Positions 1 to 64,000 of a stretch of 64,000 bases of DNA are shown here, piece after piece. The translations under genes and the position numbers were made by a program. Origin of the DNA: Hymenobacter metallilatus (GTDB lineage: Bacteria; Bacteroidota; Bacteroidia; Cytophagales; Hymenobacteraceae); the NCBI RefSeq assembly GCF_003944705.1, contig NZ_RWIS01000003.1:62001-126000 (forward strand). Reading direction: 5' to 3'. The notes under the pieces are model-generated. The model worked only from the letters and a program-made list of their open reading frames with translations, had not been told where the DNA came from and made no database searches. The first letter of the stretch is position 1, and the number at the start of each line of letters is the position of its first letter.

Positions 1-1
1 C

Positions 2-508
2 CTGATTCAGCACGACCCGGCGGAGGCCCACGAGTTTCTGAACCGCTTTGCCGCGCTGTACCGCTTTCTGATCCGCTACAAGGAAGAGGATGTGGTGCCG
101 CTGAGCGAAGAGCTGCAATTTGTGCGGGAATACATCTATTTGCTGCGGCATCGTTTCGGGGCGGCCTATAGCTTCCGGGAGGAAATAGCCGATACTGTAG
201 GTTTGCCGCGGGGGCTGGTGGTACCGGGGACGCTGCAACTGCTGGTGGAAAATGCCATCAAGCACAACGCCGGCGACGAAGAGAACCCGCTGCTCATCAC
301 CATTATGATAACGGAGGCGGCCCTGACGGTTGCGCACCCTCGCCGGCCCAAGCTCACCGCCGTGGAGTCGATGGGGACGGGACTGGCTAACCTGCGGGAG
401 CGGTACCGCCTGCTGCTGGGCCGCAACATTGAGGTGGAGCAAAGCCCCGCCCACTTTACTGTAACGGTACCAGTTGTACCACCAGGCCGAATGGGGGCGG
501 CAGCTTAG
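2..508 (+). CDS. LytS-type sensor histidine kinase, C-terminal part (truncated by window start)
   Basis: Frame is open from base 2 (LIQHDPAEAHEFLNRFAALYRFLIRYKEEDVVPLSEELQFVREYIYLLRHRFG...), typical His_kinase segment, then an ATPase part (LLVENAIKHN, GTGLANLRERYRLLLG). Followed by a LytTR regulator. Confidence 0.88.
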   Translation: MIQHDPAEAHEFLNRFAALYRFLIRYKEEDVVPLSEELQFVREYIYLLRHRFGAAYSFREEIADTVGLPRGLVVPGTLQLLVENAIKHNAGDEENPLLITIMITEAALTVAHPRRPKLTAVESMGTGLANLRERYRLLLGRNIEVEQSPAHFTVTVPVVPPGRMGAAA

Positions 509-528
509 CAGCGTAATTGACAACCCAC

Positions 529-1317
529 ATGGATATTCTGATTCTGGAAGATGAGGAGCTGGCCGCCCGCCAAACGGTAGAGTTTCTGCGGCAGGCCGGG
601 GCGGTGGCTGAAGCTGCCCCGCCCGTGCTGCGGAGCGTGGAAAAAGCGCTGGCCTGGTTGCAAACCAACCCCATGCCCGACCTGATTTTCTCCGATATTG
701 AGTTACTGGATGGCAACGTATTCCTACTGTACGAGCGGTTTGCAGTGACCTGTCCCATTATTTTCACTACGGCCTACGACCAGTTTCTGCTGCCCGCCTT
801 TCGTGGCAACGGCATTGCCTATTTGCTCAAGCCTTTCACCTACGAGCAGTTTCGGGAAGCACTGGCCAAGTATCAGGGCCTGAAAACCAGCCTGGGCAAC
901 TCCGGTCCGGCCCCGGCGCTGTCGCCGGAAGTACTCCACGAGCTGAGCCAGGCCCTGCGGCAAAACAGCCAGCCCCAGTACAAGCAGCGGTTTTCGGTGC
1001 GGATGCGCAACGGCCTGTACGTGCTCCCGGTGGAAGAAGTGGCGTATATGCAGGCCGATGAAGGCGTGGTATTCGCGGTAGACCGCACCGGTAGCCGCTA
1101 CCCGCTGCAAGGCACGCTCACGGAGCTGGAGCGGCAGCTTGACCCCACCCGCTTTGGGCGGCTGAATCGCTCGGAGCTGGTTAATATTGCCTTCGTAGAG
1201 AAAAGTGAGGCCTACTTCAACAACCGCCTGGCCGTAACGCTGCGCGGGTTGCCGGGCACACCGCTTCTTACCAGCACTGCCCAGACCCCGGAATTTCGCC
1301 GCTGGCTGGAAGGGTAG
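529..1317 (+). CDS. LytTR-family response regulator (REC + LytTR DNA-binding)
   Basis: MDILILEDEELAARQTVEFL receiver start, LIFSDIELLDG phospho-Asp region, C-terminal LytTR domain (YMQADEGVVFAVDRTGSRYPLQGTLTELERQLDPTRFGRLNRSELVN). ATG at 529 preferred over TTG at 517. Confidence 0.92.
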   Translation: MDILILEDEELAARQTVEFLRQAGAVAEAAPPVLRSVEKALAWLQTNPMPDLIFSDIELLDGNVFLLYERFAVTCPIIFTTAYDQFLLPAFRGNGIAYLLKPFTYEQFREALAKYQGLKTSLGNSGPAPALSPEVLHELSQALRQNSQPQYKQRFSVRMRNGLYVLPVEEVAYMQADEGVVFAVDRTGSRYPLQGTLTELERQLDPTRFGRLNRSELVNIAFVEKSEAYFNNRLAVTLRGLPGTPLLTSTAQTPEFRRWLEG

Positions 1318-1389
1318 TGCGCTATGCGCTTTTTTCGGTGCTGGCTTGGCAACTGCCGGATTTCGCACTGGGCAAAAACGACCAATTGA

Positions 1390-2754
<1,365 letters not shown>

Positions 2755-2798
2755 ATCACGGATTTAGACGGATTTTTCGGATTACGCGGATTCCGTGT

Positions 2799-2838
2799 GC
2801 GAAACGGCACCGTTGCTTTCGGGCGACGGTGCCGTTTG
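2799..2838 (+). terminator. Terminator-like hairpin downstream of eno
   Basis: aaacggcaccgttgctttcgggcgacggtgccgttt: GC-rich inverted repeat with A/T flanks. Confidence 0.6.
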
Positions 2839-2998
2839 TATTTCCGAAATGGTGCAGGTTGATGCATGAGGCCGGCTACGGGTGTGTAGTAGCGGCGGGT
2901 AGGGGAAGATGAGGACGGAATGCGGGGAATACCAGATATTTGTTGAGGTGACGCCAGCATCTGCGTCATCTGCGAAAAATCAGCGTAATCGGTGACTT

Positions 2999-3313
2999 AT
3001 GAGTGCTTCGGAACTAGTTGAGCGGGTACCACGCTTTTTGCGCAGCTTTTATTTTCTGGCGGGGCTGGCTTTCCTGGTGTGGATGTTCCTGTTTGATGCC
3101 AACGACTTCATCAAGCAGTACGATATGTACGCCAAGTGGAAGGAGTTGAATACGGACAAGGAGTATTACCTGCGCGAAATTGATAAGGTGAAGAAGGACC
3201 GCGCGGAGCTGCTGAGTAGCCCGGAGCTGCTGGAGAAATTTGCCCGCGAAAAGTACATTATGAAGCGTCCTGGGGAGGATGTATTTGTGCTGGTACCACA
3301 GGAGAAAGAATAA
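2999..3313 (+). CDS. FtsB/DivIC-type septum formation initiator protein
   Basis: Small protein with N-terminal TM and coiled coil (YAKWKELNTDKEYYLREIDKVKKDRAELLSSPELLEKFAREKYIMKRPGEDVFVLVP), typical of the DivIC/FtsB family. Confidence 0.85.
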   Translation: MSASELVERVPRFLRSFYFLAGLAFLVWMFLFDANDFIKQYDMYAKWKELNTDKEYYLREIDKVKKDRAELLSSPELLEKFAREKYIMKRPGEDVFVLVPQEKE

Positions 3314-3353
3314 CCCTCCCTTAGCTGGCGTGGTACTTGCAGCGCAGCCAATT

Positions 3354-3794
3354 ATGCAGACACACTTTTTGCGAACAATCGGCTGGTTGCTGCTACTGTT
3401 ATTCATGCTGGCAGAACCGGCCCAGGCCCAGGCGGTAAAATCGTCGCAGGTACAGGTGGCGCGGCAGTTTCTGCTGGCGGTGCTGGCCGGCAACTGGGAG
3501 GGGGCCTATCAGCTGCTGAGCCCCGTTACCCAACGGCAAATGCCGCTGCCGGCGTTTCGGGCGGCCACTCAGCCTATCATCGACCAGGCCCGGACCTACG
3601 GCCCCGTTATCGACCTGTACAAGCTGGGGTACCGGTTGCGGGAGGAAGAAACCATTCAGCCCTTTGTCGGCTTCACCTACCGCGCCGACAGCTTGCGCCC
3701 CGGGCCGCACGTGCAGCTTGATGTGACATTTCAGGACTCCGCAGCCCGGCAGATTCAGGGTTTCAGCATCATTCCCCTGCGGATAAGTAAGTAG
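3354..3794 (+). CDS. Secreted hypothetical protein with DUF3887/DUF4019-like region
   Basis: Signal peptide (MQTHFLRTIGWLLLLLFMLAEPAQAQA) then VARQFLLAVLAGNWEGAYQLLSPVTQRQMPLPAFRAATQPI. ATG at 3354 preferred. Confidence 0.6.
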   Translation: MQTHFLRTIGWLLLLLFMLAEPAQAQAVKSSQVQVARQFLLAVLAGNWEGAYQLLSPVTQRQMPLPAFRAATQPIIDQARTYGPVIDLYKLGYRLREEETIQPFVGFTYRADSLRPGPHVQLDVTFQDSAARQIQGFSIIPLRISK

Positions 3795-3805
3795 ATGCAC
3801 AATGC

Positions 3806-3842
3806 AAAAGGCCGCTATCCATAAGGAAGCGGCCTTTTTTGG
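3806..3842. terminator. Rho-independent-like terminator between convergent genes
   Basis: aaaaggccgctatccataaggaagcggccttttttgg. Confidence 0.75.
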
Positions 3843-3858
3843 CTGATGTGGTACCGGT

Positions 3859-5220
3859 TTAAATGGCTGGGTCGGCGGGCGTGTTGGAGTTGTTCACGCG
3901 CTCCTGTTGGGGGTAGGGGTAGAAGTTGCGGGTCCGTTCCGTGAGGCTGGTAGGCGGAGCAGGGCGGCCGAAGCGGCGGCTGTCGTCGAGGCGCAGACCG
4001 GAGAGGTAGAGCTCGGCGCTGCGCTGCTTGTACACTTCCAGGAGCAGATCGGGCACCGTAACCGGGCCGCTGTAGGCAGGCAGGTTGGCGTGCACGCCCC
4101 AGGGGTCGCCGCTGGCCTGGGTACGCACCGCGTTGATATCGAGGAGGGCGGCGGCGGTATTGGGCGTGGCGGCGCGCAGGTTGGCCTCGGCCCGGATCAG
4201 GCGCATCTCATCGGGCAGGTAGGCCGGTATTGGGCTGTTGATAGTGCCGAAGAAGCCCGCCAGAGTGCGGATGTTGTCGGTGCTGCCGTTGTTGGCATCC
4301 ACTACCACTGGGCCGGTGAGGTAAAACGCCAGGCGGCCGTCCCCGGCTTCTACCAGGCTGGCGGGGAGGCCAAACCGGTCACGAGGGCGGAAATTGGTGC
4401 CGGGCAGGGCCGTGAACTGGTACACCGGGTTGGGGTTCTGGGCCGAGTAAGTGAAACCCGAGCGCACCGTTAGGGTTACCTGGTTGGCAGCCGTGAGGGC
4501 GGCGGCGTAGTTGCCGGCCATCAGGTTGAAGCGCGCCCGGTAGGCCTGCACGGTGTTGAGCAGGCTGAAGTCGGTTCCCAGTACCTGCGTAGTGAACTCC
4601 GCAGAGGGTGGGTTGGCAGTCAGCTCCTGCACAGCCTGATCGAGCAGACTAATGGCCTGCCCCAGCAACTGCTGCCGCGGCACGAAGCCCGGAGCCGTGC
4701 CCGTGGTCAACGGGCCCTGCTCAAAGCCCAGCGCCACGCCGGCCAGAGCCGCCGCCTTGAATAAGTACGCATGGGCCAGCACCCCACTACGGGCCGGCGC
4801 ATCGGCCGCCAGCACGGTGGGGGCGGCAGCAATAAGGCGGTCGGCCACGCCAACTACGCGGTAGTTACGGGCAAACAGGGCGGACGTGTTGGCGTTGCTG
4901 GGGGAGAGGTTGGCGCCGCCCTGCTCCAGTTCGGTAACGTTGAAAAACGTGGTAATGCCCTTTACCTCGCGGCTGCTGGTACCGGTGGTCAGGATAATGG
5001 GCTCCAGGGCCGCCGTGGAGTAGAGTTGGCGCAGGCCCACGCTCAGGGCGAATACGCCTTCCCGCGTGGTCAGGGTCTGCTCGTCGGTGGCGGCGTTGGG
5101 GTTGGGCAGATCGAGCTGGCAGGCACCCAGCAGGCCCAGGCCGCTGAGCAGCAGCAGCGCCAAGCCGCGCCGCGCCCCAGCCGGCAAGCAGGATGATGGG
5201 CGGAGGAATCGGAAATTCAT
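3859..5220 (-). CDS. SusD/RagB-family nutrient-binding outer membrane lipoprotein
   Basis: Lipoprotein signal (LLLLSGLGLLGAC), TPR-rich SusD fold features, C-terminal ELYLSGLRLDDSRRFGRP...RNFYPYPQQE; adjacent to SusC. Confidence 0.88.
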   Translation of the reverse strand: MNFRFLRPSSCLPAGARRGLALLLLSGLGLLGACQLDLPNPNAATDEQTLTTREGVFALSVGLRQLYSTAALEPIILTTGTSSREVKGITTFFNVTELEQGGANLSPSNANTSALFARNYRVVGVADRLIAAAPTVLAADAPARSGVLAHAYLFKAAALAGVALGFEQGPLTTGTAPGFVPRQQLLGQAISLLDQAVQELTANPPSAEFTTQVLGTDFSLLNTVQAYRARFNLMAGNYAAALTAANQVTLTVRSGFTYSAQNPNPVYQFTALPGTNFRPRDRFGLPASLVEAGDGRLAFYLTGPVVVDANNGSTDNIRTLAGFFGTINSPIPAYLPDEMRLIRAEANLRAATPNTAAALLDINAVRTQASGDPWGVHANLPAYSGPVTVPDLLLEVYKQRSAELYLSGLRLDDSRRFGRPAPPTSLTERTRNFYPYPQQERVNNSNTPADPAI

Positions 5221-5247
5221 ATCGAGAGGAAGTAAAAGCCGGAAAAA

Positions 5248-8200
5248 TTAGAATGACGCATTCAGGCCCACCGACAAGGTGCGGGGAATGGGTACTTCCA
5301 CGAAATCGAAGCCGCGCACGGCGTTGCTCTGGCCCGCAGCGCTAACCTCCGGGTCGTAGCCGGAGTAATCGGTGAACACCCAGAGGTTGCGGCCCGATAC
5401 CGAAACGCGCAGATCTTTCAGGCCCAGTAGCTTCGGGCGCAGCAGGTAGCTGACGGAAGCCTCGCGCAGCTTCACAAAAGAGCCATCCTCAATCCAGACA
5501 TCAAACGTGTTGTAGGTGGCCGTGCTGCTGCCCTTGGGTACTTCGCCGCGCAACTCCCGCTCGTAGCGGGCCAGGCCCCCGAAAATGTCGCGGGAGCCCA
5601 CGCGCTGGGTGAAGTTGAACACGTCGAAGCCCTGCTGGGTGTCAAACTGCACCCGCAAGGTGAGGCGGCTGTCGAGCAGGCTGACTTCGTTGATGAGGGA
5701 GGCCACAAAATCGGGGTTTGGGTCGCCCAGCACCCCGTTCACCAGGTTGCCGGAGGGCTGGCCGTCGGCGGCGCGCAGGGGCGTGTTGGGCGCCCCGAAA
5801 GTACCCTGAATGCCCCGCTCGCGTTGGGGCAGGCCAGCCGGCGTGAGCAGCAGCGAGCCATCGGGGTTGCGGGCGGAGTAGGTGCCGTAGTAAGTTCCCA
5901 AGGGCTGGCCCTCCACCGCCGCCACCAGCCCGAAGCCGTTGGGGAAGGTCACCAGCCCGTTCGGAATGTTGGTGATGCGGTTGCGGTTGCGCGAGTACGT
6001 GGCCGTCACGTTCCAGCGCACCGCCGCGGTTTGCACCGGTGTGGCCCGCAGCAGTAGCTCCAGGCCCTTGTTGCGCATGTTACCCACGTTGTCAAAGCGG
6101 GTGCTGAAACCGGAGCTGAAGTTCAGGTCGCGCTGGAGCAGCAAATCCTCCACCCGCTTATCGTAGTACGAAAACTCCAGGCCCAGCCGGTCCTTGATAA
6201 AGCTGGCGTCGAAGCCGGCCTCAAACTCCTTCTGCCGCTCGGGCTTGAGCTGGTCGTTGCCCTGCAGAGTGGAGGTAACCAGGCCCGGCAGCGTACCCAC
6301 CGTCACCGGGTCGAAGTTGGTAAACCGGTCGTAGGGGCCGATGGCCGTGAGGTTGCCGGCCTGCCCATAGGAGGCCCGCAGCTTGAATTGGGGCACCAGT
6401 TGGGCCAGGGAACCCGCCCGCCAGAATTCCTGATCCGACAGCACGTAGGAGGCGCTCAGCTTGGGGTAGTACTGGGTCCGGACTTTAGTGCCGTACACGG
6501 AGGCTGCATCCACGCGCAACGCACCAGTCAGAAACAGCCGGTTGTAGAGCCCCACCGTCTGCTGCACAAAGGCCCCGCGAATGGTACGCTCGGTGCGGTA
6601 GTCGCCGAGGTAGCGCGGGTTCTGCACCACCGACGTACCGCTGGCCGTCGTTTGAATAACCGGGGAGAGGCCGATGGTCTGCTGCGCAGTTTGCAACGAC
6701 TGCTCCGACTGCAGGGTGCCGCCCAGGGTAGTAGTACTGGCCAGCCACTCTGTAAAGTCGCGGCGGTAGCCCAGGGTCAGGTCGTTGTTGACGAGCAGGG
6801 CCGTGCGGTCGGCGCGGCGGGCCAGGCCGGTGCTATAGGTAGGAGCCGTGCTGTTGGTGGGGATGAAGCCCGTGGCCACCTGGGTGCTGGCGTCATAGCC
6901 CAGCACGTAGTCAATGGTGAAGCCAGCAAATGGCGTCAGGTTCAGCTGCGCATCCCCGATAAAACGGGAGGTGCGCTGGCGGAAGTCGAAGCGGTCCACG
7001 GCTTCCAGCGGGTTGGTGCGGGCAATGTTGGCGGCGGTGCTGGGGTAGCGGCCCGTTACCGGGTCTCGCGCCGGGTTGAGGTAGTTGTTGGCGAAAATAA
7101 AGCCCGTAAGGGCCCCGTAGGCCTCGTTGATGCCCCCGTTGGGCACTTCCCGGCTCTGGCTGAGCGTGTAGTTAGCGCCCACGCTCACGCTGGCTTTGGA
7201 GCCCAGCGTCTGCTGGAGGCGCAGCCGCCCGCCGCCCCGGTTGAAGTCGGTATTTTCCACAATACCCTGATTGCGGAAGTAGTTGCCGGAGGCGAAATAC
7301 TTGGTGCCCGCCGCCCCACCGGTTACTGATACATAGTTATCGGTACCCACAGCCGTGCGGAAAATATCCTTCTGCAGGTCGTAGCGCTGCACCGGTACCT
7401 GGGTCAGGTCGGCGTTGTTGGCGGTGTTGGCAAAGCGGAAAGGGTAGTCGTTGTAGTCGAGGGTTTTGCGAATCTGGGAAGTCAGAAACTGCGAGGACAC
7501 CGTTACCTGGGGCTTACCTTCCTGGCCGCGCTTGGTAAAAATCTGGACCACCCCGTTGCTGGCCCGGGAGCCGTAGATGGCCGCCGCCGCCGCGCCCTTA
7601 ATCACCTCAATGCGCTCCACGTCGTTGGGGCTGATATCCACGAGGCGGTTTTGGGCGTAGCCACCCAGATCCAGCAGCTGGGGGGAGTCGTTGTTGATGA
7701 TAACCCCATCAATGATGTAGAGCGGATCGGAGGAGCCGGCCACGGTGCTGGGGCCGCGCAGGCGCACGGATATGCCACCGGCCGGGTTGCCGGAGTTCTG
7801 GGTAATCTGCACCCCCGAAAACTTGCCTTGCAAAGCCTGGTCAATCTGGGTGGGCACGGCCGTGCGCAGCTCCGCCCCCGAAACCGTGGCAATAGTGTTG
7901 CCCAGCTGCTTTTTGCTGGTGGCTACCGAGGTGCCGGTTACCACTACGTCGTTCAGGCGCACCAGATCCTCGCTCAATGTCACGTCGGGTACCGTCACGG
8001 TAGGGTCAGCACCCAGGGCAACGGTACGGCGCAGGGGGGTATAGCCCACCGAGCTGATTTCCAGCTGATACGTGCCGGGAGCAAGGCCGGAAGTCAGCTC
8101 AAATGTGCCCTCGGCGTTGGAGCTGGCCCCCAGCACCGTGTTGAGCAGACGCACGGTAGCGCCGGGCAGGGCCTCGCCGCGGGCATCCACCACGCGGCCC

Positions 8201-8319
8201 CGGATGGTGTAGCGGGTGGTCTGGGCCGTGGCAACCTGCAGAGTACCCAGCAGCGGAACCAGCAGGGCTATACCAGCCAGATAACGTCGGTGCCCAGTGA
8301 GAGAGTAGGCGTGTGGCAT
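5248..8319 (-). CDS. SusC/RagA-family TonB-linked outer membrane protein
   Basis: CarboxypepD_reg-like domain (YTIRGRVVDARGEALPGATVRLL), plug (DDVVVTGTSVATSKKQLGNTIATVSG; GSSDPLYIIDGVIINND; VERIEVIKGAAAAAIYGSRASNGVV), C-terminal beta-barrel strand ending LNASF. ATG at 8319 gives the signal peptide. Confidence 0.94.
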   Translation of the reverse strand: MPHAYSLTGHRRYLAGIALLVPLLGTLQVATAQTTRYTIRGRVVDARGEALPGATVRLLNTVLGASSNAEGTFELTSGLAPGTYQLEISSVGYTPLRRTVALGADPTVTVPDVTLSEDLVRLNDVVVTGTSVATSKKQLGNTIATVSGAELRTAVPTQIDQALQGKFSGVQITQNSGNPAGGISVRLRGPSTVAGSSDPLYIIDGVIINNDSPQLLDLGGYAQNRLVDISPNDVERIEVIKGAAAAAIYGSRASNGVVQIFTKRGQEGKPQVTVSSQFLTSQIRKTLDYNDYPFRFANTANNADLTQVPVQRYDLQKDIFRTAVGTDNYVSVTGGAAGTKYFASGNYFRNQGIVENTDFNRGGGRLRLQQTLGSKASVSVGANYTLSQSREVPNGGINEAYGALTGFIFANNYLNPARDPVTGRYPSTAANIARTNPLEAVDRFDFRQRTSRFIGDAQLNLTPFAGFTIDYVLGYDASTQVATGFIPTNSTAPTYSTGLARRADRTALLVNNDLTLGYRRDFTEWLASTTTLGGTLQSEQSLQTAQQTIGLSPVIQTTASGTSVVQNPRYLGDYRTERTIRGAFVQQTVGLYNRLFLTGALRVDAASVYGTKVRTQYYPKLSASYVLSDQEFWRAGSLAQLVPQFKLRASYGQAGNLTAIGPYDRFTNFDPVTVGTLPGLVTSTLQGNDQLKPERQKEFEAGFDASFIKDRLGLEFSYYDKRVEDLLLQRDLNFSSGFSTRFDNVGNMRNKGLELLLRATPVQTAAVRWNVTATYSRNRNRITNIPNGLVTFPNGFGLVAAVEGQPLGTYYGTYSARNPDGSLLLTPAGLPQRERGIQGTFGAPNTPLRAADGQPSGNLVNGVLGDPNPDFVASLINEVSLLDSRLTLRVQFDTQQGFDVFNFTQRVGSRDIFGGLARYERELRGEVPKGSSTATYNTFDVWIEDGSFVKLREASVSYLLRPKLLGLKDLRVSVSGRNLWVFTDYSGYDPEVSAAGQSNAVRGFDFVEVPIPRTLSVGLNASF

Positions 8320-8431
8320 AGGAAGTAGGGTAGGGGTGAAAAAGAACGGCTTGCCCCGGCCCGATTCGCGCCGATGGCAAGCCATTAAACATAGTGAAAA
8401 GAAGGATGCTTTGTACTTCCCCTAGCTGCGT

Positions 8432-9643
8432 TTACCCCGGAAAAGAAATCTTACCCATGCTCACGGCCGGCACCCGCTGCCGCCCGGCCCCAATGCTCAC
8501 CGGCTGGCCCGCCACGGCTTCATTGGCCAGCAAGGCAAACAGGATAGCCTCCTTGGCATCGGGCAGCACGCCCAGCGCCTCGGTGGTGGCAAAGGTGCAG
8601 GCGGGCAGCTGCCGCCGCAGGGCTGCCTGCAGGGCCGGGTTATGGGCCCCGCCCCCGCTGGCGTACACCGTCAACGCCGGCTGCGCCCCGAATACCTGTC
8701 GGGCTGCCCGCGCCACGCCCACGGCGCTTAGCTCGGTAAGGGTTGCCAGCGTGTCTTCCAGGCCCAGCTGCGTGGTGTGGCTGCGCGCCTGCGCCTGTTG
8801 CAGATACGCCGGGCCGAACAGCTCCGGTCCGGTAGTTTTGGGCAGGGGGGCGGCGAAAAACGGGTGGGCCAGCAGCTCCCGCAGTAGCCCCTCGTGCACC
8901 TGGCCGGCCAGGGCCAGGCGGCCGTCCTCATCGTAGGCCAGCCTGGGGCGGTGCTGGCGCACGGTGGCATCCAGCAGGGTATTGCCGGGGCCGGTATCGG
9001 TGCTGAAGGCGGTGCTGGCATCCTGACCAGTGCGAGGAAGGTAGGTGAAGTTGGCAATGCCGCCCAGGTTGAGCAGCAGCCGCTCCTCGTGGGGGCTGCT
9101 GAGCAGCAGATAGTCACCGTAGGCAGCCAATGGTGCCCCCTCGCCGCCGCCGGCAATGTGCTTCTGCCGGAAGTCGCTGAGGGTGATAATGCCGGTGCCC
9201 ACCGCCACGTGGTCCCCGTCGCCGAGCTGCAGAGTGGCGTTCAGGCCCGCAAAATCGGGATGCTGGTGCTGGTGGGCGGGGGCGTGGTACACCGTCTGGC
9301 CGTGGCTGGCTACCAGATCAACATCCGAAGCAGTTACCTGCCACTGCTTCAGGCACTGCGTAATCATGGTGGCGTGCAGGCTACCCAGCCAGGGGTTCAG
9401 CAAGGTGAGGTACTCCAGGCTTACCTGCTCGCGGGCAAATACCTCCCGGATGCGGCGGCGCACGTCGTCGGGGTAGGGTACGGTGGCAAACTGCTCCAGC
9501 TCCAGCCGCGTGCCGGCACCGTGCCCGTGCAGGCGGCACAGGGCCACATCCAGCCCATCCAGGGAAGTGCCCGACATCAGCCCGATGATGCGGCGGCTGG
9601 GTTGCTGGGCTAGGCGGTGCAGGCGGGCGAGGTGCGGATTCAT
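8432..9643 (-). CDS. anmK: Anhydro-N-acetylmuramic acid kinase
   Basis: IGLMSGTSLDGLDVALCRL, DLVASHGQTVYHAP, NLGGIANFTYLP, DTGPGNTLLDATVR, VYASGGGAHNPAL: AnmK signature motifs. Confidence 0.94.
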   Translation of the reverse strand: MNPHLARLHRLAQQPSRRIIGLMSGTSLDGLDVALCRLHGHGAGTRLELEQFATVPYPDDVRRRIREVFAREQVSLEYLTLLNPWLGSLHATMITQCLKQWQVTASDVDLVASHGQTVYHAPAHQHQHPDFAGLNATLQLGDGDHVAVGTGIITLSDFRQKHIAGGGEGAPLAAYGDYLLLSSPHEERLLLNLGGIANFTYLPRTGQDASTAFSTDTGPGNTLLDATVRQHRPRLAYDEDGRLALAGQVHEGLLRELLAHPFFAAPLPKTTGPELFGPAYLQQAQARSHTTQLGLEDTLATLTELSAVGVARAARQVFGAQPALTVYASGGGAHNPALQAALRRQLPACTFATTEALGVLPDAKEAILFALLANEAVAGQPVSIGAGRQRVPAVSMGKISFPG

Positions 9644-9767
9644 GGGAACTTTATGTGCTGTTTACTGCTGCTTCGGGAACCCAATGTAACCCCAAAATGT
9701 GCTGTGTGCCTTTTAGTGCTGGCCGCCGGATGATACAATGAGATGAGCAAGCCTACGAATCGGGAAT

Positions 9768-9805
9768 AAAAAAGCCCGACGGTCAAGGCTGACCGCCGGG
9801 CTTTT
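9768..9805. terminator. Bidirectional terminator-like hairpin
   Basis: aaaaaagcccgacggtcaaggctgaccgccgggctttt. Confidence 0.75.
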
Positions 9806-9833
9806 ACCGGTTAATTGTGCTCAGAAATACTCG

Positions 9834-11696
9834 TTAGCCAATTTTTTTACCCGCCATGGCCTGGCTGATGCTGATGTTCATCACCCGCTCGGCGAAGGGG
9901 CGGGTAAGTTCTTCCAGCTCATCCACGGCTTTCAGAATGGTATCTTTTTCCTTGGTTTCGAGGGCGGCCTTCAGCTTGGTTACACCAGCCTGGGTCTGGG
10001 TAACTTCCTCGGGCGTGAGGTGCTGCCCATTTTTGGCCACGAAGCGCTCTACCTGGTACAGCATCTGCTCGGCTACGGTGCGGGCCTCAATTACCATGCG
10101 GGCGGCAATATCCTCGCGGGCGTTGGTCATGGAGTCCAGCAGCATCTGCTCCACCTGTTCATCGGTAAGGCCGTACTGGGGCTTGATTTCCACGCTCTGG
10201 CGGGTGTTGGAGCGCAGTTCAATGGCTTCCACCTTCAGAATGCCGTCGGCGTTAAGCAGGAAGTTCACATCCACTTTGGGCAGGCCGGCGGGCATGGCCG
10301 GAATGCCGCGCAGGTCGAACTCGGCCAGCTTGCGGTTTTCCTTCACCAAATCCCGCTCACCCTGGTACACCGATATTTTCAGGTTCACCTGCCCGTCTAC
10401 CGAGGTGGTGTACTGGCGGCCGGCTTTGGTAGGAATTTTAGAGTTGCGCGGGATAATGGGGTCCATCAGCCCGCCCATGGTTTCAATGCCCAGCGTGAGG
10501 GGCGTCACGTCCAGCAGCAGCACGTCGCGGCGGTTGCCGGCCAGGATGTCGGCCTGAATGGCAGCTCCCAGAGCCACTACCTCGTCGGGGTTGAGCGAGT
10601 TATTGGCGGCCTGTCCAAAAAACTGGCTTACGCTGTCGTACACCAGCGGCACGCGGGTGGAACCGCCCACCAGCAGCACGGCGTCGAGCTGCTGGGGCGT
10701 GAGCTTGGCGTCGGCCAGGGCCTGGCGGCAGGCCGCCAGGGTGCGGTCCACCAGGGGCTGTACCAGCTGGTTGAACTCGGTTTTGGTGAGGCGCACCACC
10801 ACGTCGTCGCCCAGGTTGCCGGCAAAGTCGTCGTGCTGGCTGAGGTAGCGCTTGGCCGATTCGGCCAGCAGGCGCAGCTCCTGCTGCAGCGGGCCGTTGC
10901 CCTGCAGGCGTCCGCCGAGGCTGTGTTGGGCGGTCCAGTGGTCAGAAATGGCGCGGTCCAGGTCGTCGCCGCCCAGGTAGGTGTCGCCGTTGGTGCTCAG
11001 CACCTCAAAAATACCCTGGTGCAGGTGCAGGATGCTGATATCGAAGGTGCCGCCGCCCAGGTCGTACACGGCTACGGTTTTCTCCTCGTCGGGCGAGAGG
11101 CCGATGCCGTAGGCCAGGGCCGCGGCGGTGGGCTCGTTCACAATGCGCAGCACCTCCAGCCCGGCCAGGCGGCCGGCGTCGCGGGTGGCTTGGCGCTGGG
11201 AGTCGTTGAAGTAGGCCGGCACCGTAATAACGGCCTTGTTCACGGGCGTTTTGAGGGCGTGCTCGGCCCGGGCGCGCAGCTCCTTCAGGATTTCCGCCGA
11301 CAGCTCAATAGGGGAGTAGAACGTGTCGCCCACCCGGATTTTCACCAGGCCCTCGGAGTTGTCGTCAATCACCTTGTAGCCCAGCTCCTGCGCGTGCTGG
11401 CCCAGGTCTTTGTAGCTCTTGCCCAGCAGGCGCTTCACCGAGTAAATAGTGTTCTGCGGGTCGGTCAGCAGATATTCCTTAGCCTCGGTGCCTACAATGG
11501 GGGCGTCGCCGGTGGTGGGAAAGTGCACCACGGAGGGCACGATGGTGCCCCGGCCCTGGTCGTTGATGGCCTGGGGCTGCCGGCCGTCCGGGTGAATGTA
11601 GGCCACCAGTGAGTTGGTAGTGCCCAGGTCAATGCCTACAATAATTTCTTCTTGCTGCAGGCTCCCGGTGGAGAGGTTGATTGCGACTTTGGCCAT
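9834..11696 (-). CDS. hscA: Hsp70-family chaperone, HscA-like
   Basis: [82 protein letters not shown]. 620 aa with a short C-terminal lid, HscA-like rather than DnaK. Confidence 0.85.
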
Positions 11697-12169
11697 ATAG
11701 TTAGGATGCGCTATTGTGAAGCGCCGGAGAGAGGCAGAGGAATATCCCTAGTTGCTAGAACTGTTTTGGGCGCGAAAAGGCACAAAAATACGCAACAAAA
11801 GTGCGCCGGCCGGTACCCCGTCAACTCACTACCATCGGGGTGGGCAAACCTACCTACAGCAGAAGAAAAGTGCGCGTAGGGAGCCGGAGCAAGATTAGTT
11901 CCAGTGCATTCAAAAATAGGTGTATAAGATTCAGGCTATTTAAATCCGGAGGGCGCTTTAAGGCCGTAGTGTAAATCAGTTATTCGCTCTATAAGCGGCT
12001 GGCCGGCAAACTAGCCGGGCAGTCCTTCTATTCAATCCGTCGGCAGGCTGGCGGAGTTGCACACACCGTTTTCTCTTGTCTTTTCCGCTCACCGCGCCAG
12101 CCGTGAGGTATTGCCCCGTCTGATTTCAGGCGGGCGTTTTTCATCCATCTTCCCAACCCTATTCACGTT

Positions 12170-14254
12170 ATGGCAAAAGTGCTTACACGTCCTATTCTGC
12201 ACCTGTCACTGGCCGCCGCGGCGGCAGTGGGCCTCCTGGCCTGGAGCGGACAACATGCTCCCCTGGAAGCTTCCAGTCACCGCGAGGCTCCGTTGATTGC
12301 CGACGACCCGTTGGCTGACAACACCGACCTGTACGCTTTCCGCGACCCGAACAACGCGGAGATGATCAACATCATCGCCAACTACATTCCGTTGGAGCTG
12401 CCGCAGGGCGGGCCCAACTTCAACACGTTCGGCGAAAACGTGCGCTACGAGATTCACATCAAGAACTCGGGTGCCAACCCCAACCAGGACGATATTACAT
12501 ACCGCTTCACTTTCAGGCGGACGAATGAAGATCCGACCACGTTCTTTAACGTGCGCCTGGGCAAGCAAAACCTGAAAGCCACTTACACGCTGGAAGTAAG
12601 CCGCAACGGGGGTGCCTTTACCACGCTCACCAGCACCGGCGTGGTGCCGCCACCCAACATTGGGCCCCGCTCTATTCAGGGCGCTGCCGGCCTGAACGCC
12701 TCCAGCTACGAAAGCCTGATGACTGGCGCCATTCAGACGGTGGGCACTAACGTGCGCGTATTCTGCGGACCGGTGGATGACCCGTTCTTCACCGATCTGG
12801 GCGGTATTTTTGATCTGGGGGGTATCCGGACGGCGGCAGCCCGCGACGGGCTGGCCCGCAAAAATACCCATACCATTGCCCTGCAGATTCCTATTTCGCA
12901 ATTGCAGAAGGATGGTAAAACCGGCGCTCAGGCGGCCAACATCCTGGATTCGGACTACGTGATTGGGGTGTGGGCGTCGGCGAGTCGCCCGGCCCTGCGC
13001 ACCCTCAACACCGACGGCACGCAAACCCATAGCGGCAACTGGGTGCAGGTGTCGCGCATTGGCATGCCGCTCACCAACGAGGTAATTCAGCCCATCGGGG
13101 CCAAGGATGCCTGGAATGCCGCTACGCCTTACACCGAAGCCGCCGCCACGGAAGACTATATGTCGAACCCGGAGCTGGGACTGTACGTGGCCGAGGGTAC
13201 GGGCTACTTTGGCACGGCGGTACCCGGTCTGAGCCAGTTGCGCATTCAGCGCAGTTCACTGGGTACGTTTGACTTTGCCAACGGAAAAGACGGGGTGTCG
13301 GGCCTGCTGAACGCGCCGGCCGCTGATGTGGCCAATACGGCTTTTGCTAAAATTGCCAACGGTGGCTACGCCGAATACCTGCTGCGCCCCGGCAAGCCCC
13401 GCTCGGTAGATATTCTGCCGATTTTCCACACCGGCGTACCCAATGTGCGGCCTTACCAGCTGGCTACTGGTAAGCCCACCGGCCAGCCTCTGGCCGCCGG
13501 GAAACCATTCATCAACAACTTCCTGCCCCTCATCGACAACCCGGCCGCGGCTGGTGGGGTAGGCGGCGACATGCTGCGCCTGAACATGGCCGTGCCCACT
13601 ACCCCGCGCAACTCGGCCGATTTCAGCTCGGAAGGTCTGCTGGCGGCGGCCGTACTGGGCCTCACCGACGCCCGCTTCAATACCACTACCAATCTGGAAG
13701 CTATTCCGAACATGGACGGTTTCCCGAACGGTCGGCGGTTGGAAGATGACGTGACCCGCATTGAGTTGCAAGCCGTAGGTGGCGTAGTGCTGGCCGCCAT
13801 TGGCCTGCCCTACGAAACTACCACCGGCCTGGGCAACGTGCTGGCTTTCCGCACCGGCATTGAGGCGAATGATACCACTTTCCGCAACTCGTTCCCTTAC
13901 GCCCAAACACCCTGGAGCGGTACTAAAGCCCAGCGCACCATCACGGCGCAGCGCGGTGCTTCGGGCCTGGGCCTGCAGCCCACCATTGTGGCCATGGCGC
14001 AAAACTATCCGAACCCCTTTGCTGAGTCCACGAGCCTGCACTACGAAGTGGCCGAGAAAACGCCGCTGACCATGTTTGTGAGTGACCTGACCGGCCGCCG
14101 CGTGGCTACGCTCATGAACGGCAAACTGCACAAGCCCGGTGCCTACGATATGACGTGGAAAGCTACCCCCGATCTGGCGGCTGGTACCTACGTGCTGACC
14201 ATTGCGGCCGGCAATACCGTGCTGCAATCGGTGAAGCTGGTGCACACCCGCTAA
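12170..14254 (+). CDS. DUF4331-family secreted protein with T9SS C-terminal sorting domain
   Basis: SSHREAPLIADDPLADNTDLYAFRDPNNAEMINIIANYIPLE is diagnostic of DUF4331; C-terminus AQNYPNPFAESTSLHYEV...GTYVLTIAAGNTVLQSVKLVHTR is a type A T9SS sorting domain. Confidence 0.9.
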   Translation: MAKVLTRPILHLSLAAAAAVGLLAWSGQHAPLEASSHREAPLIADDPLADNTDLYAFRDPNNAEMINIIANYIPLELPQGGPNFNTFGENVRYEIHIKNSGANPNQDDITYRFTFRRTNEDPTTFFNVRLGKQNLKATYTLEVSRNGGAFTTLTSTGVVPPPNIGPRSIQGAAGLNASSYESLMTGAIQTVGTNVRVFCGPVDDPFFTDLGGIFDLGGIRTAAARDGLARKNTHTIALQIPISQLQKDGKTGAQAANILDSDYVIGVWASASRPALRTLNTDGTQTHSGNWVQVSRIGMPLTNEVIQPIGAKDAWNAATPYTEAAATEDYMSNPELGLYVAEGTGYFGTAVPGLSQLRIQRSSLGTFDFANGKDGVSGLLNAPAADVANTAFAKIANGGYAEYLLRPGKPRSVDILPIFHTGVPNVRPYQLATGKPTGQPLAAGKPFINNFLPLIDNPAAAGGVGGDMLRLNMAVPTTPRNSADFSSEGLLAAAVLGLTDARFNTTTNLEAIPNMDGFPNGRRLEDDVTRIELQAVGGVVLAAIGLPYETTTGLGNVLAFRTGIEANDTTFRNSFPYAQTPWSGTKAQRTITAQRGASGLGLQPTIVAMAQNYPNPFAESTSLHYEVAEKTPLTMFVSDLTGRRVATLMNGKLHKPGAYDMTWKATPDLAAGTYVLTIAAGNTVLQSVKLVHTR

Positions 14255-14360
14255 ACCTGTGCTTAACTGACCGGCCTGTTTACCCATGGTGGGCCGGCTG
14301 GTTTGGTACAGGTGGATAGCCGGGCCCTGGGTGAGTTCGGCTATCTTTTTTACTGCTTAT

Positions 14361-14390
14361 AAGGGACCCAGCCAGTCGGTTGGGTCCCTT
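14361..14390 (+). terminator. Hairpin between DUF4331 and TPR genes
   Basis: aagggacccagccagtcggttgggtccctt, near-perfect inverted repeat. Confidence 0.5.
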
Positions 14391-14442
14391 CTGGGCTGAC
14401 ATCTGCTTCTTCTATTCCAACCAATCAGAACCAAACAGGCGC

Positions 14443-15768
14443 GTGCGGAAATACTTCTACCCAATTCTAATGGTGTTGTTTCTGGGGTTTGTGGCCGTCA
14501 TTTTCCTGACCCAGAAACCCGACCCTGTACCCACGCTCAAGGAACGCCACGGCGACCTGGCGGCGGGCGGGGAGTGGCTGAACACCAAAGCCGCCATCAA
14601 CGGTCTGCTGGCCCGCTTGCGGGCTAAGCCCAACGACAACCAGGCCCGGGTGCTGCTGGCCGAGGCCTACATGCAGGAGGCCCGCGTTACGGGCGACCAT
14701 CCGTACTACGATACGGCCGCCATGCAGCTGCTGGATCAGGCCCTGCGCCAGGAGCCGGAAAACTTCGAGGCCCTGTGCTGTAAAGCGTCGCTGTGCCTCA
14801 CCCAGCACCATTTTTCGGAGGGGCTGGCCGTGGCCGAGAAAGCCGTGGCCGTGAATTCCCGCAATGCCTTTGTGTATGGGCTGCTGTGCGATGCCAACGT
14901 GGAGCTGGGCCGTTACCCCGAGGCCGTGCGCATGGCCGACAAGATGAACCAGGTGCGCCCCGATTTGCGCTCCTATACCCGCGTATCGTACCTGCGCGAA
15001 ATTCACGGCGACCTGCCGGGGGCCATTGAGGCTATGCAGATGGCCGTGCAGGCCGGCTACGCGGGTCTGGAGCAAACGGAGTGGGCCCGCGTGATGCTGG
15101 GCCACCTCTACGAAACCAGCGGCAACCTAGGGCAGGCCGAGCAGCAGTACCAACTGGCCCTGACTGCCCGCCCGCACTACGCCTACGCCCTGGCCGGACT
15201 GGGCCGGGTGGCGCAGGCCCGCCAGAACTACGCGGCGGCTATCAAGTACCTGCAGGAAGCCCGTCTGACGGTAAAGGATTACGCCTTCGCCGATGAACTG
15301 GCCGACCTGTACCAGCAAAACCAACAGCCCGCCGAAGCCCGCCAAATGGCCCGGGAGGCCATTACCATGCTGGCTGCCGCCGCCAATGAGGCCGACGAAA
15401 ACGAAGCTATGGGGCACTACGCCGACCGGGAGCTGGCCTACGCCTACCTAAAGACCGGTGAACTGGACAAAGCTCTCGAACACGCGCAAATTGAGTATGA
15501 ACGCCGCCCCGACAACATTGACGCCTGCGAAACCATGGCTTGGGTGTACTATAAGCGGGGCGAATACGCCACGGCGGAAAAATTTATGAAAACGGCCCGC
15601 CGCACTAACTCGCAAAATCCCATGCTGTTGTGCCGGGCCGGGCTGATTGCCACCAAAAACGGTCGGCCTGCCGAAGGGCAGGCGCTTATCAAGCAAGCCT
15701 TGGCCATTAATCCCTACCTCTCGTTGGATCTGGCTGAGGAGGGCCGCAAGCTGCTGGCCGTGCGGTAG
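14443..15768 (+). CDS. TPR-repeat protein with N-terminal membrane anchor
   Basis: VRKYFYPILMVLFLGFVAVIFLTQ TM segment then successive TPR units. GTG at 14443 preferred because the ORF-track start (14380) lies inside the preceding hairpin. Confidence 0.8.
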   Translation: MRKYFYPILMVLFLGFVAVIFLTQKPDPVPTLKERHGDLAAGGEWLNTKAAINGLLARLRAKPNDNQARVLLAEAYMQEARVTGDHPYYDTAAMQLLDQALRQEPENFEALCCKASLCLTQHHFSEGLAVAEKAVAVNSRNAFVYGLLCDANVELGRYPEAVRMADKMNQVRPDLRSYTRVSYLREIHGDLPGAIEAMQMAVQAGYAGLEQTEWARVMLGHLYETSGNLGQAEQQYQLALTARPHYAYALAGLGRVAQARQNYAAAIKYLQEARLTVKDYAFADELADLYQQNQQPAEARQMAREAITMLAAAANEADENEAMGHYADRELAYAYLKTGELDKALEHAQIEYERRPDNIDACETMAWVYYKRGEYATAEKFMKTARRTNSQNPMLLCRAGLIATKNGRPAEGQALIKQALAINPYLSLDLAEEGRKLLAVR

Positions 15769-15853
15769 TTTTCCCGGCTGAGCCAACCGGTTCCTACAAA
15801 CTGCAAGAGCGGATAGGAGCGGTGAAGCCGCCAGATTTCAGTTGCTTTGTCTG

Positions 15854-16516
15854 ATGCCCGCTGTTCGCTATTTACGGTATGTGCTGCCTGCTGCCCTGCT
15901 GCTGTTGCCGGGCCTGGCTTCCGCGCACGTGCTGGATGCCGACCTGAGCAAACTCTCCCGCACCGACGTTTTCCTGACCTACCTTAAACTCGGCTTCACC
16001 CACATTCTGCCCCTGGGCTTCGACCACGTGCTGTTTGTGCTGAGTCTGTACTTGCTGGAGCCTCGCCTGAAACCGGTGCTGTGGCAGGCCACGGCCTTCA
16101 CAGTGGCGCACTCCATCACGCTGGGCCTGGCCATGTACGGAGTGGTGTCGCCCCCGCCCACGCTGGTGGAGCCGCTGATTGCGCTATCTATCCTATTCGT
16201 GGCCATTGAAAACATTGTGGTGGAGCGGCTGAATCCGTGGCGGGTGGTAGTGGTATTCGGGTTTGGGCTGCTTCACGGGCTGGGCTTTGCCGGGGCACTG
16301 ACTAGCCTGGGACTACCGCGGGCCATGTTTGTGGAGTCGTTGGTGGCGTTCAACGTGGGCGTAGAACTGGGCCAGGTAGCCGTGATTCTGCTGGCCTGGG
16401 TACTAGTGGGCCGCTGGGCCGCCGATAAGCCCTGGTACAAGCGCCGCGTATTGGTGCCCACCTCCGTGGCCATCGGCCTGCTGGCCGCCTACTGGACAAT
16501 TGAGCGACTGAGTTAG
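15854..16516 (+). CDS. HupE/UreJ-family membrane protein
   Basis: Multi-TM; LKLGFTHILPLGFDHVLFVLSLYLL, TAFTVAHSITLGLA, FGLLHGLGFAGAL: HupE/UreJ-type His motifs. Confidence 0.87.
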   Translation: MPAVRYLRYVLPAALLLLPGLASAHVLDADLSKLSRTDVFLTYLKLGFTHILPLGFDHVLFVLSLYLLEPRLKPVLWQATAFTVAHSITLGLAMYGVVSPPPTLVEPLIALSILFVAIENIVVERLNPWRVVVVFGFGLLHGLGFAGALTSLGLPRAMFVESLVAFNVGVELGQVAVILLAWVLVGRWAADKPWYKRRVLVPTSVAIGLLAAYWTIERLS

Positions 16517-16600
16517 TGGGCAGTTGGTAGAGCGGTTTTGCCAATGGCCGGCCAATTGAACGGCTCGTCCGAACCGCTTTATGCAACGTCAGCAACGAGG

Positions 16601-16625
16601 AAACGCGAAGTGTCGCGTCTCTACA
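16601..16625. repeat. Single copy of GCGAAGTGTCGCGTCTCTACA dispersed repeat
   Basis: gcgaagtgtcgcgtctctaca is identical to part of the element at 58158-58185. Confidence 0.65.
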
Positions 16626-16726
16626 AGCTGGTCCGACCGTGCCCGAATCCGTTATAGAGCTACCCGATAGGTATCAGAAACGGAGTATTGAAGAACTGTC
16701 ACCAACCACGACCACCAACCAATCCA

Positions 16727-17116
16727 ATGCTCCGCCACTGCCTTACTCTGCTGCTGTTGCTGCCCTACCTGCTGGGGCTGAGCGCGGGCTTGGTGGGCCG
16801 GCCGGAGCCGGTGGGCCCCACTGCCGCCCACCCATACGTACACAGCGCCGAGTGCCAGCGGCAGAACTACCTGCGCCTCGACTGCTTTGATACCTGCAAC
16901 GGCGACCAGTACGCCGTGCAGGCCCAGTGCAAAACTAATACTGCCGCGCAGCTGCTGGCATCTTTTCAGAGCATTGACCTGCATTGCCTGCCCGAATTGC
17001 CGGGCGTGCAACCTATGCGGGTGCAATGGCTGCTGGCCCGGTATCAACCCCTGCCGCCGCGGCAGCCCCTGGCCGGGCTGGCTGCGGCCATCTACCAGCC
17101 CCCCCGGCAAGCATAA
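16727..17116 (+). CDS. Small Cys-containing secreted or anchored hypothetical protein
   Basis: MLRHCLTLLLLLPYLLGLSAG signal, then Cys residues (AEC, LDCFDTC, AQC, LHC). Lies between the HupE/UreJ and TonB receptor genes. Confidence 0.65.
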   Translation: MLRHCLTLLLLLPYLLGLSAGLVGRPEPVGPTAAHPYVHSAECQRQNYLRLDCFDTCNGDQYAVQAQCKTNTAAQLLASFQSIDLHCLPELPGVQPMRVQWLLARYQPLPPRQPLAGLAAAIYQPPRQA

Positions 17117-17250
17117 GCAGAACGGTGAGCCTGCCCGCAGGCTCACGCAGTCGGCGTGCCCTGAGCCAGCCGACATCTTCTCCTTATTCTTTCTACCCGA
17201 CGCCTCCGTTTTTCCTGCCGCTGCGGCCGGAGGCGTCTCATCGTGGCTGT

Positions 17251-19536
17251 ATGCGTTCTACTGTTTACTGGATTTTTGCCGCCGGCCTGGAGCTGGCGGC
17301 TTGGGGGGGCGCCACTACGGCCCAGGCCCAGCAAACCACGCTGCGCGGCACCGTGGCCGATTCGGCCACCGGCCGGCCCCTGAGTGGAGTGCACGTGCGG
17401 GTGCTGAATCACGCCGGCGGCACCACCGCCGATGAACTGGGCCACTTTCAGCTGGGTACTTTGCCGGCCGGTACCTACACGGTGCGGGCCGGCGGGCTGG
17501 GTTATGCCACGCGCAACCAAACGGTAACGCTCCTGGCTGGCCAGCCCGCCACTGTGGCGTTGCGCCTGCCCACGGCCCCCCTCGCGCTGGCCGAGGTAAC
17601 GGTGGCCCAGCCCCGCGACCCAAACCAGACGCTGGCCGTCATTTCGCATATTGATAAGCTGCTGCGGCCCGTCAACTCGGCGCAGGACCTGCTACCGCTG
17701 GTGCCGGGCCTCGTCATTGCCCAGCACGCGGGTGGGGGCAAGGCCGAACAGATTTTCATCCGGGGCTTCGATGTGGACCACGGCACCGATTTCAACGTGA
17801 GCATTGACGGGCTGCCGGTGAACATGGTCAGCCACGCCCACGGCCAGGGCTACGCCGATTTCCACTTTGTAATCCCCGAGACGGTGGACCAGCTGCGGGT
17901 ATATAAAGGCCCCTATACGGCCCGGTTCGGGGATTTCGCTACGGCCGGGGCGGGTGAATTCACTACCAAAACCCGCCTGGAGCAGAGCCAGGTAAAAGTG
18001 GAGCTGGGGCAGTTTGCTACCCGCCGGGCCGTGGCTTTGGTGAATTTACTGCCCGTGAATGGCCACCTGCTGGGCACCGGCCCCGAAAACGCCTACGTGG
18101 CCGCTGAGTACAGCTTCACCAACGCCTACTTCGACGCCAAGCAGCATTTCCGGCGGTTCAACGGGCTGGCTAAATACACCGGCCAGCTATCCGACCGCAC
18201 TTCCCTCATGCTGCTGGCTTCCCGGTTTAACTCCCGCTGGGATGCCTCGGGGCAGGTGCCGGAGCGGGCTATCCGGGAGGGGCTGATTTCGCGCTTCGGC
18301 AGCATTGACCCCACCGAGGGCGGCTCCACGGGCCGCACCAACGCCACGGCGGTGCTTACCACCGACCTGCCCCACGCGGCCGTGCTGCGCCAGCAGGTGT
18401 ACTACTCCCGCTACGACTTCAACCTGTTCTCCAACTTCACCTTCTTCCTGCGCAACCCGGTTGATGGGGACCAGATCCGGCAGACCGATGGCCGCCATAT
18501 CTACGGCTACACCGGCACCTACGAGCGGAGCTTTCAACTGGGCAGCCGCACGCTACGCACCACCGCCGGCCTGGGCACCCGCCTCGACGACATCGATGTG
18601 GCCCTGCGCAACTCCGTGCGGCGCACCGTAACCGATACCATTGTAACGGGCCGCGTGTACGAGCAGAACCTGAATGGCTACCTCGATGCCACGCTCAGCC
18701 TCACCGACCGCCTGACCCTGAACGCCGCCCTACGCGCCGATTATTTCCGCTTCCGGTTCCGGGAAGACCGGGTCGATTCGCTGTCGGGCCGGGCGGGTAA
18801 GGCCCGGGTGAGCCCCAAGCTGAATCTGTACTATGATGTGACGCCGGCCGTGCAGCTGTTCGTGCGCTCGGGCTTCGGGTTTCACTCCAACGATGCCCGC
18901 GCCGTGGTTACCAACCCGGCCGGCAACGTGCTGCCCCGGGCCATTGGCTACGAGGTGGGTAGCACCTTTAAGCCGGTGCCTGCGCTGGTAGTCAATACCG
19001 CGCTGTGGGCCCTGCACCTGCAGGATGAGCTGGTGTACGTGGGCGACGAGGGCGTGGTGGAAAGCGCCGGCCGCACCCGCCGCTACGGCCTCGATGTGGC
19101 GGCCCGCTACCAGCTCACCCGCAGCCTGTTTGCCGATGTGGACCTGAATTTCAACCACGGCCGGCTGGTGGGGGAGCCCCGCACGGCCAACCGCATTCCG
19201 TTGGCCCCCACGTTCACCAGCGTAGGCGGCCTCACGCTGCGCCGGCCCGGCGGGCTGAGCGCCAGCCTGCGCTACCGCCACATCGATTCCCGCCCCGCCA
19301 ACGAAGACAACTCAGTGCGGGCCCGGGGCTATTTTCTGCTCGATGCCGTGGTGAGCTATACCCGCCGACGCTTCCAAGTGGGCGCTACCGTGGAGAACCT
19401 GCTGAACGTAGCGTGGAATCAGGCCCAGTTTGATACCACCACCCGCCTGCGCAACGAGGCCGTGCCGGTGCAGGAACTGCACTTCACGCCCGGTACGCCC
19501 TTCTACGCCAAGCTCAACGCCAGCGTCCTGTTTTAG
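17251..19536 (+). CDS. TonB-dependent receptor with N-terminal carboxypeptidase-regulatory-like domain
   Basis: MRSTVYWIFAAGLELAAWGGATTAQAQ signal; LRGTVADSATGRPLSGVHVRVLN; plug with IFIRGFDVDHGTDFNVSIDGLPVNMVSHAHGQGYADFHFVIPETVDQLRVYKGPY; C-terminal LNASVLF. ATG at 17251 preferred over the ORF-track start. Confidence 0.93.
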   Translation: MRSTVYWIFAAGLELAAWGGATTAQAQQTTLRGTVADSATGRPLSGVHVRVLNHAGGTTADELGHFQLGTLPAGTYTVRAGGLGYATRNQTVTLLAGQPATVALRLPTAPLALAEVTVAQPRDPNQTLAVISHIDKLLRPVNSAQDLLPLVPGLVIAQHAGGGKAEQIFIRGFDVDHGTDFNVSIDGLPVNMVSHAHGQGYADFHFVIPETVDQLRVYKGPYTARFGDFATAGAGEFTTKTRLEQSQVKVELGQFATRRAVALVNLLPVNGHLLGTGPENAYVAAEYSFTNAYFDAKQHFRRFNGLAKYTGQLSDRTSLMLLASRFNSRWDASGQVPERAIREGLISRFGSIDPTEGGSTGRTNATAVLTTDLPHAAVLRQQVYYSRYDFNLFSNFTFFLRNPVDGDQIRQTDGRHIYGYTGTYERSFQLGSRTLRTTAGLGTRLDDIDVALRNSVRRTVTDTIVTGRVYEQNLNGYLDATLSLTDRLTLNAALRADYFRFRFREDRVDSLSGRAGKARVSPKLNLYYDVTPAVQLFVRSGFGFHSNDARAVVTNPAGNVLPRAIGYEVGSTFKPVPALVVNTALWALHLQDELVYVGDEGVVESAGRTRRYGLDVAARYQLTRSLFADVDLNFNHGRLVGEPRTANRIPLAPTFTSVGGLTLRRPGGLSASLRYRHIDSRPANEDNSVRARGYFLLDAVVSYTRRRFQVGATVENLLNVAWNQAQFDTTTRLRNEAVPVQELHFTPGTPFYAKLNASVLF

Positions 19537-19826
19537 CCACGTCGGTCCGCGCCGTTGGCGGCCAATGCGCAACGCCGGTCAGATGGGCCATCTTCTCATT
19601 TTCTACTGCTGTTCATCATGTCTTTTCTGGTTCTACCCTCGCGTACTACCGTTGCCTCACAACTTCCCGCTGCCATCCGAACCCGCAGTGTTTCCGCTGA
19701 ACCTGGGCTGCCCTTACCGCCACCCGTTTGGCAGCGCAGTTCGGGGCTGCCCGTGGCGGCCCGCTGCCGCAGCGGCGCCCGCACCAAACCGTACCAATCG
19801 GGTAAACGCTGGTAAACTCAGCCAGG

Positions 19827-19861
19827 AAAGGCCTTCCTCAATTGTAGAGGAAGGCCTTTTT
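19827..19861 (+). terminator. Rho-independent-like terminator
   Basis: aaaggccttcctcaattgtagaggaaggcctttt. Confidence 0.75.
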
Positions 19862-19925
19862 ATTGGTCACGTGCAAGCTGACCACGGTAGATAAAGAGCA
19901 GCCAGGCTTGGATAGCGGCCGGTAA

Positions 19926-20816
19926 ATGCGGATTTTCGGCCAGGATTTCGTAGCCGCCATGATGTTGACTTCTATTCTGAACCGGCTGCCCGGGCGGCGG
20001 TATGTGTTAGGGTTTTTTCTAGGAGCTGCTGCGGCAGGGTGTCAATCCTCGGCCGGTGAAGTGGCAGCTACCCGCCTGCCGATAACCGCCGCCCGAGTTA
20101 CGGACCCCGATTCGGCCGCTGCCCCGGCTTTACCCGACTCCTTGCGCCTCACGCCCCTGGCCCCCCTTACCGCTGTACCCGATTCCCTGCACCAAGCCGT
20201 GCAGCAACTGCACGCGCAACTGGGACTAGAGGCGGCGCAACTGCGGCCAGAAGTGCTGGAACGTGCCTGCGTGGGCTACCTCACCCTGCGGAAAGCGGGC
20301 AAAATCAGCCAGCCCGGCATTCTGGCGGTGGCCGATATGGACTTGCCCTCCTCCGAAAAGCGGCTCTGGGTGCTGGATTTACGCAAGGCCGAAGTGCTCC
20401 AGAACAGCCATGTAGCCCACGGCCGGGGCTCGGGCCATTTGCGCGCCCGGCGCTTCTCCAACGTCCTGAAATCGGCTTGTACAGCCCTCGGCTTCTACCG
20501 CACCCAGGATACCTACCAGGGTAAGCACGGCCTGTCCCGCCGCCTGCGCGGCCTCGATGCGGGCGAGAACGACAACGCCCTGCGCCGCTACGTGGTGCTG
20601 CACGCCGCCGACTACGTGAGCCGGCAGCACCTGCAGCGCCACGGCCAGGCCGGTTACAGCCGCGGCTGCCCCGCTTTGCCGCCTGATCAGTACCGCGCCA
20701 TCATCCGCACGGTAGGGGAGGGCAGCTGCCTGTTTCTGAGCGGCCCCGGCCTGGAATCAAAATGGCTCAACCCTGCAGCAGCAGCCCAGCAGCTGGCGGC
20801 GCGAGGGTGGCGGTGA
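19926..20816 (+). CDS. YkuD_2-type murein L,D-transpeptidase family protein (lipoprotein-like)
   Basis: Lipobox-like GAAAAGC; VADMDLPSSEKRLWVLDLRKAEVLQNSHVAHGRGSG; SRGCPALPPDQY (Cys active-site region). Paralogue at 24012-24845. Confidence 0.85.
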   Translation: MRIFGQDFVAAMMLTSILNRLPGRRYVLGFFLGAAAAGCQSSAGEVAATRLPITAARVTDPDSAAAPALPDSLRLTPLAPLTAVPDSLHQAVQQLHAQLGLEAAQLRPEVLERACVGYLTLRKAGKISQPGILAVADMDLPSSEKRLWVLDLRKAEVLQNSHVAHGRGSGHLRARRFSNVLKSACTALGFYRTQDTYQGKHGLSRRLRGLDAGENDNALRRYVVLHAADYVSRQHLQRHGQAGYSRGCPALPPDQYRAIIRTVGEGSCLFLSGPGLESKWLNPAAAAQQLAARGWR

Positions 20817-20826
20817 AGCGCCTGTT

Positions 20827-21279
20827 ATGAAATCCCCTAACCGTATCCGCGTCGACTTTGAGCGGCCAAGCCACGGTTGGCTGCCGGTTAAAGTCATTAT
20901 GAATGACTTTGAGCTTGATATTAACACTTCAGACGTTCCATTCAATCCCATATATCTGTTGTATTTAGCAATTCTAGATGTGGTTGATGGAATAGCGTCG
21001 AAGGTATGGTGGCATTTGGAGCCAGCTGGCTACTATTTCGATTTCACCCAGCCACAGCCGGGGGTATATCGTCTAGGTATCAGCTACCATTCCGATAGCC
21101 AAGTATCAGAATTTATGCACGAGACGAAGGGTAGCGCTGCCGACGTCATTCTACCATTTTGCCGGGCCATCAAAAATCTGAGTTCCTACAAGTATGACGA
21201 ACAGGACTGGCCCAGTCTCGAAGAAAAGCAATTAAATCGTCTGTCAAACGTCATCGAGTTACTGAAGAAAAGAGCATAG
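20827..21279 (+). CDS. Orphan hypothetical protein (150 aa)
   Basis: Intact ORF between two supported genes, followed by a terminator; lower GC than its neighbours; no family recognised. Confidence 0.65.
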   Translation: MKSPNRIRVDFERPSHGWLPVKVIMNDFELDINTSDVPFNPIYLLYLAILDVVDGIASKVWWHLEPAGYYFDFTQPQPGVYRLGISYHSDSQVSEFMHETKGSAADVILPFCRAIKNLSSYKYDEQDWPSLEEKQLNRLSNVIELLKKRA

Positions 21280-21315
21280 AAAAGCCCCGCCGAAGCATTC
21301 CGGCGGGGCTTTTCA
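21280..21315. terminator. Terminator between convergent genes
   Basis: aaaagccccgccgaagcattccggcggggctttt. Confidence 0.75.
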
Positions 21316-21334
21316 ATTCAAACAGAGTCAGCAG

Positions 21335-23701
21335 TTACTTCACCACTACCTTCCGGCTCAGGTTCAGCTCGGGTATGCTAAGCACGTATACGCCGGCCGG
21401 CAGGCTACGGGCAACGCCCAGGCGCTGCTCGGTGGAGCCAGGGTACAAGCGTACCGACTGCTCATGCACAGCCCGGCCCAGCAGGTCAACCAGGCGCAGG
21501 GTTGCCGTCAGTTCCTTCGGCGACTGAATTACCACGTCAATCCGGTCGGAGGCCGTTGGGTTAGGATATACGGCCAAGCCAGCCCCTACAGTTGCTTCCT
21601 TGGTGGTAGCCGTTACGGTGGTTTCGCGCAGGGCCGTAGTGCTGAGCACGGCCGGTGCCGTGTAGGTTGCTTTCACAAATGCCCGCTGAGCCGGGTTGGC
21701 CGTGGAGGCGTTTTTGGCCCGTAGTGTCAGCCAGCCCGTAGCGGTGGGCGTGTAGGTGCCGGTAAGGGTGCCGGTGCCGGTTTTGCTGCTTACAATGGTG
21801 CTCGTGCCGCTTACCAGCTCCACCGTGAGGCTGCGGGTGGCATCGGTGGGGAACAGGTTGTAGGTGACAGCTTTGCCCGATTCTACGTAAATGCGGCCGG
21901 CCGTGCGGTAGGCCGTCGACGAAGCCGGCAGCTGTCCGCCCTGCTTGAGCGAGGACGCATGGGAGTCACCCAGGTCGTCGGCCAGTTCCCACTCCTGGGT
22001 GGTGGCCATGGCCGCCCGGTTGTAATTGTTGCCGATGCCCGTAGGAGCCCATACCGAGTAGCCCCGGCGGCCGCCACTGGCCGTACCGTTGCAGGGAGGC
22101 GTGTTAATGCTCACGGTTTGGGAAGCGCTAACTGTCACGGTAGCTGTGCCGTTGGCACCAGAGTAATCTTTCAGCACCGTGCCGGGCGCAAAGTCGCAGC
22201 TTACGGTGTTGTTCTGCCAAGCCGTCCAGTTGTCGTTAATACCAATAATGGCCTTGGTGCTACGCTCAATTACCAGGTGGTCCTGGGCCTGGTAGCGCAC
22301 TTTGTAGGCCCCATCCTTAAACCGCAGATTCTGGTGGCACCAGATCAGGTTTTCGATGTCAGAGCGCTGCGGCAGGTCGGTGGTGCTGGTGGGCTGGTGC
22401 GAGTACCGCTTGCTGGTGCTGCCCACGTTGAATAGGTCCTCAAAAAAGATTTGGGGAGAGCCATCTACGGCCAGGGCAGCGGCATATGCCGCCGAGAGGC
22501 GCCCGTCGGAGGGGTCGATGTGGGGGGCCAGCTCCGAACCGGTATTCCAGCCGGTATAATTGCCATTGGCATCGGTCTGGGGCCGGAAAGTATCGTGGTT
22601 ATTCACGAAAGGCACCGTGCGATGCACGTACGTGCCATTGATGTTTACCACGCGCGTTGCCTGCTGATAGCCAGGCAGACTGCCCAGGTCGAAGTTGCCG
22701 CCCCCACTCACAATGCTGTAGAGGCCATTGCGCAGGGAGAAGTCGAAGGTGCCGGCGCGGTTCTGTACGTTGGCTACCCATCCATCCATCTGGCCGCCAC
22801 TGCCCACCCATTCGCCGACGGCATACATGGTGGCTCCGCCCGAAGCCCAGCCCGCATTGCTTTGCAGGTTATACAGGAAATCTTCGGAGGCAAAATCCGG
22901 GAAGTGCTTCACGGCGTCCATGCGCACCCCATCAAAGCCCTCCTGCTTTTTGTACCATACCAGCCAGTCGCGCACCCCGTTGCGCATATAGTCGGCGCCC
23001 TGGGCCGGGTTGAAGGTGGCATTGGAGCTCTGGCCGTAGGAGCCGTTGTAGTAGCTCACATCGGGCCCGAAATACACCGCATTCCAGTCGCCGGAGGTTG
23101 AGTTGTTGCCGGGATTGGGATTGAAGTTCTGCCAGTTTTTCGGGAAGCGGCCGTTACGGGCCAGGTAGTTGGCGGCATCCTCGGCCGTGGCGGGCTTGGA
23201 GTAGCTTACGTACCGGAAGTTTTTGTAGCGGCTGGTCGAGCCGTCGTCCCAGGCGGCGGGGTCCTGACCCCCGGCCCCGGTCTGGGAGCCAGCTCCGTCG
23301 TTGTGGTTCAGTACAATATCCTGTACTACCTCAATGCCATTGGCGTGGAGCACAGCCACTGCCCGCAGCAGCTCATCCTTAGTACCAAGGCGGGTAGCGG
23401 TAAAGCCTTTTTGGTACTTATCCCCCAGGTCGTAGTTATCGAAGGGAGAGTAGCCGTTGCCCTGGTTACCATTTTTAATGCTGGGTGGCAGCCACACGGC
23501 ATCAATACCCATGGCCTTGAGGCGCGGGGCCAGCAGCGCAATGTAATTGGCCCAGCCGTTGGGGTAGTTGGAGTTCCAATAATCCCACCAGTAGCCTTGT
23601 AGGATTACTTTTTGGGCTTTTGCGGGCTGTCCGCCCAGAACTAACAGGGCAGCCGCGGCCAGGGTGAGCTTGCGCCACCAGGAGTGTGTACCAGTGTACA
23701 T
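21335..23701 (-). CDS. GH13 alpha-amylase with T9SS C-terminal sorting domain
   Basis: VILQGYWWDYWNSNYPNGWANYIALLAPRLKAMGIDAVWLPPSIK, VVQDIVLNHN, GFDGVRMDAVKHF, VGEWVG, FVNNHDT; C-terminus VYPNPTASDRIDVVIQSPKELTATLRLVDLLGRAV...GVYVLSIPELNLSRKVVVK. Confidence 0.93.
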   Translation of the reverse strand: MYTGTHSWWRKLTLAAAALLVLGGQPAKAQKVILQGYWWDYWNSNYPNGWANYIALLAPRLKAMGIDAVWLPPSIKNGNQGNGYSPFDNYDLGDKYQKGFTATRLGTKDELLRAVAVLHANGIEVVQDIVLNHNDGAGSQTGAGGQDPAAWDDGSTSRYKNFRYVSYSKPATAEDAANYLARNGRFPKNWQNFNPNPGNNSTSGDWNAVYFGPDVSYYNGSYGQSSNATFNPAQGADYMRNGVRDWLVWYKKQEGFDGVRMDAVKHFPDFASEDFLYNLQSNAGWASGGATMYAVGEWVGSGGQMDGWVANVQNRAGTFDFSLRNGLYSIVSGGGNFDLGSLPGYQQATRVVNINGTYVHRTVPFVNNHDTFRPQTDANGNYTGWNTGSELAPHIDPSDGRLSAAYAAALAVDGSPQIFFEDLFNVGSTSKRYSHQPTSTTDLPQRSDIENLIWCHQNLRFKDGAYKVRYQAQDHLVIERSTKAIIGINDNWTAWQNNTVSCDFAPGTVLKDYSGANGTATVTVSASQTVSINTPPCNGTASGGRRGYSVWAPTGIGNNYNRAAMATTQEWELADDLGDSHASSLKQGGQLPASSTAYRTAGRIYVESGKAVTYNLFPTDATRSLTVELVSGTSTIVSSKTGTGTLTGTYTPTATGWLTLRAKNASTANPAQRAFVKATYTAPAVLSTTALRETTVTATTKEATVGAGLAVYPNPTASDRIDVVIQSPKELTATLRLVDLLGRAVHEQSVRLYPGSTEQRLGVARSLPAGVYVLSIPELNLSRKVVVK

Positions 23702-24011
23702 GTGGGAATTGTGGGATTTGGTTGGTGGGAAAAGAAACGGCGCGTGGGGGCGTCGAAAAGCGCGAGTTTGGGGTGTCTAAAATCAGTATTAAAATTGTAA
23801 AATATTGGTGTTGTATTATCGAATGATGGTTCTCTTTTAGCCAGTTCAAGTGCCAGAAGGAATTTTTCGGTCCGGACCGGCGTTGTAGCCAAAGCCCAAA
23901 CTCCCGCACACCTCCTGCATCTGGAATGGTGCAGTTCTCGTAAAACTCCAGAGCAGCTGTTTCAGGCATTGAGGCGGCTGCTTTACCGCAACCCGAAACC
24001 GAACTGTGTCG

Positions 24012-24845
24012 ATGGAAAATCAGAGTGTTGTTCGCCGTCAGCGTATTAAGCGCCGGGCCCGCCTAATGGCCCGGCGGGTACTGCCCTTCGTGGCTTCCTT
24101 GTTTCTGGCTACGCCCCTGGCGGCACCCGTTACCAAGTCGAAAGCGGCCACCACTGGCACGGAGCAGCGCCTGCCGGAGGTAGCCGTTACAAAGAGTATG
24201 CTCTTCGACCAACGCCTGCATGATATGTACCGTGACCTGCAGGTGGAGGAACAAGGTCTACGATTCGAGGTGTTTGAGAAGGCTATGACGGGCTATCTGA
24301 ATCTGGAGAAGCAGGGCAAGCTTGGCAGCAAGCAACTGCTCACGGTAGTGGATTTTAGCCTGCCCTCTACCGAAAAGCGCCTGTGGGTGCTGGATTTGGC
24401 CGCCAAGCAGGTGAAGTTTCACACGCTGGTAGCCCATGGTCACAATTCCGGCGAAAACATGGCCACTAACTTCTCCAATGAGAATGAGTCGAACATGAGC
24501 AGCCTGGGTTTTTACGTGACGCAGGGCGAGTACCAGGGCAAGCACGGCCGCAGCCTTAAGTTGCAGGGTATGGATGAGGGGTACAATACCAATGCCCTCA
24601 GCCGCTCGGTGGTTATGCACGGCGCCGACTATGTGAGCGAAGATTTTATTCGTCAGTATGGTCGCCTGGGCCGCAGCCTGGGGTGCCCGGCGCTGCCTAT
24701 GGATCAGAAAGATGCCATTATTGCAAGCGTAGAAGGCCAGACCTGCCTGTTCCTGAATGGTCCCGATCAGGCGTACTCCTCCAAGTACCTGAACCAGGAT
24801 GTGGCCGTAACCAGCCTGCTGGACCGGGACAACCAGATGATATAA
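24012..24845 (+). CDS. YkuD_2-type murein L,D-transpeptidase family protein
   Basis: VVDFSLPSTEKRLWVLDLAAKQVKFHTLVAHGHNSGENMATNFSN, YQGKHGRSLKLQGMD, SLGCPALPMDQ; clearly paralogous to 19926-20816. Confidence 0.87.
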   Translation: MENQSVVRRQRIKRRARLMARRVLPFVASLFLATPLAAPVTKSKAATTGTEQRLPEVAVTKSMLFDQRLHDMYRDLQVEEQGLRFEVFEKAMTGYLNLEKQGKLGSKQLLTVVDFSLPSTEKRLWVLDLAAKQVKFHTLVAHGHNSGENMATNFSNENESNMSSLGFYVTQGEYQGKHGRSLKLQGMDEGYNTNALSRSVVMHGADYVSEDFIRQYGRLGRSLGCPALPMDQKDAIIASVEGQTCLFLNGPDQAYSSKYLNQDVAVTSLLDRDNQMI

Positions 24846-24860
24846 GGAGTTATTGGACTA

Positions 24861-24900
24861 ACAAAACGGCCCGGCTGTACCTGCAGCCGGGCCGTTTTGC
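24861..24900. terminator. Terminator between convergent genes
   Basis: acaaaacggcccggctgtacctgcagccgggccgttttgc. Confidence 0.75.
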
Positions 24901-24947
24901 GGTAGGGCGCAGTTCCGCTCGTGCGTGAAGTGGAATAGCGCCCTACC
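24901..24947. repeat. Inverted repeat immediately after the terminator
   Basis: ggtagggcgc ... gcgccctacc, 10-bp perfect arms with related internal sequence (agttcc/ggaat). Confidence 0.55.
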
Positions 24948-24951
24948 ACAC

Positions 24952-26022
24952 TTACAGCTTTACGCCAAACTTGGCACCAACGCTTTCCAGATCCTGAATT
25001 ACCGGGTCCAGCAGCGAAATTCCTTCCATAAGCCGTCTGGACGACATTTCCCGCTCCGGGTCGCCGGGAATGAGCACGTGCTGGCCTGCCACGGCCCGGG
25101 CCTCCCGGAATGTAGTTATCCAGTTGTCCATGTGGGCTTTAAACTCGGCAGCAGGACGGAAGGCATCCACGCGCATGGCCCCAAAAAAATGGCCCAGCCC
25201 GGCCCCGACCGGGTTGTCGGAAGGCTGCAGAAAAGCAACGAAAGGAGGTACCCAGGGCCCGTAATTAGCTCCGCTAAGCACGGCTGAGAAAATATCAACC
25301 ACAGCCCCGAGGCCATAGCCTTTATGCGAGCCTGTGGCTCCGCCCAGCGGCAGCAGCGCACCGCCATTTTTTACGGCATTGGGGTCGGTGGTGCTTATGC
25401 CCTCGGCGGTTTGGGCCCAGCCTTCCGGAATGGGACTGTTTTTGCGCTGGGCAATTTCCAGCTTGCCATTGGCAGCAGTGGTAGTGGCCATATCCAGCAC
25501 AAAATCGGGCTGGTCGCCGGCGGGTACGGCCACGGCAATGGGGTTGGTGCCCAGCAGCCGCTCCAGGGAGTAGGTGGGTGCCACCAGGGGCGAGGCATTG
25601 GTCATGGCAATGCCAATCATATCGTGAGCCAGGGCCTGCATGGCGTGGTAGCCGGCAATGCCGAAGTGGTTGGAGTTTTTCACCGACACCCAGCCGGAAC
25701 CTACCTGACGGGCCTTTTCCAGGGCTACCTGCATGGCCTTGGGGCCTACCACCAGCCCCAGGCCCCCGTCGCCATCCACCACGGCAGTACTGGGGGTTTC
25801 GTAGGTAACGCCCACGCGCGGGGTGGCATTGATGCGGCCGGCTTCCCAGAGACGGACATAGCCGATAAGCCGGGCTACCCCGTGTGAATCTACCCCGCGT
25901 AAATCGGCGGAAAGCAGGGTTTCGGTGGCCAAGGTGGCGTCCTCGGCGGAGCAGCCCATACCGCTGAATACCGACTCCGTGAAGGTAAAAAGCTGAGTGT
26001 AGGAAAAAAGAGTTGGATTCAT
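24952..26022 (-). CDS. Ldh-family (malate/L-lactate/ureidoglycolate dehydrogenase type) oxidoreductase
   Basis: LLSADLRGVDSHGVARLIGYVRLWEAGRIN, SGWVSVKNSNHFGIAGYHAM, GTNPIAVAVPAGDQPDFVLDMATTTAANGKLEIA, GSHKGYGLGAVVDIFSAVLSGANYG. Confidence 0.92.
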   Translation of the reverse strand: MNPTLFSYTQLFTFTESVFSGMGCSAEDATLATETLLSADLRGVDSHGVARLIGYVRLWEAGRINATPRVGVTYETPSTAVVDGDGGLGLVVGPKAMQVALEKARQVGSGWVSVKNSNHFGIAGYHAMQALAHDMIGIAMTNASPLVAPTYSLERLLGTNPIAVAVPAGDQPDFVLDMATTTAANGKLEIAQRKNSPIPEGWAQTAEGISTTDPNAVKNGGALLPLGGATGSHKGYGLGAVVDIFSAVLSGANYGPWVPPFVAFLQPSDNPVGAGLGHFFGAMRVDAFRPAAEFKAHMDNWITTFREARAVAGQHVLIPGDPEREMSSRRLMEGISLLDPVIQDLESVGAKFGVKL

Positions 26023-26073
26023 AAGTGCAATGAGCGGGTGGCGGAAGCCTCCGGGGAACTACGGAATGACAGG

Positions 26074-27027
26074 TTACTCTGCAGCTGAGCCCGCCAGCAT
26101 TTCGGCCAGCAGCCCTTCTTTGAGGGCATAGGCTGAGGTGCGCATGTGCGTGATGCCGGTGAGCTGCAGAACCAGCTCAATCAGCACCGATGCTACCACC
26201 AGCATATCGGCGCGCATGGGCAGAATGCCGGGCAGGGCCGTGCGTTGCTCGTGGGTGAGGCTCAGCAGTTGCCCGTAGCTGCGGCGGAAGCTCTCCAGCG
26301 TCAGCTCGGAGGAGGGGGGCAGCTCCGCCTCCCTGCGCAGGCGCCCGATCTGCATATCGGCCAAGCTGTCGAAAGACCCCGAGGCGCCCACCAGCCCTAC
26401 CGGCCGGTGCTGCTGCACGGCTGCCGACAGCGGAGCCAGTACCTCCCGCAGATACTCCTGTTCAGCGGCCACCGCCTCGGGAGGAAAAATCCCGCTGGGG
26501 TCCGGGAAAAACCTGTCTAGTAGTCGTTGCGCCCCAATTTCGAAGCTTTGCTTCCAGAAAATCTGGCTGTCGTTGGCAATAATAAACTCCACCGAGCCGC
26601 CGCCAATATCCAGAATCAGGTGGGGCTCCGGGCCGAGCGGTACCGCCTGCCGTACTCCTTTGGCAATTAGCTCAGCTTCCCGCTCCCCACCAATTACCTC
26701 CACCCGGATGCCGGTCTGCTCGAAAATATCCTGCACCAGTGCCGGGCCGTTCTGCGAAACCCGCATGGCGCTGGTGGCCGTAGCACGTACATCCGTTACC
26801 TGGTGCAGCTCCATTTCCTCCTTAAAACCGGCCAGGGCATGCAACGCCCGCTCGTAAGGCGCCTGCGCAATGCGCCCCTGACTGATGCCGCCCTCCCCCA
26901 GCCGAACGCCCACTTTAGTGCGCAGCAGGGTAATGGGCTGCGCGTGCCGGGCTTCGGGCATTTCCACAATCAGCAGATGAAACGTATTGGTGCCCATATC
27001 AATAAGGGCAAGGCGGCGGTGGCGCAT
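26074..27027 (-). CDS. Ppx/GppA phosphatase family protein
   Basis: LALIDMGTNTFHLLIVE, VRATATSAMRVSQNG, LILDIGGGSVEFIIAN, IGAQRLLDRF, VGASGSFDSLAD. Confidence 0.92.
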   Translation of the reverse strand: MRHRRLALIDMGTNTFHLLIVEMPEARHAQPITLLRTKVGVRLGEGGISQGRIAQAPYERALHALAGFKEEMELHQVTDVRATATSAMRVSQNGPALVQDIFEQTGIRVEVIGGEREAELIAKGVRQAVPLGPEPHLILDIGGGSVEFIIANDSQIFWKQSFEIGAQRLLDRFFPDPSGIFPPEAVAAEQEYLREVLAPLSAAVQQHRPVGLVGASGSFDSLADMQIGRLRREAELPPSSELTLESFRRSYGQLLSLTHEQRTALPGILPMRADMLVVASVLIELVLQLTGITHMRTSAYALKEGLLAEMLAGSAAE

Positions 27028-27029
27028 AG

Positions 27030-27127
27030 CAGTTGTTCGTTGTCAGTTATCAGTTGCTGGTTATGCATTACTGGGGTTGATTGTTAGAACGACACTGACA
27101 ACCAGCAACCAGCAACGGGCAACTAAT
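27030..27127. repeat. Imperfect inverted repeat, GTTGTCAGTTATCAGTTGCTGG type
   Basis: cgttgtcagttatcagttgctggtt ... cactgacaaccagcaaccagcaacgggcaact. Confidence 0.6.
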
Positions 27128-28011
27128 CAGGTGGCAAACCGGCAAAACGTACCAAGCGGCAGCTTACGGGCAGCCCGGTCGTGCAGGTAAATCTCGCCTA
27201 TTTCGCGGTGTTGGCGCGCTGCCGGAAAGATTTCGTGTACCAGGTTTTCCAGAATCAGGGCTGAGAAGCCGAGGGAATACAGATTGATAAGGAAAAAGTG
27301 GTCTTCGGGGTCGAGCAGCTCTTTGCAGAGCTTGAGCATTTCGTTCAACTCGTCCTCCAGCTGCCATTTCTCGCCGTTGGGGCCCCGGCCGTAGGCGGGT
27401 GGGTCCAGGATGAGGCCCTGGTACTTGGAGCCACGCTTTACTTCGCGTCGCACGTACTTCATGGCATCTTCTACCAGCCAGCGCACCCCATCCAGGCCGG
27501 AAGCCTCCATATTGTCGCGGGCCCAGAAGTTCACCTGCTTCACCGAGTCGAGGTGGGTGACGTCGGCTCCGGCGGCCCGGGCGGCCAGAGTAGCGGCTCC
27601 GGTGTAGGCAAACAGGTTCAGCACGCGCGGCTGGGCGGCTTTGCGCTGGCGCGTCTGGTTGTAGATGAACTGCCAGTTGGGGTCCTGCTCCGGAAACAGG
27701 CCCACGTGCTTGAAGGATGACATGCCCAGCCGGAACCGCAGCTTCAGTCCCTCGGGCCGCTCGTAGCCAATTATCCATTGTTCGGGCGTGCCTGCTTTAA
27801 TTTTCCACTGGCCTCGTTCCTGGCTACCTTTTTCGCGGGTGAAAATGGCGTTGGCCCGCTGCCATTCCGAGGCGGGCAGGTGCGGGTCCCAGATGGCCTG
27901 GGGCTCGGGCCGGGCCAGAATGTGCTTGCCGAAGCGCTCCAGCTTCTCAAAATTGCCGGCATCAATCAGCTCGTAATCGGTCCAGGGGCTGGTAGTCAGA
28001 AACGTGTACAT
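27127..28011 (-). CDS. Class I SAM-dependent rRNA-type methyltransferase (RlmI/RlmK-like)
   Basis: RVLNLFAYTGAATLAARAAGADVTHLDSVKQVNFWARDNMEASGL, LILDPPAYGRGPNGEKWQLE. ATG at 28011 preferred. Confidence 0.87.
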   Translation of the reverse strand: MYTFLTTSPWTDYELIDAGNFEKLERFGKHILARPEPQAIWDPHLPASEWQRANAIFTREKGSQERGQWKIKAGTPEQWIIGYERPEGLKLRFRLGMSSFKHVGLFPEQDPNWQFIYNQTRQRKAAQPRVLNLFAYTGAATLAARAAGADVTHLDSVKQVNFWARDNMEASGLDGVRWLVEDAMKYVRREVKRGSKYQGLILDPPAYGRGPNGEKWQLEDELNEMLKLCKELLDPEDHFFLINLYSLGFSALILENLVHEIFPAARQHREIGEIYLHDRAARKLPLGTFCRFAT

Positions 28012-28115
28012 AGAACTGCGGGTATACTGCCTGCTAAGGCAGGCGGGCAAAGGTACGGTATGGCAAAGTTCTGGCCGGTGTCGTACAAGCCCTACACCTT
28101 GCCTACCCTCTCAAC

Positions 28116-28607
28116 ATGAGCGAAATCAACCGACTACTGGACCAGCTGCAGCGCGCCTTCGAGGGCGACGCCTGGTCGGGCCCCAACCTGCTGGCCACCC
28201 TGGCTGGCATTACGGCCGAGCAGGCGGCTGCCCGCCCGCTGGCCGGCGCGCACCGCATCTGGGAGCTGGTGCTGCACCTCACTACCTGGCTGCAAGTAGG
28301 GCGGCAGCGGCTGCTTACCCACTCGCTCATTGGTCCTTCGGAAGCCGAAAACTGGCCGGATGTTCCCGCCGAGGCCACCGAAGCGGCCTGGCAACAGGCG
28401 CTGCTTCGGCTTAGGCAGGCGCATGAGCAACTGCTGGCTGCCGTGGCCTCGCTCACCGATGCCGACCTGGACCGTAGCCCCAGGCCCCTGCCGGAATACC
28501 CGGCGGGCACTCCGGGCTCCTATTACGTGTTGCTGCATGGATTGGTGCAGCATAACCAGTACCACACCGGCCAGATAGCCCTGCTGCGAAAAGCATTGAG
28601 CGCCTGA
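28116..28607 (+). CDS. DinB-family protein
   Basis: INRLLDQLQRAFEGDAWSGPNL, RIWELVLHLTTW, HGLVQHNQYHTGQIALLRKAL: the His ligands of the DinB fold. Confidence 0.88.
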   Translation: MSEINRLLDQLQRAFEGDAWSGPNLLATLAGITAEQAAARPLAGAHRIWELVLHLTTWLQVGRQRLLTHSLIGPSEAENWPDVPAEATEAAWQQALLRLRQAHEQLLAAVASLTDADLDRSPRPLPEYPAGTPGSYYVLLHGLVQHNQYHTGQIALLRKALSA

Positions 28608-28680
28608 ATCTGTTCACAGACCAAAGGGTATGCGGTTGTCAGGCTGCAGTTACGCATCTTTGCTTCGTTAATCTGTAGCT

Positions 28681-29478
28681 ATGAATACGCTTTCTTTTTT
28701 CAAATACCAAGGCACCGGCAACGACTTCGTGATGCTTGATGACCGGGAGCAGCGGTTCAATGAGGCCGATTACCACCTGGTGCGCCTGCTGTGCGACCGG
28801 CGGCGCGGTATTGGGGCCGATGGGTTGATCCTGATTCGGCTGCATCAGCAGCACGATTTTGAGATGGTGTATTTTAATGCTGATGGCTACCTCGGTTCCT
28901 TGTGCGGCAATGGAAGCCGCTGCGCCGTGGCGTTTGCCCAGGAGCTAGGCCTCATTGGTACGCATACCATCTTTATGGCTGCCGATGGCTCCCACGAAGC
29001 TCGCATCGATGCCGATGGCACCGTGCACCTGCGTATGCAGGATGTGCTGGGTCAGCAGGAGGTAGAAGAGTACGGCGTGTTTCTGGACACCGGCTCTCCT
29101 CACCTGGTGCGCTTTCAGCCTGCCAGCACCCTGGCCGAGCTGAACGTATTTGCCGAAGGCCGTGCGATACGCTACAACGAGCGGTTTCGGGAGAAAGGTA
29201 CCAACGTGAACTTTGTGGAAGGACCCGCTACGCCCGGCCAGCCCTGGCAGGTACGCACCTACGAGCGGGGCGTGGAAGATGAAACCCTAAGCTGCGGCAC
29301 GGGCGTAACGGCGGTGGCCCTGGCTGCCAGCCGGCGTGGGGCTACCAGCCCCGTGCACCTGCGTACCCCCGGCGGCGACCTGCACGTAGCTTTCGACGCC
29401 CGCCCCGATGGGTCTTTTACCAACGTATTCCTGAGCGGCCCCGCTCAGCGGGTATTCAGCGGCACCATCACCGTATAG
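28681..29478 (+). CDS. dapF: Diaminopimelate epimerase
   Basis: FFKYQGTGNDFVMLDDRE, LCDRRRGIGADGLILI, FNADGYLGSLCGNGSRCAVAFA, ERGVEDETLSCGTGVTAVALA. Confidence 0.96.
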   Translation: MNTLSFFKYQGTGNDFVMLDDREQRFNEADYHLVRLLCDRRRGIGADGLILIRLHQQHDFEMVYFNADGYLGSLCGNGSRCAVAFAQELGLIGTHTIFMAADGSHEARIDADGTVHLRMQDVLGQQEVEEYGVFLDTGSPHLVRFQPASTLAELNVFAEGRAIRYNERFREKGTNVNFVEGPATPGQPWQVRTYERGVEDETLSCGTGVTAVALAASRRGATSPVHLRTPGGDLHVAFDARPDGSFTNVFLSGPAQRVFSGTITV

Positions 29479-29481
29479 GGC

Positions 29482-29516
29482 CGTAGCGCGAAGCAAGGGC
29501 TTTGCGCTACGCTACG
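29482..29516. repeat. Small hairpin gtagcgc...gcgctac
   Basis: gtagcgcgaagcaagggctttgcgctac. Confidence 0.45.
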
Positions 29517-29534
29517 TCTGTATATTCTCCTGCC

Positions 29535-30536
29535 ATGCCCGATTCCGAAGAATTTCTGACCGTTACGGACCTGAGTCTGGAAGAGCGGGGGGCGGTGGCA
29601 TTGCAGAACATCAGCTTCCGGCAGCAGCCCGGCCAGCGGCTGGCGCTGGTTGGCGAATCGGGGGCGGGTAAAAGCACCTTGCTGCAATGCATAGCCGGGC
29701 TGGTACAACCGAGCGGTGGTGAAATATGCTTTGCGGGACGGCGCGTGAAGGGCCCCCAGGAAGTGTTGGTGCCAGGCCATCCGGGCATCCTCTACCTGTC
29801 GCAAAAGTCGGAGCTGCCGCACTCATTGCGGGTAGGGCAGGTGCTGCGCTATGCCAACAAACAAGCCACTGCCGAGGCCGGGGCCGTGTACGAAATCTGC
29901 CGCATCACCCAGCTTATGAGCCGCCGCACCGACCAGCTTTCCGGGGGCGAGCAGCAGCGCGTGGCCCTGGCCCGGCTGCTGCTGTCGGCGCCCCGGCTGT
30001 TGCTGCTCGATGAGCCCTTCTCCAACCTCGACCGAAGCCATAAGCAGCAAATGCAGCGCATTGTCCGGGAAGTAGGGCAGGAGTTGGCCATTACCTGCCT
30101 GCTCGTGTCGCACGACTCGGTGGATACCCTGCCCTGGGCCGATGAGTTGCTGGTGCTCCACAAGGGCCGCCTGGTGCAGCAGGGGCCGCCGCAGCAGGTG
30201 TATCAGCAGCCCGCCAGCGAGTATACCGCCGCCTTGCTCGGCGACTACAGCCTGGCTCAGGGCTCCGATGTGCGGGCCTTGCTGGCTGCCCCGCGCCGCA
30301 AGCTGCCGGGTACTACGTTGCTGCTCCGCCCTGAAGCAGTGCAGGTGCATGGGCCCACGGAGCCCGGCGTACCGGCCCGGGTGCTGTCCGTACAGTTTAT
30401 GGGCAGTTATTTTGAAGCAGACCTGCTGCTGCCGGCTGGTAGCCAGGTGCGGGCGCGGGTGCCGGTGGCTCCGCCCGTGCATAGTACTGTAGCGGTCCGG
30501 CTGGCAGTTGGGGTGCCACACGTGTTTTTCGCCTGA
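29535..30536 (+). CDS. ABC transporter ATP-binding protein with C-terminal TOBE-like region
   Basis: Walker A GESGAGKSTLLQC, signature LSGGEQQRVALARLLL, Walker B LLLLDEPFSNLD; C-terminal LLLRPEAVQVHG... TOBE-like. ATG at 29535 preferred. Confidence 0.92.
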   Translation: MPDSEEFLTVTDLSLEERGAVALQNISFRQQPGQRLALVGESGAGKSTLLQCIAGLVQPSGGEICFAGRRVKGPQEVLVPGHPGILYLSQKSELPHSLRVGQVLRYANKQATAEAGAVYEICRITQLMSRRTDQLSGGEQQRVALARLLLSAPRLLLLDEPFSNLDRSHKQQMQRIVREVGQELAITCLLVSHDSVDTLPWADELLVLHKGRLVQQGPPQQVYQQPASEYTAALLGDYSLAQGSDVRALLAAPRRKLPGTTLLLRPEAVQVHGPTEPGVPARVLSVQFMGSYFEADLLLPAGSQVRARVPVAPPVHSTVAVRLAVGVPHVFFA

Positions 30537-30548
30537 TTTGCCTTGCTC

Positions 30549-31070
30549 ATGCTCCGTTCCGACCTCATTTTTCTGCGCCCCCTGGAAGCCGACGACCTGG
30601 AGTTTCTGTACGCGCTGGAAAATGATCCGGCAGTGTGGGGCGTGTCAGACACCCTGGCTCCCGTGTCGCGGCATGTGCTGCGCCAGTACCTGGATAGCGC
30701 CGCCGCCGATTTTTTTGAGGTGCGGCAGCTGCGGCTGGTGATAGGGGAGGCGGCTACCGGTGCAGCCGTGGGCACGCTGGATATTTTTGGATTTGAGCCC
30801 CTGCACCAGCGGGCCGGGGTGGGCATTACGCTGCTGGCTGCGCATCGGCAACGGGGCTATGCCCAAGCGGCCTTGGCGCTGCTGTTGCCCTATGCCCGGC
30901 AGGTACTACGGCTTCACCAGCTGCACTGCACCGTGGCCGCCGATAATGAGGCCAGTCTGCGCCTGTTTGCGGCGGCCGGGTTCCGGGAGGTGGGTGTACG
31001 CTACCAGTGGCTGCGCACTGCAGCCGGCTGGCAGAATGCCGTAGAGTTTCAGCGGCTGCTGGCGGAGTAA
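30549..31070 (+). CDS. GNAT-family N-acetyltransferase
   Basis: LRSDLIFLRPLEADDLEFLYALENDPAVW, RAGVGITLLAAHRQRGYAQAALALLLPYA, NEASLRLFAAAGFREVG. Confidence 0.9.
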   Translation: MLRSDLIFLRPLEADDLEFLYALENDPAVWGVSDTLAPVSRHVLRQYLDSAAADFFEVRQLRLVIGEAATGAAVGTLDIFGFEPLHQRAGVGITLLAAHRQRGYAQAALALLLPYARQVLRLHQLHCTVAADNEASLRLFAAAGFREVGVRYQWLRTAAGWQNAVEFQRLLAE

Positions 31071-31234
31071 CGGCCCGGAAACACGGGCAGCAATACGGTC
31101 TGTAACCAACAGCCAGAACAGCTTTCAAGCTCGACAATATCCTTTTGCAGAGGGGGGCGTATAGTACATACCCGTTCGGTTAGTGGGCCCGTGTTGCTGC
31201 CGGATAGTACCTATCATCTCATTCCTGCCCCTCT

Positions 31235-32446
31235 ATGCCGCTGTCCACAACTGCGGAGCCGCCCCTGCGTGCCTCTGCCACTTCTCAATCTGAACCCGCT
31301 GCCCCTGCCCAACCCGTACATTCTCCTTTACCCGACCTGGTGTGCTTTGCCCATTTGCACTGGGACTTTGTGTGGCAGCGCCCCCAGCACCTGATGTCGC
31401 GCTTTGCCCAGCACGGCCGGGTGTATTACGTGGAAGAGCCCTTCTTCCATATCGACGACCTGATTGAGCCCCACTTGGAAGTGAAGGAGCGCCAGCACGG
31501 ATTGAAAGTGCTGGTAGTACACTTGCCCAGCCAGCTGCGTAGCCAGGAGGAAGCGGCCGACCAAGCTCAGTATGAGGTGCTCCGCCAGTATTTCGCCGAG
31601 CAGGAGCTGCAGCAGTACATTTTCTGGTACTACACGCCCATGGCCCTGGGCAAGTCGCGCCAGTTCTCGCCCGTCCTGACCATCTACGACTGCATGGATG
31701 AGCTGGCCGCTTTCAAGTTTGCGCCCCCTGCTTTACGGGAGCGGGAGCAGGAGTTGTTTGGCCGAGCTGAGTACGTTTTCACGGGTGGCCACACGCTCTA
31801 CGAGGCCAAGCGCCAGCAGCACCCCAATGCGCACCCTTTTCCCAGCAGCATCGATAAAGCCCACTTTGGCCAGGCCCGGCAGCCCATGCCCGAGCCCCAG
31901 GACCAGGCCGGTATTGCGCACCCGCGCATTGGCTTCTTTGGTGTGGTTGATGAGCGGCTGGATATTGAGCTGCTGCGTCAGCTGGCCGATAACCACCCGG
32001 AGTGGCAGTTTGTCATTATTGGACCGGTGGTGAAGATTGACCCCGCTACCCTGCCCCGCCAACAGAACGTGCATTACCTGGGCAGTAAGGACTATCAGGA
32101 ACTACCAGCGTATTTGCGGGGTTGGGATGTAGCCACGCTGCTCTTTGCCGATAACGAGAGCACCAAATTCATCTCGCCCACCAAAACACCGGAATACCTG
32201 GCCGCTGGCCGACCCGTGGTGAGCACCCCCATCCGCGACGTGGTACGCCCCTACGGCGAGTTGGACCTCGTGCAGATTGCTGCTACTGCCCCCGAATTCG
32301 GGGAGGCCATTGAGCGGGCCCTTACGCAAACCCAGGATGCTGATTGGCGCCAGCGCACCGATGCGTATCTGGCTACCATCAGCTGGGACCAGACCTGGGA
32401 CCAGATGGTAGCACTCATACGCCACAAGCTACCGGCTTCCCGCTAA
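31235..32446 (+). CDS. Glycosyltransferase, GT-B/family 1-like
   Basis: LVCFAHLHWDFVWQRPQHLMSRFAQHGRVYYVEEP; IGFFGVVDERLDIELLRQLADNHPEWQFVIIGPVVKID; TKFISPTKTPEYLAAGRPVVSTPIRDVV. Directly upstream of glf. Confidence 0.9.
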   Translation: MPLSTTAEPPLRASATSQSEPAAPAQPVHSPLPDLVCFAHLHWDFVWQRPQHLMSRFAQHGRVYYVEEPFFHIDDLIEPHLEVKERQHGLKVLVVHLPSQLRSQEEAADQAQYEVLRQYFAEQELQQYIFWYYTPMALGKSRQFSPVLTIYDCMDELAAFKFAPPALREREQELFGRAEYVFTGGHTLYEAKRQQHPNAHPFPSSIDKAHFGQARQPMPEPQDQAGIAHPRIGFFGVVDERLDIELLRQLADNHPEWQFVIIGPVVKIDPATLPRQQNVHYLGSKDYQELPAYLRGWDVATLLFADNESTKFISPTKTPEYLAAGRPVVSTPIRDVVRPYGELDLVQIAATAPEFGEAIERALTQTQDADWRQRTDAYLATISWDQTWDQMVALIRHKLPASR

Positions 32447-32535
32447 TACTGATTGTGGCTTTCTGCCCCCTCCGCTCCGAGTACCACACAACCCGCCCCA
32501 TTTCCCCTATCCTTTCTCCCCAAACACTGCTAGTT

Positions 32536-33714
32536 ATGTTCGATTATCTCATCGTGGGCGCCGGTTTTGCCGGTAGTGTGCTAGCCGAGCGGCTGGCCAC
32601 ACGCTCCAACAAAAAAGTGCTGATTGTAGACAAGCGCTGCCACATTGCCGGCAATGCCTACGACCACTATAACGAGGAAGGCATCCTGGTCCATAAATAC
32701 GGCCCGCATATCTTTCATACCAACTCCAAAGAGGTATTCGAATACCTCTCTAATTTCACCGAGTGGCGCCCGTATGAGCACCGCGTATTGGCTTCCGTGG
32801 ACGGACAGCTGGTGCCCATGCCCATTAACCTGGACACCATTAATAAGCTCTACGGCCTCTCGCTGAACAGCTTCGAGGTGGAACAATTCTTTGAGTCGCA
32901 AGCCGAGGAAGTGCCCGTTATCCGCACCTCCGAAGATGTTGTGGTGAGCAAAGTAGGCCGCCAGCTCTACGAGAAGTTCTTCAAGAACTACACCCGTAAG
33001 CAGTGGGGCCTCGACCCCTCGGAGCTGGACAAATCAGTAACGAGCCGCGTACCCACTCGCACCAACCGCGACGACCGGTACTTCACCGACACGTATCAGG
33101 CCATGCCCCTGCACGGCTACACCCGCATGTTCGAGCGGCTGCTGGACCACCCCAACATTAAGGTGATGCTCAACACCGACTACCACGACATCATCGACTT
33201 CATTCCCTTCAAGGAAATGATTTTTACGGGCCCCGTGGACGAGTACTTCGACTTCAAGTACGGCAAGCTGCCCTACCGCTCCCTGGAGTTCAAGCATGAA
33301 ACCCTGAACGTGGAGCAGCACCTGGCCGCCCCGGTAGTGAACTACCCCAACGACAACCTCTACACCCGCATCACCGAGTTCAAAGCCCTCACCGGCCAGA
33401 AACACCCCAAAACGGCCTTGGTGTACGAGTACCCCAAAGCCGAAGGCGACCCATACTATCCCGTACCGCGCCTGGAAAATGCTGAGCTGTACAACAAGTA
33501 CAAGAAACTGGCCGATGAGACCCCCAACGTGCATTTCGTGGGTCGCCTAGCGACTTATAAGTACTACAACATGGATCAGGTAGTGGCCCAAGCCCTCACG
33601 CTCTACAAGAAGCTCACCGAGAAAGAGGAAAGCTTCAAGCCCAAAAAGCCCGCTATTACCGGCTCCACCTCCATCATGGAGAAGCTGGTCCCCCGCGACC
33701 CGGCCAAGGAGTAG
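32536..33714 (+). CDS. glf: UDP-galactopyranose mutase
   Basis: MFDYLIVGAGFAGSVLAERLATRSNKKVLIVDKRCHIAGNAYDHYNEEGILVHKYGPHIFHTNSKEVFEYLS; C-terminal HFVGRLATYKYYNMDQVVAQAL. ATG at 32536 preferred. Confidence 0.95.
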   Translation: MFDYLIVGAGFAGSVLAERLATRSNKKVLIVDKRCHIAGNAYDHYNEEGILVHKYGPHIFHTNSKEVFEYLSNFTEWRPYEHRVLASVDGQLVPMPINLDTINKLYGLSLNSFEVEQFFESQAEEVPVIRTSEDVVVSKVGRQLYEKFFKNYTRKQWGLDPSELDKSVTSRVPTRTNRDDRYFTDTYQAMPLHGYTRMFERLLDHPNIKVMLNTDYHDIIDFIPFKEMIFTGPVDEYFDFKYGKLPYRSLEFKHETLNVEQHLAAPVVNYPNDNLYTRITEFKALTGQKHPKTALVYEYPKAEGDPYYPVPRLENAELYNKYKKLADETPNVHFVGRLATYKYYNMDQVVAQALTLYKKLTEKEESFKPKKPAITGSTSIMEKLVPRDPAKE

Positions 33715-33715
33715 C

Positions 33716-33908
33716 AGTGAAATGGTGAGGTTGGCGTAATTAGGTACTTGTCATCCTGAGCGCAGCGAAGGACCTTATCACGCTAGAACGGTTGTCGGAA
33801 TAACGAATTGTCCAGCGTGATAAGGCCCTTCGCTGCGCTCAGAATGACAGGGGTTTCGTTCTTTCACTAGTCTGCAATTTCACCATCTCATCATCTCACC
33901 ACTTCACC
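33716..33908. repeat. Nested intergenic inverted-repeat element (outer GTGAAATGGTGAGG type, inner GTCATCCTGAGCGCAGCGAAGG type)
   Basis: Outer arms agtgaaatggtgaggttgg / ...tcaccatctcatcatctcaccacttcacc; inner arms gtcatcctgagcgcagcgaaggaccttatcacgct (33751-33785) and agcgtgataaggcccttcgctgcgctcagaatgac (33815-33849). Confidence 0.8.
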
Positions 33909-33929
33909 GTTCGTCTGACAAGAAATCCG

Positions 33930-33977
33930 AAACGACAAACCCCGCACACTCTTTGAGGTGCGGGGTTTGTCGTTTTG
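33930..33977 (+). terminator. Rho-independent-like terminator
   Basis: aacgacaaaccccgcacactctttgaggtgcggggtttgtcgtttt. Confidence 0.8.
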
Positions 33978-34077
33978 GGGGCCAGGGCGACGTGTTTGCG
34001 GCAAACTAGCCGGGAGTTTCCCGAAAAACGCCGTAAATTTGAGTTGCGCCCCGGCGTTTCAATTAAGGTAAACCAGC

Positions 34078-37479
<3,402 letters not shown>

Positions 37480-37532
37480 ATCACGGATGTAGACGGATTT
37501 TTCGGATTACACGGATCTCGTTGACTATTACT

Positions 37533-37567
37533 GAACCGCCCCGGCCCTATGCCGGGGCGGTTTTTTG
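37533..37567 (+). terminator. Rho-independent terminator after secA
   Basis: aaccgccccggccctatgccggggcggttttttg. Confidence 0.8.
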
Positions 37568-37723
37568 TAGCGCGCAGCTCTGCTTCGCGCACGAGCGAAG
37601 CGAGTAACAGGCATATGGTTCACACGCGCAGGAACTCGCTTCGCTCGTGCGCGAAGCAGAGCTGCGCGCTACTCATATGTTACTCGCTTTGCTCATGCGC
37701 GAGGCAGAGCTGCGCGCTACTCG
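37567..37723. repeat. Three copies of a ~42-bp TAGCGCGCAGCTCTGCTTCGCGCACGAGCGAAGCGAGTAAC repeat, one inverted relative to the other two
   Basis: 37567-37607 gtagcgcgcagctctgcttcgcgcacgagcgaagcgagtaac; inverted 37634-37674 actcgcttcgctcgtgcgcgaagcagagctgcgcgctactc; 37679-37722 gttactcgctttgctcatgcgcgaggcagagctgcgcgctactc. Confidence 0.9.
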
Positions 37724-37731
37724 TACCTTTG
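37724..37731 (+). promoter_or_regulatory. Candidate Bacteroidota -7 promoter element (TAnnTTTG)
   Basis: TACCTTTG just upstream of the GTG start of deoC; no well-spaced -33 TTG was found. Confidence 0.35.
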
Positions 37732-37736
37732 CCCTC

Positions 37737-38408
37737 GTGAACCTCGCCCCCTATATCGACCATACGCTGCTGAAGCCGGATGCCACGCCGGAGCAGATTG
37801 CCCGGCTTTGCGCCGAAGCCGCCCACTACCGTTTTGCCAGCGTGTGCGTGCCGCCCTGCTACGTGCGGCTGGCGGCCGAGGAGCTGCACGGCTCCGGCGT
37901 GCCGGTGTGTACGGTTATCGGCTTTCCGCTGGGCTACTCCCTGGCTAAAGTGAAGTTCTTCGAGGCGCACCAAGCGCTGGCCGAAGGCGCTACCGAACTG
38001 GACATGGTCATCAACGTGGGGGCGCTGAAGGCCGGTCGGCTGGAAGAAGTGGAGGAGGAAATCGGGCAGCTCACCGAGCTGTGCCACCTGCGTGGGGCCT
38101 TGCTCAAAGTCATCATTGAAACGGCCCTGCTGACGGAGCAGGAAATTGTAACAGCCTGCCGCCTGTGCGAAGAAGCCGGGGCCGACTTCGTAAAGACTTC
38201 TACCGGCTTCGCCAGCCGGGGCGCGTCGGTGGCCGATATTGCCCTGATGCGCCAATCGTTGCCGGCGGCTATTCGTATCAAAGCCTCGGGCGGTATCCGG
38301 GAGCGGGCGTTTGCCCTGGCGCTGGTGCAGGCCGGCGCCGACCGGATTGGTTCCTCCAATAGTCTGGCTTTAGTGGCCGAATCTTCCCATGAAACATCTG
38401 CTACGTAA
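37737..38408 (+). CDS. deoC: Deoxyribose-phosphate aldolase
   Basis: LAPYIDHTLLKPDATPEQIARLCAEA, VCTVIGFPLGYSLAKVKFFEA, ELDMVINVGALKAGR, KVIIETALLTEQEI, DFVKTSTGFASRGASVADIALM, IRIKASGGIRERAFALALVQAGADRIGSSNSLALV. GTG at 37737 preferred because upstream ATGs lie in the repeat. Confidence 0.94.
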   Translation: MNLAPYIDHTLLKPDATPEQIARLCAEAAHYRFASVCVPPCYVRLAAEELHGSGVPVCTVIGFPLGYSLAKVKFFEAHQALAEGATELDMVINVGALKAGRLEEVEEEIGQLTELCHLRGALLKVIIETALLTEQEIVTACRLCEEAGADFVKTSTGFASRGASVADIALMRQSLPAAIRIKASGGIRERAFALALVQAGADRIGSSNSLALVAESSHETSAT

Positions 38409-38949
38409 CGTGCTGCTGCTGTCTGCCCTGTTTTCACTTGGTGCCTGCGCCGGTTCGGGGCCAGCTGCTCCGGCTGCCTCCACTGCGCCTGATACCACGC
38501 GCAAAGCCACTACGGTACCAGCCACCACGCCCGCGGCCGAAGACCTGAGCCGCTACCGGCCGGTATTTGCTGCTCCCAAGGTATCTGCCACGGTTTCGGC
38601 GGCACCCGCCCGCCCCATAACGCCTACCAACCAGGTAAATGCCCAGGTAGAGCAGCGCCTGCGCGACCAGGCCTACACTAACCAGCAGGTGAAGTATGCT
38701 CAAGGCTACCGCATTCTGGCCTACGTGGGTCTGGAGAAAGATCAGGCTATGGCTATTCGCCGGGCCGTTATCAGCCGCTACCCCGAGGAAACTGATTATC
38801 TGGCCTTCAAACAGCCTATTTTCCGCCTCTGGGTTGGCGACTACCTGACCCGGCTGGAGGCGGAGCAGGCGCTGCTGCGCATCCGGCCGCTGGCGCCCAA
38901 AGCTGAGCTGGAATCGGCCCAGGTTATCATCAACAAGACCGCCTATTAA
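38389..38949 (+). CDS. SPOR-domain lipoprotein
   Basis: MKHLLRNVLLLSALFSLGAC lipobox; C-terminal QGYRILAYVGLEKDQAMAIRRAVISRYPEETDYLAFKQPIFRLWVGDYLTRLEAEQALLRIRPLAPKAELESAQV is SPOR-like. Overlaps the deoC end. Confidence 0.8.
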   Translation: MKHLLRNVLLLSALFSLGACAGSGPAAPAASTAPDTTRKATTVPATTPAAEDLSRYRPVFAAPKVSATVSAAPARPITPTNQVNAQVEQRLRDQAYTNQQVKYAQGYRILAYVGLEKDQAMAIRRAVISRYPEETDYLAFKQPIFRLWVGDYLTRLEAEQALLRIRPLAPKAELESAQVIINKTAY

Positions 38950-38984
38950 TCAGCTGGGCCGCGTGGGGCCGATACACCTTCGGT

Positions 38985-39380
38985 ATGGCAAGTATGCGCC
39001 AATTGCAGTGGGATGAGCTGGACCTGTTACAGGGGCTGGAAGTGGTTCCTACTGAAAACGACAACGGCGGCCTGCAGTTTGAGGTAGCCGAGGCCGGCCT
39101 GAAGCTGCTGGTAACGCTCTGGCCCCATGCCGGCGTAGTGGATGTCACGCTGGTGCACCAGGCCACCCGGGCTATTCTGCTGGATTTTACGGTGGCTGTG
39201 CGCGGCCGTATCCGCTACAACAACGACAAACGCGGCCAGTATCTGGAGTTTCCGGATTGCGTGCTGGTGAGCCGTATATCCTTTTCTTTGGAGCAGGATG
39301 AGGCCGCGTTTAATCCCAATACCTTGGGCCGGCCCATGCTCCTGGCGGTGCGCCCGTACCCCAGCGTCCTGTTCGAATAA
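38985..39380 (+). CDS. Hypothetical protein (131 aa)
   Basis: Intact ORF in an operon-like context; no family recognised. Confidence 0.65.
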   Translation: MASMRQLQWDELDLLQGLEVVPTENDNGGLQFEVAEAGLKLLVTLWPHAGVVDVTLVHQATRAILLDFTVAVRGRIRYNNDKRGQYLEFPDCVLVSRISFSLEQDEAAFNPNTLGRPMLLAVRPYPSVLFE

Positions 39381-39477
39381 TTGCTGCCGGCCCGGCTGCC
39401 CGGTGGGAGCTTTTGTACCAGTCGGTGCGGCGTAGTCGTTTACGTTTTTACTTGTTCTGCAGCTGCAGCCTTGCCTT

Positions 39478-40674
39478 ATGCTTCATCTGATACCCCGCAT
39501 CAAAATGCTGGCCGCCGAGGCTGCCGCCGATACCGTAGCCCTGCGTCAGCACCTGCACGCCCACCCGGAGCTGTCGTTCCAGGAGCACAACACAATGGCC
39601 TTCGTCACGGGGCAGCTGCGCAAGCTGGGCCTGGAGCCGCAGCCCATTGCCGGTACCGGGGTGGTGGCCTTGGTAGAAGGCCGCAGCCCGGGCAAGCGCA
39701 CCGTAGCCCTGCGTGCCGATATGGACGCGCTACCCATTACAGAGCAGAATGAGGTGCCCTACAAATCAACCAACCCCGGCGTGATGCACGCCTGCGGCCA
39801 CGATGTGCACACGGCTTCCCTGCTGGGTGTGGCCCGTATTCTGGTGGCGCTGAAAGACGAGTTTGAGGGCACCGTGAAGCTCATGTTTCAGCCCGGCGAA
39901 GAGCTGCTGCCAGGCGGCGCTTCGTTGATGATTGAGGAAGGCGTGCTGGAAAACCCCAAGCCGGCCAGCGTACTGGGCCAGCACGTGTTTCCGCGCCTGC
40001 CGGCCGGCAAAGTGGGCCTGCGCGCCGGCCGCTACATGGCCAGCACCGACGAGCTGTACCTGACCGTGCGCGGCAAAGGGGGCCATGGGGCCATGCCCGA
40101 ACAGAACATCGACCCCGTGCTGGTGGCCGCCCACATCATTGTGGCCGCTCAGCAGATTGTAAGCCGCCGCGCCAACCCCAAGCTGCCCTCGGTGCTGTCG
40201 TTCGGGAAAGTCATTGCCCAGGGCGCTACCAACGTCATTCCGAATGAGGTGTACCTGGAAGGCACGTTCCGGACCCTGAACGAGGAGTGGCGCAACGAGG
40301 CCCACGAGCACCTGCGCCGCCTCTGCGAAGGGCTGGCCGAGAGCATGGGTGCCACCTGTGAGCTGGAAATCCGCCGCGGCTACCCCTACCTGGAAAACGA
40401 GCCTGCCCTCACCGCCCGCACCGAGCAGGCCGCCGTGGAGTACCTGGGCCGCGAAAACGTGGTGGAGCTGGACCAGTGGATGGCCGCCGAGGACTTCGCC
40501 TATTTCAGCCAGGCCGCCAGCGCCTGCTTCTACCGCCTAGGCACCGCCGCCGCCGACGGCAGCAGCCGCTTCACGTCCTCCGTGCACACCCCCACCTTCG
40601 ATATCGACGCTCAAGCCCTGCAAACCGGCCCCGGGCTGATGGCCTGGCTGGCACTGCGGGAGCTGGCAGAGTAA
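39478..40674 (+). CDS. M20-family amidohydrolase (N-acyl-amino-acid hydrolase/hippurate hydrolase type)
   Basis: LRQHLHAHPELSFQEHNT, VALRADMDALPITEQNEVPYKSTNPGVMHACGHDVHTASLLGVARIL, FQPGEELLPGGASLMIEEGVLE, GHGAMPEQNIDPVLVAAHII. Confidence 0.95.
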   Translation: MLHLIPRIKMLAAEAAADTVALRQHLHAHPELSFQEHNTMAFVTGQLRKLGLEPQPIAGTGVVALVEGRSPGKRTVALRADMDALPITEQNEVPYKSTNPGVMHACGHDVHTASLLGVARILVALKDEFEGTVKLMFQPGEELLPGGASLMIEEGVLENPKPASVLGQHVFPRLPAGKVGLRAGRYMASTDELYLTVRGKGGHGAMPEQNIDPVLVAAHIIVAAQQIVSRRANPKLPSVLSFGKVIAQGATNVIPNEVYLEGTFRTLNEEWRNEAHEHLRRLCEGLAESMGATCELEIRRGYPYLENEPALTARTEQAAVEYLGRENVVELDQWMAAEDFAYFSQAASACFYRLGTAAADGSSRFTSSVHTPTFDIDAQALQTGPGLMAWLALRELAE

Positions 40675-40731
40675 CGAACCGTTCACTACCTGGCGTCCCT
40701 TCACCCTGGTTTTCAAGAAAATTTATATCCG

Positions 40732-41556
40732 ATGCGTGTTTATCCCCTGTTGCTGGCAACCGTTGCCGTGCTGTTCTCCGCTTCCTCAGTCCAGGCCCAG
40801 CGCCGTACCAAGGGGTTTACCGTATTGCAGCCTCAGGTGCAAGCGGAGCTGCCGCTCAGCGGCAACGACTACCTGTTTGGAGCCCTGAACCTACAGCATT
40901 TCGATACCGACCTGGAGGCTACGCCGCTTTTTTCGGGGCAGGGCCTGCGGCTGGGCTATGAGCATTTTTTTAATGACCAATGGAGTTGGGGGGCAGTATT
41001 GAACGGGCAGCGCGTGCAAACAACTTCATTCTACTCCGCTGCAAGCTACTCGCACTTTTTGCTGCCCGAGGTTTTCGGCCGGCACTGGAATACGCTCGGT
41101 AGCGTCAATTTTCGACAACGGTTGGCTATTGGCTACACCTGGCCGTTGGATGTAGCGAATTCCGGCCGGTTTCTGGCCAGCCTCCGCCTGGACGTAGACC
41201 GGATTTTCCCGCTGGGTAGCAGTGGCCTAGCCCTGCGCCCGCGCCTGGCCCTGGAGCCTGTAACCTACCTCCGCTTCCAGCGCGACGCCAATGAAGCCAA
41301 AGAGCCATTCCTGGATTTCTCGGAGCTACGCGGAGAAGTAGGTGTGCGCCTCTCGCCCCGCTTCGATTTCACGCCTTGGTTTTCCTGGCAGAACAGCTAC
41401 AGCATTGCCCTGCCCCAGTACAATGCCGATGGTACTGTGAAGATACCCGGCGGTAACAGCCGCTACGTGCAGCCAGCAGTGGGGCTGGATTTGCGCATCA
41501 CGCTAGGCAAAAACGCGGGTAGTGCTGAGCGTCGGCAGCTGCCCACGCAGTATTAG
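40732..41556 (+). CDS. Secreted/outer-membrane beta-barrel-like hypothetical protein
   Basis: Signal peptide MRVYPLLLATVAVLFSASSVQAQ; alternating amphipathic strands. Confidence 0.65.
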   Translation: MRVYPLLLATVAVLFSASSVQAQRRTKGFTVLQPQVQAELPLSGNDYLFGALNLQHFDTDLEATPLFSGQGLRLGYEHFFNDQWSWGAVLNGQRVQTTSFYSAASYSHFLLPEVFGRHWNTLGSVNFRQRLAIGYTWPLDVANSGRFLASLRLDVDRIFPLGSSGLALRPRLALEPVTYLRFQRDANEAKEPFLDFSELRGEVGVRLSPRFDFTPWFSWQNSYSIALPQYNADGTVKIPGGNSRYVQPAVGLDLRITLGKNAGSAERRQLPTQY

Positions 41557-41768
41557 TGTCATATTGTCTGATAACGTTTGCTCGGTAATTGTCACCCTGC
41601 AGCTCGTTTGGGGCGTTTTTTCGTAGATAGGTGACAAATAGTTATCTGATTATAAAAATATTAAGACATAATGTCATTAAAAGTCGATTGGTATAGGATT
41701 TATAGGTAGAGAGGGTGTCCGCGCAGTAGCGGCGGACATTCCTTCTCAACTTTAAACTCCATACTACC

Positions 41769-42203
41769 ATGGCAACTCTGCTGTATAACAACCGCCCCGC
41801 CCGCGCTTTCAATTCGGTTCTCAGTGAAATGCTGCGCGACACCCTGCCTGCTCTCAATGAGCCGGTAAAAACCTTTGTTCCTCAGGCCGACGTGCTGGAA
41901 GGCCCCGCTGGGTTTGAACTGCACTTGCTGCTCCCAGGGGTGGCGAAGGAAGATGTGAAAATCGACTTCCAGGACAGCCAGCTTACCATCAGTGGGGAGC
42001 GTAAAGCTCCGGAAAGCACGGATGAGCAGACCCCGAAATTCCGCCGCGTGGAGTCGGGTTACGGCAGCTTCTCCCGCAGCTTCCGCCTGCCCGATACGGT
42101 GGAGGTAACGGCCATTGAGGCCGAACTCACCAACGGCATCCTGCGCCTGCAGCTGCCCTTCGACAGCAAGAAGGTAACCAAGCATCAGATAGAAGTGCGC
42201 TAA
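41769..42203 (+). CDS. Hsp20/alpha-crystallin family small heat shock protein
   Basis: FVPQADVLEGPAGFELHLLLPGVAKEDVKIDFQDSQLTISGERK...GSFSRSFRLPDTVEVTAIEAELTNGILRLQLP. Confidence 0.95.
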   Translation: MATLLYNNRPARAFNSVLSEMLRDTLPALNEPVKTFVPQADVLEGPAGFELHLLLPGVAKEDVKIDFQDSQLTISGERKAPESTDEQTPKFRRVESGYGSFSRSFRLPDTVEVTAIEAELTNGILRLQLPFDSKKVTKHQIEVR

Positions 42204-42205
42204 CT

Positions 42206-42240
42206 CGCCAAAAAAGCACCGGCAACGGTGCTTTTTTGTT
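42206..42240 (+). terminator. Rho-independent terminator after hsp20
   Basis: ccaaaaaagcaccggcaacggtgcttttttgtt. Confidence 0.8.
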
Positions 42241-42476
42241 ACGTACGGTAGCCAGGTATCCGGTTGGCGTACCTGCTGAGTGAAAAAATCTACCAACGGG
42301 CGCTTTTCTACCCTCAACAGCCATGCAACCGGACACCATTCAGGCGGTATCTGGCGTTAGGAAAGGGTGAAACCAATGCTGTGGCCCGGGTAACTGGGGC
42401 GCCGCTCATGGTCTGCTCACGTTTCCGTTGTATTTTCATCTCATCAACTTTTTTCATCCTCACCTTTTTCTTACCC

Positions 42477-43985
42477 ATGCAAGCAAAACAAATGATGCTC
42501 GGCCTGCTCGGTTCCGCCGTTCTTGGTGGTGGCGTGGCGGTAGGTGGGTACAAGCTGCTGGAGCCGGAACGGGCCTACTCGCCCCAGGCTATTGCCGCTG
42601 ACCCCAATGTGCGTTACACCAGTGAGCTGCGTAGCAGTACCTACACGGTGCCCGAAGGCCTGAATTTTACGGCTGCTGCTGCCTCCGTTACACCGGCCGT
42701 GGTGCACGTAATGACGGAATATGCTCCCAAAAACAACCAGGACGAGATGTCGCGCATGGACCCCTTCCTGCGGCAGTTTTTTGGGGATGAAATAGATCAG
42801 TACCAGGGCCGGGGCCGCCAGCAGGGGCCGCAGCAGGGCTCGGGCTCGGGCGTTATCATTGCTGCCAATGGCTACATCGTCACCAACAACCACGTGATTG
42901 ATAAGGCCGATAAGATTGAGGTGGTGATGGACGATAAGCGCAAGTTCCAGGCGGAGCTGGTAGGTACCGACCCCACTACCGACCTGGCCTTGCTGAAAGT
43001 GAAGGCCGATAACCTGCCCTTTATCCGCTACGGCAACTCCGACCAGGTGAAGGTAGGGGAGTGGGTACTGGCCGTGGGCAACCCCTTCAACCTGAACTCC
43101 ACCGTAACGGCCGGTATCATTTCGGCCAAGGGCCGCAACATCAACATCCTGCGCCGTGAAGACGGCATGGGCGTGGAATCGTTCCTGCAGACCGATGCCG
43201 TGGTGAACCCCGGCAACTCGGGCGGGGCGCTGGTGAACCTGAACGGCGACCTGATTGGCATCAACTCGGCCATTGCCTCGCAAACCGGCTCGTTTGTGGG
43301 CTACTCGTTTGCCGTGCCCAGCTCCATTGTGAGCAAGGTGGTAGACGACTTGCTGAAGTATAAAGTGGTGCAGCGGGCCCTGCTGGGCGTGCAGATCCGG
43401 GAGGTAGATGCCCAATTGGCTTCCGAGAAAAAGCTCAATACCCTGAACGGCGTGTACGTAATGGGCCTGGGCAAAAACAGCTCCGCCGCCGATGCCGGCC
43501 TGCGGGAAGGCGACATCATCACCGAAATCAACGGGTCCAAGGTGAATACCTCTTCGCAGCTGCAGGAGCAGGTGGCCCGCTTCCGCCCCGGCGACAAAAT
43601 CAAAGTTACTTACCTGCGTGACGGCCGCGAGAATACGGCCAGCGCCACCCTGCGCAACTCCACCGGCACCACCGATATTATCCGGGAGGAAGTAGCTTCA
43701 GCCCTGAAGTATGAGGGAGCTACGCTGGCGCCGGTAACGCGCCAGGAACTGAATAAGCTGGGAATTGAAGGCGGCGCCAAAATCAGTGGCATCCGTAACT
43801 CCAACTTCCGCGAAACCGGCATTGCCGATGGGTTCATCATCACCCGCATCGACAAGAACAAAGTGGGCAAGCCCCAGGATGTGCAGCGCTACCTCGAAGC
43901 CGCCAAGGAAACGGAAGGTGCCCTGGTAGAAGGTGTGTATCCCGACGGCCGCAAGGCTTACTACCCGATCGGCCAGGCTCAGTAA
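42477..43985 (+). CDS. DegP/HtrA-family serine protease with PDZ domains
   Basis: GSGVIIAANGYIVTNNHVIDKADKIEV, GTDPTTDLALLKVKADNLP, QTDAVVNPGNSGGALVNLNGDLIGINSAIASQTGSFVGYSFAVPS; PDZ GLREGDIITEINGSKV. ATG at 42477 preferred. Confidence 0.95.
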   Translation: MQAKQMMLGLLGSAVLGGGVAVGGYKLLEPERAYSPQAIAADPNVRYTSELRSSTYTVPEGLNFTAAAASVTPAVVHVMTEYAPKNNQDEMSRMDPFLRQFFGDEIDQYQGRGRQQGPQQGSGSGVIIAANGYIVTNNHVIDKADKIEVVMDDKRKFQAELVGTDPTTDLALLKVKADNLPFIRYGNSDQVKVGEWVLAVGNPFNLNSTVTAGIISAKGRNINILRREDGMGVESFLQTDAVVNPGNSGGALVNLNGDLIGINSAIASQTGSFVGYSFAVPSSIVSKVVDDLLKYKVVQRALLGVQIREVDAQLASEKKLNTLNGVYVMGLGKNSSAADAGLREGDIITEINGSKVNTSSQLQEQVARFRPGDKIKVTYLRDGRENTASATLRNSTGTTDIIREEVASALKYEGATLAPVTRQELNKLGIEGGAKISGIRNSNFRETGIADGFIITRIDKNKVGKPQDVQRYLEAAKETEGALVEGVYPDGRKAYYPIGQAQ

Positions 43986-44009
43986 AATCAGCTTGCAGGA
44001 TTCTTTGTC

Positions 44010-44050
44010 AGAAAAGCCCTCTGCTACCGAAAGCAGAGGGCTTTTCTGGT
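44010..44050. terminator. Terminator between convergent genes
   Basis: agaaaagccctctgctaccgaaagcagagggcttttct. Confidence 0.8.
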
Positions 44051-44059
44051 ATTGGACAT

Positions 44060-44464
44060 TTAGCTCAACAGCCACTCCATAGCCAGGCCCTCCTCAATAA
44101 ACAGGCGCAGGTCGTAGTTGCGGCCTGGCTCCAGGCCGTAGGCCAGATACTGCTGCTGAGTAGGGTCTGCTTCGTACACAGCCAGCCGAACCGGGGAGCA
44201 GAGCACCGCAATGCGCAACTGCTGCGGGGCCAGCTGGGTAGCGGCCTGGGGGTAAAATATGTGGGTAGTCCATTGGCCCAGCTCCGGGTTAAGCTGGTCG
44301 CGGCGGCGCACATCCAGCAGCCACCGCCCCAGGCCGTGCTGGTGGGCTGAGGCCAGGATGGTGGCATACTCGTGCTGGAGCTGCGCAGTAGGCCCATCGT
44401 CGGTCCAGCGGGCAACCAGAATATGTAAATCGGGGCGGGGAGTAAGGGACAGGGCGGTAGCCAT
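44060..44464 (-). CDS. Hypothetical protein (SpoIIAA/STAS-like fold possible)
   Basis: 134-aa intact ORF: ILASAHQHGLGRWLLDVRRRDQLNPELGQWTTHIFYPQAATQLAPQQLRIAVLCSP. Confidence 0.6.
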   Translation of the reverse strand: MATALSLTPRPDLHILVARWTDDGPTAQLQHEYATILASAHQHGLGRWLLDVRRRDQLNPELGQWTTHIFYPQAATQLAPQQLRIAVLCSPVRLAVYEADPTQQQYLAYGLEPGRNYDLRLFIEEGLAMEWLLS

Positions 44465-44507
44465 GGGGTAAAGATACGGAGCAACCGTGTGCTCAGAATG
44501 GTTTTGC

Positions 44508-44515
44508 TAGCTTTG
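44508..44515 (+). promoter_or_regulatory. Candidate Bacteroidota -7 promoter element (TAnnTTTG)
   Basis: TAGCTTTG 65 bp upstream of the aldehyde dehydrogenase ATG; no clear -33 TTG. Confidence 0.3.
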
Positions 44516-44580
44516 CTGAGCGCACAGCCGCTACCTCCTCCCAATTCTTATTCCACCCAACCATAACCCGTTTTTCTCCC

Positions 44581-46179
44581 ATGAAACAAGCTCTTGAAGA
44601 AGCCGTTGCCACCGGCACCGATGTGCAGGACCACGACCACCACGGTATTGGGCAGGTGCTGCGCGAGCTGGGCGTTGCGGCCCATAATGCGGCCTGGAGC
44701 ACCGGCCTAAGCTGGGGCGGGGCCGACAACGGCCAGACCCGTACCGTTACCTCCACCGCCGACGGCCGTACCATTGGTACCGTGGCCCTGGCCACCGCCG
44801 CCGACTATGAGCAGGTGGTGCAGAAGGCACAGGAAGCCTTTACAACCTGGCGGCTGGTGCCAGCGCCCAAGCGCGGCGAAATAGTGCGCCAGATTGGCAA
44901 CAAGCTCCGCGAGTTCAAAGAACCGCTGGGCAAGCTGGTGAGCTACGAGATGGGCAAAATCCTGCAGGAAGGCCTCGGCGAAGTGCAGGAAATGATTGAC
45001 ATCTGCGACTTCGCGGTGGGCCTTTCGCGCCAGCTCACGGGCTATACCATGCACTCCGAGCGGCCCGGCCACCGCATGTACGAGCAGTACCATCCGCTGG
45101 GCGTAGTGGGCATTATCTCGGCCTTCAACTTCCCGGTGGCCGTGTGGAGCTGGAACGCCATGCTGGCCGCCGTGTGCGGCGACACCTGCATCTGGAAGCC
45201 CTCCGAGAAAACACCCCTCACGGCCGTAGCCGTGCAGCACATCCTGCAGGACGTACTGCGTGAGAACGAGCTGCCCGAGGGCATCTTCAACCTGATCATC
45301 GGCGACGCGGAAATTGGAGCCAAAATGGCCGCTGATACGCGCGTGCCGCTGGTGTCGGCCACGGGCAGTACCCGCATGGGCAAAAAAGTGGGCGAAGTGG
45401 TAGGCGCCCGGCTGGGCCGCGCCCTGCTGGAGTTGGGTGGCAACAACGCCATCATCCTCACCGAAAATGCCGACCTGGGCCTGGCCATGCCGGGCATCGT
45501 GTTCGGGGCTGTGGGCACGGCCGGGCAGCGCTGCACCACCACCCGCCGCCTGATTATTCACGACTCCATCTACGAGGACGTGAAGGCCCGCCTGCTCAAA
45601 ATCTACCCCAGCCTACCCATCGGCCACCCGCTGCAGGAAGGCACGCTGGTTGGCCCGCTGATTGACCAGGATGCCGTAGCCAGCTTCCGGAAAGCCCTGG
45701 AAGCCGTGCAGGCCGAAGGCGGCACGCTGTTGATTGGGGGCGAAGTGCTCAGTGGTGCCGGCTACGAAACCGGCACGTACGTGCGGCCCGCCATTGTAGA
45801 GGCCCGCAACGAGTACCACACGGTGCAGGAAGAAACCTTTGCGCCCATCCTTTACCTCATCAAATACAGCGGCGGCGTGGAAAACGCCATTGACGTGCAG
45901 AACGGCGTGCGCCAGGGCCTGTCATCCAGCATCTTCACGGTGAACATGCGCGAGGCCGAAGCCTTCCTCAGCCACGCTGGCTCCGACTGCGGCATTGCCA
46001 ACGTGAACATCGGCACCAGCGGCGCGGAAATCGGGGGGGCATTCGGGGGCGAAAAGGAAACCGGCGGCGGCCGGGAGTCGGGCTCCGACGCCTGGCGCGT
46101 GTACATGCGCCGCCAGACCAACACCATCAACTACAGCACCCAGCTCCCGCTGGCTCAGGGTATCAAGTTCGACGTGTAA
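44581..46179 (+). CDS. Aldehyde dehydrogenase, ALDH7/aminoadipate-semialdehyde dehydrogenase-like
   Basis: GIISAFNFPVAVWSWNAMLAAVCGDTCIWKPSEKTPLTA, LVSATGSTRMGKKVGEVVGARLGRALLELGGNNAIIL, GTAGQRCTTTRRLIIH, NVNIGTSGAEIGGAFGGEKETGGGRESGSDAWRVYMRRQTNTINYS. Confidence 0.95.
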   Translation: MKQALEEAVATGTDVQDHDHHGIGQVLRELGVAAHNAAWSTGLSWGGADNGQTRTVTSTADGRTIGTVALATAADYEQVVQKAQEAFTTWRLVPAPKRGEIVRQIGNKLREFKEPLGKLVSYEMGKILQEGLGEVQEMIDICDFAVGLSRQLTGYTMHSERPGHRMYEQYHPLGVVGIISAFNFPVAVWSWNAMLAAVCGDTCIWKPSEKTPLTAVAVQHILQDVLRENELPEGIFNLIIGDAEIGAKMAADTRVPLVSATGSTRMGKKVGEVVGARLGRALLELGGNNAIILTENADLGLAMPGIVFGAVGTAGQRCTTTRRLIIHDSIYEDVKARLLKIYPSLPIGHPLQEGTLVGPLIDQDAVASFRKALEAVQAEGGTLLIGGEVLSGAGYETGTYVRPAIVEARNEYHTVQEETFAPILYLIKYSGGVENAIDVQNGVRQGLSSSIFTVNMREAEAFLSHAGSDCGIANVNIGTSGAEIGGAFGGEKETGGGRESGSDAWRVYMRRQTNTINYSTQLPLAQGIKFDV

Positions 46180-46205
46180 CGCGCGCATCAGCTTGCACAG
46201 ATGCC

Positions 46206-46246
46206 AAAACGGCCCGCCTGGTTCAACCGGGCGGGCCGTTTTTTAT
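46206..46246. terminator. Terminator between convergent genes
   Basis: aaaacggcccgcctggttcaaccgggcgggccgttttt. Confidence 0.8.
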
Positions 46247-46261
46247 ACACCTGTCCTGTGG

Positions 46262-46762
46262 TTAATCAGCCATCCGGATGTCCCCGTGACCTTTACTGTA
46301 TAACGTGTTGCCAGAGTAAAAAACGTAATACATACGGTACGTTTCGCCTTTTTTGAGTGAGCTGAAATCAAGCTGATACGAATAGTTCAGCGGGCCCTCC
46401 GCATAGTCCTGAACCACTTTGTACTTCCGATCTACTACCACCCAGGCTTGGCGAGTGGCGCTGCCCGGCCGCCGTACCGAAAACTGGGCTACCGTAGCCA
46501 CGGGATTCGGAAACAGGCTGATTTCCTGAACGCCACCTTGCTGCGTGCCGTTCAGGTCCAGCTTAAGTGACTTGAATAACTCCAGCTCCTGCTTTTTCCA
46601 GGTGGCATCGGAGCTCCAGTCGGAGGAGTCAACGTGACCGGTCGGTCGGTTGTTGGTGTCCTTTTCGGTGATGCCACCGTCTTCGCCAAAATTCACCTTC
46701 TCGCAGGCGGAGACGAAAGTCAGAACAGCTATAAGGACCAGTAGTGTATGATAACGCTTCAT
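46262..46762 (-). CDS. Secreted lipoprotein, hypothetical
   Basis: MKRYHTLLVLIAVLTFVSAC lipobox; LFPNPVATVAQFSV. ATG at 46762 preferred. Confidence 0.65.
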   Translation of the reverse strand: MKRYHTLLVLIAVLTFVSACEKVNFGEDGGITEKDTNNRPTGHVDSSDWSSDATWKKQELELFKSLKLDLNGTQQGGVQEISLFPNPVATVAQFSVRRPGSATRQAWVVVDRKYKVVQDYAEGPLNYSYQLDFSSLKKGETYRMYYVFYSGNTLYSKGHGDIRMAD

Positions 46763-46952
46763 CGGATAAAGTAAAAAAGCAGAGAAACGGCACAAAACTA
46801 CTCAGTTAGTGTTTTCAGGCTGGACCCGGCTGCAACCCCGCCCGCCGCCCGCTGTCTTTCACCTGCTTACCTGATAGCACAAGCCTTTTTCGCCCGGAAA
46901 GTTGGATATTTACGATTCCCCCGTTTCCGAACATCCGCCAATTGAGCAACCC

Positions 46953-47516
46953 ATGGAGGCATTTGCGTACACCGACATCAACGCCCCGCTGGTCGAGCGG
47001 TGCCGCCTGGGCGACCGGCGTGCCCAGGCCGAAATTTATAAACGCTACTCCAAGGCCATGTTCAACGCCTCGTTGCGCATCACCGGCGACTATGCCGAGG
47101 CCGAGGACGTGTTGCAGGAGTCGTTCCTGAGCGCCTTCCGCGAGCTGCATAGCTACAAGGGTGATTCGTCGTTTGGATCCTGGCTGAAACGCATTGTTAT
47201 CAACAAGAGCATCAATTGTCTGCGCAACCGGCGCCTGCAGCTGGTGCCCCTGGCCGAGCAGCACGACGGCGCTGCCGCCGACCACGAGCCCCCCGGACTC
47301 GACTCGGAGGAACTAGGCTGGCGGGCCGATGTGGTGCGCCGCTGCGTGCAGGAACTCCCCGATGGGTACCGCGTAGTGCTGTCGCTTTACCTGCTGGAGG
47401 GCTATGACCACGCCGAAATTGCCGGTATTCTCAACATTACGGAATCCACCTCCAAGTCGCAGTACAGCCGGGCCCGCAAGAAGCTGCTGGAGCTGGCCCG
47501 CCAACACGGCCTGTAG
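46953..47516 (+). CDS. ECF-type RNA polymerase sigma-70 factor
   Basis: RRAQAEIYKRYSKAMFNASLRITGDYAEAEDVLQESFLSAFRELHSYKGDSSFGSWLKRIVINKSINCLRNRR; sigma-4 LPDGYRVVLSLYLLEGYDHAEIAGILNITESTSKSQYSRARKKL. Confidence 0.94.
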   Translation: MEAFAYTDINAPLVERCRLGDRRAQAEIYKRYSKAMFNASLRITGDYAEAEDVLQESFLSAFRELHSYKGDSSFGSWLKRIVINKSINCLRNRRLQLVPLAEQHDGAAADHEPPGLDSEELGWRADVVRRCVQELPDGYRVVLSLYLLEGYDHAEIAGILNITESTSKSQYSRARKKLLELARQHGL

Positions 47517-47649
47517 CGTACCGGCATCCTTACCTTTTCTATTACCTCACCCGCCCCATGCGTTGTTTGCCGGCCCGGTAGTTTTTGCTGGTCCACCCGT
47601 TTGCCCAACCAGCCTGCCCCGCCTTACACCGCCTCTAGTACCACCTGAC

Positions 47650-48402
47650 ATGAACGAGAAGAAAACCGGACTGGAAGCCTTCGTGGAACACCACCGCGCC
47701 GACTTCGATGTGTTCGAGCCCCGCCCGAATCTGTGGGATGACATTGCACTTGACCTGGATGCCGCCGCAACGCTGGCAGAGGAGGCCGCGCCCCTGCGCG
47801 TGGTACCGCTGTTTCCGGCTGCTGAAACCCAGCCCCTGGCCCCGGCGGCAGCCCCCGACACGGCTGCGGTTCGCTCGGCCCGGCCTTACGGTGTGGCAGC
47901 GGCCGTAGCGGCCCTGCTGCTGGTAGGTACCTGGTTCTGGCAGCACCGCACCGAAGCCACCATCTGGACCCGGACCGGGCAGCCGGCCCTGACCATGGCC
48001 TCCGACCCCGACCATGACCTGTACTCCGGGCCGGCCCTGACGGCCACGGCCGCCGCCGATGGCCCGGAGCAGCGTCTGGCTAGTGCTGTACAGCGCATGG
48101 AATCCTATTATGCCGCCCAGATTGCGGAGCGCCAGCAGGAGTTGCGCGAAGTAACGGCCGAAACCGTTGGCCAAGCCCCCACCGCTGATTGGCAGCAGGA
48201 GCTGGCTGCGCTGGACTCTACCTATCAGCAGCTAAAAACCGAGCTGTACCGCAACCCCGAGCCCGATGTGGTGCTGGAGGCCATGAACCGCAACATGCAG
48301 ATTCGGCTGGAGCTGCTTACTCAGCAGCTGCACACGCGGGAGCGGATTCGGGAGTACCACAGCCAACCCTACATGGTGGCCGACAGCCGCCGGATTCCGT
48401 AA
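47650..48402 (+). CDS. Single-pass membrane protein, putative anti-sigma-like partner
   Basis: MNEKKTGLEAFVEHHRADFDVFEPRPNLWDDIALDLD followed by a TM (YGVAAAVAALLLVGTWFW); directly downstream of the ECF sigma gene. Confidence 0.7.
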   Translation: MNEKKTGLEAFVEHHRADFDVFEPRPNLWDDIALDLDAAATLAEEAAPLRVVPLFPAAETQPLAPAAAPDTAAVRSARPYGVAAAVAALLLVGTWFWQHRTEATIWTRTGQPALTMASDPDHDLYSGPALTATAAADGPEQRLASAVQRMESYYAAQIAERQQELREVTAETVGQAPTADWQQELAALDSTYQQLKTELYRNPEPDVVLEAMNRNMQIRLELLTQQLHTRERIREYHSQPYMVADSRRIP

Positions 48403-48405
48403 CCT

Positions 48406-49650
48406 ATGCGTCCTTTTTCGCTGAATTGGAGCTGGGCCGGGCGTGCTGGGCTACTGGCTGGGTTGCTGGGTGTAGGTGTGCATACCGGACGGGCGCAACT
48501 AGTGCCGGTAGGGCCTGCCGTGGCCGCTACCTATTACCACGAGCCGGCTGCTGCTCCAGTGCCTGGTACGGAGCAAGGCACCCCCGATGCCCGCCAGGGC
48601 GGTAGCGGACAGGGGCCCCAGGAGGAAGCCCAGCCTACGCTGGCAGTGGAGAAAGTGCGCAAAATCAGCCGCACCTTTCCGGCCAGCGCCACCAAACTTT
48701 ACACCCTCGATACCCGCTACGGCCGCGTGCAGGTGAACGTGTGGAATCGTCCCGAAGTCCGCACCGATGTGGACATTATCACGCGGGCCGAAACCGAGGA
48801 AAAGGCCCAGCAGCTGCAGGACATGATTCAGGTGCAGCTCCAGGATAAGGACCCCGTTACGGGGGGTATCGTGGCCCGCTCCCGTTTTGGAGCCATGCCG
48901 CGGGAGTGCTGGACGCGCACCAAGCTGTACGAAGTAAACTACACCATCTGGGTGCCCAAAAACACGCCCCTGGCGCTGCACAATACCTTCGGTGAAATCA
49001 GCCTGACCAGCGACGTGAGCGGGGCTACTGAGTTGGCCGTGGAGTACGGCAGCCTGCGCACGGCCCGGCTGGAAGGCCCGCGTAACACGGTGCGCCTGTG
49101 CAATGCGCAGTGCTCGGTGCCCTACGCCCGCCGCATGGTGGTGGATGCCTCCTACTCCAAGCTGCGCCTCACCGACGGCGGTACTATCGACCTGCGCAAC
49201 AATTCCTCGGATATCGATATTGGTACGGTGCAGGACCTGACGGTGCACAGCAAGTACGGCGACGTGGCCCTGGGCACCGTGCGCAACCTGCGCGGCACGT
49301 CCGGCTACTCCCGCTTCAGCATTGACAAGCTCAGCAATCAGCTGGATATGAAGCTGCAGTATTGCCCGAACTTTGAGGTGCGCAACACTGGTAAAAACTT
49401 CCGGCAAATCAACCTCGACGGGGGCTACAGTACCATCCTGCTCAACTTCCCCGACGGTGCCGGCTTCGATTTTGACGTGAATACCGAGCACGGTAAGCTG
49501 CTGGTGGACAAGCGCCTGGTAAAAGTGGACTCCGAGGAAACCAGTGCTTCTTCCAGCGACATGCAGGGCACTTTTGGGGCTTTGCCTACCCGCAACGCCG
49601 GCAACGTTAACATTAAGGTGCGCTACGGCAACGTGAGCTTCAATCGGTAA
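48406..49650 (+). CDS. Secreted DUF4097-like adhesin-type beta-helix protein
   Basis: Signal-like N-terminus; KISRTFPASATKLYTLDTRYGRVQVNVWNRPEVRTDVDI, repeated short beta strands (SKYGDVALGTVRNLRGTSGYSRFSIDKL). Confidence 0.7.
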   Translation: MRPFSLNWSWAGRAGLLAGLLGVGVHTGRAQLVPVGPAVAATYYHEPAAAPVPGTEQGTPDARQGGSGQGPQEEAQPTLAVEKVRKISRTFPASATKLYTLDTRYGRVQVNVWNRPEVRTDVDIITRAETEEKAQQLQDMIQVQLQDKDPVTGGIVARSRFGAMPRECWTRTKLYEVNYTIWVPKNTPLALHNTFGEISLTSDVSGATELAVEYGSLRTARLEGPRNTVRLCNAQCSVPYARRMVVDASYSKLRLTDGGTIDLRNNSSDIDIGTVQDLTVHSKYGDVALGTVRNLRGTSGYSRFSIDKLSNQLDMKLQYCPNFEVRNTGKNFRQINLDGGYSTILLNFPDGAGFDFDVNTEHGKLLVDKRLVKVDSEETSASSSDMQGTFGALPTRNAGNVNIKVRYGNVSFNR

Positions 49651-49656
49651 GCACTT

Positions 49657-49745
49657 AGCCAAAAGAGCAGCTCCCCCGACACGCGCGAATATCAGCAGAG
49701 TAGAGGCTGAGGTTCGCGCGTGTCGGGGGAGCTGCTCTTTTGGCT
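49657..49745. repeat. Perfect 33-bp inverted repeat with 23-nt loop
   Basis: agccaaaagagcagctcccccgacacgcgcgaa (49657-49689) is the exact reverse complement of ttcgcgcgtgtcgggggagctgctcttttggct (49713-49745). Confidence 0.95.
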
Positions 49746-49886
49746 ATACCTTTAAGCCAAGGGGCAAACGATGTAACGCAGACTGCAGCCCACAGCCGCC
49801 GTGTTCCTTTCAGGCAGCGAAGCGCTATACCCAGCTAAGGACTACAGCCCGCGCTATGAGTTGAATATACTGTTCATGAAACTGCT

Positions 49887-50438
49887 ATGATGCGTACTTT
49901 GCTGCTGGTATTTCTGCTAGTTGGTAGCTGCCCTGCTGCCACTGCTCAATCATCTTCCTCTCCAGCCATGACTCCCGCGCCTGCCTCTACTCTGCGTACC
50001 TATGCGCTGCGCCTGCGGCCGGGCCAGGATGTGCGCCAGGAGCTGCTGGCTTTTGTGCAGCAGCAACAGCTGCGCGCGGCGGCCGTCCTAACGGCGGTAG
50101 GCAGCCTGACCACGGCCACGCTGCGCCTGGCCAACCAGGAGGGGCCCAGCGTGTACCACGGCCACTTCGAGGTGGTGTCGTTGGTGGGCACGCTGTCCGT
50201 GAATGGCAGCCACCTGCACCTGGCCGTAGCCGACTCCACGGGCCGCACCCTGGGCGGGCACTTGCTGGATGGCAACCTTGTGTACACCACCCTGGAGTTG
50301 GTGCTGGGCGAGCTGCCAGAGCTGGAATTTCGGCGGGAAACCGATGCTACATTCGGGTATCAGGAGCTGGTGGTGTACCCTGCACCAGCCAGCAAGCCGC
50401 CTGCACCGCCAACTCCCAAACCAGCCCGAAAAAAATAG
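49887..50438 (+). CDS. Secreted PPC (DUF296)-domain protein
   Basis: Signal peptide MMRTLLLVFLLVGSCPAATAQ; TYALRLRPGQDVRQELLAFVQQQQLRAAAVLTAVGSLTTATLRLANQ...YHGHFEVVSLVGTLSVNGSHLHLAVADSTGRTLGGHLLDGNLVYTTLELVLGELPEL matches the PPC fold. Confidence 0.87.
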   Translation: MMRTLLLVFLLVGSCPAATAQSSSSPAMTPAPASTLRTYALRLRPGQDVRQELLAFVQQQQLRAAAVLTAVGSLTTATLRLANQEGPSVYHGHFEVVSLVGTLSVNGSHLHLAVADSTGRTLGGHLLDGNLVYTTLELVLGELPELEFRRETDATFGYQELVVYPAPASKPPAPPTPKPARKK

Positions 50439-50558
50439 CGTCCGTCTGCGGAGGGTAGGACTTTTTCAAGCCAGCCAAAACTGGTATACTTGTAGAACTA
50501 TCAACGTGCCACCGCAGGGGCGGAGGGGCCGATGGAGTATTTTATTCAGTTTATAGTA

Positions 50559-53500
50559 ATGCGTGTTTTTACGTACGGTACGCTCCTGAGCCTGTGGGCC
50601 GGGGCGGCCGCTGCCGCGTACGGGCAACAACAGCCCGCCGCTCTGCCTACTGCTGCCCAGGTGCTGCCCGAGGCCATTGCCCTTCACGATAAAGGAGATT
50701 TTGCCGGGGCCATCCGGCAGTATCTGCTGGTACCCTCCTCCGATACGGGGTATGTGAATATTCAGGGCGAGTTGGCGCTGTCGTATCTGCAGAACAAGCA
50801 GTACAAGGAAGCTACCGAGGCCAGCCGCCGGGCCATTGCCCTCTACATGCACGACCCGCAGCCCTACTACGTGCTGGCCGAAGCCGAGGAAAACCTCAAA
50901 CATGAGCCCGAAACGTTTCAGGCCTACGCCGACGGGCTCAAGCGCTTTCCCTACAACCAGCTGCTGTGGTTCAACCAGGGCGTAAGCTACGATGCCCTGA
51001 AAAAGCGGCCCGCCGCTCTGGCCAGCTGGACGCGCAGTCTGGAACTGTCGCCCACGCACCCGGGCACGCACTACCAGCTGGCCTGGCTGGCCCTGGAGCA
51101 GGGGCAGCCGGCCCGGGCCCTCATCAGCCTGCTTACCTACCTGGCCATCAACCCCGACGGGGAGAAAAGCCAGGAAGTACTGATTCTGGCTGAGCGCATT
51201 GCCCGTAATGCCCAGGAAATCGACCTCAAGGAGCAGGAAAAGCCCTTCGTGCCCAACGAGGCATTTCAGGACTTGGACCTGCTCATCACTTCAAAAGTGG
51301 CCCTGCGCAGCGACTATAAGTCGAAGGTGAAGTTTGATGCCAACATCGTGAAGCAGGCCCAGCTGCTGGTGGAGAAGTTTCCGGCGGCCGGCCCCAACGA
51401 AACCGACCTGTGGCTGCGGGCATACGGCCCCATGGTGGAAGCCCTGCGCCGCGACGATAACCTGACTGCCTTTACCTACCTCATCCTGTATTCGGCTGAG
51501 GATAAGCGGCCCGCCCAGTGGGTAAAGTCCAACAAGAGCAAGGTGGAGCGCATGAGCCAGGATGTGGCCCGGGCGCTCCTGAGCCTGCGCACTCAGCAGC
51601 CGGTAGTGGGGCAGCCGGAGGGCACCCGCCTGCAGGGCTGGTTTCACGAGAATAAGCTGCAAGGCATCGGGCAGGGCGTCTCCAAGGATGGCAACCTGCA
51701 AACCCTGAGCGGCCCCTGGCTGATTGTAGATAAAGCCGGCGCCGTTGTAAAGCAGGGCGCGTTTTCGGCCGATGGCAAGCGCACCGGCCCCTGGCGTGAG
51801 TACCACGACAACGGGCAGGTGGCCAAGGAGCTGAACTACGACGCCGAAGGTCGCCTCGACGGCCGCTACGTGGAGTACCATGACAACGGAACCCTCTCGG
51901 TAGAAGGTGCCTATAAAGCCGGGCAGATTGCGGGTACTGCCAAGCTCTACCACTACTGCGGCGAAGTGCGCGAAGTGCGCCCCTACGTGAACGGAGATGC
52001 CGTGGGCGAAGCCCTGTTCTACTACCCCAACGGCAAGCTGCAGCGCCGGGCCGTGTACAAAGCCGACAAGCTGGAGGGCGCTTCCACCAACTACTACCCC
52101 GACGGCACCACCGAAATGACGGCGACCTATGTGGCCGACAAGCGCCAGGGCCCGTTTGAGGTATTTTACCAGGACAAGACGCTGGAGCGCAAGGGCGCCT
52201 ATGAGCAGGGCGAACTGCACGGCGACTACCAGGATTTCTTCGCCAATGGCAAGCTAGCCCACTCCGGCCGCTACAGCAACGGCAAGCAGGTGGGCCGCTG
52301 GCAGACGTTTTACGACACCGGCAAGATTAGCGAGGAGAAAACCCTGGACCCCGCCACCGGCGAACTGCACGGCAGCTTCAAGGACTATGACGCCGAAGGC
52401 CGCCTGCTGAATGAGCTGGAATACAACCAGGGCCGGGTAGTGAAAGTAACCAACTTCGACGCCGCCGGTAAGCCGCTCAACACCGTAGCCGTGGCCAAAA
52501 AAGGCCGCACCGAGGTAAAAGGCACCTACACGGACGGCGGCATCCACTTCACCGGTCAGTACCTGGATGGCAACATGAGCGGAGAGTGGAAGTGGTACCG
52601 GCCCAACGGCAACCTGAACCTCGTGCGCCAGTACGAGAAAGGCCACCAGGAAGGTAAGGAAGAGCACTTCACCAACACCGGCCGCGTGAGCCTGCGCAAC
52701 CAGTACCACAACGATGAGCTGGATGGCTACTCCGAGTCCTTTTACGACCATGGCCAGCTGCGCCGCGCCGGCTACTATACCAACGGCGAACAGCAGGGCA
52801 CCTGGCGCCAGTACTATGTGACGGGCCAGCTCAGCGAAGAATATAACCTACAAAGCGGCAGCCTGCACGGCCAGACGCGCAGCTTCACGCCGGGAGGGCA
52901 GCTTACCCAGGAGCGCTGGATTGAGTACGGCCGCGACCTGAACGTGACGTCCTATGACTCCACGGGCCGGGTGGTTGACCGGATTACGCTGTTGCCCACC
53001 TCGCGCACCATCACCAAGCATTACCCCAATGGCAAGCCCCTGGTAGAAAGCAGCTGGCTGTGCTACGACAACCAGGGCACCGAGAAGTGGCTGACCCCCG
53101 CCGGTAAGCCGGAAATCGTGGTGGAGATGGACCAGGGCAAGCAGCACGGCATGTACCGGGCTTACCACCCCTTCACCGGCAAGCTCCTTGCGGAAGGCCG
53201 CTACGTGGAGGGCCGCCGGGAGGGCGAGTGGAAAACCTATTACCCCTCGGGTGCCCTGGAGCGCAAAGGCGCCTACCAGCACGGCGAGTGGGAAGGCGAG
53301 TGGCTGACGTACTTCGAGAACGGCAAGCTGGAGCGCACCACTACCTACCACCAGGGCGACTTACAGGGCCCGCTGCGGGTATTTAACATGCAGGGCGAGC
53401 TGCTGCTGGAAAAGCTGTACGCCAATGGCGAAATTACGGGCTACCGGGCGCCGGGTGCCGATGGAAAGGGCACCGGGGAACCGAAACCCGCCACAGCCAT

Positions 53501-53867
53501 TAGCACCACCTTTGCCAACGGCAAGCCCGCCGCCACCGAAACCTACCAGAAGGGCACGCTCACTGGCAGCCGCACCTACTACTACAGCACCGGCCAGGTG
53601 TTCCGCCGCGCCCAGAACAACGCCGACGGGCAGCTACACGGCCAGCTCACCTCTTACTACCCCAACGGCAAGGTGCAGGAAGAAGAAGCCTACGCCTTCG
53701 ACGAGCTGCACGGCCGCTGCCGCTACTACCGCGCCGATGGCACCCTGGAGCGCGAAGAAACCTTCCGCGCCGGTGAAAAAGCCGGCCCCACCGTGTACTA
53801 CGACGCCCAGGGCAAACCGCTTCGCACCGATATTTACTGGAATACGCACGTATATGAAGCTCGCTAA
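50559..53867 (+). CDS. Large secreted protein: N-terminal TPR plus long array of MORN_2/YwqK-type repeats
   Basis: Signal MRVFTYGTLLSLWAGAAAAAYGQ; TPR part (DFAGAIRQYLLVPSSDTGYVNIQGELALSYLQNKQYKEATEASRRAIALY); then many WREYHDNGQVAKELNYDAEGRLDGRYVEYHDNGTLSVEGAYKAG-type units. ATG at 50559 preferred. Confidence 0.9.
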   Translation: MRVFTYGTLLSLWAGAAAAAYGQQQPAALPTAAQVLPEAIALHDKGDFAGAIRQYLLVPSSDTGYVNIQGELALSYLQNKQYKEATEASRRAIALYMHDPQPYYVLAEAEENLKHEPETFQAYADGLKRFPYNQLLWFNQGVSYDALKKRPAALASWTRSLELSPTHPGTHYQLAWLALEQGQPARALISLLTYLAINPDGEKSQEVLILAERIARNAQEIDLKEQEKPFVPNEAFQDLDLLITSKVALRSDYKSKVKFDANIVKQAQLLVEKFPAAGPNETDLWLRAYGPMVEALRRDDNLTAFTYLILYSAEDKRPAQWVKSNKSKVERMSQDVARALLSLRTQQPVVGQPEGTRLQGWFHENKLQGIGQGVSKDGNLQTLSGPWLIVDKAGAVVKQGAFSADGKRTGPWREYHDNGQVAKELNYDAEGRLDGRYVEYHDNGTLSVEGAYKAGQIAGTAKLYHYCGEVREVRPYVNGDAVGEALFYYPNGKLQRRAVYKADKLEGASTNYYPDGTTEMTATYVADKRQGPFEVFYQDKTLERKGAYEQGELHGDYQDFFANGKLAHSGRYSNGKQVGRWQTFYDTGKISEEKTLDPATGELHGSFKDYDAEGRLLNELEYNQGRVVKVTNFDAAGKPLNTVAVAKKGRTEVKGTYTDGGIHFTGQYLDGNMSGEWKWYRPNGNLNLVRQYEKGHQEGKEEHFTNTGRVSLRNQYHNDELDGYSESFYDHGQLRRAGYYTNGEQQGTWRQYYVTGQLSEEYNLQSGSLHGQTRSFTPGGQLTQERWIEYGRDLNVTSYDSTGRVVDRITLLPTSRTITKHYPNGKPLVESSWLCYDNQGTEKWLTPAGKPEIVVEMDQGKQHGMYRAYHPFTGKLLAEGRYVEGRREGEWKTYYPSGALERKGAYQHGEWEGEWLTYFENGKLERTTTYHQGDLQGPLRVFNMQGELLLEKLYANGEITGYRAPGADGKGTGEPKPATAISTTFANGKPAATETYQKGTLTGSRTYYYSTGQVFRRAQNNADGQLHGQLTSYYPNGKVQEEEAYAFDELHGRCRYYRADGTLEREETFRAGEKAGPTVYYDAQGKPLRTDIYWNTHVYEAR

Positions 53868-55809
53868 TTTGTGCCGTTGGGCCGTGGTGTTGGGCGTGGT
53901 AGTAGGAATCGGGCGGACGGCTCGGGCCCAGCAGCCACTGCAGCAGCTCATGCAGCTCAAGCAGCAGTACCCCACCGAAAAAGCCGTGTACCTCGACTAC
54001 CGGCAGGAAATAACCGTGGAACTGAAGGGCGACTCGGTGCAGGTGCTGGCCCGTCACCACTACGACATGCTACACCTGGCCGCGCAGTCGGATATGTACG
54101 CCCCCGACCAGGTGTACAGCTCCCACTTCAACCGCCTCCAGAAGATTGAGGCCCGCACCCTGCTACCCGCCACCAACGACTACAAGGCGCTAAAGGTGAC
54201 GGAGTTCAAGGATAAGTTTGAAATCCGGCCGGGCATTTTCTTTGATGATGCCCGCTCCGTGAGCTTTACTTACCCGGCCGTAGCTCCCGGCGTGCGTACC
54301 GTGTGCGACTACACCGTGCGCCACCCCGATGCCCGCTTCCTCAATCCCTTCTATTTTGCCAGCTACGTGCCCATCCGCCACGCCGAGCTGGTGATTACCG
54401 CCCCGCGCACGGTACGCCTCAATACCAAGCAGTTCAACATTCCGGCCGGCATGGTGGCCCAGGCCAAGCAGGAAAAAGGCAGCAACATCATCTACCGCTG
54501 GACGGCCGAGAACATTCCGGCCGCTGCCCGCGAGTCGGATGCGCCCGAGTCCAGCTACTACGTGCCGCACCTGGTGTATTTCCTGGAAGAGGCCCAGCTC
54601 AACGGCCAGTCGCGCAAGCTGCTGGGCGGTGTACCGGAGCTGTACAGTCTCTACTCGGGGTTCGTTTCCAATCTGGACAAGCAGGAGGCTCCGGCCCTGC
54701 GCCGGGTGGTAGATTCGCTGCTGGTAGGGGCCCGCACCGAGCCCGAAAAGGTGGCCCGCATCTACTACTGGGTGCAGGACCACGTGCGCTACATTGCCTT
54801 CGAAAACGGCCTGCGCGGCTTTATTCCGCACGATGCCGGCAGGGTGTACGCCAGCCGCTACGGCGACTGCAAGGACATGGCTAACCTGCTGCACGAGATG
54901 CTACGCATGGCCGGCGTGAAATCGTACCGCACCTGGATTGGCACCCGCGACCTGCCTTACCACTACGCCGAGCTGGCCACGCCCGGCGTGGATAACCACA
55001 TGATTACCACCTACGAGCCCAGCCCCGGCCAGTACGTGTTCCTGGATGCCACCAGCAAGTACACACCCTACGGGATGCCTTCCTCTATGATTCAGGGAAA
55101 AGACGCGCTGCTGGCCCTAGACGGCAAGAACTGCAAGGTGGTGAGCGTGCCCGTAATGGAGCGGCAGCGCAGCCGCACCGTGGATAGCTCGGTGGTGGTG
55201 CTGGATGGCAGCACCGGCCTGCGCGGCACCGGCCGCCTGGCGTTCAGCGGCTACAGCAAGGTGCATCAGTCGTACGCCCTCGATGGCCTCAACCCCACCG
55301 ACGAAGCCAAGCTGGTGAAAAACCTGGTGGAGCGCGGCAACAACAAGTTTTTCGTGGATAAATACGCCGTACACCACCTCGACACCCGCGACCAGCCCCT
55401 GCTGGTGGATTACGAGTACCGCCTCCAGGATTACGTGCAGCGCCTCGACGATGAGGTATACGTGAACCTCAACCTCGACCAGAGCTATGCTTCTGACCGC
55501 CTCGACCCTGCCAAGCGCACTCTGGCCCGCACCAACGACTATTACCACACCACCCGCACCCGCACCGAGTTTGAGGTGCCGGCCGGCTACGAGGTAACCT
55601 ACCTGCCTACCAATGTAGAAGGCCAGGATCAGATGCTGGGCTTTTCCATCCGCTACGAGCGAAAAGGCAACAAAATCATCCAGGAAAAGGAGGTGTTCGT
55701 GAACTACCTCCTGCTGGAGCCCGCCCAGTTCAGTAAGTGGAACTCGGTAGTCGACAAGCTTAACGCCGCCTACCGCGACGCGCTTATTCTCAAGCGCAAG
55801 AAGGCCTAA
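53854..55809 (+). CDS. DUF3857 + transglutaminase-like domain protein
   Basis: Signal MKLANLCRWAVVLGVVVGIGRTARAQ; DUF3857-like N-terminal part; transglutaminase core YASRYGDCKDMANLLHEMLRMAGVKSYRTWIGTRD, VDNHMITTYEPSPGQYVFLDATSKYTPYG. ATG at 53854 overlaps the upstream stop. Confidence 0.88.
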   Translation: MKLANLCRWAVVLGVVVGIGRTARAQQPLQQLMQLKQQYPTEKAVYLDYRQEITVELKGDSVQVLARHHYDMLHLAAQSDMYAPDQVYSSHFNRLQKIEARTLLPATNDYKALKVTEFKDKFEIRPGIFFDDARSVSFTYPAVAPGVRTVCDYTVRHPDARFLNPFYFASYVPIRHAELVITAPRTVRLNTKQFNIPAGMVAQAKQEKGSNIIYRWTAENIPAAARESDAPESSYYVPHLVYFLEEAQLNGQSRKLLGGVPELYSLYSGFVSNLDKQEAPALRRVVDSLLVGARTEPEKVARIYYWVQDHVRYIAFENGLRGFIPHDAGRVYASRYGDCKDMANLLHEMLRMAGVKSYRTWIGTRDLPYHYAELATPGVDNHMITTYEPSPGQYVFLDATSKYTPYGMPSSMIQGKDALLALDGKNCKVVSVPVMERQRSRTVDSSVVVLDGSTGLRGTGRLAFSGYSKVHQSYALDGLNPTDEAKLVKNLVERGNNKFFVDKYAVHHLDTRDQPLLVDYEYRLQDYVQRLDDEVYVNLNLDQSYASDRLDPAKRTLARTNDYYHTTRTRTEFEVPAGYEVTYLPTNVEGQDQMLGFSIRYERKGNKIIQEKEVFVNYLLLEPAQFSKWNSVVDKLNAAYRDALILKRKKA

Positions 55810-55827
55810 TCATCAGAGTAAAAAGCC

Positions 55828-55933
55828 GGTCATGCTGAGCGGAGTTGAAGCATCTCTACCGCTTCGTTGCAATCCTATTAGGTAGCCAGAGGTAGAGATG
55901 CTTCAACTTCGCTCTGCTACGCTCAGCAGGACG
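55828..55933. repeat. Intergenic palindromic element, GTCATGCTGAGC type
   Basis: gtcatgctgagcggagttgaagcatctctacc ... ggtagagatgcttcaacttcgctctgctacgctcagcaggac; same architecture as 33751-33849 and 58789-58924. Confidence 0.8.
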
Positions 55934-55997
55934 TTCAAGTAATTTCCTGGCATGTCTCACCTAATGCCATTCCCCTGTATATTTCTCTTCCCCATCC

Positions 55998-57977
55998 GTG
56001 ACAACTACTTTCACCCAATATAGCCGGGCGCTGCTGGCGGCGGCGCTGCTGTGGCTGCCGACTACGATACAGGCCCAGAGCGGGCCGGCCTCGCTCACCT
56101 ATGCCACCTATACCTGGGAGGCCAAGCGCAAACCCCTCACCATTACGCCTGCCGAGGCTAAGCAGCCTGCTATTGTGCTCCGCGACTTCCGGGTAGAAGA
56201 ATTTGCCCGCGACGCCAAAAACGAGATGCACCTGTACTCGGTGGACCACCGCATTGTGCGCGTGAATACCTCCGACGGCATTGAGCAGTTCAACAAGATT
56301 TACCTGCCGGTGCAGGATGGCGGCCGCATCCTGTCTTTGAAAGCCCGCACCATCAGCCCCCGGGGCGAGATTGTGGACGTGCAGGAAAGCAACATGAAGG
56401 AGTTGAAGGATGAGGATGGCAGCCGCGGCTACAAGGTGTTTGCCGTAGAGGGCGTGGAGAAAGGCAGTGAAATCGAGTATCTGTTTACCCGGGAGCGGAG
56501 CATCAACTATTTCGGCCGGATGTACCTGCAAAGCCAGGTACCCGCCCGCGACGTGCACGTGGAACTGATTACGCCCGAGGCCCTCACCTTCGAGGTGCGC
56601 CGCTACCCCGGCAGCCTCGTGCGCGACACCGTGGTGCAGGAAAAGCGCATCAGCCGGGTGGTGCTGCACGACGTGCCCGGTCTGCGCGAAGAGGGCTTTT
56701 CCAACCTGCAGGCCCAGCGTCAGCGCCTGGAGTACAAGCTGGCCTACAATGCCTCCCAGGGCCGGGTACGGCTGTTTACCTGGGCCGCTGCCAGCCAGTT
56801 CCTGTATAACCGCGTGTACAACTGGGATAAGGACGAGCTGAAAGCGGTAGACAAGCTGCTCAAGCAGATGAACCTGCCTGCTACCCAGCAACTGCCGGCC
56901 CTGGAGAACTATCTCAAAACCAACTTCCGCCTGAACGAAGGAGCCGGCGACGTAAACCTGACTCGGGTTATAGCCTCGCACAACGCCTCCGAAACCGGCT
57001 TTGCCCGGCTGTTTGCGGCCCTGATGAGCAAACTGAATATTGCTCACGAGCTGGTGCTCACCAACGACCGGACCGAAGCGCCCTTCGACGATACCTTCGA
57101 TACCTGGAACTACCTCGACCACCCGGTTTTCTACTTCCCCGGCACTAAGCAGTGGCTGGCCCCCGGCCGCCCCGACTACCGCCTGCCCCTGATTCCGGCC
57201 GACTGGACCGATAATAAGGGCCTGTTTGTGCGCCGGGTGCAGCTGGGTAGCACTGAAACGGCCGTAGGTAAAATCGGGGATATACCGACCCTGAGTGCCG
57301 AGCTGAGCCCCAACGACCTGGACATTGCCGTGCAGTTTGCGCCCAACCTCGACAAAAGCACCGTCACCATCCGCGAAACCCTGGGCGGCTACAGCGCCCA
57401 GCAGATTCAGCCTTTCTATGGGCTTATTCCGGAGGATAAGCGCCCCGAGGTGCTGCAGGGTATCATCAAAAGCAACGTGCCTGACGCCAACTTCCTGAAG
57501 CTGGACGTGAAAAACGGTGAAACCGGCCTCAACCCCTTGGAAAAGCCGTTTATTGTGGATGCTACCGTGGAGTCGGTGGCGCTGCTGGACCGGGCCGGGC
57601 CCAAGTACCTGTTCAAAGTGGGTACCCTGCTGGGGCCGCAGTCGGAGCTGTACCAGAGTGAGCAGCGGCAGTTTGATGTGGAAAACGAGTTCAACCGCAG
57701 CTATAGCCGTACCATTACCTTCGAGGTGCCGGCCGGCTACCAGGTGCGCAACCTCCAGGACCTGAACATGAACGTGACGGCCGGCCCCACCGCCAACGGC
57801 CCCGAATACCTATTCAACTCCAGCTACCAGCAGCAGGGCCAGAAAGTTACCGTCACCATCCGCGAGTATTACCGCCAAATCCGCTGGCCCAAGTCGGATT
57901 TTGAGGCCTTCCGGAGTGTGGTAAATGCCGCCGCCAACTTTAACAAAGTGGTGCTGGTGATGGAAAAGAAAAGCTAG
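55998..57977 (+). CDS. DUF3857 protein with degenerate transglutaminase-like region
   Basis: GTG start; signal peptide ALLAAALLWLPTTIQAQ; VLRDFRVEEFARDAKNEMHLYSVDHRIVRVNTSDGIEQFNKIYLPV; the region equivalent to YGDCKDMANLL reads HNASETGFARLFAALMSKLNIAHELVLTND, without the Cys. Confidence 0.82.
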   Translation: MTTTFTQYSRALLAAALLWLPTTIQAQSGPASLTYATYTWEAKRKPLTITPAEAKQPAIVLRDFRVEEFARDAKNEMHLYSVDHRIVRVNTSDGIEQFNKIYLPVQDGGRILSLKARTISPRGEIVDVQESNMKELKDEDGSRGYKVFAVEGVEKGSEIEYLFTRERSINYFGRMYLQSQVPARDVHVELITPEALTFEVRRYPGSLVRDTVVQEKRISRVVLHDVPGLREEGFSNLQAQRQRLEYKLAYNASQGRVRLFTWAAASQFLYNRVYNWDKDELKAVDKLLKQMNLPATQQLPALENYLKTNFRLNEGAGDVNLTRVIASHNASETGFARLFAALMSKLNIAHELVLTNDRTEAPFDDTFDTWNYLDHPVFYFPGTKQWLAPGRPDYRLPLIPADWTDNKGLFVRRVQLGSTETAVGKIGDIPTLSAELSPNDLDIAVQFAPNLDKSTVTIRETLGGYSAQQIQPFYGLIPEDKRPEVLQGIIKSNVPDANFLKLDVKNGETGLNPLEKPFIVDATVESVALLDRAGPKYLFKVGTLLGPQSELYQSEQRQFDVENEFNRSYSRTITFEVPAGYQVRNLQDLNMNVTAGPTANGPEYLFNSSYQQQGQKVTVTIREYYRQIRWPKSDFEAFRSVVNAAANFNKVVLVMEKKS

Positions 57978-57999
57978 CCAGTCATTGTTGAGCCACAGC

Positions 58000-58039
58000 T
58001 AAACCGCCTCATCCTGCACAACAGGATGAGGCGGTTTAG
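58000..58039 (+). terminator. Hairpin downstream of the DUF3857 gene
   Basis: taaaccgcctcatcctgcacaacaggatgaggcggttta, perfect long stem. Confidence 0.65.
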
Positions 58040-58097
58040 CGTGTAGAGCCCCCGGCAATTTGCGCCTGAGCGCCAGAACGATGCACGTTGGAATAGT

Positions 58098-58185
58098 CGT
58101 AGAGACGCGACATTTCGCGTCTCTTCATTGAACGGTGCATGGATGGTCGTTCTGACGGGAGACGCGAAGTGTCGCGTCTCTACAG
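58098..58185. repeat. Two palindromic GTAGAGACGCGACAxxTCGCGTCTC units arranged as an inverted pair
   Basis: gtagagacgcgacatttcgcgtctcttc (58099-58126) and ggagacgcgaagtgtcgcgtctctacag (58158-58185). Confidence 0.85.
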
Positions 58186-58201
58186 CCATTCAACAACATA
58201 T

Positions 58202-58225
58202 AAATACTCGGCATACCGAGTATTT
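58202..58225. promoter_or_regulatory. Perfect 10-bp inverted repeat upstream of the DUF4442 gene
   Basis: aaatactcgg cata ccgagtattt; could be an operator or a weak terminator. Confidence 0.45.
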
Positions 58226-58259
58226 TCTGTTCCTTGCAGGAGCTCAACTTTCCCCCGCC

Positions 58260-58772
58260 ATGACCCCAACGCCCGCCGCCGTACCGGCCGATGCCGCCCG
58301 CCTGGAGAAATTCCGCCGCGCCATCAGCAATCCGCTCAAGCTGAAGCTGTTTATGCTGCGCCGCCTGCCCATGGCCTACCTGGCCGGCCTGCGCATTGCC
58401 GAGCTGACGACGGAGCGCGCCACCGTCACGGTGCCGTACAAGTACCTGACACAAAACCCGTTTCGCAGCATCTATTTCGCCTGCCTGAGCATGGCCGCCG
58501 AAATGGCCAGCGGCCTGCTGAGCATGATGCACGTACAGGCCGGCCCGCCGGTATCCATGCTGGTGGTAGGGCTGGAAGCAGATTTCAGCAAGAAAGCCAC
58601 GGGCCTCATCCGCTTCAGCAGCCACGATGGGTCCGCCATTGCCCAGGCCATTGCTGAAAGCCGCGCCACCGGCGAAGGCCGTACGGTAACGGCTACCAGC
58701 GTGGGCGTGGATGCCGCCGGCGACACCGTGGCCACGTTCCGCATCACCTGGTCGTTCCGGGCGAAGCGGTGA
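58260..58772 (+). CDS. DUF4442 (hotdog thioesterase-like) protein
   Basis: LKLKLFMLRRLPMAYLAGLRIAELTTERATVTVPYKYLTQNPFRSIYFACLSMAAEMASGLL. ATG at 58260 preferred because the ORF-track start lies in the upstream repeat. Confidence 0.85.
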   Translation: MTPTPAAVPADAARLEKFRRAISNPLKLKLFMLRRLPMAYLAGLRIAELTTERATVTVPYKYLTQNPFRSIYFACLSMAAEMASGLLSMMHVQAGPPVSMLVVGLEADFSKKATGLIRFSSHDGSAIAQAIAESRATGEGRTVTATSVGVDAAGDTVATFRITWSFRAKR

Positions 58773-58788
58773 GGTACGTGAAGAAACG

Positions 58789-58924
58789 AACGTCATGCAG
58801 AGGCGGAGCGGAGTGGAGCCGAAGCATCTCGCGTGCTGACACCAGAAAGTGTTAGTATCCTCAGTATTGACGGAAGGTTGCCGCCAACCTCAGCACGCGA
58901 GATTTCTCGCAGGCTCGAAATGAT
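58789..58924. repeat. Intergenic palindromic element, GTCATGCAGAGGCGGAGCGGAG type
   Basis: aacgtcatgcagaggcggagcggagtggagccgaagcatctcgcgtgctgac ... tcagcacgcgagatttctcgcaggctcgaaatgat. Confidence 0.75.
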
Positions 58925-58945
58925 GGCCGGATATATCCTGCTTCG

Positions 58946-60505
58946 TTACTCCTCCCGTAGGCTTTCCTTCGTAATAACGTCCACCAGCCCATCCTCACTG
59001 ACGACGATGGCCAGGCAGGGGTAGGGCGAGCTTTCAACGTAGCGGATGGCGGAGTTGTAGCGGGCTCCCCGGGTACTGGTGCCGTGGCCGCTGGCCTTCC
59101 CATCCAGAATAACCCCAATAGAGTAGCAGTAGCTTTCGGGGTCGAGGAGGACAGCGCCATCAATGGCCGTAACGAGACGGGTGATAAGCGGGGTGAGCGG
59201 CACGGGCTCAATAAGCGTGCATTGGAGCTTGAGGCGGTCGGCTTCTGCCAGAGCTTCGGTAGTAATTACCAGCAGGGTGCCGTGCTTCTGGCGGCTGGCT
59301 TCCACTACCACGTCCCAGAGGCGCTCCACCTTGGCGTTATCGGTGAGGTGGAAGGTGGTTTTCAGGTCGCGGCGGAACCGGGCGCGGTTGAGGCGGGTGC
59401 GGGGCAGGCTGGGCTGGCCGTAGTGGGCGCGCATGAGCACCTGCCCGCCGTGCTGGAACTCCCAGGCGTAGTGCGTCACAAAGTTGATGACAAACAGATC
59501 CTCCCGAGAAACATCGTACTGGCCCACCTGCCGGCCTAGGGCGTATACGTTTTCACCGTCGGCCAGCAGGCTCACATCCTGGGTGGTCATTTCCAGGAGC
59601 TTGCGTACGGCCCGGTAATCGGTGAGCGGCGTAGGGCAGGTGAGGGCAAATACTTCGGAGAGGTTGGGGTGGCCCCGCCGGGCCAGCAGCAGCTTGCCGA
59701 TGCCCTCGGCCCCCTCGTAGCGCAGGGAGGAAATGGTGTTGCAGGTGGCAAACAGCTTGGCCGTGGCCGGATTCATACCCAGGTCCTGGGCGGGTGTATC
59801 CATAAACAGCTTGCCGGCCGAGCGAATAATTTCGTCGGTTTCGCGGGGGCGCACCAGCAGGCCCGAGCCCGGTTCCGGCTCGGTAAGGGACTTGTAGCAC
59901 TCTTCGTGAAAACGCAGAATAGCCGACATCAGCAGGGAATAGGACAGAAAGCGTCCGTCGGTGTAGTAGCGGTTTTTCTGGAGGGTAGGGTGAGCCTGCG
60001 CCGGTTTGCGGTTCAGGCGCAGCACGGCCATTACAAAGTGCTGCTGCACCCGTACGGCCGGCCCGGCAAAATGCAGGTACTTACCCGTGGGCAGGTCGTC
60101 GAATATTTCCTGCACGGCCCGCCGTAAGCCCAATGCTGTTTGCTTGCGCTGAATCATGTCCTCGCTCATAAACTCGGCATCCGGCGACGACCAGGGCTGC
60201 AGCAGCTGGTAGTAGCGGCCCCGCGCCCGGGCTTCCCCGAAGGCGTGGGCATCGAGGCCACAGTCGGCGGGTTCCAGGCACACGGTTGCCGCCTCCGGCT
60301 CGTCGGCCTCGTCGGCGGGCAACGCCAGCAGCAGCACATAGGGGTCGAGGTCCTCATCCAGTGCCTCAAATACCCCGTTGGCAATTAGTTGAGCGGCTTG
60401 CCGGAACCGCGCCTGGTAAGGCCAGATGGAAAAGCTATCCGGCAACGGCAGGGGAGTGCCGAAGGCAACGGGAGGAGCAGCAAGCAAAGGGAGAGGAGAC
60501 AGCAT
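58946..60505 (-). CDS. Protein with C-terminal DisA_N/DAC-like (diadenylate cyclase-like) domain
   Basis: C-terminal TAIDGAVLLDPESYCYSIGVILDGKASGHGTSTRGARYNSAIRYVESSPYPCLAIVVSEDGLVDVI resembles the DGA...GTRHRAA...VVSEE.G core of DAC domains. The long N-terminal region was not recognised. Confidence 0.75.
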   Translation of the reverse strand: MLSPLPLLAAPPVAFGTPLPLPDSFSIWPYQARFRQAAQLIANGVFEALDEDLDPYVLLLALPADEADEPEAATVCLEPADCGLDAHAFGEARARGRYYQLLQPWSSPDAEFMSEDMIQRKQTALGLRRAVQEIFDDLPTGKYLHFAGPAVRVQQHFVMAVLRLNRKPAQAHPTLQKNRYYTDGRFLSYSLLMSAILRFHEECYKSLTEPEPGSGLLVRPRETDEIIRSAGKLFMDTPAQDLGMNPATAKLFATCNTISSLRYEGAEGIGKLLLARRGHPNLSEVFALTCPTPLTDYRAVRKLLEMTTQDVSLLADGENVYALGRQVGQYDVSREDLFVINFVTHYAWEFQHGGQVLMRAHYGQPSLPRTRLNRARFRRDLKTTFHLTDNAKVERLWDVVVEASRQKHGTLLVITTEALAEADRLKLQCTLIEPVPLTPLITRLVTAIDGAVLLDPESYCYSIGVILDGKASGHGTSTRGARYNSAIRYVESSPYPCLAIVVSEDGLVDVITKESLREE

Positions 60506-60619
60506 AGCGGGAAGGAAAGCAGGCCGCCTGCACGGCAAGGCCCGGTAGCAGCATCAGCCTATGTGCATAGGCCGACGGATGTAGAAGGAAAATATTTGAA
60601 GGCTGCCGGCCAAAAACCG

Positions 60620-61411
60620 CTACAGCGTGAATACAACAGGTAACACCATCTTTTGCTTCATGGGCTGGCCCTGATAAGTAGCGGGCTGCCATTTGGGGGC
60701 CGCTTTAATCAGGCGAATGGCCTCCTCATCCAGGCCGGAGCCCAGGCGTTTCACCGGCTTAATATCCGTGAGGCTGCCATCTTTCTGCACCACAAATTCC
60801 ATCATCACCCGGCCCTGAATCTTTTTCTGGCGGGCCAGGGCGGGGTATTGCTGGTTTTGCTGAATCCACTCGAAAAAAGCGTCGGTGCCACCTACCGGGC
60901 GGGCGGGCTGGTCGGGTTTTACCAGCTGGGTGGTGGGGCTGGCGGCCGTGCCGCCCGCCGGTACGGCCGGGGCACTGGCGCCGGTTTCGGCCGGAATTTC
61001 AAACGTGATGGGCACCGACACCCGCTGCCGTACCACGCCGCCCCGGTGCTGGGCGGGCGTCCAGCGCGGGCCGCCCTTAATCAGCCGAATAGCTTCAGCA
61101 TCCAGCTCCGGGTGAATGGGTTGGGCCACGGCCACGCTGGAAATAGAGCCGGTTTTTTCCACGACAAACGTGACGGTAACCGTGCCCTGGGCCCCGGCCT
61201 GCAGCGCCGCCGTGGGATAATGCTGGTTATCGGCCAGGTATTGGGCGTAGGCTTCCACGCCCCCTGCCGGTACGGCGGGCTTCTCCACGGCCTCGTAAAT
61301 TTCGGAGGCGGCAGGAGCCTTGGGGTACTTCAGCTTCTGAGCTGCTGCCGGAGCCAGAGCGGCGGTGCCAAGTGCAGCAGTGAGGAGCAAGGAGCGGAAT
61401 GCGTGTTTCAT
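60620..61411 (-). CDS. Exported protein with two tandem TonB C-terminal-like domains
   Basis: Signal MKHAFRSLLLTAALGTAALAPAAAQ; YPTAALQAGAQGTVTVTFVVEKTGSISSVAVAQPIHPELDAEAIRLIKGGPRWTPAQHRG and YPALARQKKIQGRVMMEFVVQKDGSLTDIKPVKRLGSGLDEEAIRLIKAAPKWQPATYQG. Confidence 0.9.
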   Translation of the reverse strand: MKHAFRSLLLTAALGTAALAPAAAQKLKYPKAPAASEIYEAVEKPAVPAGGVEAYAQYLADNQHYPTAALQAGAQGTVTVTFVVEKTGSISSVAVAQPIHPELDAEAIRLIKGGPRWTPAQHRGGVVRQRVSVPITFEIPAETGASAPAVPAGGTAASPTTQLVKPDQPARPVGGTDAFFEWIQQNQQYPALARQKKIQGRVMMEFVVQKDGSLTDIKPVKRLGSGLDEEAIRLIKAAPKWQPATYQGQPMKQKMVLPVVFTL

Positions 61412-61521
61412 GGCAGCGGAGGAGTAACGGGCCGGGTGCCGGCTGGCACAACAACCGCACCAGCCTACGGAGCAGTTTCCAGCAGATACGGAAAGTTCGG
61501 GTTTTCGGTAGATTTGACGCT

Positions 61522-61956
61522 ATGCAACCTGACGTAACTTCCGCTGCCCACAACTCCGGCCGTGCCCCCGAGCCGGTAGGCCTTTACCCGCACGCCCGCC
61601 GCGCAGGCAACCTCTTGTTTCTCTCGGGGGTAGGCCCACGCCAGCGAGGACAAAAGCACGTGCCCGGCGTGGAACTGGACGAGGACGGCAACATTCTGCG
61701 CTACGACTTTGAAAGCCAGTGCCACGCCGTGTTCCAGAATGTGCGCTACATCCTGGAAGACGCCGGAGCCCGCTGGGAGGACCTGGTGGACGTGACGGTG
61801 TTCCTGACCAATATGCAGGACGACTTCCAGACCTACAATCGCCTCTACGCCGAGTATTTCCGGACCAACCAACCCTGCCGCACCACCGTGGAGGTCAACC
61901 GCTTACCCACGCCCATTGCCATTGAGCTGAAGTGCGTGGCGGCGCTGCCGGGGTAG
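61522..61956 (+). CDS. RidA/YjgF-family protein
   Basis: YPHARRAGNLLFLSGVGPRQRG, VFQNVRYILEDAGARWEDLVDVTVFLTNMQDDFQTYNRLYAEYFRTNQPCRTTVEVNRLPTPIAIELKCVA. ATG at 61522 preferred. Confidence 0.92.
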   Translation: MQPDVTSAAHNSGRAPEPVGLYPHARRAGNLLFLSGVGPRQRGQKHVPGVELDEDGNILRYDFESQCHAVFQNVRYILEDAGARWEDLVDVTVFLTNMQDDFQTYNRLYAEYFRTNQPCRTTVEVNRLPTPIAIELKCVAALPG

Positions 61957-61994
61957 GAGGCGAAGCCGGTTAGTTATTTATAGAATATGGCTAC

Positions 61995-63113
61995 ATGAAT
62001 ATGTATACGAAAGCAGCCGTTGCACTGCTGCTGGCGGTGCCGGGCCTTTCTCCGGCTCCGGCTGCGCGGGCCCAGAATCCGGATACCTGGGCCAGCCTCC
62101 GTGCCGAACAGGTAACCAAATTGCAGGCCCTGACGGGCACGTACGAGGGCCAGATTGGGGGAAAATATGCCATCCGGCTGCAGCTCAGTGCGGGGGAAGC
62201 CGACACGCTGCTGACGGGCATGTACTATTATCTGTCCAAAGGGCAGCCGCTGGAGCTGAAGGGCTTCACCCGACCCACTGTACCCACCCAGGCTTTGGAG
62301 CTGCGCGAAAACACGTCGGCCACGGCGGAAGCTACCGGGTGGTTTACCATCGGCTTAGGCCAGGCCAATGAGCCGGAGGTGCTGGGCCAGTGGTTTAACG
62401 CCTCCGGCACTGCGCTGCTGCCGGTGAAGCTTCGGCGCGTGGGCGGGGCCGCCCGCCCAACGGGATTGGTGGCGCACGTAACGCCCAAAACCTACCTCAA
62501 CTCGTTCCGGGTGCCGGTAGTAACGGTGCCCGACGCGGGCGTGACCCGACTGCTGGCCCATTGGTTTTCCCTGCAAAATCTGACCAATGACGACGTGGCC
62601 GGCCTCCGGCAGCAGCTGACCGAGCACAGTGGCACGCAAAGCGCCGATTATTCAGTGAATTACAATGCCCGGGGCCTGCTAAGTCTCACAGCCCAAACCG
62701 AAGGCCTGGGCGCCAGTGTCTGGTACGACAGCAAAACGGTTAACCTGGACTTGGTTTCGGGCTTCCCTATTCAATTGGCCAATGAGCTGCGGCCGGAGCT
62801 GCTGCCGCAGTTTCTGGCGGTGGGGCAGCGGAAACTGGCGGTAAAAGCCAAGGAGTGCGTGGCTGGGCAAGGTGACTTCCTGTCGGCCGAAGACCAGGCC
62901 GGGGTGCTGGGCCAGGAGTTTTCCCTGGGCAGCACTGAGGAATATACCATTGGCGCGGGCGGCCTCGTGTTCGACCACCCTGTTTCGTATGATGGCCTGT
63001 CGAATTTCGTGTGGAAAGTGTTGCAGGGTAGTTTCCCAGTGACGTTTACTTATGCTGAGCTGCGGCCCTTTTTAAAACCCGACAGCCCTTTACGGCGCCT
63101 CCTCCCGCAGTAG
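61995..63113 (+). CDS. Secreted hypothetical protein (372 aa)
   Basis: Signal MNMYTKAAVALLLAVPGLSPAPAARAQ; contains LTGTYEGQIGGKYAIRLQLSAGEADTLLTGMYYYLSKGQPLELKG. Confidence 0.7.
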   Translation: MNMYTKAAVALLLAVPGLSPAPAARAQNPDTWASLRAEQVTKLQALTGTYEGQIGGKYAIRLQLSAGEADTLLTGMYYYLSKGQPLELKGFTRPTVPTQALELRENTSATAEATGWFTIGLGQANEPEVLGQWFNASGTALLPVKLRRVGGAARPTGLVAHVTPKTYLNSFRVPVVTVPDAGVTRLLAHWFSLQNLTNDDVAGLRQQLTEHSGTQSADYSVNYNARGLLSLTAQTEGLGASVWYDSKTVNLDLVSGFPIQLANELRPELLPQFLAVGQRKLAVKAKECVAGQGDFLSAEDQAGVLGQEFSLGSTEEYTIGAGGLVFDHPVSYDGLSNFVWKVLQGSFPVTFTYAELRPFLKPDSPLRRLLPQ

Positions 63114-63149
63114 TGCCGTACCTTCGCCGCTTCACCCGTACCTGCTGCC

Positions 63150-64000
63150 GTGCCCGTTTCCGCCGAATTCCGCAAGCTTACCGTTGCCCCCGCCGAGCTG
63201 TTTAAGGAAAACCTGACCCACCACCAGGAGCGGGAGGCCTACTTTGCCGGTCGGCACCGGCTGGTGGCGCTGGTGCGGCTGCTGGTGTTCGGGGGAACCG
63301 TTGTAAGCGTGTGGGCGCTGTTTAGCACCGATGAAGTGCTGGCAGGCTTTGGCGTGATACTGGCGGCTTACCTGATATTTCTGGGCCTGGTACACTGGCA
63401 CGGCAAAGTAGGCTATCAGCGGGAACACCACCGCCTGCTGGCCCAGCTTAACCAGGAAGAGCTGGCCCGGCTGGAAGGCAAGCTTGGCAGCTTCGACCCC
63501 GGCCTGCGCTACTTGGACACCCAGCACCCCTACGCCGCCGACTTGGACGTGTTCGGAACGCACTCCATATTTCAGTTGCTGAACCGCAGTACGTCCCGGT
63601 TGGGGCAGGACTGGCTGGCCAGCTGGCTGCTGGCACCGGCCGCACCGGCCACGGTGCAGGAGCGGCAGCAGGCTACCGCCGAGCTGGCCCCCGATGTGGC
63701 CTGGCAGCAGGAATGGCAGGCCCGAGCCCAGCACTTTCCGCGCCAGGAGCAGGACCCACGCGCCTTTTCCGGCTGGTTACGCCAACCCGATTTTTTCGCG
63801 GGGCGGGCGTGGCTGCTGCCGCTGATGGCGGTGTTGCCGGTGCTGAGCATTGGAGCCATACTGGCGGCCCTGAACGGGTACAGCATGGCCGTGGTGCTGC
63901 TGCTGCCTGCGGTGCTGCTGAACAGCCAGTTTGCCGCCATCCGGGCCGAGTATTACGAGCAGACCACCACCATTCGCGACGCGCTGCGGGCCGCCCACGA
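63150..64000 (+). CDS. MutS-like (MutS-related, membrane-anchored) protein, N-terminal part, truncated by window end
   Basis: Frame open from GTG 63150 to the window end: HHQEREAYFAGRHRLVALVRLLVFGG...GSFDPGLRYLDTQHPYAADLDVFGTHSIFQLLNRSTSRLGQDWLASWLL, typical of MutS-family proteins with N-terminal TM helices. Not in the ORF track because no stop lies in the window. Confidence 0.85.
   Translation, partial: MPVSAEFRKLTVAPAELFKENLTHHQEREAYFAGRHRLVALVRLLVFGGTVVSVWALFSTDEVLAGFGVILAAYLIFLGLVHWHGKVGYQREHHRLLAQLNQEELARLEGKLGSFDPGLRYLDTQHPYAADLDVFGTHSIFQLLNRSTSRLGQDWLASWLLAPAAPATVQERQQATAELAPDVAWQQEWQARAQHFPRQEQDPRAFSGWLRQPDFFAGRAWLLPLMAVLPVLSIGAILAALNGYSMAVVLLLPAVLLNSQFAAIRAEYYEQTTTIRDALRAAH

Follow-up and report, generated by a model that had tools for sequence, protein, structure and literature searches.

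What does a diadenylate cyclase (DAC)-like gene with an altered RHR motif encode, and what might it do in Hymenobacter metallilatus? The gene lies on the minus strand at 58946..60505 of the window, the whole stretch of 64,000 nucleotides that we analysed, and encodes a protein of 519 amino acids with its ATG at 60505. We refer to this gene as copy A, and to its paralogue in the same genome as copy B. The initial annotation described copy A as a candidate divergent member of the DAC superfamily and quoted three motifs, AIDGAVLLDPE, HGTSTRGARYNSAIRY and LAIVVSEDGLVDVI, all of which are present letter for letter in the ORF.

Copy A is composed of three domains that are recognised by Pfam. The C-terminal DAC domain (residues 402-513, 58967..59302; PF02457, E = 5.4e-10) scores 39.3 bits, which passes the curated cut-off of 27. 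The N-terminal region of about 400 residues, which had been called unrecognised, is in fact made up of a DACNG domain (residues 27-235, 59801..60427; PF21752, E = 5.7e-61, 206.5 bits) and a DACNH domain (residues 250-352, 59450..59758; PF21750, E = 4.2e-30, 104.2 bits), both of which pass their cut-offs of 27 and both of which are probable sensors. The sole NCBIfam match is DS2_3_antiphage (NF053872), an equivalog model with a curated cut-off of 630 bits; copy A reaches 434 bits, and spans positions 4-487 of the 576 in the model, such that the C-terminal 90 positions are missing. Judged by its sequence, copy A adds one more protein to a known family, and its three-domain architecture is already known.

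The predicted structure agrees with this assignment. The AlphaFold model of the whole protein, built from 54 homologues, has a pLDDT of 85.9 and a pTM of 0.77, and the top 50 PDB matches to it are all DAC enzymes (DisA, CdaA, CdaM and DacM) with probability 1.00 and TM-scores of up to 0.67 by target length. Comparison with the DAC fold had been named at the outset as the test of superfamily membership, and the claim survives it, since the model matches DAC structures. Sequence searches of the PDB with the full protein, the DAC domain alone and a family profile gave zero direct matches, and a search of a viral fold library gave nothing for copy A. When the N-terminal half was modelled separately (pLDDT 90, pTM 0.89), Foldseek found no PDB match below an E value of 0.18; on the basis of this model, the DACNG-DACNH half may represent an unsolved fold.

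The change in the RHR motif is most easily seen when copy A is aligned with the genome's own CdaA. In this hhalign alignment, which is weak (E = 0.019), the DGA, RHR and SEE positions are all in register, with GARYNSA over GLRHRAA (RHR to RYN) and SED over SEE. By this register, the motif residues of copy A are predicted to occupy the canonical catalytic positions. Copy A retains the DGA of canonical DACs (residues 449-451, 59153..59161), carries RGARYN (residues 479-484, 59054..59071) with RYN at the position of the canonical RHR, and has SED (residues 503-505, 58991..58999) in place of SEE. There is also an additional arginine, R479, which is conserved and precedes R482, the first RHR arginine, by three residues. 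D449 and G450 are invariant across copy A, copy B and the plasmid/CBASS set, and an alignment of 20 copy A, 15 copy B and 5 plasmid relatives gives the full list of invariant residues as D449, G450, R479, G480, R482, N484, R488, Y489, S503 and D505 (copy A numbering). The pattern RG-x-R-x-N-xxx-RY is present in 86 of 87 homologues, and the E. coli DS-2 DAC carries SRGSRYNSGVRY together with SDD. The altered motif that drew attention to this gene is thus real, both in the change from RHR to RYN and in that from SEE to SED, but it is not peculiar to copy A; by sequence comparison, RYN typifies a subfamily that has already been described and to which the DS-2 cyclase, the subject of experimental tests, belongs. 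In the DS-2 system, which consists of a patatin, a CD-NTase and a DAC, mutation of two predicted catalytic DAC residues abolishes anti-phage defence (PMC13092281). That a DAC needed for function carries this signature argues for activity.

Copies A and B are found throughout the genus. A match to copy A was accompanied by at least one further match in 101 of 101 sampled Hymenobacter genomes. There are three DAC genes in the window's genome: the canonical CdaA, which adjoins a folP-like gene and is separate from the other two, and copies A and B, which are 38% identical. Among the cases seen, copy A is not full-length only in G010, where it is split over two frames, and in G061, where it meets the edge of a contig; a few genomes of the genus have a broken copy B (e.g. 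G005, G065 and G088). A survey of the family found at least two copies in all 116 listed Hymenobacter genomes and in the 9 of a second genus that were listed, one copy in two genomes of a third genus and no copy in 74 genomes, with three other genera among those listed having no match. Outside Hymenobacter, we obtained matches in 0 of 222 genomes of the order and in 0 of 392 genomes of a phylum sample (Bacteroidota). The dN/dS values are 0.05-0.13 for copy A and 0.07-0.12 for copy B, indicative of strong purifying selection, and the two copies form separate clades that are each fully supported in the tree, which favours no particular branching between them.

The genomic address of each copy is also conserved. 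As noted in the initial annotation, and in agreement with Pfam, the neighbours of copy A are a gene for a tandem TonB_C protein (60620..61411, minus strand, two Pfam TonB_C domains), which is co-directional and 114 bp upstream, and a convergent DUF4442 gene (58128..58772, plus strand). In all 19 loci read in the genus, copy A directly follows a tandem TonB_C gene of the same orientation, and DUF4442 is nearby in 18 of the 19; by position, the TonB_C protein gene is a conserved partner of copy A. A consensus scan for a promoter or terminator between the TonB_C gene and copy A performed no better than it did on shuffled sequences. We also noted a gene for a bestrophin-family channel no more than ~7 kb from copy A in 18 of 19 loci; here it is ~5.9 kb upstream, beyond the end of the window (L039:15132-16145). 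Copy B (in the region L038:8861-13372, contig C29 of genome G000) follows a gene for an HI0933-like flavoprotein in 15 of 15 loci, with extra sequence between the two in a few, and a Na+/H+ exchanger gene lies beyond the HI0933-like gene in 14 of 15. Since c-di-AMP has a known role in ion balance, the ion-transport gene near copy B is suggestive. The TonB_C and DUF4442 genes accompany copy A in the second genus too, and the HI0933-like and exchanger genes accompany copy B there.

Several trivial explanations of the locus can be set aside. A chance ORF is ruled out by the orthologues in 101 of 101 genomes and the dN/dS of 0.05-0.13, a pseudogene by the dN/dS and the intact frames, and a recent mobile acquisition in this strain by the presence in 101 of 101 genomes and the fixed neighbours.

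Searches for a link between these genes and CBASS in Hymenobacter were negative. The earlier statement that no known effector sits beside copy A holds over a wider region, with no CD-NTase or CBASS effector within ~10 kb on either side at 19 orthologous loci. CD-NTases are absent from the 19 copy A loci and the 15 copy B loci, and the window's genome yielded no SMODS domain. SMODS-type CD-NTases do occur in 21 of the 101 genus genomes, never near copy A or B. Pfam scans of the neighbours, the search for SMODS and tblastn queries with three CD-NTases revealed no hidden CBASS near copy A. PADLOC gave no match on copy A, and phage records held no match to its protein; viral contigs held three distant homologues. 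Among the papers available to our search, none dealt with c-di-AMP in Hymenobacter. Because copies A and B are present throughout the genus, have fixed neighbours and low dN/dS, and have no CD-NTase near them, we conclude that in Hymenobacter they are core genes, vertically kept and unlinked from CBASS.

Relatives of copy A in other organisms occur both with and without CBASS. Homologues adjoin CD-NTases on plasmids of Citrobacter, Gluconobacter and Priestia, in E. coli, Winogradskyella and two Allomuricauda, and on a viral contig; in many other homologues (Pedobacter, Siphonobacter, Methanosarcinaceae, Anabaena), no CD-NTase was recognised in the stretch read. Since the DACNG-DACs of Pedobacter and a Sphingobacteriales MAG (L142-L148, L156) and those of Siphonobacter (L151, L152, L154) stand alone with their own conserved non-CBASS neighbours, these groups suggest that CBASS-free settling of DACNG-DACs happened more than once. 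DACNG-DACNH-DAC genes are also present in archaeal MAGs (Methanoperedens and Methanosarcinaceae; L164, L175, L182). Most homologues outside Hymenobacter are ~580-617 amino acids long, with ~85-90 extra C-terminal residues past the DAC domain, which are lacking in Hymenobacter copies A and B, Dyadobacter (492 amino acids) and Priestia (506 amino acids). In E. coli NZ_CM151382.1 (L210:3069-11746), the DS-2 operon adjoins a second CBASS operon (phospholipase, DncV, E2 and Cap3). In Spirosoma sp. 48-14 (NZ_MKUD01000011.1, L155:3598-6429), a TIR-STING gene (PF10137, E = 1.2e-25; PF20300, E = 4.7e-19) immediately precedes a DACNG-DACNH-DAC gene on the same strand, and the two sit beside a convergent patatin/CD-NTase/E1-E2/JAB-like CBASS; it is possible that the Spirosoma DAC and TIR-STING form a pair. 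Bacterial STING of the class found in Spirosoma is reported to sense c-di-GMP (PMC8748872).

Three known systems come closest to copy A. It shares with the E. coli DS-2 DAC (DS2_3_antiphage, NF053872; identified with DefensePredictor, PMC13092281) the three-domain order and the motifs DG[A/T], RG[A/S]RYNS and S[E/D]D, but it falls below the model's cut-off (434 versus 630 bits), lacks the 90 C-terminal model positions and has neither a patatin nor a CD-NTase partner. Moreover, copy A is a chromosomal core gene, whereas the DS-2 homologue is a rare defence gene, with 18 carriers among 5426 E. coli genomes. With CdaA, DisA and CdaM, copy A has in common the DAC fold, the DGA, an arginine at the first RHR position and the S-E-acid motif; it differs from them in having RYN for RHR and the extra R479, and in the weak sequence similarity (the hhalign E value of 0.019 given above). 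The regions outside the catalytic domain differ as well, with DACNG-DACNH ahead of the DAC domain in copy A, transmembrane helices in that position in CdaA and a DNA-binding C-terminus in DisA. Finally, some CBASS loci, which are defined by a CD-NTase and an effector, have relatives of copy A as accessory members, but no CD-NTase, effector or Cap gene is present at any Hymenobacter locus read.

We consider it probable, though well short of certain, that copy A is a catalytically competent, stand-alone DACNG-DACNH-DAC cyclase of the DS-2_3-like type that acts as a core signalling gene. An active cyclase is favoured by the DAC fold, by the invariant or nearly invariant motifs common to copies A and B, the CBASS-linked relatives and DS-2, and by purifying selection; against it is the replacement of two of the three RHR residues. 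DACNG and DACNH would most likely sense a cue and control the DAC domain at the C-terminus; the DAC domain would join two nucleotides to yield a cyclic dinucleotide; the substrate is probably ATP, and the product probably c-di-AMP or a close relative. Copies A and B, no longer tied to a CBASS operon, would then provide core chromosomal signalling beside the ordinary CdaA, with the receptor presumably encoded elsewhere in the genome. We identified no receptor or effector for copy A, and found no measured product in the literature for any DACNG-type DAC.

An unlikely but credible alternative is that copy A is a phage-defence protein, that is, a DS-2-like cyclase kept as a core defence gene, with its effector elsewhere in the genome. 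Its nearest characterised relative is indeed E. coli DS-2, and relatives adjoin CD-NTases in several genera and TIR-STING in Spirosoma. Defence genes are usually patchy in distribution, however, and copy A has a constant location and is present throughout the genus; it has no CD-NTase or known effector nearby, is negative by PADLOC and does not reach the DS2_3 cut-off.

If copy A is an active cyclase, as we favour, its product might be something other than c-di-AMP, such as a mixed or non-adenine cyclic dinucleotide, with RYN acting as a specificity switch; we regard this sub-case as doubtful. It would fit with the RYN change being subfamily-wide and with the genome already having a canonical CdaA. 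The RHR of canonical DACs touches the phosphates, not the base, and its loss therefore need not alter base choice. The Spirosoma neighbour, a STING of the class for which c-di-GMP sensing is reported (PMC8748872), points in the direction of another product, but this pairing was met once, with a CBASS close by.

Less likely again is that copy A is catalytically silent, a nucleotide-binding sensor whose DAC fold binds its ligand and whose RYN motif cannot cyclise it. In Mycobacterium tuberculosis DacA, changing RHR to AAA abolishes both ATP binding and activity (PMC3328451), and copy A has lost the histidine and the second arginine of this motif. Yet the catalytic-type residues D449, G450, R479, R482, N484 and D505 are invariant, R479 could stand in for the lost arginine, and the DS-2 DAC, which needs its predicted catalytic residues for defence, has the same motif.

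Canonical DACs work as face-to-face dimers or higher oligomers. The idea that DACNH is a degenerate second DAC domain, forming an internal pseudo-dimer in which only one site works, was prompted by a secondary-structure order and an EGxE / RK pattern that resemble the second half of a DAC domain, but is highly improbable and largely refuted, as hhalign of DACNH against the DAC region gave E = 0.22 over 6 columns, and the confident model of the N-terminal half had neither a DAC nor any other convincing PDB match.

What looks new here is the genus-wide, two-copy, CBASS-free state in Hymenobacter rather than the protein itself. To our knowledge, the only sources on DACNG/DACNH-type cyclases are bioinformatics and a single test of defence. 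Their physiology is difficult to investigate because the genes are scarce and frequently associated with mobile elements. In Hymenobacter, both chromosomal copies are conserved and neither is attached to a CBASS operon, and thus the product, trigger and receptor become directly accessible to study. We offer as a speculative reading, with the odds against it, that the shared ancestor of Hymenobacter and the genera closest to it acquired an immune-type cyclase, which was fixed as two CBASS-free core paralogues and now runs a second-messenger circuit of its own, with a distinct product owing to a choice of nucleotide altered by RYN, beside the c-di-AMP of CdaA. If this is true, it would mean that a signalling enzyme of phage defence has been domesticated for everyday physiology in bacteria. 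If the product of the family differs from c-di-AMP, another second messenger would be added to those of bacteria; should the product be c-di-AMP, these genera would run three cyclases for one messenger, which would itself need an explanation.
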